Origin: a virus | IMG/VR virus record: IMGVR_UViG_3300005747_000220 | Location: 1 to 24,193 of that record | Strand: one strand, 5' to 3' | Length of the DNA stretch: 24,193 bases | Shown here: positions 1-24,193 of the stretch, one piece after another | Position numbering within the stretch: position 1 is the stretch's first letter | How the letters are laid out: every line of letters starts with the position of its first letter | Notes under the pieces: generated by a model | What the model saw: the letters and a program-made list of their open reading frames with translations, nothing else | Told to the model about the DNA's origin: nothing | The model's database searches: none | Made by a program: the position numbers and the translations under genes

Positions 1-193
1 CTGAGATAGTTGATGCTGTAACTTCGCCAAGTACTGGTACTTGTGCTGATTGCGATCCTGCTGGTACATTTACCATTGGGATAACATTTCCGCCTAAGAA
101 CAAAGATTGCTCTTGAGCTGTGTAGATAGTAGCTGCTTTCGTAGGTACTACCAATCCTTCTAGACTAAAGCCTGATAGATATTCGTTTGCCAT
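1..193 (-). CDS. Major capsid protein, N-terminal part (cut by window edge)
   Basis: The ATG at 193-191 is preceded by a good Shine-Dalgarno (AGGAGAAAT) and opens a frame that runs off the left edge after 64 codons. The protein starts MANEYLSGFSLEGLVVPTK and continues through an IPMVNVPAGS segment. That N-arm style resembles major capsid proteins of marine podo- and siphophages as I know them from memory. The gene follows the scaffold gene by about 33 nt, the standard place for the capsid gene. The last 178 codons of a capsid protein are found at the right edge of the window, so the two pieces are probably one gene on a circular molecule. Identification rests on family style plus position after terminase, portal and scaffold. 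The HK97 fold is expected but not visible from this fragment alone. Confidence 0.8.
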   Translation of the reverse strand, partial: MANEYLSGFSLEGLVVPTKAATIYTAQEQSLFLGGNVIPMVNVPAGSQSAQVPVLGEVTASTIS

Positions 194-226
194 GATATTT
201 CTCCTAAAAGTTGGCTAAATTATAAT

Positions 227-904
227 TTAAAACAAGCCTTTTTGTTTGGCTTCTTTGTAAACTTTCCTATGTTCTGGATTTGTTAAGTCCAACTTAGAAA
301 GATCAAAAGCTTCAGATGCATTACCACCTTGATAGCTTTTAGTATTTGTGGTTGCAGGTGTAGGTTGTACAAAATGCGGATTCGCATCTAAGAATTCTCT
401 AACAAGGTCGTCAACACCAATAGGTGTTCCGGAATCATTGTAGCGAACTGAACCTGTATTATCTACTACTTCTACATCACCATCTTCATTAAGTCTTACA
501 TTTCTTGCAAGTAAATTTTGCACTTGCTCTGGGTTTACACTTTTATATTTTGCCGCTGTGTTTAGCAACGGTGTGTTTACCTTGTATTCCTTAATAATAC
601 TATCTCTCTTTTGGATTTCACTATCCTTTTTTGAAGCAAGTTCTTGTAGAGTCTTTTCAAACTCTCCACGTTTGAGTTGTTCTTCTTGTCTGCGCTTCTC
701 TTCGGCGCTTTTAAGACTTTTTAACTCTTCAGGATCACCTAAACCTTCATATGGTTTAAGAAGTTTACGTTCTAGACTGCCCTTCATGCGAGCCATCATG
801 TTGTCAACTTCGTCCTGTGTGTAAGATTTTACTTCTGCCTGATTTTCAGTTGTTGCTGCTGCATCAGTTGCAGTGTCTGTAGCCAATGTTTCGGTATGGT
901 CCAT
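227..904 (-). CDS. Capsid scaffolding protein
   Basis: This 225-aa protein is strongly charged. It has a Thr/Ala-rich acidic N-terminus (about residues 1-28), a YTQDEVDNMMARMKGS segment typical of phage scaffolds, a Lys/Glu-rich predicted coiled coil at about residues 60-108, and a basic C-terminus ending EHRKVYKEAKQKGLF. In this class of scaffolds the basic tail is the part expected to bind the capsid shell. The position between portal and capsid genes supports the call. The start ATG at 904 has a strong AGGAGG ribosome site, and the 81-nt gap upstream carries the ATAAATAACTGTA element at 952-940, so scaffold and capsid may have their own transcript. No protease gene is seen nearby, so the scaffold is probably expelled or cut by host enzymes; that is inference. 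Confidence 0.85.
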   Translation of the reverse strand: MDHTETLATDTATDAAATTENQAEVKSYTQDEVDNMMARMKGSLERKLLKPYEGLGDPEELKSLKSAEEKRRQEEQLKRGEFEKTLQELASKKDSEIQKRDSIIKEYKVNTPLLNTAAKYKSVNPEQVQNLLARNVRLNEDGDVEVVDNTGSVRYNDSGTPIGVDDLVREFLDANPHFVQPTPATTNTKSYQGGNASEAFDLSKLDLTNPEHRKVYKEAKQKGLF

Positions 905-985
905 TGTTAACCTCGCCTCCTTGTTAGAGTAATTAATTGTACAGTTATTTATCTATTAATAATAAATTACTTATATTTTTGGTGT
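905..985 (-). other. Intergenic gap upstream of the scaffold gene
   Basis: This is an 81-nt A/T-rich gap between the 28-aa gene and the scaffold gene, one of the few spaces in an otherwise overlapping cluster. It holds the conserved ATAAATAACTGTA element (952-940) and the scaffold ribosome-binding site (AGGAGG). I see no inverted repeat that would act as a terminator. Confidence 0.5.
940..952 (-). promoter_or_regulatory. ATAAATAACTGTA element, copy A (before scaffold)
   Basis: On the minus strand the sequence reads GATAAATAACTGTAC. It is identical over 13 bases to copies at 4533-4521 and 6894-6882. If ATAAAT acts as a -10 box, transcription would start about 35 nt upstream of the scaffold ATG, leaving room for the AGGAGG site. 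The function (promoter or protein-binding site) is inferred from recurrence only. Confidence 0.45.
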
Positions 986-1072
986 TTATTTGCCTGAAAC
1001 CCTTTTGGTAGGTTTCTTTTTGCCTTTGCCACGTCCTTTGCCGCGACCTTTGGCTGCTTTTTTAATATTCAT
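986..1072 (-). CDS. 28-aa Lys/Gly/Arg-rich micro-protein
   Basis: The ATG at 1072-1070 overlaps the TGA of the upstream 64-aa gene (ATGA arrangement) and has an AAGGAGAAGCAA ribosome site inside that gene. The peptide, MNIKKAAKGRGKGRGK and onward to VSGK, has no acidic residues: more than half of it is Lys, Arg or Gly. That composition resembles a nucleic-acid-binding, protamine-like tail. It sits between portal and scaffold, so an internal virion role or a role in capsid assembly is possible, but no family is recognised. Translational coupling to its neighbour is the main evidence that it is real; conservation in relatives would decide. Confidence 0.6.
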   Translation of the reverse strand: MNIKKAAKGRGKGRGKGKKKPTKRVSGK

Positions 1073-1263
1073 TTGCTTCTCCTTGTAATACCCATTCTAG
1101 TACGCACACCCTTCTTCTTGAGTTGTGCTTGCACTATTCTCATGCCTTTGTTAAAACTGCTTGAACTTCTAGTAAGACTGCGTCCACCGCCACGAGAATA
1201 ACGTGCTCCTGCTCTGTGTCCATCACAGTTTCCCTTGCATTGGCTTCTGTAATACGTTGCCAT
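1069..1263 (-). CDS. Small basic GNCxGHRAG protein, unknown function
   Basis: This 64-aa basic protein begins MATYYRSQCKGNCDGHRAG and then has an Arg/Gly/Ser-rich stretch (residues about 20-37) and a Lys/Arg-rich C-terminus. The CxxxC...H arrangement near the N-terminus (QCKGNCDGHRAG) could bind a metal, but two Cys plus one His is incomplete for a classical zinc finger. I recall similar short proteins with a GNCxGHxAG motif in marine phages without known function. It starts 2 nt after the portal stop codon and its stop overlaps the 28-aa gene, so it is part of the portal-scaffold operon. The upstream ribosome site is weak, suggesting coupling to portal translation. Confidence 0.75.
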   Translation of the reverse strand: MATYYRSQCKGNCDGHRAGARYSRGGGRSLTRSSSSFNKGMRIVQAQLKKKGVRTRMGITRRSK

Positions 1264-1264
1264 G

Positions 1265-2752
1265 TTACTCGCCCGGTGTTAACAGTGCTTGTTTGGCAAC
1301 ATCAATGTCTGCTTGTTGTATTTCACTGTGCATGTTTAGTATCTGTGCGTCAGTGAAGCCTTCCATTATCATCTCTTGGATGTGTGCAGTTCTGTTTTCA
1401 GGCGTTGTGGTTTCGTGTGTTAATTCTTCATCATAGTCAACATCCATCCAATCCGCAATCTTAACTGCAATTGCTTTTTGGATCTGTCTGTCATTAGGAG
1501 CAGTTTCAGCTGCTGTTTTAAGTTGGTTGATTTCACTTGCAGTGTCACGTATGTTGAAGCTGCCTGGATATTTTATTTCACCTGTCCAACTACGGTTTAG
1601 ATAGTCACTTACAATGCGCCAAATGTTTTCTTCTGCAAGTTCTAGGCTGTTGGCTTTGCTGGACAAACGACTGTTGAGCAATTGAAATTCTGTTTCCATA
1701 GCCACACCACTCATTGTGCGACTTTCTGTTGCACGGACTGCACCTGTGTTGGCTAGTTTGTCAATTGCATCTGTTGCATGGTTGATTGCTTCATAGATAC
1801 TGCCCACACTTGCACCTGTAAACTCTAATAGGTATGGTTTTAGTCCTGGATCACTTGATTCATCAATGTGTATGATTGATCCTGCACCAATACCTGCATT
1901 GGTGTTTTCTGTTTTAACCAAACTAGGATGTGTGTTAAGTCTAATTGATTGTTCAACTTCACTTGTTGAATTGTAGATAAACTTTTGCAGGTCAGCAATA
2001 TCACTGATGTCACTAACACCAATGCCACGCAGACTAGAACGACGGTTGTAGGCAATAACTGCTGGAATATATCCCAGTTGGTTCTCTTCAAGTTGTTCTT
2101 CAAGTATTGCACCATCTTTGTCGTCAATTGTGGTGGTCTTGATAGCATCTGTGGTCCACTCTTTGACCACCTTTACACTACCATTGATGTCTTCAATATA
2201 CTTAAAATAATCTAAACTATAACGTCCGCTGGGCATTCTTTGATAGTCCCAGTCAAGCACTGCTAGTGGTGTCATCATACTTAGATATGGACGCACACCT
2301 TGATTACGCTGTTCAGCAAGTGTAAGAGCGTTTACATTAGCCTGTGTTACCATTACCCAAGCGTGTCCAAACACACTCATCCAAGTGTGCAAGTCATTCA
2401 TAAACTGATCCATTGAGCGATTTTCAAAGTCACAGTCACGTAGCATATCACGCACTTCTACAGTGTCTTCAATTAGTCCTAGATCTCTTTTTGGTGATGT
2501 TCTAAACAAGAAACTGTTGTAAACACTAACAGTTGACTGGCAGTGGTTTTCTAATGGTGTTGTGGTGCATCTTGAATGGTATTCAGCATTGCTTTCATTA
2601 ACGTATCTAGTTAGATGTCCAGCGTCTGAGTATTCTTGTCCGCCGATGTAGCTTTCCAAGTAGTACATCCATCTGTCTTGAAGTTCGTGGTATAGATTGT
2701 TTCCTGATAGTAGTCCATCAATCTGTTGTTGTATGGTTTCTGTTATATTCAT
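1265..2752 (-). CDS. Portal protein
   Basis: This 495-aa protein fits the dodecameric portal through which DNA is packaged and to which the tail attaches. Supporting features are its length, its position directly after the large terminase (9-nt gap) and before scaffold and capsid, and typical portal segments: an N-terminal helical region with SYIGGQEYSDAGHLTRYVNE, a central VLDWDYQRMPSGRYSLDYFKYIED wing-type strand region (about residues 165-190), and the long helix region NATDAIDKLANTGAVRATESRTMSGVAM (about residues 325-355). That last Asn/Ser-rich, non-polar segment followed by a long coiled helix (SSKANSLELAEENIWRIV) is characteristic of portal stems. No unusual features or truncation are seen. 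Confidence 0.88.
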   Translation of the reverse strand: MNITETIQQQIDGLLSGNNLYHELQDRWMYYLESYIGGQEYSDAGHLTRYVNESNAEYHSRCTTTPLENHCQSTVSVYNSFLFRTSPKRDLGLIEDTVEVRDMLRDCDFENRSMDQFMNDLHTWMSVFGHAWVMVTQANVNALTLAEQRNQGVRPYLSMMTPLAVLDWDYQRMPSGRYSLDYFKYIEDINGSVKVVKEWTTDAIKTTTIDDKDGAILEEQLEENQLGYIPAVIAYNRRSSLRGIGVSDISDIADLQKFIYNSTSEVEQSIRLNTHPSLVKTENTNAGIGAGSIIHIDESSDPGLKPYLLEFTGASVGSIYEAINHATDAIDKLANTGAVRATESRTMSGVAMETEFQLLNSRLSSKANSLELAEENIWRIVSDYLNRSWTGEIKYPGSFNIRDTASEINQLKTAAETAPNDRQIQKAIAVKIADWMDVDYDEELTHETTTPENRTAHIQEMIMEGFTDAQILNMHSEIQQADIDVAKQALLTPGE

Positions 2753-2761
2753 TTTAGGTCC

Positions 2762-4009
2762 TTAAGATATACGATGTCCCCAGCGGGCCAATGTTTGTGG
2801 TTGTGTTACTGTCTTTCTAATAGGATACATAAACGCCACACAATAACTTAGAGCATCAAACATATGATCGTACCCTGAATCCTTGTCTGGAACCATTGTA
2901 CCTTCTTTGAATTGGTGTTTCTCCAAGCATTCTATTGTGTATTTAGCAGTTTTTGTAATATATAGGTTAATTTTACCGTCTGCTGACTTAAACCTAGCGT
3001 TTGTGGCGTTTATTCTGTCTCTCACAGGGTCGTGTTTGCGTGGAGCTTTTACAATAAATCCTGCATTTTGTAGTATGGTATGGTCTGACTGTCCTCCACT
3101 GGATGTTTGACGTCTTGAACCACTTGGATCAGGGTAGACAAACACCTTTGAATTAGGATAACGACGCAGTATCTCGCCACTCATTTCGTCAGTGTTTGAA
3201 CCATACATTTGTATTTCATCAATCACCACAAGTGTATCCTTGTCTGACTGTATGCTCACAGTAGCAACTGCGGGATTGATGTTGAAGTCCATTCCTATGT
3301 GTATGATACTGGTGGGCAAGTCTGGCGGTTCATTTACAACGTGTGTTTCTCTTGCAAATGCCCATGCAACACGGTTTTCATATGTTTCAAATGTAGCCAA
3401 AAACTCTTGTTTGAATTGACGTTCGCTCATGTCCTGTTTGGCAGCTTCTATTTCTTGTGCTGTAACAAACCCACCGTCCAGTGTGGTGTATTGAAAGGCA
3501 ATCCAATCTTTGTTTTCTACATCATTTGCAAACGCATACAAGTCATAGAAAGGATTGTTTTTGCCTTTGGGTGTGCCAATAAACAATGCACCTCCCTGTT
3601 GATCTGCCAGTGCAGGACGTAGTATTTCGCCCCACAGTGCTTCTAGTTTGCATTCGGCAGCTTCATCTACAACACAATAGCTTAGGCTCACTCCACGTAA
3701 TTTGTCTGGATCTTCTGCGCCTTTTAGGCTTATGGTTGTTCCATTCTTGAGCAGTATTGATAGTTCGCTTTCGTTTATTTTCTGTACCCATCTTAGATCC
3801 AACAGTTTACGTTTGAGAGGCTTCCACACAATCATTTTGGCAGCACGATATGAAGTGGTAACATAAAACACTTCACGGTTAGGCTCCTTGGCTTGGTAAC
3901 ATATTTCACGTATGCTGAGAAATGTTTTGCCAAAGCGTCTGCCGGCAACAACCACTTTGAAACGATTGTTGTTGCTTGCAATAGTTTGTTGCGGCTCACT
4001 TAGTTTCAT
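2762..4009 (-). CDS. terL: Terminase large subunit (ATPase and nuclease)
   Basis: This is the DNA-packaging motor. The N-terminal ATPase shows Walker A GRRFGKT (residues 23-29), Walker B CVVDEAAE (112-119, catalytic Glu116) and the coupling motif GTPKG (145-149). The C-terminal RNase H-like nuclease shows its acidic triad in GMDFNINP (Asp241), VVIDEIQ (Asp264) and DHMFDALSYC (Asp385). At 415 aa it is compact compared with the usual 450-550 residues, but both domains and all key motifs are present. The start ATG at 4009 lies inside the 3' end of a 58-aa coiled-coil gene. It is separated from the small terminase gene by six small genes, including a GIY-YIG nuclease, instead of following it directly. 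Confidence 0.96.
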   Translation of the reverse strand: MKLSEPQQTIASNNNRFKVVVAGRRFGKTFLSIREICYQAKEPNREVFYVTTSYRAAKMIVWKPLKRKLLDLRWVQKINESELSILLKNGTTISLKGAEDPDKLRGVSLSYCVVDEAAECKLEALWGEILRPALADQQGGALFIGTPKGKNNPFYDLYAFANDVENKDWIAFQYTTLDGGFVTAQEIEAAKQDMSERQFKQEFLATFETYENRVAWAFARETHVVNEPPDLPTSIIHIGMDFNINPAVATVSIQSDKDTLVVIDEIQMYGSNTDEMSGEILRRYPNSKVFVYPDPSGSRRQTSSGGQSDHTILQNAGFIVKAPRKHDPVRDRINATNARFKSADGKINLYITKTAKYTIECLEKHQFKEGTMVPDKDSGYDHMFDALSYCVAFMYPIRKTVTQPQTLARWGHRIS

Positions 4010-4172
4010 AGAGTATGCGTTCTAGATATTCAATACGATTGTTTAACTTTACCACTGTGGCAGCAAGGTCCTCTTGCAATCTTGCAACATCGTTGTGGGC
4101 ATTCACTAAATCATTGATCACGCTTTCGTGATTTTGTAGTACTTCGTAAGGATCAAAACTACTTATTTCCAT
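3996..4172 (-). CDS. 58-aa coiled-coil micro-protein upstream of terL
   Basis: The ATG at 4172 has a strong AAGGAGCG ribosome site. The gene overlaps the end of the 120-aa gene by 14 nt and the start of terL by 14 nt, leaving no other coding explanation for 4010-4158. The protein begins MEISSFDPYEVLQNHES and is otherwise a continuous amphipathic helix with leucines/valines in heptad-like spacing (DLVNAHNDVARLQEDL, then VKLNNRIEYLERIL). A homo-oligomeric coiled coil is likely. Position directly before terL suggests a packaging accessory, but no family is recognised. Confidence 0.75.
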   Translation of the reverse strand: MEISSFDPYEVLQNHESVINDLVNAHNDVARLQEDLAATVVKLNNRIEYLERILYETK

Positions 4173-4521
4173 TTCTGCGCTCCTTGGCTAGTTTGAAATG
4201 TTCTCGTCTTGTGACTATTTCAACATTTTCAATGTACCAACCTTCACCTAGTTGTATCTGTTGTAAACACAGACTATCAGCAGTGCGTCCACGTTTGTAC
4301 CATAGTTCATCTGTCCACAATGACTCCCACTCTTCCCAAGTGAGTGTGTGTAATTCTTTGCGATACTTGGATTGACTGCGATGTTTGAGCCAAGCGTAAT
4401 ACTTGTCGTGCCGCACAGGATCTGGACCTGTACACCAAATGTTGGGATCTACGTGTCTGCCTGGTTTGCCGTTTGGGCCTTGTCTGCCTTGGGCTGCGCT
4501 TGTTGCATATTTAAACTTCAT
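4159..4521 (-). CDS. HNH-like conserved phage protein (probably degenerate)
   Basis: This is a 120-aa basic protein. Residues about 61-108 follow the layout of small phage HNH endonucleases: a TWEEWESLW helix, a YKRGRTADSL segment, then LQQIQLGEGWYIENVEIVTRREH, which parallels the usual LxRID...GY..xNxxxxTRxE block. The Asp/His positions expected in the catalytic LxRID block are Gln here, so I suspect either a non-catalytic relative or a coincidence of layout. The N-terminus is Gly/Pro-rich (GRQGPNGKPGRHVDPN). The ATG at 4521 is fused to the ATAAATAACTGTA element and has no Shine-Dalgarno. Many cos phages carry an HNH protein next to the terminase that assists cleavage; that role is only an analogy here. 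Confidence 0.6.
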   Translation of the reverse strand: MKFKYATSAAQGRQGPNGKPGRHVDPNIWCTGPDPVRHDKYYAWLKHRSQSKYRKELHTLTWEEWESLWTDELWYKRGRTADSLCLQQIQLGEGWYIENVEIVTRREHFKLAKERRNGNK

Positions 4522-4533
4522 ACAGTTATTTAT
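4521..4533 (-). promoter_or_regulatory. ATAAATAACTGTA element, copy B (abuts start codon)
   Basis: The minus strand reads TATAAATAACTGTATG, where the final ATG is the start of the 120-aa gene. There is no ribosome-binding site between. If TATAAA serves as the -10 box, the start of transcription falls on or next to the A of ATG, giving a leaderless mRNA. The extended flank TGTATAAATA makes this the best promoter-like copy. Confidence 0.5.
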
Positions 4534-4555
4534 ACAGTATGAAAAATAACGCTAA

Positions 4556-4777
4556 TTAATTGGCTGTAATTGTGCCTGTAACGTGTCCATTTGCGTCACG
4601 TATGGTGTAAACAGTTGAACTGCTACTGCTACCGCACCAATTGGGCATTGTGGTGTTGTTTAGACTTGCTTGCAAACAAGGATCTTGGCTGTCATAAAAG
4701 TCTGCTACAGTTGAGCATCCTGACAATAACAAAAATATTACAACAAACAAAATAAAAATTAAAGGTGTGTATTTCAT
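4556..4777 (-). CDS. Small lipoprotein
   Basis: This 73-aa protein has a classical lipoprotein signal: MKYT, a hydrophobic stretch (residues 5-18) and the lipobox LLSGC with the modified Cys at residue 21. The +2 residue is Ser, which in Gram-negative hosts favours the outer membrane. The mature part is about 53 residues, Ser/Thr/Asn-rich, with two further Cys (DPCLQ and NWCGSS) that could form a disulfide in the periplasm, followed by a short YTIRDANGHVTGTITA beta-rich tail. It starts inside the stop of the GIY-YIG gene (ATGA overlap). Possible roles are an outer-membrane spanin partner or a superinfection-exclusion lipoprotein. No inner-membrane spanin is obvious beside it, so the role stays open. 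Confidence 0.8.
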   Translation of the reverse strand: MKYTPLIFILFVVIFLLLSGCSTVADFYDSQDPCLQASLNNTTMPNWCGSSSSSTVYTIRDANGHVTGTITAN

Positions 4778-5175
4778 TTTAAACCTCTGGCAGTTAATCT
4801 GCCGCCTATGTAACCATTGTAGTAGGTGTCATCTAATAGAACGTTGTGATCAAACTGTAGTTTCATTTCCCAGTAGGTCATTTGGTTCTTGTTCTCACAA
4901 AGATGTAGTATCTCTTTGTGTAGGGTATTTGGACTGTAAGCGTCTATGTCTTTCAACAGTTCTTCACATGACCCACAGTATTGCTGCCAATTGCTCTCCA
5001 TGCGTCTATGACGCCTATTGGTCTTACCCTTTAAAGGTTTGAGTTTGCGAGTCGTCCAAAAGTTCTTTTTGCCAATATACTTGCGATTGGTTAGTGTATT
5101 GACGATTAGATAAACAAATCCTTGACAGTGTTCAGGGGCAGTGTCAAAAAGATTATTATTGTAGTACCATGTCAT
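4774..5175 (-). CDS. GIY-YIG nuclease-like protein
   Basis: This 133-aa protein is a putative DNA endonuclease. It shows the two hallmark strands of the GIY-YIG fold: GFVYLIVN (residues 19-26, the GIY position) and KYIGKKNFW (32-40, the YIG position). A following basic region (TTRKLKPLKGK) could hold the catalytic Arg. Glu103 in YWEMKLQF and Asn120 in YYNGYIGGRL sit at the usual positions of the catalytic Glu and the conserved Asn. It overlaps its upstream neighbour by 20 nt and the lipoprotein by 4 nt, so it is embedded in the terminase operon. It could be a homing endonuclease or, more interestingly, a packaging-associated nuclease taking the place of the HNH proteins seen beside terminases in other phages. 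Confidence 0.78.
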   Translation of the reverse strand: MTWYYNNNLFDTAPEHCQGFVYLIVNTLTNRKYIGKKNFWTTRKLKPLKGKTNRRHRRMESNWQQYCGSCEELLKDIDAYSPNTLHKEILHLCENKNQMTYWEMKLQFDHNVLLDDTYYNGYIGGRLTARGLK

Positions 5176-5581
5176 TTAAAAGTTTCTGTTTGATTAAAAG
5201 TTTGCCTTTGGGGCTGTTTGCAGTATTGACAATCTCTCTTACCACCATAAGTGCTCTCCAAGCAATGCCTCTGTGTTTCATGTGGGGCCGGTTGATGTGT
5301 AGTACATTGTCATAGTAACGATAGTGTTGGTTGAGTGTTTCCAGTGCATTCTTAACAGCACTCACTTGATGCATTTCAAACAAGTCAGGATGCTGCATGT
5401 ACAGTTCATACAGCGTTTCTAGTATGTCACGCCATATGTGATTGTCCATTTGATGCAGGTAGGTATCCCAGATAGTTCTGTTGTTGATGTTTATATCACC
5501 TTGTTCAACCACTATCTGGTTTAGTGTGTCTGTGATGTGACACATCACGTGTACGCTGAGTTCAGCTGTTGTCTTCGTCAT
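5156..5581 (-). CDS. Hypothetical protein (141 aa) in terminase operon
   Basis: I recognise no family. The protein is predicted mostly helical (DILETLYELYMQHPDLFEMHQVSAV and similar), rich in His, Tyr, Met and Asn, without Cys pairs apart from the single Cys in HVMCHITD, and without membrane segments or signal peptide. The C-terminus is basic (SPKGKLLIKQKLL). Overlaps of 20 nt on both sides with the neighbouring genes and a clean ATG start support a real gene. Its location between the small terminase and a nuclease makes a packaging or DNA-binding accessory role plausible, but this is context only. Confidence 0.7.
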   Translation of the reverse strand: MTKTTAELSVHVMCHITDTLNQIVVEQGDININNRTIWDTYLHQMDNHIWRDILETLYELYMQHPDLFEMHQVSAVKNALETLNQHYRYYDNVLHINRPHMKHRGIAWRALMVVREIVNTANSPKGKLLIKQKLLNDMVLQ

Positions 5582-5756
5582 TGGGCTTGAGTACCACTGG
5601 CTCGTCTAGTGTAACAAAGTCTGCATCTGAATATGTCCAGTTGTCTTCGCCATCTTCAACAGTGGGTTCAACATATATTTCAAAGTTGCCTTTGGCATTC
5701 TTTTTGTATTTGACTCCGCCATCTGACCATATGTCTGTGTTATCAATTCTCTTCAT
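5562..5756 (-). CDS. Small acidic hypothetical protein (64 aa)
   Basis: I chose the ATG at 5756, which has GGAG about 9 nt upstream and gives MKRIDNTDIWSDGGVKYKKN. A TTG 15 nt further upstream is less likely. The gene overlaps the end of the small terminase gene by 14 nt and the next gene by 20 nt. The protein is acidic, especially in its C-terminal half (VEPTVEDGEDNWTYSDADF, then PNDEDNS), with a short beta-like segment GNFEIYVEP. No family is recognised. Acidic tails of this kind occur in proteins that contact DNA-binding partners, but nothing more can be read from it. Confidence 0.65.
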   Translation of the reverse strand: MKRIDNTDIWSDGGVKYKKNAKGNFEIYVEPTVEDGEDNWTYSDADFVTLDEPVVLKPNDEDNS

Positions 5757-6159
5757 CTGTTTCTTCTCCAATTTCTAATGTTGATTCGTCTGCTTCATTC
5801 CAAGGTAATGGAGCGTTGCTTTCTCCTGCCATTGGTTGATCTGTCATACCCAGTATGTTCTTTGAAAGGAATATCTGCACTGCCGCATTCATATTCACAC
5901 AAGCGTTCTTGAACATTGCACGTCTAAGTTTAATCTTCATTACTTCACGCCCTTTTACTAGTTCTGCCGCAAAGTTCCTAGCAATTGCATCTTCCTTTAC
6001 ACCAAAGAAGTTGGCTATCTCTTTGTTGTTGCATCCCAGTGTTGCCAATTCTTCAACCTGATCCTGTGGTACTATTGTTTTGTCTCTACCAACTGGTAAA
6101 CCAACTATAGTGCCTTCAGTGGGTTGTTTTGGTTTGGGTCCTGTTTTATTCTTTTCCAT
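5743..6159 (-). CDS. Terminase small subunit-like DNA-binding protein
   Basis: This 138-aa protein fits a small terminase, which recognises the packaging site and hands it to TerL. Residues about 32-60 (QVEELATLGCNNKEIANFFGVKEDAIARNF) form a helix-turn-helix of the NKEIAxxFGV type. They are followed by a helical KIKLRRAMFKNACVNMNAAVQIFLSKNILGMTDQ segment, the pattern I know from small terminases of marine phages, where it forms the oligomerisation region. The C-terminus is acidic (ESTLEIGEETDEEN). The gene is directly preceded by the hairpin-rich non-coding region, the normal place for a cos or pac site. The ATG abuts a copy of the ATAAATAACTGTA-type element (here AACAGTA) and has no Shine-Dalgarno. 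Confidence 0.8.
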   Translation of the reverse strand: MEKNKTGPKPKQPTEGTIVGLPVGRDKTIVPQDQVEELATLGCNNKEIANFFGVKEDAIARNFAAELVKGREVMKIKLRRAMFKNACVNMNAAVQIFLSKNILGMTDQPMAGESNAPLPWNEADESTLEIGEETDEEN

Positions 6160-6171
6160 ACTGTTATTTAT
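6159..6171 (-). promoter_or_regulatory. ATAAATAACAGTA element, copy C (abuts terS start)
   Basis: The minus strand reads AATAAATAACAGTATG, one base different from the other copies, with the ATG being the start codon of the small terminase gene. No ribosome-binding site is present. This repeats the arrangement seen at 4521 and, less exactly, at 7443. Confidence 0.45.
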
Positions 6172-6179
6172 TAGTTTAA

Positions 6180-6679
6180 GCGATAATCACTGTGAAAATG
6201 GTATAAAACGTGTAATGATATATCAAAGCCAAACAAGTTTGTCTTATTCGTTGCTTGTCGCAACTCATATGCGCTATCGCTCAAACTAAAAGTGATATTA
6301 TATATAGACAATCATTATTGATACTTGATGTAGAGTCACTTTGTTTCAGTCAGACGGAACCTGTTTTAAGGGTTCCGTCTTCTTGATGTTAGAGTATCGT
6401 AACAGCCAAGACATATTGGAAGTAGGTGTTTTGTTTATACACTATACGCAAAGGACCTCCCACTCATTCCTTACCTACTGGGGCATACATCTCTGCATTG
6501 TCGTGTTCGTTACCGCTATATCACGACTGTTTATGCGTAGTGTTAGTGTTGGCGTATGCTGACATTCATACTAAATCAATCTACAACCTTAGGGTTTTCA
6601 ATCAACTTGTTGCGTGTGCTCCTGTTACGGATGCTTTTTCCACTGCGGAATTGTATATCTGGCCCGCTAACCTTGGGTG
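6180..6679. other. 500-nt non-coding, hairpin-rich region before small terminase gene
   Basis: This is the largest gap in the window; no minus-strand frame is usable and the plus-strand frames look like chance. It contains a chain of nested inverted repeats. Unit one is GATACT (6320-6325) with AGTATC (6393-6398), enclosing a perfect 10-bp hairpin AGACGGAACC/GGTTCCGTCT. Unit two is AGTAGGT (6421-6427) with ACCTACT (6473-6479), enclosing AAGGA/TCCTT. Unit three is GCATAC (6483-6488) with GTATGC (6554-6559), enclosing GCAT/ATGC and GTCGTG/CACGAC. A smaller GTTGC/GCAAC hairpin lies at 6250-6264. Position directly upstream of the small terminase suggests a cos/pac site; the ordered stems also fit a structured RNA in the leader of the terminase transcript or a replication origin. 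No tRNA T-loop was found. Confidence 0.55.
6352..6380. repeat. Perfect 10-bp inverted repeat (hairpin)
   Basis: AGACGGAACC (6352-6361) pairs with GGTTCCGTCT (6371-6380) across a 9-nt loop. It is flanked by an imperfect direct repeat, CTTGATGTAGAGT (6324-6336) and CTTGATGTTAGAGT (6382-6395). There is no long T tract on either strand, so a rho-independent terminator is unlikely. A protein-binding or RNA structural element fits better. Confidence 0.7.
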
Positions 6680-6862
6680 TCAGTTGTTTCTAAGTGCCTT
6701 GATTTTTTGCCTTGCTTCACGTAGTTTAGCAGCTTGTGCAGCTTGTTTTTGTATTTTGTTTGCCTTGTGCCACTTGCTGTCAAAACCTTTGCTTGGTTTG
6801 TTCCAATAGTCAGATTCTAACTTGCTGGTGTAAGCATGCCTGTTCCAATTGATATTTGCCAT
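6680..6862 (-). CDS. Small basic protein (60 aa), first gene after the strong promoter
   Basis: The protein starts MANINWNRHAYTSKLESDYW and has a Lys/Ala-rich helical second half (HKANKIQKQAAQAAKLREAR). It is strongly basic and likely binds nucleic acid, but I recognise no family. It is the first gene downstream of the consensus promoter at 6932-6904, with about a 35-nt leader carrying an AAAGG ribosome site. It is followed by the 500-nt structured region. A regulator of this unit or a small DNA-binding packaging factor is possible; neither is shown. Confidence 0.65.
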   Translation of the reverse strand: MANINWNRHAYTSKLESDYWNKPSKGFDSKWHKANKIQKQAAQAAKLREARQKIKALRNN

Positions 6863-6881
6863 TGTGTGCCTTTGTTTGTTA

Positions 6882-6894
6882 TACAGTTATTTAT
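6882..6894 (-). promoter_or_regulatory. ATAAATAACTGTA element, copy D (in the leader after the promoter)
   Basis: This is an exact 13-base match to copies A and B. Here it lies just downstream of the expected start site (about 6897) of the consensus promoter, at roughly +4 to +16. That position is more like an operator or a second, overlapping promoter than the -10 box of the same promoter. Confidence 0.45.
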
Positions 6895-6903
6895 CATATA
6901 TGT

Positions 6904-6932
6904 ATTATAACACCTATAAAACGGTTTGTCAA
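6904..6932 (-). promoter_or_regulatory. Perfect sigma-70 promoter TTGACA-N17-TATAAT
   Basis: On the minus strand TTGACA (6932-6927) and TATAAT (6909-6904) are separated by exactly 17 nt, matching the bacterial housekeeping consensus at all 12 positions. The expected start is near 6897, about 35 nt before the 60-aa gene. It directly follows the terminator hairpin at 6968-6939, so the -35 box sits in the terminator's T-tract. This is probably the main host-recognised promoter of the terminase-portal-capsid unit. Confidence 0.85.
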
Positions 6933-6968
6933 CAAAAACCTCCTACAGTGAATCACTACTGTAGGAGG
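6930..6968 (-). terminator. Rho-independent terminator
   Basis: On the minus strand an 11-bp perfect stem (CCTCCTACAGT at 6968-6958 with ACTGTAGGAGG at 6949-6939) with an 8-nt loop is followed by TTTTTGTT. It would end transcripts coming from the tail, fibre and lysis-like genes. The T tract runs straight into the TTGACA of the next promoter. Confidence 0.88.
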
Positions 6969-7079
6969 CTATAATGTCAGAACGTAGCGGAGAATAAAAC
7001 GGAGCAATAAAATACAATGGCAATAGTATAATATTTAAGAGTCTATATTTAGAGTGACAGCCCTAAACTTCTCCGCTAC
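6930..7079 (-). ncRNA. Possible small structured RNA ending at the terminator
   Basis: After the stop of the 119-aa gene, GTAGCGGAGAA (7079-7069, minus strand) pairs perfectly with TTCTCCGCTAC (6994-6984), enclosing 74 nt, and the rho-independent terminator follows 15 nt later. A GATAAATAAATGT box resembling the ATAAATAACTGTA element lies just before the stem (about 7091-7079) and could act as a -10 region. Together these give an RNA of about 140-150 nt. It could equally be the structured 3' end of the long tail transcript. No known RNA family is recognised. Confidence 0.4.
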
Positions 7080-7083
7080 ACAT

Positions 7084-7443
7084 TTATTTATCATTTTGTA
7101 GTTTTTTGGTTCTTTTTTTGGGCAATTGCAAACCAGCTGCTTGCATATGGTGCAGTCTTAGTTCTTGATTACTAAGACTAAATTCACCAGTTTTAGGGCA
7201 TTTGTATTTGCCGCACTCCAAACACAGGTGACTCCAATGTGTGTATGGTTTTAATAGACGTTTGCTGTGTACCACACGTTTTTTACTGGTTTGAACACCA
7301 CAATCTTCACATTGTGTTTTGCAAATATTCAATAAATCCAAAGGCACTGTGCGGTTGTCGTCTGGTATTTGTTGTCCGCTTCGTCTAGCTCTACCAAATT
7401 GTAGTTTTTCTAATATTTCTGGTGGGTAGTCTGTTTGTTTCAT
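7084..7443 (-). CDS. Zn-ribbon protein, unknown function
   Basis: This 119-aa basic protein has two CxxC knuckles: CEDCG (about residues 45-49) and CLECG (about 74-78). Further Cys in NICKTQ and KYKCPK could supply extra ligands. The layout fits a zinc-ribbon or treble-clef. The C-terminus is strongly basic (LPKKRTKKLQNDK), suggesting nucleic-acid contact. It is the last gene before the terminator. The ATG at 7443 abuts a weaker copy of the conserved element (GTAAATAGCAGTATG) and lacks a Shine-Dalgarno. A transcription regulator or nuclease accessory is possible, but I cannot assign a family. Confidence 0.72.
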   Translation of the reverse strand: MKQTDYPPEILEKLQFGRARRSGQQIPDDNRTVPLDLLNICKTQCEDCGVQTSKKRVVHSKRLLKPYTHWSHLCLECGKYKCPKTGEFSLSNQELRLHHMQAAGLQLPKKRTKKLQNDK

Positions 7444-7455
7444 ACTGCTATTTAC
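7443..7455 (-). promoter_or_regulatory. Degenerate element, copy E (abuts start codon)
   Basis: The minus strand reads GTAAATAGCAGTATG, matching the shared element at 10 of 13 positions, again with ATG directly attached and no ribosome-binding site. It is weaker evidence than copies A-D taken alone. Confidence 0.3.
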
Positions 7456-7718
7456 AGCATTACAACAATTATTCCTACAAAAGCGGCAATGATAGTTGCA
7501 GTTGCGCCAATAAGTGCCACTAGGATTGCACTATTGCCTTTTTTCATATCACGTTCAATGTTTTCAATTTTACTGTCAATTGCGTCAAACCGCTTGTCTA
7601 TTTTATTAAACTGCACATCTATCTCTTGTAATTTTTCATTCATTTGTTCATACCTCAGCGCACACATGTCCACATGAGCTTCAAGATTCTCTTTTTCAAG
7701 TGGAGTACTGGCAATCAT
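7452..7718 (-). CDS. Holin-like coiled-coil membrane protein (XhlA-type layout)
   Basis: I chose the ATG at 7718, which overlaps the upstream stop as TAATG, rather than a GTG at 7739. The 88-aa protein has a long N-terminal coiled coil (MNEKLQEIDVQFNKIDKRFD, then IDSKIENIERDMKKG) and one C-terminal transmembrane helix (SAILVALIGATATIIAAFVGIIVVML) ending at the last residue. This is the layout of XhlA-type hemolysin/holin accessory proteins, and placement after the fibre genes is a common place for lysis genes. No endolysin is next to it, so the lysis role is inferred. A tail- or membrane-anchoring role is the alternative. Confidence 0.65.
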   Translation of the reverse strand: MIASTPLEKENLEAHVDMCALRYEQMNEKLQEIDVQFNKIDKRFDAIDSKIENIERDMKKGNSAILVALIGATATIIAAFVGIIVVML

Positions 7719-8056
7719 TATGCCGCTCTGTTTACGCACTTGAGTCTAAAGTTTCTTCTGTCAGTAACACCATTGCCAGTAACAACTTTGGCAGTAACAA
7801 TATAGGTTTTGTTTAGTTGTCCGCCACTGAGCTCAACATAGGTGTCAGTGTCATTGTCAGTGATGCCGCTTGATACTATCACTGGTGGTGTTGGATCATT
7901 TATTCTTGCAGCCACACTATAGTTTACAGTTGCAATAGTATCGCCACTGTCTAGCCATGTGCTCCAGTCAAAGGTGTATATCATCTGTGCTTCTACATCT
8001 TTGTCTATTTCTAATCCTTGATTGGTTTGAAAAAAACCTGCTCTGTTATTACTCAT
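7718..8056 (-). CDS. Conserved virion-associated protein, FDWSTWL type (112 aa)
   Basis: The protein has an all-beta, Ig-like look: YTFDWSTWLDSGDTIATVNY, then a PVIVSSGITDNDTDTYVELSG segment and ending with KTYIVTAKVVTGNGVTDRRNFRL. The YxFDWSxWL...GDTI pattern is one I recall from small phage proteins lying beside tail fibres; their function is not known to me. The stop of the 903-aa fibre gene overlaps its start (TAATG), so the two are translationally coupled, suggesting a stoichiometric partner such as a fibre decoration or connector. Confidence 0.7.
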   Translation of the reverse strand: MSNNRAGFFQTNQGLEIDKDVEAQMIYTFDWSTWLDSGDTIATVNYSVAARINDPTPPVIVSSGITDNDTDTYVELSGGQLNKTYIVTAKVVTGNGVTDRRNFRLKCVNRAA

Positions 8057-10767
8057 TATAGTTCTCCTAGTGTAAACTTTCTTGTTTCTTTGTGAATGGT
8101 GTGTGTTCTTGTTTCTTTGTTTATGCTAAACACTCTTGTTTCTTTTGGTACAATGTACACATATCTTGTGGTGTCAATTAGTGTGCCAATTGCAGTTTGT
8201 GTAAACGCACAAGATAGGCTGCTGCTTGCATCTGCCTGTACGCCCGCTGTACACGCTATGCTAGCGGTGTTTACAAGCCCTACTGTTGTTTGTTTAATTA
8301 TGCCAAAGTCTGCGCTTAGTGTAGCTTGTACGCTTGCTGTAGTGCTTGTGTCTGTTGTTTTAACAGCGTCTATGCTTGCAGTTGTTGTTGCTGCTAAGTC
8401 AATGTCACCTGCGAGACCTGCAACTGCTGTTATACTTGGGCTAAACACACCTGACAGTGTTGCACTGGCTTCAATATTCTTGATGCCTTGTGTTGTTTGT
8501 GTTGCTGTAACTGTTAAATCTGCACTTGTGGTTCTTGTTATTTCAACTGCACACACAATTGTTGCTGTTACACTGCCTGCAAATGTAGTTGTGCCCAAGA
8601 ACTTAACGCCAGTTGCAGTTGCACTAAATGCACTGTCTAAATCAGCAATCAGTCCTTCTGCGCGGATACCTGTGGCTGCTAGTGTTGCAGTTGTGCTTAG
8701 ATCAACAATTGAGCCTGCTACCAAATCACCATCTACAGTTGTTGTTGCAGTTGCATCTAAGTCGCTTGCGCCGCTGCGTATTCTATCAGCACTTGCAGTT
8801 ATTGTTGCTGTTGTGCTTAGACTTGCTGCACCACTTGCAGTTCTTACTACATCAACAGCCAGTGTAGCACGTGGTTCAATGTCAATAAAGAAGTCGCCTA
8901 TTCTACCTGCGGCAATCAGTGTTGAAACAAATGCATCTAAGTCACTTTGAAGTTGTTTGATGTTTAGAGCTTGTGCAGTTATACTTGCAACCGCACTAGG
9001 TGCAGCGTTTGCGCCTGCTGTTAGGTTAACAATTGCTGTCTGTGAGAATGCGCTGGCAATGCTACTTGCACCCTGTTGTATTCTAGTTGCAGTTGCAGTT
9101 GCACTAAATGCGCTAGAGATGTTACTTGCGCCTTGTTGTATTTTATCTGCGGTTGCAGTTGCACTAAATGCACCGGTTAAATCTGCGTCTATGTCAATTA
9201 TTTTATCAACGTCTACTGATATAGTTGCAGTAATAGTTAAATCTGCGTCTGCATCTAGTGTGTTGCCTGCAGATGCTGTAAGTGTAGCAGTTGAAGCAAG
9301 TGTTGCAGCAGCGTCTAATGTAAAATTAATTACATAATCATCTAGTGTTTGTTCAAACTGGTGATATAAAACTGCGGTATCAGTGTTAGGTGGATTTCTA
9401 ACTGGTCCTGAATCGTTTACTCTAAATGTTACTAAATCAAATCTTGGATATGGTCCAGCAGCATTTGAATTGCCTTCTGGATTGTACAGTGTAATTTGAC
9501 TTATGTCTGAATATAACTTGCCGTTGTAGGTTTCACTGCCAACTTCAATATTTCCGTAATAAAAGGTAAAATCATTGCCTACTCGTTGCAAAGTAAAGTT
9601 GTTTGCAATTTCAGTAAGACTGCCAACCTGAGCTGTAGTAGCAGTTATTGTTATATAACTACCGTTTTGTTTGCGTATTTTTACACTTGGTAATTCAACC
9701 GTATCACTTTGTCTTTCATAACCAAAGTTAATGGTGTTGTCCATACTAACATGTGTTGGAGTTCCGCTGATATCAACTACTGTGTTGAATCCTTCACCAG
9801 CACTAAGTATTGTGCTGTCTGCAATGGTTGTTGTTCCATCATTCTGTTTGTGATACACGTGAAGATAAAAATCATCTTTGTCGTCTTTATCAATACTGTC
9901 AAAAGTTGCTGCAAGTGCAACTGTTTCTGCGGTTACACTAGTTTCTTCTAATTCAATCATGTAATCTAGATAGTAACTACTACTAGTATTGCTTACATAA
10001 TTGTAAACTGTATTGTCAGTTTGCCAACGTGTAGCTGAAGGCCGTGCTGTGCTATAATTGTATGCAACAAAGTCATTTGGGCGTCCAAAATTTAAATTAC
10101 GCAATGAATCAGCAGTTAGTGTAAATGCACTGCTTAAAGTTTCATTTAGTTGTTTGATTATGCCAACATCTGCACTTAAACTTGCTGTGTTGTGCAAGTC
10201 TATGCTGCCATTCAAACTTGCTGTTGCAGTGATAGTTGGAGAGAACGTACCTGTTAAATCTGCACTCAGTTGTTTGATTATGCCAACATCTGCACTATGC
10301 CCAAAAGAAACCGCTAGTGAACTTGATGTGCTTCTTGTTCTACTAGCGGTTGAAGTAGCTGCGAATGCCGCAGCGAGTGCCATTGCATTGTCGCGGATCC
10401 TAGCTGCTTGTAGACTTAGGTTAACAATATTATTAAGAGTGACATCAGTTGAACGTGTTCGCACAAAGTTGGCATTGAATCCAGCTTGTGCAGCCATATC
10501 AATTGAGCCATTACGACTTGCAACTGCTAATATACTTGGCGTAAACACACCTGATAGACTTATATTAGCCTGTTGTAATCGTCCGGCAGTTGCAGTTGCA
10601 GTTGTGCTTACACTAAGAGTGGCAGTTGCTTCAAGTACAGCACCTTCTTCTTGGAAATAATTTGCAGTAATGTAGCCATCTTCAATATAAGGTTCATAGC
10701 GAATGTAACCTTCTTCAATGTAGTCTTCTACATAATAATAACCTAAATCGTCGCCTGTTCGTGCCAT
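8056..10767 (-). CDS. Large repetitive tail fibre protein (903 aa)
   Basis: This is a fibre-like receptor-binding candidate. The N-terminus carries acidic tyrosine repeats (VEDYIEEGYI, EPYIEDGYI; residues about 13-36). Most of the protein is a low-complexity Ala/Thr/Ser fibre made of 20-residue units such as ATATRIQQGASSIASAFS and VGIIKQLSADLTGTFSPT. A globular, aromatic-rich domain interrupts the fibre at about residues 225-460 (beta-rich, likely lectin- or ConA-like, from style only). The C-terminus is three 10-residue strands: IVPKETRVFS, INKETRTHTI and IHKETRKFTL, a terminal motif I associate with marine phage tail proteins. The ATG has an AAGGA site. The antisense strand shows long open frames because of the codon bias of the repeats. 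Confidence 0.78.
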   Translation of the reverse strand: MARTGDDLGYYYVEDYIEEGYIRYEPYIEDGYITANYFQEEGAVLEATATLSVSTTATATAGRLQQANISLSGVFTPSILAVASRNGSIDMAAQAGFNANFVRTRSTDVTLNNIVNLSLQAARIRDNAMALAAAFAATSTASRTRSTSSSLAVSFGHSADVGIIKQLSADLTGTFSPTITATASLNGSIDLHNTASLSADVGIIKQLNETLSSAFTLTADSLRNLNFGRPNDFVAYNYSTARPSATRWQTDNTVYNYVSNTSSSYYLDYMIELEETSVTAETVALAATFDSIDKDDKDDFYLHVYHKQNDGTTTIADSTILSAGEGFNTVVDISGTPTHVSMDNTINFGYERQSDTVELPSVKIRKQNGSYITITATTAQVGSLTEIANNFTLQRVGNDFTFYYGNIEVGSETYNGKLYSDISQITLYNPEGNSNAAGPYPRFDLVTFRVNDSGPVRNPPNTDTAVLYHQFEQTLDDYVINFTLDAAATLASTATLTASAGNTLDADADLTITATISVDVDKIIDIDADLTGAFSATATADKIQQGASNISSAFSATATATRIQQGASSIASAFSQTAIVNLTAGANAAPSAVASITAQALNIKQLQSDLDAFVSTLIAAGRIGDFFIDIEPRATLAVDVVRTASGAASLSTTATITASADRIRSGASDLDATATTTVDGDLVAGSIVDLSTTATLAATGIRAEGLIADLDSAFSATATGVKFLGTTTFAGSVTATIVCAVEITRTTSADLTVTATQTTQGIKNIEASATLSGVFSPSITAVAGLAGDIDLAATTTASIDAVKTTDTSTTASVQATLSADFGIIKQTTVGLVNTASIACTAGVQADASSSLSCAFTQTAIGTLIDTTRYVYIVPKETRVFSINKETRTHTIHKETRKFTLGEL
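9061..9180 (-). repeat. Two tandem 60-nt repeats in the fibre gene
   Basis: Positions 9061-9120 and 9121-9180 are near-identical 60-nt units encoding the 20-residue module (RIQQGASSIASAFSATAT and KIQQGASNISSAFSATAT). They share blocks such as TTGCAGTTGCACTAAATGC (plus strand). The high DNA identity points to recent duplication or ongoing unit exchange. Confidence 0.8.
10148..10296 (-). repeat. 29-nt exact repeat spaced by 120 nt in the fibre gene
   Basis: A 29-nt stretch at 10148-10176 recurs exactly at 10268-10296, a spacing of two 60-nt modules. It encodes SADVGIIKQL; a diverged version lies near 8290-8320. The repeat supports a 20-residue (60-nt) building unit over much of the gene. Confidence 0.75.
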
Positions 10768-10776
10768 CGTTGTTCC

Positions 10777-11502
10777 TTAACTGTTGTCATCTGTAAATGT
10801 AGTGCTGCCATTAGCACCATCCATATGAACTAACAATAATGTATCACTGTCATTTGTAAATGCTGTTGTGCTTGGTGTAAAGGAACTAGTATATCTTGCT
10901 GTGCTACTCCAACGCACTTCGTCTATGTAGCCTGAGGTAGCATAGTTTGTGCCACCGGCCCAATCACCAATTCTACTAACACCATTCCAACCCTTGTCTG
11001 CTGACATTGTGCCTGCTGAACCGTTGTTTGTTGTTAGTTCAGTTCCATCAAAGAACATCTTTAGGCTTGCGCCATCTTTAACTAGGGCAACGTGATACCA
11101 AGTGTTTATTGAAGGAGTAAATCCAATATTTCTAATTTGTGTATATGCTGTTGATCCGTCACTAACTGGTGCCGTTACGGTCCAAGTTCCGCTTTTTTTG
11201 TAGATACTTAGGTAATCGCCTCTTGTGCTTCCTGTTGCTAACATAGTAAACAAACTTGGTAAACTGTCTAAACGGAACCAACATTCATATGTAAAGTTGT
11301 CTGAGTATGCGTGACTAAATTGTGTATGATCTACGAGTATGTAATCATCAGTGCCACCATCAAAGTATGCACTTGCACCACCAAATTTGCTTTGTGCTGT
11401 TGACACTTGCACTTGTTGTTGTGCTGTAAGTGTAATAGCAGTTCTACCTGCGGCTGCTGCTTGGAATGCTAGAAAACTTAGTCTTGATGCTCCTAATGGC
11501 AT
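10777..11502 (-). CDS. LamG/ConA-like lectin-domain appendage protein (241 aa)
   Basis: Residues about 45-205 form a laminin-G-like jelly roll: SAYFDGGTDDYILVD at the start, the FTYECWFRLDSLPS strand, INTWYHVALVKDGASLKMFF as the central strands with a DGT turn, and SGYIDEVRWSSTARY as the closing strand. Such domains bind glycans, so this is a candidate host-surface binding subunit. Residues 1-30 (MPLGASRLSFLAFQAAAAGR) are a probable attachment segment. It sits between two fibre genes with a strong AAGGAG site. Which structure it attaches to is not shown. Confidence 0.8.
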   Translation of the reverse strand: MPLGASRLSFLAFQAAAAGRTAITLTAQQQVQVSTAQSKFGGASAYFDGGTDDYILVDHTQFSHAYSDNFTYECWFRLDSLPSLFTMLATGSTRGDYLSIYKKSGTWTVTAPVSDGSTAYTQIRNIGFTPSINTWYHVALVKDGASLKMFFDGTELTTNNGSAGTMSADKGWNGVSRIGDWAGGTNYATSGYIDEVRWSSTARYTSSFTPSTTAFTNDSDTLLLVHMDGANGSTTFTDDNS

Positions 11503-11512
11503 ATCTTACTCC

Positions 11513-12097
11513 TTACTGAAAGTCTGTTGCGATTGAAGTATAGTAGGTTGTGCCATCATAAAAGATACTTACCACGGATTTTGTTGTTAGTGTTGTGTTT
11601 CCACCTGCAAATTCATATCCAGCACCACCGCTTGCAGTACCACTGCCCGCAACCAATAGTGTTACGCTCTGACCAGCAGTTGCGCCTGTAAATGCAGACA
11701 GTGTTAACGCACTTGTAATGGTCACAGTTTGAACATTGCCATTGGCTGGATTAATTGTAGGACTGTCTGTGCTTCCCAAAGCATGAATTGTTTCTGTGTA
11801 TTCTTTTAATTCCAAATCGCTTACTTCAAACCCAGCGCAATCTAAATCGCCGCCTAGTGTTGGTGTTGTATCGTCACTAACATCATCAATGCCTGCTGAT
11901 GGAAGTACCGGAGGTGTATATGTAAGCACACCTGATGTGTTGTTATAAGAAAGTGCGCCAGTACCTGATGCACTAGCTTGTGTTACACTGATGTCGTCTA
12001 ATTCTATTTTGTCGTCGTTTAGATTGGTGAAGTTAGCATCACCTTCTGCAAAAGTAAGTGCGCTACCTTTGCCTGTTCTTGTTACTATTGTTGCCAT
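11513..12097 (-). CDS. Tail fibre / appendage protein (194 aa)
   Basis: The N-terminus TGKGSALTFAEGDANFTNLNDDK is a fibre adaptor motif I know from cyanophage and other marine phage fibres (GSALTxxExDxNFxNLN). It is followed by a linker with LGGDLDCAGFEV and a C-terminal beta-rich region (residues about 105-194) with Gly/Thr turns and an SIFYDGTTYYTS strand typical of trimeric fibre tips. It is preceded by a hairpin and a TCTTAAAGGAGA ribosome site. Probably a short fibre; the receptor is unknown. Confidence 0.75.
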   Translation of the reverse strand: MATIVTRTGKGSALTFAEGDANFTNLNDDKIELDDISVTQASASGTGALSYNNTSGVLTYTPPVLPSAGIDDVSDDTTPTLGGDLDCAGFEVSDLELKEYTETIHALGSTDSPTINPANGNVQTVTITSALTLSAFTGATAGQSVTLLVAGSGTASGGAGYEFAGGNTTLTTKSVVSIFYDGTTYYTSIATDFQ

Positions 12098-12119
12098 GCT
12101 AATCTCCTTTAAGAAAAAT

Positions 12120-12174
12120 GGGGGTTGCTACTGTGAGGGTAGTAGCGGACTGCAGAATTACAGCCGCTACCCCC
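12120..12174 (-). terminator. Hairpin with T tract before the 194-aa fibre gene (possible attenuator)
   Basis: In the 86-nt gap between two fibre genes GTAGCGG (12170-12164, minus) pairs with CCGCTAC (12148-12142), and an outer GGGG pairs with CCCC (12174-12171 with 12123-12120). The stem is followed by ATTTTTCTT. This would be a partial terminator or an RNA-processing and stability hairpin rather than a full stop, since fibre genes continue downstream. Confidence 0.5.
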
Positions 12175-12183
12175 AAAACACTA

Positions 12184-12579
12184 TTAGTCTAAGCTAATAG
12201 TTAAGTTGCCACTTGAAATCTGGAATGTATCACCAGTTTCTATGGTCTTACTTGTAGTAACTGCACCGTGGAACAATAGGTTGCCTGCAGCAGATGCATC
12301 GTACAAACTGATGTGGGTAATTGTGCCCCAGTTTGAAGTTGCTGCATCAAAAGTGATTGTTGCGTTGGTTGCTGCTGAACCTGCACTTGCTGCTGCAAAT
12401 GCTGCTACTTTGCGCACATAACCTGAGCCTGAAGTGGTTACTTCGTTTGCACCACTGTCATCGTCTGCTGGTGAACCAGTGTGAAGTCCTACATACACGT
12501 CTGTTGGTGCTGTGAACGCTGCTGTTCCTAGAGCATGGTCTAGTAATTTTAATTCTAAATAGTCTGAGGCTGCTGCCAT
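12184..12579 (-). CDS. Conserved virion protein, SDYLExKLLDHALG type (131 aa)
   Basis: The protein begins MAAASDYLELKLLDHALGT, continues with TDVYVGLHTGSPADDD, and ends with GNLLFHGAVTTSKTIETGD and a strand ISSGNLTISLD. This is a widespread small phage protein family (I know it from memory as often annotated tail fibre or virion-associated), with a helical start and a beta-sandwich body. It is encoded directly after the tail-tip J-like gene and before the fibres, so it may connect fibres to the tail tip. The gene has an AAAGGAGAAAT site and an upstream 10-bp hairpin. Confidence 0.78.
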   Translation of the reverse strand: MAAASDYLELKLLDHALGTAAFTAPTDVYVGLHTGSPADDDSGANEVTTSGSGYVRKVAAFAAASAGSAATNATITFDAATSNWGTITHISLYDASAAGNLLFHGAVTTSKTIETGDTFQISSGNLTISLD

Positions 12580-12599
12580 TTTATTTCTCCTTTAAGATA

Positions 12600-12631
12600 T
12601 GTTGTCTGCGATTTTGCAAAAGCAGACAACA
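12600..12631 (-). repeat. Perfect 10-bp hairpin in the leader of the 131-aa gene
   Basis: TGTTGTCTGC (12631-12622, minus) pairs with GCAGACAACA (12609-12600) across a 12-nt loop that contains the self-complementary TTTTGCAAAA. No T tract follows on the minus strand; instead TATCTTAAAGGAG leads into the ribosome site. An RNA stability or processing element is more likely than a terminator. Confidence 0.65.
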
Positions 12632-12694
12632 TTCTGTCTGCTGTTTGTATTTATGCAAAAACCTAAAAAAACGTTAAAAAAAGGCTAAAAAAGA

Positions 12695-14578
12695 TTAATC
12701 CCAATAGCCTTTGAATGTGGTTGTTGTGCCTGTTAGCAGTGTTGCACCACCTGTGGGCAGTGTTCCAAATGTAGTAATTACATCTATCTGTGCGCCAGCT
12801 GCTGTTGCACTAGAGTCAATATTAACAGTTGAATCTATTGATATTGCTGCACTTGCTTCACCTGGGTTGGTTACACTTAGTGTGCTAGGAACTGCTACTC
12901 CGCCTGTGCTTGCCAACGGTAAAAATGCTGTTTTCTTTGCTACAATTGATTTAAGACGCTGTGTGTCCACGTCAAATGTACCACACCACATAATAGGCAC
13001 TTCAATATATTCACAATCAAAATCGCCTTCTTTAGGTGTGCTAGGCGGTAAGTCTGATGTTGGACCAGTTGTTGCATTGTTGGTAAGTGTAATAGTTTCT
13101 ACATTGTTACTAACTACACAGGGGTTATCTAAACTGTCGCCTACTGTAACATTTATACTTTCACTTGCATTAAAGGCACTGTCGTCTGTGGTTGTAATAT
13201 TTAGAGTAGCACTGTTGCTGTTGATTGTAACTGTGCCTGTTAAACTAGGTGATGAAACTTTTGGTGATCCATTGCCACCAATAGTATAATTTAGTGTTGT
13301 GCCGTTTGAATAACCTACAGTTGTAATTGTAACTGTGGTTGAGTTACCTTCTTGAATTGTAGTAGGTGATGCCACAACATCTTGTACATATTCAGTAGGT
13401 GCTGGCTTTACTACTACCTGTGTGGTGTTGCTGCCAACTGTGATAGTCATTGTTTTTTCTGTAGCAACTGTTGGTGTAACAACCAGCGTAGCATCAGTTG
13501 TTCCTGTGGTTGTAAGTGTGCCTGTTAGGGGTACATCTATTTCACCTGCTGTAACACCTGTAATTGTATATTCATAATCAAATTCAGGACTGCTAAAGAA
13601 ACAACTTTCGCAATCATGTCCAACACTTATTGTTACAGGACTTCCGCTACACAAATCATCAACACTGCTGGCAATGTCAGCAACTGGTTTTGCAACACTT
13701 GATATTGCTGCTTGGATATTTTCATCTGCAAACTTGCCTTCATTGATAATTGCACCAGTATCTTCATCAACTGTAAACAAACTGTTAATCAGCCCCAGTG
13801 CAGCATTTGCAGCAAGCAATCCGCCCATTTGTTTGCCCATACTAATATCATCTTTAAGATCCAGTTCTTCACTCAACAGTTTTGATTTGATGCCTGTAAA
13901 GTTGGAACGATATTCGTATGTTAATCCGCTAGTACCATTTGCGTTGTTGAATCCTACAGTTTCGTCATAGATGTTTGCATCGTATTCTTGTGCGGTAATA
14001 CTGTAGATTAAGTTGCCATCTTCTTCATCTTCTTCTTCAATTTGTATAACTCTAAACAGTTTGTTGGTAAAATTTAATGCACTATTTGTAATATCAACAA
14101 CATCGCCTGCACGTACAGTATTTGCTTCAAAGTTAGCACGGAATTCAATTATTTTATCAAGTCTACTTTGTTTTAGTTCGCGACTGGCAATGTATGCTGC
14201 CTGCACTGGCTCATTTACAATTGGTATACTTAATTCAAGAACATTGTCTATTTCTTGTGCAAATCTGTCAGCTGTAGGAACAGTTAATTGTATTTCGTCT
14301 GTGGTATCTCTTGTGTCTTTGTTGGGAAATCTTGCAATCACACTGTTGTACAATTCATTTACGCCAGTACCACCTACATTTATTTCACCTAGTATGTTTG
14401 AGTCATCAAAAGTCCTAGCACTAGCAGAAGTTGTGTTAAGAATAACAATCCACTTGCCTTGTGTTGGATCCCATGTCAAATAACATCCGCTTACGTTTGC
14501 TAATTCATTAAGATTATCCAACACATTATTATTTGTATCTATTAATCCGTTAATTTTAAATCTATTTGTTGTGGCCAT
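12695..14578 (-). CDS. Tail-tip J-like protein, C-terminal half plus Ig/Calx-beta-like modules (627 aa)
   Basis: Residues 1-230 match the style of the central part of lambda J-type tail-tip proteins: NRFKINGLIDTNNNV, LANVSGCYLTWDPTQGKW, GVNELYNSVIARFPN, QAAYIASRELKQSRLD, and the VRAGDVVDITN...FRVIQIEEE strand pair. A helical spacer (about 235-300) leads to Ig-like modules at about 315-400 and a Calx-beta-like repeat at about 405-500 (VQDVVASPTTIQEGNSTTVT). A C-terminal domain contains a Cys-containing CEYIEVPIMWCGTF motif. The family normally continues directly from a segment ending like RYGAGIPAAEIE, which here ends a separate gene 2.4 kb upstream; the intervening gene is an insertion. The ATG has an AGGATAAACAG site. 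Tail-tip baseplate/receptor role expected. Confidence 0.8.
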   Translation of the reverse strand: MATTNRFKINGLIDTNNNVLDNLNELANVSGCYLTWDPTQGKWIVILNTTSASARTFDDSNILGEINVGGTGVNELYNSVIARFPNKDTRDTTDEIQLTVPTADRFAQEIDNVLELSIPIVNEPVQAAYIASRELKQSRLDKIIEFRANFEANTVRAGDVVDITNSALNFTNKLFRVIQIEEEDEEDGNLIYSITAQEYDANIYDETVGFNNANGTSGLTYEYRSNFTGIKSKLLSEELDLKDDISMGKQMGGLLAANAALGLINSLFTVDEDTGAIINEGKFADENIQAAISSVAKPVADIASSVDDLCSGSPVTISVGHDCESCFFSSPEFDYEYTITGVTAGEIDVPLTGTLTTTGTTDATLVVTPTVATEKTMTITVGSNTTQVVVKPAPTEYVQDVVASPTTIQEGNSTTVTITTVGYSNGTTLNYTIGGNGSPKVSSPSLTGTVTINSNSATLNITTTDDSAFNASESINVTVGDSLDNPCVVSNNVETITLTNNATTGPTSDLPPSTPKEGDFDCEYIEVPIMWCGTFDVDTQRLKSIVAKKTAFLPLASTGGVAVPSTLSVTNPGEASAAISIDSTVNIDSSATAAGAQIDVITTFGTLPTGGATLLTGTTTTFKGYWD

Positions 14579-14583
14579 TCTGT

Positions 14584-16974
14584 TTATCCTGCGTTTGTTA
14601 TTGTAACAATTTTATCTTCAGTGTTTGTTTCTGGAGTTTCTATTGTATATGTTAATTCAATATTACTAATACTAGAACTTGTTAGTGTAATTGTATCTAT
14701 ATCATTATTAACATCAGTTTTTGAACCTATTACTTGGTATGTTTTTGCAACACTGTCAAATGTACCTGGTTTAGGACCATCTGTGTATGTAACAAATCCC
14801 ATATCATTATTGCTGTTGATGCCAGTACCAATTACTTCACTGCCATCTAAATTAAGTTGCCAGTCATATATTGTGTTTAAATAAGAACTTAAATCAATTG
14901 TTCTATCTTCTGTAAATGTATTAGTTGATTCGTCAAATTCAATTCTAATAAAATCAAAATCACTAGATGAATTAACCAATTTTATAACAACGGCGGTTCC
15001 GTCATCGCTTGCTTTCATTTCATAAAAGGATGAACTAGGTGTAAAGCTGGTGGTCTGTGTGTAAGTTTGCGGAGCACTTCCTGTGCCTCTTGTCATTACA
15101 TAAAGATTGGTGCCGTCACCGTAAAGATATCTAGTTCCATCTTGAGTAAAATAACTGTAACGTGTTGTGTTTGCTACTTTTTCGTCTAATGTCCAAGTGC
15201 TACCACTACCAGTATAATAATAGGTATCATTGTCACCAAGTCCGTCAGTTATTGCTAATCTTGTACCATCTGAAGACAATCTACATTGAGCCCAGCCAAA
15301 GCTGCTACTATAATCAGTGTCTGGATCTAGTATAGTTGTTTGTCGGCTGTAATTTCCTGTGCCTGTTCTTGTATAAATGTGAACACGCCCTTCTCTGTTT
15401 TCACCAGTATCTGTATCAGTTGGTTCAGCAATAGCAAGTGTGTCGCCGTCTCTGCTGCAACTCATCTGTTGTCCAAAGAATGCATCAGTGTTATTTCCTG
15501 GTGGACTTAGTGTTTGTGCAAGACTCCAAGTATTGCCTACACCTCTTTCATAAACAAATACTCTACCAATAGGGTCATTGATATCTCCGCCTGCATTGTA
15601 GTACATTCCGCTTGAGAGAATAGTATCGTCATCTGCCATTATTATACGTCTACCTAAATTTGCATAATAATTACTGCCAAACACTGTTTTAACCAAACTA
15701 TATTCTTGTCCTGTTTTTATAAACCAATGCAATGCGCCACCGTTGGTAGTATTAGTATCATCACCTGCGTTGCCAATAACAAGTACACTGTTTGAGCTGC
15801 CATAGGCTCCTGCAAGTAATGCACCTGTTGAACTTGCAGTATATGTATATTCTTGCTCTGCTCCCCAACCGCTTATGCCAGTAGATGTTATATTTTGAAC
15901 TTGACTAGTAACACTGGGTGTTAGTGTTAGTGTATAATTTCCAGATGCTGTATAATCAATATCATAAATTTGCGGACCATCTAAACCAATATTACTTGCT
16001 GTACTGGTGGTATATGTTGCAGATCCTCTTGGTTCTGTTAGATAATCCAAGTTTAAACAATTTAGTGTTTGTCTAACAGTGTACGTTATGCCTGGGTCAT
16101 CATCATTACTGCCTGCATATGTAAAGAATGCGTCTGATTTAGTGCTGGTAGTTGTTAGACTTATTGAATTTAAATGCGATTCAACTTGTGTTTCAGTACC
16201 AGTTAGTGTTAAAACTTTTGAAGTAGAATTAAACGAGCTAGTGCCGCCTGAGCCGCTGCTGCTCATTGTGTCAACAATAGTTGTTGTACTAGGAGTTACT
16301 GTAACAGTCCAAATTTCTGTGCCGTCGCCACCTTCATAAACAATAGTTGGATTGCCTGTAACTGTTTGTGTAGTAGATTTAAGAAAATCAAACGTGCTAG
16401 GACCACTAAATCCAGCATTTGATAATTCTGAAGTAACATTAAAATAACAATTTATTGAGCAACTAGTAGTTCTTGTTCTTGTAAATGCTGCTGATAAACT
16501 TGCACTAGATATAAAATTTGAAACTGGAACAAATGTACCCACTTGCCAACTTTCTTCTTGAATACCTTGAGGAGTGTTATATCTAATAGTTACAATATAA
16601 AAGAAGCTGCCTTGAAAAGTGTCAGGTACTGTAATTAATGGAGCTCTAACTGTTTCCCAATCACTAATACTATCAATGCCTTGCATAATAAACACACCAT
16701 TACTAGATACAACATTGCATCCACTAGGCGTTGTAGTCCAACTAACAGTTGCGCCTGAAACTCCACTAACATCTATTTCGTATTCAACTAATGCACTTGT
16801 AGGAGTTATAATCTCTTCAATTTCATTAGTACGCTGAACAGTAAATGTTTGTGTTTCAACTGTAAAACTTAAATCTCTACTAGTGGGCCACGCTAACACT
16901 ACACCATATGGACGATTTTCAGTAAATGTAATTGTATTGTCTGAATAATTATTAAGTTCTGTTAAACTGCTCAT
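14584..16974 (-). CDS. Beta-propeller adhesin inserted in the tail-tip gene (796 aa)
   Basis: This is an inserted adhesin. The N-terminal SLTELNNYSDNTITFT (residues 3-18) looks like a piece of the J-type tail-tip sequence that belongs between the neighbouring two genes. Then follow beta-sandwich modules (about 20-150), a Cys-containing segment (170-182), and a repeat whose strands FNSTSKVLTLTGTETQ and VESHLNSISLT appear at about 248-275. The second copy of that repeat (FDSVAKTYQVIGSKTD, DIDTITLTSSS) is at about 739-768. Between them, about 372-731, lies an FG-GAP/integrin-like propeller with repeats such as WSLAQTLSPPGNNTDAFFG and FGWAQCRLSSDGTRLAITDG. It overlaps the upstream gene by 4 nt. 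I infer receptor binding; no enzymatic motif is seen. Confidence 0.75.
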   Translation of the reverse strand: MSSLTELNNYSDNTITFTENRPYGVVLAWPTSRDLSFTVETQTFTVQRTNEIEEIITPTSALVEYEIDVSGVSGATVSWTTTPSGCNVVSSNGVFIMQGIDSISDWETVRAPLITVPDTFQGSFFYIVTIRYNTPQGIQEESWQVGTFVPVSNFISSASLSAAFTRTRTTSCSINCYFNVTSELSNAGFSGPSTFDFLKSTTQTVTGNPTIVYEGGDGTEIWTVTVTPSTTTIVDTMSSSGSGGTSSFNSTSKVLTLTGTETQVESHLNSISLTTTSTKSDAFFTYAGSNDDDPGITYTVRQTLNCLNLDYLTEPRGSATYTTSTASNIGLDGPQIYDIDYTASGNYTLTLTPSVTSQVQNITSTGISGWGAEQEYTYTASSTGALLAGAYGSSNSVLVIGNAGDDTNTTNGGALHWFIKTGQEYSLVKTVFGSNYYANLGRRIIMADDDTILSSGMYYNAGGDINDPIGRVFVYERGVGNTWSLAQTLSPPGNNTDAFFGQQMSCSRDGDTLAIAEPTDTDTGENREGRVHIYTRTGTGNYSRQTTILDPDTDYSSSFGWAQCRLSSDGTRLAITDGLGDNDTYYYTGSGSTWTLDEKVANTTRYSYFTQDGTRYLYGDGTNLYVMTRGTGSAPQTYTQTTSFTPSSSFYEMKASDDGTAVVIKLVNSSSDFDFIRIEFDESTNTFTEDRTIDLSSYLNTIYDWQLNLDGSEVIGTGINSNNDMGFVTYTDGPKPGTFDSVAKTYQVIGSKTDVNNDIDTITLTSSSISNIELTYTIETPETNTEDKIVTITNAG

Positions 16975-17735
16975 TGTGCTTCAATCTCCGCTGCTGGTAT
17001 ACCTGCTCCATAGCGTGTATTAGTCATATAATCAAATAAACAATCACCTGGCTCTGTCATAGTATTGCTTAATTTAAATTTAATTTCTCTGCCTATTGAA
17101 GTTAGTTTTTTGGTTTGTTCGCTGCTGTATCTAAACTTCATAATACAAAATACCAAGTCATTCATTGTGTCTGTAGTGGTCCATCCAGGCATAATTGAAT
17201 ATGCTGGTTGTGTGTTGCCTGCGCTTTCTGTGTAAAAGCTAACAGGACTTGTGCTGCCGCCACTAAATGGATATACTTCAATTAGGTCTGCCCACTGATC
17301 GCTGTTGTTGGCACTGTCGTCCCAAATAGTTTGTACAGTTGTGCCGTCAGCCTTAAATCCAAGACGCATACCGTCAACATAGATTTCTTTGAAACTAATT
17401 GCACTGGCTGTTCCGTCAATTTTATTGCCTGTTTTTTCACACAAGGTAAAACACACCCACATGTCAAAATTGTTGTCTGCCATAACTGCATCTGTAATCT
17501 TGCCAGTAACAAAGCCTTCGCCGTACAACACTGGAACGCTGTATTCTGTGTCTGGATCAAGGGTAAATTGTGTGCCTTTGTCCTGTTGTTGATTTGCTTT
17601 CTGTGCGCTTGATGCTACACGATTTAAGGCATAACCTAACAGTGCAGTTCTTGCTAGTTGACTGCCTATGCTTGATCCTGATACAAATCCAAATGCTTTT
17701 TTGCCAAAGCCTACTATACTATCTATAAAACTCAT
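16971..17735 (-). CDS. Tail-tip J-like protein, N-terminal part (254 aa)
   Basis: The N-terminus has FGKKAFGFVSGSSIG and a helical region ending in QDKGTQFTLDPDTEYSVPVL. The body, with VLYGEGFVTGKITDAV, MWVCFTLCEKTGNKI, EIYVDGMRLGFK and MNDLVFCIMKFRYS, corresponds in style to the N-terminal domain of J-type tail-tip proteins. It stops at CLFDYMTNTRYGAGIPAAEIEAQ, where the J family would continue with a short linker and the FKING-type segment found in the gene at 14578. The stop overlaps the next start (ATGA). It is likely that this and the 627-aa gene form the tail tip together as separate chains. Start ATG at 17735 overlaps the upstream gene by 4 nt. Confidence 0.78.
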   Translation of the reverse strand: MSFIDSIVGFGKKAFGFVSGSSIGSQLARTALLGYALNRVASSAQKANQQQDKGTQFTLDPDTEYSVPVLYGEGFVTGKITDAVMADNNFDMWVCFTLCEKTGNKIDGTASAISFKEIYVDGMRLGFKADGTTVQTIWDDSANNSDQWADLIEVYPFSGGSTSPVSFYTESAGNTQPAYSIMPGWTTTDTMNDLVFCIMKFRYSSEQTKKLTSIGREIKFKLSNTMTEPGDCLFDYMTNTRYGAGIPAAEIEAQ

Positions 17736-18325
17736 TGTGGTGCTCCAAAATTAAACTTTGTACCTTTTAGTGTTGGAACTCTGTCCATTGAAGTGTCTGC
17801 AGAGAAAAATGTCTTTTGACTTTGTGGATTTGTTTTGCGTCCTGCTATTTTTTGGGTCAACAATCCTACACTGCTTGCACATTCTAACATCAACATATGC
17901 GAACTGGTTCTTGATTCAATGTCAAATTCTTCTTGAATACTATAGTTGTTCACACTGCCTATAAATCTACCTGTAAAATCACCTATTTGTGTTCCAGCAA
18001 CTGTGTAATAGCCACGATATATTTTAATTGGTGAGCCTTTGATTTTGCTGTGTATAATTTCATTTATATTGTCAGTAGGAATACCACTAATTGCTATGGT
18101 TACAGGATTTTCACTTGGGCGTAATTCACTGGTGCTTGCAGTAATGCTTAGAAATTCACCTAATGGCGTGTATGCTTCAGTGTTGATTGTTTGCACACTG
18201 TCGTAATCGCTGAATTTCAATACTTGATTTGTATATGCACCGCCGCTTGTGGTTCTATATTCGTCTATCTGCAAACGCACAAACAATCCTACTTTTACAC
18301 TGGTGTATGAGTCTAAATTAGGCAT
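17732..18325 (-). CDS. Minor tail / tail-tip protein (197 aa)
   Basis: The protein is a beta-rich phage tail component. Typical parts are LFVRLQIDEYRT, TPLGEFLSITASTSELRPSENPVTIAISGIP (about residues 54-84), and PIKIYRGYYT...GDFTGRFIGSVNNYSIQEEFD (about 97-135), a layout I know from hub-like proteins between tape measure and tail tip (the gpL/K region of lambda-type tails, or DUF2163-like). Start and stop touch the neighbours (TAA directly followed by ATG on one side and a 4-nt overlap on the other). No Cys cluster of the lambda gpL Fe-S type is visible; only one Cys in MLECASS. Confidence 0.7.
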   Translation of the reverse strand: MPNLDSYTSVKVGLFVRLQIDEYRTTSGGAYTNQVLKFSDYDSVQTINTEAYTPLGEFLSITASTSELRPSENPVTIAISGIPTDNINEIIHSKIKGSPIKIYRGYYTVAGTQIGDFTGRFIGSVNNYSIQEEFDIESRTSSHMLMLECASSVGLLTQKIAGRKTNPQSQKTFFSADTSMDRVPTLKGTKFNFGAPQ

Positions 18326-18715
18326 TTAAACCTCCACAAATACAAAAGCGCCATCCCAAGATACTTGTGCAGAATTAAGACTGCCAAATACTGTCCACTG
18401 TGGGAATTGTGTGCAAAGAACTGTGTATGATTCTTCACTAGCACCTGGATCTACGTTGTTGTAGTACCACGGATGTGTGGCATATTCAATTGTAATAGTT
18501 GCGGTGGTGTGCCTGTCTAGTGTTTCTGCAAGTTCAATATTTGCTTTGGTGTCAATCCAACGTGGTCCATCAGGTAGTTTAACTGTAAATATTTTTTTAG
18601 GTGTGCCGCGGCTTACTGCTTTGACAGTACCATCTCTTGCTTGTGTACTGCCAACTGTATCACGCCTGCTGATGCTTAGTGTTTCTGCACCGTTTATAAT
18701 CCATTGAAAGCTCAT
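18326..18715 (-). CDS. Minor tail protein after tape measure (129 aa)
   Basis: The protein has a beta-rich fold with FQWIINGAETLSISRRDTV at the N-terminus, KIFTVKLPDGPRWIDTKAN (about residues 41-60) and TQFPQWTVFGSLNSAQVSWDGAFVFVEV at the C-terminus. Position directly after the tape measure is that of the distal tail (Dit or gpM-like) protein, and the sequence recalls marine siphophage tail proteins of this position, though I cannot name the family. The start has a GGAG-type site 7 nt upstream in the tape-measure stop region. Confidence 0.65.
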   Translation of the reverse strand: MSFQWIINGAETLSISRRDTVGSTQARDGTVKAVSRGTPKKIFTVKLPDGPRWIDTKANIELAETLDRHTTATITIEYATHPWYYNNVDPGASEESYTVLCTQFPQWTVFGSLNSAQVSWDGAFVFVEV

Positions 18716-18721
18716 ATCTGT

Positions 18722-21151
18722 TTATCTCCTTATTGGCACTTTGCGAGCGCCTTGTTGTGCAACTGCGTGTATAAAGCCAGGGTCTCTTGCAACCATTGAT
18801 TTAAAACTTGGGGCATCTACTGCATTGATATTGTAAACAACTTGTGTGCCGCTGCCTCCACCATTAAAGTTGCCCATTGGTGTAATGTTAGCTGGACCAC
18901 TTACGAGTTCTGGACCACGTTCTCCTACAACACCAAACTGTCCTGCAGGTATCATACCGCCGTTTGCAAAGAATCCAGCGAACGGACTTGAACCGCCTCC
19001 GCCTCCGCCAAAGGCACCAAACGTGCTTGCAATTAATCTTTGTATTTGGCTGCGCAATAATTCTTCAAGTATTGTGTTTACCAAATCTTTAAATTCAAAC
19101 TTGCCTGTCTTAGCAAAGCTTACAATAGCATCTTCCATGCTTTTTGTTGTTTTGTTAAACAGTCTTTCTGCTTGTTGTCCTGCGTTTGTAGCATTGTCAG
19201 CATAATCTTCATATGCTTTTTTCCAACCGTTTGCAAATGTTGATTGAGCTCGTTTAACACGTTCTTCTTCATCTTTTTCACGTTGTTTTCTTTGTTCTTG
19301 TATTTGTGAAATCTTTTGTTCATTTGCCTCAATACTTCTAGCTGATGCTTGTCTGCTTGTAATTGCTGTTTGAGTAGCTTTATCAATTTTTGCAAGTTGT
19401 TTTTCAATTTCATTTGCATCAAGACCTTCGCTTTGTGCTCTAAGTCGTGCTTTGGCTACATCAGCAAGGCGTATTTCTTGAAGTTCTATTGCTTTTAATT
19501 CGCGTTCTAATCCTTCTAATCCGCTTAGTGTTACACTTTCTTCACTTTGACGTATTCTTGCATTAATTGCATCAACTGCTGATTGTGTATCGTCTGTTAA
19601 ACCTTGTAATTTATTTGCTAATTCGTCTGCTTTGTTACTTGTGGTATCAAAACTATTAGTTAATGCATCCATTGCAAATGCATACGTGTCAACTGATATT
19701 TTGCCTTCAGATAGTTGTTCTTCTAAACGTGCTATTGCCAGTGCAGTAAATTCAACTTCTTCACTTGCATTATTAGCATTATCTATTATGCTGTTATAGA
19801 ATTTTTGAAAGCCTTCTTCTTCACCAAGTTCATTTGCTGCTTCTTTTAAACTTTGTACTTTTTCTCTTGAAGCAGTTAATTGATTTTCTGCGCCGCGCAA
19901 CAATTCAATAAAATTATCAACTTGTCCATTGCTTCTTTCAAATGCTAGATGTAATTGTTCAATTACAATTTCTGCATCTACAATTGCTTGATTGGCTTTT
20001 TCTAATTCAGTTCTGTAGTCTGTGTCTGCAAATTTTCTTGCTTGATCTATAAATTTTTGATGCGGTGCTAATATTGCATTTAAAGCATCTTCTTGTTTTT
20101 TAAGAGCTGCTGCTTCTGCTTCTGCTGCTTTTGCTGCTTCTTCATCTGCTGCAATACGTTTTTCTAATTCTACAACAAGTTCTTGAATTGCTGCTTTTTG
20201 ATCATTAATAATGGTGTTTGTAGTAACAAACCCTCTGCCGCCTGCTACTTGGCTTTTTACTAAATCGCCAAATTTAAAATTTAGTTCTTCAACAGCTTGT
20301 GCAGCACTTAAACTGCCTTCTGCAACCTTATCCATAATTTCACTAGGATCTAGATTAACTAATGCGCCTTCTGTTTCTCCAATTGCATCTGCTGTTCTTG
20401 TTAAACTTTTTAGTATAGTTTCATATGATCTAGTAATGCCACTTGCTTCGCCTATTTTAACAGCTACTCTATCAAATGCATCACTTAGTCCTTGTTCTAA
20501 TTGATCAATTGTAGGTCTTGTTTTATTAAACGCATCACTGAGAGCTTCTGAACTTTCAACCATATTAAAGAACGTTTCAGCAGTAAGTTCACCTGCTTGA
20601 CTCATTTGTCGTAGTTTGCCTACTGTGAGTCCGCTTTCTGTAGCCATAATAGCAAGAGCAGGTCCTAGTGCTTCAACAATTGAATTAAATTCATCGCCAC
20701 GCACTGTGCCTGACGCCATGGCTTGTCCAAATTGTCTAATAGCACCAGCAGCAGTTCCTGCATCAGCGCCTGATATAGCAAGTGCTTGTTGGAATTTGCC
20801 AGTAACACCTAATACTCTGTCTTGTTCAATGCCCAAATCAGCAGTTGCAAGTGTTAATTTTGTAAACAAGTCAACTGTATCACCAAAAGCAGCACGATTT
20901 GATATTGCTGCTTGTGTTAATTGACCTGTTAATTCTACTAATTCTTCTTGGCTGTCTGTAATTAACCTTAATTGGTTAGTATAGGTTTGCATTGTACGTG
21001 TAGAATCAACAATTGCTTTAGCAAAACCCGCAGCAGCTGCCGCAGCAGCCGCAAACCCTACTGTTTTTAATGTTGCACTTAATTTACCTAAGGCAGCTGT
21101 TGACCCTTTTGTGTCTACTTCTAATACATAACGATCTTTTATTGTTGCCAT
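18722..21151 (-). CDS. Tail tape measure protein (809 aa)
   Basis: This gene sets tail length. Residues about 29-48 are an Ala-rich hydrophobic helix (TVGFAAAAAAAAGFAKAIVD). A tape-measure N-terminal domain follows at about 56-210, with QLRLITDSQEELVELT, AISGADAGTAAGAIRQFGQAM, GTVRGDEFNSIVEALGPALA and LRQMSQAGELTAETFF. Long coiled-coil segments cover about 330-650. The C-terminus is Gly-rich with FANGGMIPAGQFGVVGERGPE and a FIHAVAQQGARKVPIRR tail. At about 0.15 nm per residue an 809-aa tape measure predicts a tail near 120 nm, so a siphovirus with a long non-contractile tail (no sheath gene seen). The start has an AAGGG site. Confidence 0.93.
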   Translation of the reverse strand: MATIKDRYVLEVDTKGSTAALGKLSATLKTVGFAAAAAAAAGFAKAIVDSTRTMQTYTNQLRLITDSQEELVELTGQLTQAAISNRAAFGDTVDLFTKLTLATADLGIEQDRVLGVTGKFQQALAISGADAGTAAGAIRQFGQAMASGTVRGDEFNSIVEALGPALAIMATESGLTVGKLRQMSQAGELTAETFFNMVESSEALSDAFNKTRPTIDQLEQGLSDAFDRVAVKIGEASGITRSYETILKSLTRTADAIGETEGALVNLDPSEIMDKVAEGSLSAAQAVEELNFKFGDLVKSQVAGGRGFVTTNTIINDQKAAIQELVVELEKRIAADEEAAKAAEAEAAALKKQEDALNAILAPHQKFIDQARKFADTDYRTELEKANQAIVDAEIVIEQLHLAFERSNGQVDNFIELLRGAENQLTASREKVQSLKEAANELGEEEGFQKFYNSIIDNANNASEEVEFTALAIARLEEQLSEGKISVDTYAFAMDALTNSFDTTSNKADELANKLQGLTDDTQSAVDAINARIRQSEESVTLSGLEGLERELKAIELQEIRLADVAKARLRAQSEGLDANEIEKQLAKIDKATQTAITSRQASARSIEANEQKISQIQEQRKQREKDEEERVKRAQSTFANGWKKAYEDYADNATNAGQQAERLFNKTTKSMEDAIVSFAKTGKFEFKDLVNTILEELLRSQIQRLIASTFGAFGGGGGGSSPFAGFFANGGMIPAGQFGVVGERGPELVSGPANITPMGNFNGGGSGTQVVYNINAVDAPSFKSMVARDPGFIHAVAQQGARKVPIRR

Positions 21152-21161
21152 CTTTGTGCCC

Positions 21162-21428
21162 TTATATCTTTCTAATTAAACTTCTAATAAATTTAATAGT
21201 ATTATCTGTCATGCCCTGAGGTGCTTGACGACTGTATCCGCTGTTTAATCTATTAGCATAATTATAATTTGCTTGTATTTCATTACCCAACAGTTTAGTT
21301 TGTTTTCTTGCGTTGCCCTTATCTATGGGTGTAAGTTCTCTAAATTTATCAGATGCAGATTTAGTAATCTTTGGTAATTCTTTTTCAATTTCTTTTAATC
21401 TACGATTAATATTTCTTGTTTGTTTCAT
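21162..21428 (-). CDS. HK97 gp10-like tail/neck protein (88 aa)
   Basis: The ATG at 21428 overlaps the stop of the chaperone GT product (TAATG). The short protein has an N-terminal helix (RNINRRLKEIEKELPKITK), a core TPIDKGNARKQT turn where gp10-like proteins usually have TPVDTGxLR, then an ANYNYANRLNSGYSRQAPQGM segment and FIRSLIRKI. This matches the gp10-like fold, normally found at the head-tail joint, in order of motifs. Here it is unusually placed between tail chaperones and tape measure, so a modified role in tail assembly is possible. Homology is judged by style only. Confidence 0.65.
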   Translation of the reverse strand: MKQTRNINRRLKEIEKELPKITKSASDKFRELTPIDKGNARKQTKLLGNEIQANYNYANRLNSGYSRQAPQGMTDNTIKFIRSLIRKI

Positions 21429-21984
21429 TAATTACCTTTAACTGCATCCATCATAGCTTGCAACTCGTCTGTAGTATGTTCTGTTTGTGTATGTCCTTCA
21501 CTATTATCATTTACTTTTTTATTTAAGTAATTTTCATATTGCAAAGACAATATAGCACATTTTACATCAATTGAATTGCCCAGCTCCAAAACTTGACTTG
21601 GTAACGTTGCATATCTTTTTGCTACCATGTCAAGCGTTATCCAAGCATTTATTTCTCCGCTGGGATTTCTGAAGTCTGGGCTATCATGTTTCCCAATTTT
21701 GTTATACTTTCTTCAATAACTGCCATCATAATATCTGGTGGCAATTGTTTGCTTCCTGTTAATAATAAATTACCTTTTTTATCTCTTACTAATTTTCTAG
21801 TTACAATTGCAGCTTCAACTATTCCAGCTTCGCCTGACATTTTTGACAATGCCATATATGTTTCCATATCTTGTCTGTCGTGAATATAGAATACGATATC
21901 TTCACCGTGTTTTTCTACAATTTCAGGTTTGGTAATTTTAAGTTCAACAAGCTGCGGTTCGCTTATTAATTGTTCTAAGTTCAT
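21428..21984 (-). CDS. Tail assembly chaperone GT fusion, made by -1 frameshift (185 aa predicted)
   Basis: Ribosomes reading the 111-aa chaperone gene can slip back one base at GGGAAAC (21694-21688) and continue in the -1 frame, which is open from about 21712 to the stop at 21428. The joined product has about 99 codons of G plus 86 of T. The post-shift sequence INAWITLDMVAKRYATLPSQ (about residues 116-135 of the product) is a well-formed helical T-domain and begins upstream of the only ATG (21628), which supports a frameshift rather than an internal start. This parallels lambda gpG/gpGT, where the ratio of the two proteins controls tube assembly around the tape measure, whose gene lies just downstream. 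Confidence 0.8.
21649..21984 (-). CDS. Tail assembly chaperone G (111 aa)
   Basis: This is the product of normal termination. It begins MNLEQLISEPQLVELKITKP, with a beta-rich middle (EDIVFYIHDRQDME), the helix SKMSGEAGIVEAAIVTRKLVRD and a C-terminal helix MAVIEESITKLGNMIAQTS. Position between the major tail protein and tape measure and the internal slippery site identify it. It starts with an AGGAGATTAAGAGAATG site that overlaps the stop of the preceding 58-aa gene. In lambda the G form is far more abundant than GT; the same is expected here. Confidence 0.82.
   Translation of the reverse strand: MNLEQLISEPQLVELKITKPEIVEKHGEDIVFYIHDRQDMETYMALSKMSGEAGIVEAAIVTRKLVRDKKGNLLLTGSKQLPPDIMMAVIEESITKLGNMIAQTSEIPAEK
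21688..21694 (-). promoter_or_regulatory. Programmed -1 frameshift site GGGAAAC
   Basis: In frame the codons read TTG GGA AAC, giving a heptamer G GGA AAC of the X XXY YYZ type; after slipping it is read GGG AAA. It lies 12 codons before the end of the G frame, the usual distance. The lambda site is GGGAAAG. A downstream stimulating stem-loop or pseudoknot was not identified. Confidence 0.8.
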
Positions 21985-21988
21985 TCTC

Positions 21989-22165
21989 TTAATCTCCTGT
22001 TCTGTTAATCATTTTATTAGCAAGTACAACCAAGAAGTTTAATCTTGATGTTGCCTTGGTAATATCTCTTTTAGCACAAGCAATTTCGTTGCTTGCTTTT
22101 GCTGTTTCTGCAACTATACTTTGCAGAAGTTCTGTATCTGTCTTGTTTTCTATTAAATCTTTCAT
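21989..22165 (-). CDS. 58-aa helical micro-protein between major tail protein and chaperone
   Basis: The ATG at 22165 has an AGGA site (TGTAGGATTAATAGATG) and the stop lies 4 nt before the start of chaperone G, whose ribosome site is inside this gene's 3' end. The protein MKDLIENKTDTELLQSIVAE and onward (ending LVVLANKMINRTGD) is a predicted continuous helix, mildly basic at its C-terminal half, with one hydrophobic run NFLVVLANKM. No family is recognised. Its place between tube and chaperone genes suggests a tail-assembly accessory. Confidence 0.7.
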   Translation of the reverse strand: MKDLIENKTDTELLQSIVAETAKASNEIACAKRDITKATSRLNFLVVLANKMINRTGD

Positions 22166-22195
22166 CTATTAATCCTACATTGTATTTAGCTACAT

Positions 22196-22222
22196 AAGAA
22201 AATAGGGGGTATAAAACCCCCC
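22196..22222 (-). terminator. Terminator-like hairpin after the major tail protein gene
   Basis: On the minus strand GGGGG pairs with CCCCC across a 7-nt TTTTATA loop and is followed by TATTTTCTT. A second stem (TCACACT/AGCGTGA with a CTAG loop) lies just upstream at 22253-22236, straight after the stop of the tail-tube gene. Placement behind a highly expressed virion gene is usual. It likely lowers downstream transcription rather than blocking it fully, since the tape measure and fibre genes follow without an obvious promoter. Confidence 0.75.
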
Positions 22223-22253
22223 ATTCCGTGTACCCTCACGCTCTAGAGTGTGA

Positions 22254-22733
22254 TTAAGATACTGTGTAATCACCGTCTACTGTAATAGTAATTGGTGATA
22301 CCCAAACTGGGCTGTCTGCACTTACAGTTGGAGCCAATCCTGTGATGTAGCCCTCTCCTGATATAGTTTTACCTTCGCTGCCATCTGATGTGTCACCAAA
22401 GTATAGTTCAAAGTCAAGTAAATCTTTTGCTTTTGATAGTTCAAAGATTCCCTTGAAGTCTGCTTCGCCTGCGACTGCGGTTGAGTCGCCAAAGAATACA
22501 GTTTGGTCAAGTACGATGTTCATTGTCAGTGAGTTGGTAGCAGTAGTTGCAATTTGCAATTTACTAGCTTGGTCCAACTGTGTCCAAGTAAACACGTCAT
22601 TGGCTGCGTTAACTGTAACGTCCTGGAGTGCAGGTACTGTTAGTTCTGGGGTAGCTGCTGAGTTTGCTGCGACACTAATTTTTAGTGAAGATTGCTTTGC
22701 TGCCACACCCGGTGCTGGATATATATAAGCCAT
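22254..22733 (-). CDS. Major tail (tube) protein
   Basis: The 159-aa protein has the size and all-beta look of a siphovirus tube protein: AYIYPAPGVAAKQSSLKISV, TVNAANDVFTWTQLDQASK, NSLTMNIVLDQTVFFGDS, and the closing strand VSPITITVDGDYTVS. It is followed by a terminator hairpin and lies between tail terminator and chaperone genes, in the order capsid, connector, terminator, tube, chaperones, tape measure that is standard for siphophages. The start ATG at 22733 has a GGAAACC site. Confidence 0.85.
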   Translation of the reverse strand: MAYIYPAPGVAAKQSSLKISVAANSAATPELTVPALQDVTVNAANDVFTWTQLDQASKLQIATTATNSLTMNIVLDQTVFFGDSTAVAGEADFKGIFELSKAKDLLDFELYFGDTSDGSEGKTISGEGYITGLAPTVSADSPVWVSPITITVDGDYTVS

Positions 22734-22749
22734 AATGGTTTCCTTTTTG

Positions 22750-23142
22750 TTAGTTAATCCTAGTTAAATTATATTCCACGTTTACAACCAGTAAATCGTC
22801 CTCATAGTCTGTAGAAACCGTGCTTTCTCTAGTGTGAGTACCGTCCAACTCTATTGAGTCTTCAATACCACGCAAACTTTGGACAATTGAGTCTAGTTGC
22901 ACCAGTGGATTTTTTGCGTCAACAGCAAGATAGACACTGACTGTTGTTGTTGTGTTGTTGATATTAAGTCCGTTAAGAGCTTGTACAATAGGAACACTTG
23001 CAAATTGTGTGCGGTCCACATAAATCGTCTTAGGATTCTTTATGTGTTGTGCAACACCTGACTCTTCAAAAGGCAATTCACTGCTCAACGATACTCCGTT
23101 GAGTGCTAGTGCCTTAATTTTGTCAATTACTTGTGTTCTCAT
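22750..23142 (-). CDS. Tail terminator / tail completion protein (gpU-like)
   Basis: The 130-aa protein has an alpha/beta pattern of tail terminators: an N-terminal helix (RTQVIDKIKALALNGVSL), VPIVQALNGLNINNTTTTVSVYLAVD strands, then a LVQLDSIVQSLRGIEDSIE helix and the final YEDDLLVVNVEYNLTRIN strand, as in the gpU-type family. Start and the upstream stop overlap by 4 nt (ATGA). Role is to cap the tail tube and allow joining to the head connector. Identification by pattern and position. Confidence 0.72.
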   Translation of the reverse strand: MRTQVIDKIKALALNGVSLSSELPFEESGVAQHIKNPKTIYVDRTQFASVPIVQALNGLNINNTTTTVSVYLAVDAKNPLVQLDSIVQSLRGIEDSIELDGTHTRESTVSTDYEDDLLVVNVEYNLTRIN

Positions 23143-23648
23143 CTAACTCTTCTCAGATTAAAATATCCTGGGTCTTTTTCATCAGAATCAACTGTGTCAT
23201 CATCATCAAAATCATACCAGTCACCCGCTGTAATAAGTTCACCAAATAGGCTTTCAGCACGATTCTGATAATAGCCCATCTTTGCTCTGTCTGAGTCTGT
23301 TTCGTCTCCAAAGTCTGCAACTTGGGGAAGAATATAGTCAGCCATTGCAGTGTAAACGCAAAGTTCTGTAAAATCACTTTTACGTGCTTTTATTTTGTCT
23401 GCGTCCACACTTGGTATGTCAGCAACTGAATTATAACTTATTGTATTGTCACGTTTCATATAATAGTGTCTCCACCAATCTGTCGTGCTAATACGGTTTA
23501 TTATACGGTCAGTTGCCCTTATTAAAGCATCTTCAACAACTTCGTCAGTTAAGCCTTCATTACTGTCAAATAGACGCTGATCTCTTTGCAGAACATCATT
23601 AAACTCTGCGAAAGAAACTGTAGCGTTGTCTTCAATAATAAAAGCCAT
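23139..23648 (-). CDS. Head-tail connector (gp6-like adaptor)
   Basis: The 169-aa acidic, helical protein follows the capsid gene. It begins MAFIIEDNATVSFAEFNDVL and has a LTDEVVEDALIRATDRIINRIS helix, a DFTELCVYTAMADYILPQV helix and a DRAKMGYYQNRAESLFGELI helix. That is the four-helix arrangement of HK97 gp6-type adaptors that sit under the portal. The C-terminal tail is highly acidic (YDFDDDDTVDSDEKD). It has a good AAGGATAG site and a 10-nt gap to the capsid stop. Confidence 0.75.
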   Translation of the reverse strand: MAFIIEDNATVSFAEFNDVLQRDQRLFDSNEGLTDEVVEDALIRATDRIINRISTTDWWRHYYMKRDNTISYNSVADIPSVDADKIKARKSDFTELCVYTAMADYILPQVADFGDETDSDRAKMGYYQNRAESLFGELITAGDWYDFDDDDTVDSDEKDPGYFNLRRVR

Positions 23649-23658
23649 ATAACTATCC

Positions 23659-24193
23659 TTATGCTACATTAATTAACTGAATGCCACGTGCTGCATCAAC
23701 AACACCAACACCAGCATGAATGCTTGCAACAACATCGTTACCTACGGCTGCTGCTCTACGCTGTACTTCAATGTCTGCATTCTTTTGCATTGCAATTCTG
23801 CAAGAATCAACACCAAAGATAAAGCCACTGTGTGCAGCTGGAACTAGTGCAGATTGGAACATTTGTACGCCAGCATATGTGCCAACATAACCGTTGCGTA
23901 GTGCTTCAGTTTGGAAGTCGCCGCCGCTAAAGTTACCGTTAGCAAACAGGTTCTTCATAAGGTTTGAAGCTTCTGAAGTTGATAGGATACCAAAAAGTTG
24001 ACCCATTTCGCCAGCGCCACGGATTTGTGCTACTGCGTCAAAGATTGAATCACCTGTCATTGGTACAGAGTCTGTAGTAGACGCTGTTAAGTTAGTTGCC
24101 ATAGCTGTTAACACTGCTGTGTCAAATGCTTTTGCAACTGCGTTACCAAGTACACGACCCAATTCGTTTGGATCAATACCACCTAAGTCACGT
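23659..24193 (-). CDS. Major capsid protein, C-terminal part (cut by window edge)
   Basis: The frame is open to the right edge (178 codons plus the last base of another); any start inside the fragment (for instance the TTG at 24162) is artificial. It reads RDLGGIDPNELGRVLGNAVAKAF, then MTGDSIFDAVAQIRG, GILSTSEASNLMKNLFANGN, TYAGVQMFQSALVPAAHSGF and GVVDAARGIQLINVA. The pattern of a mid-domain helix, GILSTSEA-type strand and C-terminal FGVDSCRIAMQ...DVVASIHAGVGV matches HK97-type capsid proteins of marine phages. It is followed by the connector gene. The start of a capsid gene is at the left edge (193-1), but joining directly gives a frame error, so at least one base (modulo 3), and from family length probably a few tens of codons, are missing between. 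Confidence 0.88.
   Translation of the reverse strand, partial: RDLGGIDPNELGRVLGNAVAKAFDTAVLTAMATNLTASTTDSVPMTGDSIFDAVAQIRGAGEMGQLFGILSTSEASNLMKNLFANGNFSGGDFQTEALRNGYVGTYAGVQMFQSALVPAAHSGFIFGVDSCRIAMQKNADIEVQRRAAAVGNDVVASIHAGVGVVDAARGIQLINVA

Follow-up and report, generated by a model that had tools for sequence, protein, structure and literature searches.

A tail hub divided into separate chains around a probable exchangeable receptor-binding gene in an uncultured virus of bacteria

Tail genes in the window

The window analyzed here is a 24,193-nt stretch of DNA (positions 1-24,193) of IMGVR_UViG_3300005747_000220, the record of an uncultured virus of bacteria. Its tail genes follow a hub-type order (tape measure, distal tail protein, L-like protein, hub): the minus strand carries in succession the tape measure gene (18722-21151), the gene of a 129-aa tail protein, which is the distal tail protein as assigned by position only, that of a 197-aa L-like tail protein, and those of three chains designated N, M, and C (Table 1). 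N and M overlap by 4 nt in an ATGA, and a 5-nt gap separates M from C. N ends with ...TRYGAGIPAAEIEAQ, M begins with MSSLTELNNYSDNTITFT, and C begins with MATTNRFKINGLID. Re-reading the window showed the open reading frame coordinates, the ATGA overlap, the 5-nt gap, and the sequence quotes of the first-pass annotation all to be correct.

Table 1. Positions in the window of the hub chains, their parts, and adjoining signals
Feature	Position	Strand	Counterpart or remark
L-like tail protein, 197 aa, probable hub domain I chain	17732..18325	-	directly upstream of N
N, first hub chain, 254 aa	16971..17735	-	T5 pb3 ~210-485; lambda gpJ ~19-299 (hub domain II and its insertion)
Shine-Dalgarno GGAGAT before M start	16984..16989	-	within N coding sequence
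M, adhesin chain between N and C, 796 aa	14584..16974	-	
M residues 1-21, hub-linker anchor peptide	16912..16974	-	best-conserved stretch of M
M residues 22-165, beta domain	16480..16911	-	
M residues 367-735, beta-propeller with FG-GAP repeat	14770..15876	-	candidate receptor-binding module
Shine-Dalgarno AGGA before C start	14587..14590	-	
C, second hub chain, 627 aa	12695..14578	-	Pfam Phage-tail_3; phrog_5616
C residues 1-210, conserved hub part	13949..14578	-	T5 pb3 522-718

The L-like gene also overlaps N by an ATGA and is kept upstream of N in related loci. Its product matched the phrog_2048 tail protein (1.6e-16) and the phrog_778 tail assembly protein (0.013), and a profile search against PDB sequences gave no significant match; gene order suggests that it would be the hub domain I chain. 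This protein contains only one cysteine and therefore seems to lack the 4Fe-4S cluster site of lambda gpL. Residues 1-65 of N (window 17540-17735) are partly hydrophobic and were modeled with low confidence. They may be a plug segment as in T5 pb3, since the L-like gene and N are not separated by a gpK or gpI gene. Elsewhere in the window, a SegE-type GIY-YIG endonuclease gene (4774-5175; Pfam PF19835, E 7.8e-34) lies two genes from the terminase gene, and positions 8056-10767 encode a 903-aa protein with degenerate alanine/threonine-rich repeats and no family match, at the matching place of which relatives also have long open reading frames.

N and C as consecutive parts of one hub, with the M gene between them

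Profiles built from 16 relatives of N and 15 relatives of C matched neighboring regions of known hubs: the N profile matched T5 pb3 260-478 (E 0.0044), and the C profile matched the DT57C hub (8hqz; 1.1e-16) and T5 pb3 522-718 (1.3e-14). C additionally carries Pfam Phage-tail_3 (PF13550) at residues 17-181 (6.2e-6) and matches positions 295-500 of the 873 in phrog_5616, and in sequence it looks like a J-type protein minus its first ~290 residues. The AlphaFold2 model of N was confident over residues 65-254, and residues 57-254 superposed on pb3 210-485 (VIA-align; Z 10.2, 159 residues, rmsd 2.5 Å), with lower scores against a GTA tail protein (Z 7.2) and lambda gpJ 19-299 (Z 4.6-5.0); Foldseek likewise returned a pb3/gpJ-type hub for this model (2.2e-4, prob 1.00). 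The superposition of N and the profile match of C together place the end of N at pb3 485 (gpJ 299) and the start of C at pb3 522, the latter in agreement with the classical Tal similarity, which begins at gpJ 326-330 and pb3 ~530 (PMC7291167). N thus provides the domain II part and C the Phage-tail_3 part of a T5 pb3/lambda gpJ-type hub. Our sequence profiles, plus the structure comparison for N, showed that the two chains follow each other within one T5/lambda-type tail hub, which bears out the earlier proposal that N and C together correspond to a single J-type chain, as both match pb3 in order and the N model superposes on it.

Comparison with three close relatives revealed strong purifying selection on N (dN/dS 0.07-0.11) and on C residues 1-210 (0.08-0.10), and weaker selection on M (0.16-0.45 for residues 1-150); the rest of C gave values of 0.21-0.25. 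C has a long fast-evolving tail, and more fibre-like genes lie downstream of it.

The closest cultured homologue of N and C is the host specificity protein J of Methylophilaceae phage P19250A, which differs from them in being an uninterrupted single chain of 1099 aa. In it the corresponding stretch RYGAAIPVENIDT-TSLTALNTYSNQTITYT-LYSGGTSTMKRFEFNGTLD is continuous, so that ...RYGAAIPVENIDTTSLTALNTYSNQTITYTLYSGGTSTMKRFEFNGTLD... in the intact J compares with ...RYGAGIPAAEIEAQ (N), MSSLTELNNYSDNTITFTENRP... (M), and MATTNRFKINGLID... (C) in the window. This alignment, suggested in the first-pass annotation, revealed that P19250A carries in one chain a linker nearly identical to the start of M. 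A position-specific score matrix derived from 48 M starts and tested against 200 shuffles found its best position in the P19250A J exactly at the N-like/C-like junction (score 27; 0/200 shuffles equal), as it did in the 16 single-chain rows of the same clade, 17 of 17 in all. Shuffles reached the score in 0-7 of 200 cases in every row except L120 (16/200), and the linker match is far beyond chance. The motif was not found at the junction in the more distant single-chain J proteins of HTVC202P, HTVC111P, HTVC112P, and L113. Residues 1-21 are the most conserved part of M, with N8 and R21 invariant, and were modeled with a pLDDT of about 61 when M was modeled alone; the M start of one three-chain locus, L086, is without the anchor motif. 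At the level of sequence, these comparisons showed the first ~21 residues of M to correspond to the hub's own helix-and-strand linker, and the earlier claim that M begins with the missing J linker is upheld by the position of the motif in the 17 single-chain relatives.

Behind the anchor follows a beta domain, whose strands (residues 24-149) were mostly modeled with a pLDDT of about 80-94 and which all but one of the 56 three-chain loci have and all one- and two-chain loci lack. The alignment of M dissolves beyond residue ~165. In the window, residues 367-735 superpose on beta-propellers (Z about 23, VIA-align), and M has a Pfam FG-GAP_2 match (8.6e-6). Among 16 M chains, modules were glycine-rich in eight, FG-GAP in two, and a laminin-G lectin in one; the insert of L086 (2814-5997) opens with laminin-G and later contains RCC1-type modules. 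A one-base difference between L077 (2227-4040) and L078 breaks M in L077 only, which is probably a sequencing error. No named phage yielded any match to M.

The similarity of M is discordant with that of the hub. Relative to L001, the window is 92% identical in N and 94% in C residues 1-208, but M matched over ~165 residues only (47%); relative to L002, N (91%) and C (88%) are no closer, yet the same propeller-bearing M is shared (67% over the full length), while L003 and L002 are 96% identical in C residues 1-207 and differ in the body of M. From this discordance, M beyond residue ~165 was shown to be exchanged between phages with near-identical hubs. Since M bodies swap and carry differing modules, M can be likened to receptor-binding proteins, with which it shares a conserved N-terminal anchor and a variable, exchangeable C-terminal body; on domain types and variability only, M is probably a receptor-binding protein.

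Chain states among relatives

Viral contigs were scanned with N, C, the C profile, L104, and a one-chain query, and loci from named phages were added. Removal of near-copies reduced the 128 loci with both hub parts to 82 distinct ones, of which 56 had insert genes separating N from C, 5 were two-chain, and 21 were one-chain, counts that reflect the queries and not natural frequencies. Searching bacterial genome contigs with the C profile identified no relative. The three-chain layout spans N identities down to ~38%; far from being an oddity of one phage, it is old and conserved. Uninterrupted J genes, which the first-pass annotation had recommended looking for, do exist: besides P19250A, an intact J occurs in HTVC202P, HTVC111P, and 13 distinct same-clade viral contigs, the two parts being separated by about 21-29 residues.

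The earlier view that an insertion broke the chain is contradicted by loci broken at the same ATGA/GTGA point with no insert. In L134-L137, the same ATGA overlap is followed by a second chain that goes from the linker straight into C, and in L104, known from a single contig, the break is a GTGA and the second chain begins with the linker. L138 (2751-4390), the one contig of its kind known, has two tandem adhesin genes between N and C, encoding MSSLSNLNTYAQDSIDF... (138 aa) and MTALTALNDYSNSTIDLS... (408 aa, with a weak laminin-G match); both products carry the anchor motif and both genes start by ATGA overlaps. A search for relatives of the second L138 adhesin returned only itself. The J of Pelagibacter phage HTVC112P (L032:4410-5000) resembles these arrangements in having an adhesin-type PA14/GLEYA domain within the same linker and differs in being an unbroken single chain. 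Therefore, as L138, HTVC112P, and the two- and three-chain forms indicate, the linker site takes inserts in several ways. The J of Kolga was not counted as carrying an insert, because its extra residues precede the DYLTN helix (judged by eye).

The direction of these changes was examined in a tree of N and C, which requires five state changes. Same-clade one-chain rows, L134-L137, and L138 group together, and L104 falls among the three-chain rows. The three-chain split may be the older state in this clade, with one- and two-chain members derived by loss of M and re-fusion. When the tree is rooted on distant single-chain J proteins, the one- and two-chain forms nest inside the three-chain ones; the insert-free L104, nested among three-chain loci, retains the D-x-R motif of M, and a clade of all one-chain rows alone was rejected (p 0.019). 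Against this, the root branch to the distant J outgroup is very long, a grouping that holds the one-chain rows and L134-L137 together with P19250A was not rejected (p 0.166), and a single-chain J is the rule among the examined homologues outside the clade. We regard the matter as evenly balanced, and an older three-chain state is compatible with the organization favored below.

Organization of the hub and its meaning

We consider it likely that the hub encoded at this locus is split and that its anchor segment is carried by the interchangeable receptor-binding chain M. A siphophage hub of the T5 pb3/lambda gpJ type would be made from the separate chains N, M, and C, which presumably come together in one tip. 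In all three hub subunits, the first ~21 residues of M would dock between N and C; three arms formed by M would then extend from the tail tip, with the M body predicted to bind the host surface. As M is tied to the hub by a short conserved peptide and the adjoining domain only, the rest of it can be swapped by recombination without disturbing the hub, and such exchange would enable related phages to recognize a different surface structure. Because domains II and III of pb3 turn together as a rigid body on opening (PMC10038345), an arm fixed between the corresponding parts might, by analogy and as a matter of speculation, influence opening. A stronger version, in which the hub is complete only with the segment supplied by M, coupling receptor binding to opening, and in which the tandem adhesins of L138 compete for three sites and give particles of mixed specificity, appears to us rather doubtful.

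Less probable still is a hub split into N and C of which M is no part, M being a fibre or accessory gene with a leftover linker at its N-terminus and attached elsewhere. This alternative draws on the conserved domain of its own at M residues 22-165 and on the anchorless M start of L086. However, a leftover would decay, whereas no part of M is better conserved than the anchor, even among loci with unrelated bodies; it also occurs on both tandem adhesins of L138, and nothing in N or C replaces the linker.

The ATGA overlap found at the N/M junction in most loci might also point to one fused polypeptide made by programmed frameshifts or stop-codon readthrough. Of 53 three-chain loci, 42 had a GGAG-type site at this junction, as did all 5 two-chain loci, whereas none of 12 one-chain loci had one at the same place. 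A purine-rich site precedes the C start in 50 of 54 cases, compared with 6.6% of internal ATGs. The N and M starts are related by two frames (51 and 8 of the 59 loci), and the M and C starts by all three (28, 20, and 6 loci). The conserved Shine-Dalgarno sites and the changing frames at both junctions strongly indicate that N, M, and C are translated separately, aided by these sites and by ATGA coupling at N/M. Programmed frameshifting was ruled out, as the frame relations are not constant among loci, and a fused product is highly improbable. An origin of the breaks in sequencing or assembly errors, or in decay of a J gene, has next to no likelihood: a one-base frame difference of this sort does occur between the near-identical L077 and L078, but error was ruled out by a layout common to 56 distinct contigs and by the Shine-Dalgarno site at each start, and the hub parts are under strong purifying selection.

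The split hub favored here has partial precedents. N and C match consecutive parts of the T5 pb3/DT57C hub in sequence profiles, and N also in structure, but pb3 is a single chain comprising hub domains I-IV, and the present break, with its adhesin gene, falls between pb3 ~485 and ~522. Known hubs comprise one to three chains; in lambda (L/I/J) and GTA (13/15), the split lies ahead of the domain II insertion or inside it (PMC13243795, PMC10721106). Our locus resembles lambda gpL/gpI/gpJ and the R. capsulatus GTA hub (gp13)/megatron (gp15) in its multi-chain hub and in the match of N to gpJ 19-299 and the GTA tail protein; it differs in a further split after the N part and in that the inserted chain is a variable adhesin, not a plug protein. 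In evolved Dit/Tal proteins of Gram-positive siphophages, carbohydrate-binding modules occupy loops of either the hub or the distal tail protein (PMC7291167). A binding-type module (propeller, glycine-rich, or lectin) at the hub linker, pb3 ~485 to ~522, is shared with them, but there the module belongs to the same polypeptide, whereas here it is a separate gene with the linker as anchor, as concluded from separate start codons with Shine-Dalgarno sites and inconstant frames. A literature search of partial coverage, in itself weak evidence, found no hub split at this point and no report on the P19250A J. Split hubs and hub-loop adhesins are each known, and their combination, a split hub with an exchangeable linker-anchored adhesin gene, appears to be a new variant.

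Collectively, these loci form a natural series comprising hubs of one, two, and three chains, tandem adhesins, and an insert within a single chain, all at the same site, which illustrates how a conserved injection machine gains new recognition parts. Together, the break point and the anchor peptide mark out a port in the tail hub. For annotation, a gene lying between two J fragments in many uncultured phages can be taken as a candidate receptor-binding protein, a class that is normally hard to spot in viral contigs.

Follow-up and report, generated by a model that had tools for sequence, protein, structure and literature searches.

Programmed −1 ribosomal frameshifting in tail assembly chaperone genes is long known and widespread among tailed phages; what is new here is a sequence family without a name in the databases searched. 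The G part of phage lambda interacts with the tape measure protein, the T part with the tail tube protein, and about 30 G are made for every GT (PMC5009743). The haloarchaeal viruses HCTV-1 and HCTV-5 have the heptamers G_GGA_AAC and G_GGA_AAG as their g-t shift sites, G_GGA_AAG is also shift-prone in E. coli, and Shine-Dalgarno (SD)-like stimulators of −1 frameshifting have been reported 9-14 nt upstream of the heptamer (PMC5009743). A further motif, GGGGGAA or “fivetwo”, has been recorded in the chaperones of actinobacteriophages, where its rationale is the G:U re-pairing of Glu tRNA (PMC10885494).

The window analysed here, a stretch of 24,193 nucleotides of viral DNA, almost certainly encodes a tail assembly chaperone in two forms, the longer of which arises by programmed −1 ribosomal frameshifting; we infer the slippage, its rate and the chaperone roles. 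A −1 shift joining two tail chaperone frames had been proposed in the first-pass annotation of the sequence and is now supported by 170 distinct junctions in relatives, by loss of the second frame's ATG, by the gene neighbourhood and by a fold match. The features to which we refer are the following.

21649..21984, minus strand: 0-frame ORF of 111 aa, putative gpG-like tail assembly chaperone (homologues in 251 loci and a Foldseek match)
21688..21694, minus strand: predicted slippery heptamer G_GGA_AAC, in phase (GGGAAAN at 165/170 junctions, GGGGGAR at 5/170)
21428..21688, minus strand: T-like segment of the −1 frame, 86 aa after the shift plus the stop (conserved T domain, always in the −1 register)
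21428..21628, minus strand: 66-aa ORF beginning at an ATG within the −1 frame, most likely no separate gene (ATG not conserved)
21707..21715, minus strand: region of the SD-like stimulator of relatives, with a degenerate copy in the window (GAAGAAAG; family enrichment over a synonymous null)
21162..21428, minus strand: 88-aa ORF that overlaps the stop of the −1 frame (TAATG), between chaperone and tape measure (phrog_169 match)
18722..21151, minus strand: tail tape measure protein, 809 aa (PF20155, E 9e-46; PF09718, E 2e-21; phrog_339, E 3e-65)
22254..22733, minus strand: 159-aa ORF, probable major tail (tube) protein (position and gene order)

The arrangement resembles that of lambda gpG/gpGT: a small gene ahead of the tape measure gene has a −1 shift site close to its 3′ end, the slippery sequence is of the form G_GGA_AAN, and a short and a long product would result, both predicted here from sequence. 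It differs in that no sequence similarity to lambda was detected and in the presence of an extra gene of ~95 aa before the tape measure. The earlier description of the locus as lambda G/GT-like is therefore apt for mechanism and position but does not extend to sequence homology with lambda G or T, which was not detected.

The in-frame codons at the heptamer (minus strand, 21694..21688) are TTG GGA AAC, followed by 12 sense codons and the TAA that ends the 111-aa ORF, in agreement with the in-frame GGGAAAC first placed 12 codons ahead of that stop. The −1 frame is open from just after a TGA at 21715..21713, ending 18 nt ahead of the heptamer, to its stop at 21430..21428, and so runs through the whole 66-aa frame as originally described; the 0-frame part and the −1 segment together give a computed fusion of 185 aa, the approximate length that had been predicted. 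Most ribosomes would keep to the 0 frame and terminate at 21649, releasing a 111-aa G-like protein, while a minority would slip back by one base on G_GGA_AAC, with tRNA-Gly moving from GGA to GGG and tRNA-Asn from AAC to AAA, and would then read on to 21428 to give a 185-aa GT-like fusion. By analogy with lambda, coating of the tape measure protein would fall to the G part and recruitment of tail tube subunits to the T part. One detail of the earlier proposal needs correction: the junction had been written GK|HDSPDFR, whereas tandem slippage after decoding of AAC should give ...KLGN|HDSPDFR; a K at this place would require the shift to occur before AAC is decoded.

The heptamer by itself is not unusual, since GGGAAAC occurs three times in the window against an expectation of 1.56. 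A second in-phase copy lies at 1234..1228, within a 64-aa ORF at 1069-1263, and looks like a chance occurrence because its −1 frame stops after one codon.

Scans of virus contigs yielded 254 sequences, the window among them; both frames are present in 251, and removal of identical junctions reduced these 251 loci to 170 distinct junctions. The second frame is in the −1 register in all 251. With any metagenomic contig one might suspect that a single gene has been broken by faulty sequencing or assembly, but 251/251 relatives, from many independent assemblies, have this −1 break at one shared alignment position, together with a slippery site, and we regard such an error as vanishingly improbable. 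Conservation of the heptamer in relatives had been suggested as a check on the proposal, and an in-phase GGGAAAN is found at 165 of the 170 distinct junctions (last base G in 75, C in 72, A in 15 and T in 3). Relatives that keep both frames and lack any slippery site were sought as the refuting case; the sole exceptions to GGGAAAN, at the remaining five junctions, have GGGGGAG (L002, L172 and L175) or GGGGGAA (L230/L231) at the same place, a motif type already recorded in chaperones.

On a tree of the 165 distinct fusions the site type has to change three times, from which we infer that GGGGGAR arose independently in the lineages of L002, of L172/L175 and of L230. The non-canonical site of these exceptional relatives is of the type found in the actinobacteriophage GGGGGAA “fivetwo” chaperones (PRFect, PMC10885494); unlike those, the window has a canonical GGGAAAC, and the GGGGGAG of some relatives has a final G in place of the A of the recorded motif. 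Codon choice for the same peptides elsewhere provides a control: in the long ORFs of the same loci, Leu-Gly-Lys/Asn is never encoded with GGGAAA (0/169) and Leu-Gly-Glu elsewhere in these loci is never encoded with GGGGGA (0/82), and the equivalent same-tripeptide control on an earlier set of sequences gave 0/116. Judged from these comparisons, it is the conservation in relatives, rather than the occurrence of the heptamer in the window, that is beyond chance.

The first-pass annotation had also held that calling a separate 66-aa gene is wrong. This is borne out in that the ATG is not conserved and the residues before it are, with the qualification that the “gene” was merely an ORF drawn from the first ATG. 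At the position of this ATG, L003 and L005 have a TTG, and many other relatives have a Phe codon; among the 165 distinct fusions, the opening 24 codons of the −1 frame are free of ATG in 72 and of ATG, GTG and TTG alike in 32. The conserved PDF...NAW.TLD residues are encoded ahead of the ATG, partly within the overlap with the 0 frame and partly after the 0-frame stop, and conservation of NAW.TLD agrees with the earlier statement that the −1 frame already encodes a domain upstream of this codon. An independent start of the 66-aa ORF was rejected, as its start codon is not conserved.

These observations bear on whether the locus instead comprises two separate, translationally coupled genes, the 66-aa gene being translated by reinitiation at the ATG (21628) and the heptamer being coincidental. 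The ATG of the window does lie ~20 nt past the 0-frame stop, and SD-like sequences inside a gene close to its end can function in coupling. Against this stand the heptamer or its substitute in phase at 170/170 junctions, the lack of conservation of the ATG, and the conserved −1 residues that precede it, some of them inside the 0-frame overlap. The SD-like element, moreover, lies most often 13 nt before the heptamer in relatives whose stops follow at varying distances, and it therefore tracks the heptamer and not a start codon. We consider two coupled genes highly unlikely and retain programmed frameshifting as the explanation.

The SD-like element is itself a feature of the family. Complementarity to the anti-Shine-Dalgarno sequence, measured against a synonymous-codon null, is clearly higher only just upstream of the heptamer (−32..−3) and is mostly neutral or avoided further upstream. 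The last two intervals before the heptamer give z values of −5.9 and −9.1, the size of which is overstated by a null that counts related sequences as independent, although this does not explain the positional contrast. The commonest spacing from the SD-like word (in L005, for example, GAGGAG) to the heptamer in the family is 13 nt, which falls inside the reported range of 9-14 nt, and the shift appears to be helped by an internal SD-like element in much of the family. E. coli dnaX likewise has an SD-like stimulator 9-14 nt upstream of its −1 heptamer, as is seen across the family of the window, but combines it with A_AAA_AAG and a downstream hairpin, whereas the window has a weak SD-like element (GAAGAAAG, −1.0 kcal/mol) and no supported hairpin.

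The same element bears on the possibility that the fusion is made by transcriptional rather than ribosomal slippage, which deserves mention since slippage of the polymerase on homopolymers can yield frame transitions (PMC3711429). Codon phase is, however, strictly kept across the junctions, and the upstream SD-like element is enriched at the spacing of a ribosomal stimulator. The runs in GGGAAAN are, besides, only three bases long, too short for typical polymerase slippage. We give slippage at the level of transcription very little credence, and ribosomal frameshifting remains the reading followed here.

Downstream of the heptamer, the 88 nt of the window folded no better than shuffled sequences (z 0.05), and an Rfam search gave no match. 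Across the family, stability over the first 65 nt downstream slightly exceeds that of controls (mean z −1.1 versus −0.2 to −0.7). A downstream pairing of the GCCAG/UUGG type was considered and dropped, as there was no clear covariation in the subgroups of the window. An 8-10 bp hairpin ~7 nt downstream is possible in a subset of relatives whose 0-frame stop directly follows the heptamer (L064, L066, L067, L070, L073, L081 and L097), and is not general to the whole stop-after-heptamer group. The efficiency of the shift in the window is probably modest, because its copy of the SD-like element is weak and there is no recognisable downstream RNA structure.

Neither the G nor the T domain has a match in Pfam, and none in PHROGs was convincing. 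A hit to a named chaperone family would be supporting evidence and not a defining trait, given how diverse these families are. Structure models of moderate confidence (pLDDT 69-71, with 69 for the G domain) were used for fold comparison. With Foldseek, the top viral match to the predicted G domain is a named tail assembly chaperone, A0A6J5LPC3 (TM 0.80, E 1.3e-6), and another match is A0A6J7WLS6 (TM 0.70); both proteins come from uncultured Caudovirales phages, share 23-24% identity with the G domain and probably belong to the same family. Among solved structures, VIA-align places the HK97 chaperone 2ob9 first, albeit weakly (Z 4.1, rmsd 4.6 over 89 residues, ~3% identity), and 3klu is also a weak match; the resemblance of the G domain to 2ob9 and related proteins of the TAC fold is too weak on its own to prove homology. 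The putative link to the chaperone family draws on fold together with synteny.

No relatives of the chaperone were found in cultured phages by tblastn, and none was confirmed among GTDB genome contigs. On balance we favour the view that the locus belongs to a large tail chaperone family that has no name in Pfam or PHROGs and is represented here only by uncultured phages, in which an internal SD-like element (most often at 13 nt) helps the shift and the site has changed on at least three occasions between GGGAAAN and GGGGGAR, with slipperiness kept each time. On a practical level, gene calls can be corrected across a phage family, the T frame being annotated as a frameshift extension and not as a separate gene. 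The 170 distinct slippery junctions also supply a naturally varied set, and the fact that one homologous site has repeatedly changed between GGGAAAN and GGGGGAR, together with the upstream SD-like element, would allow a clean comparative test of the requirements of bacterial −1 sites.

The gene order around the chaperone is likewise shared. A gene of ~95 aa followed by a long ORF is found in this order in nearly all of the 60 relatives checked, and the long ORF downstream is present in 60/60, its identity as a tape measure having been established by family search in the window only. Lambda has no gene between chaperone and tape measure. The intervening 88-aa ORF of the window weakly resembles tail-completion/Neck1 proteins (phrog_169, E 3e-9, residues 51-87 only). 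Upstream, the 159-aa ORF has no family match in Pfam or PHROGs and is, from gene order, probably the major tail (tube) protein.

Two observations concern the remainder of the window. At 8056-10767 there is a 903-aa ORF made of repeated short motifs (“SAFSATATA”-like), with long antisense ORFs as a by-product, which is possibly a repetitive fibre or adhesin-like protein. The two ends of the window, at 1-226 and 23659-24193, lie in what seem to be opposite ends of a single capsid gene on the minus strand, not joined in frame; for this reason the contig probably represents a circularly permuted genome of ~24 kb that is nearly complete and lacks a short stretch.
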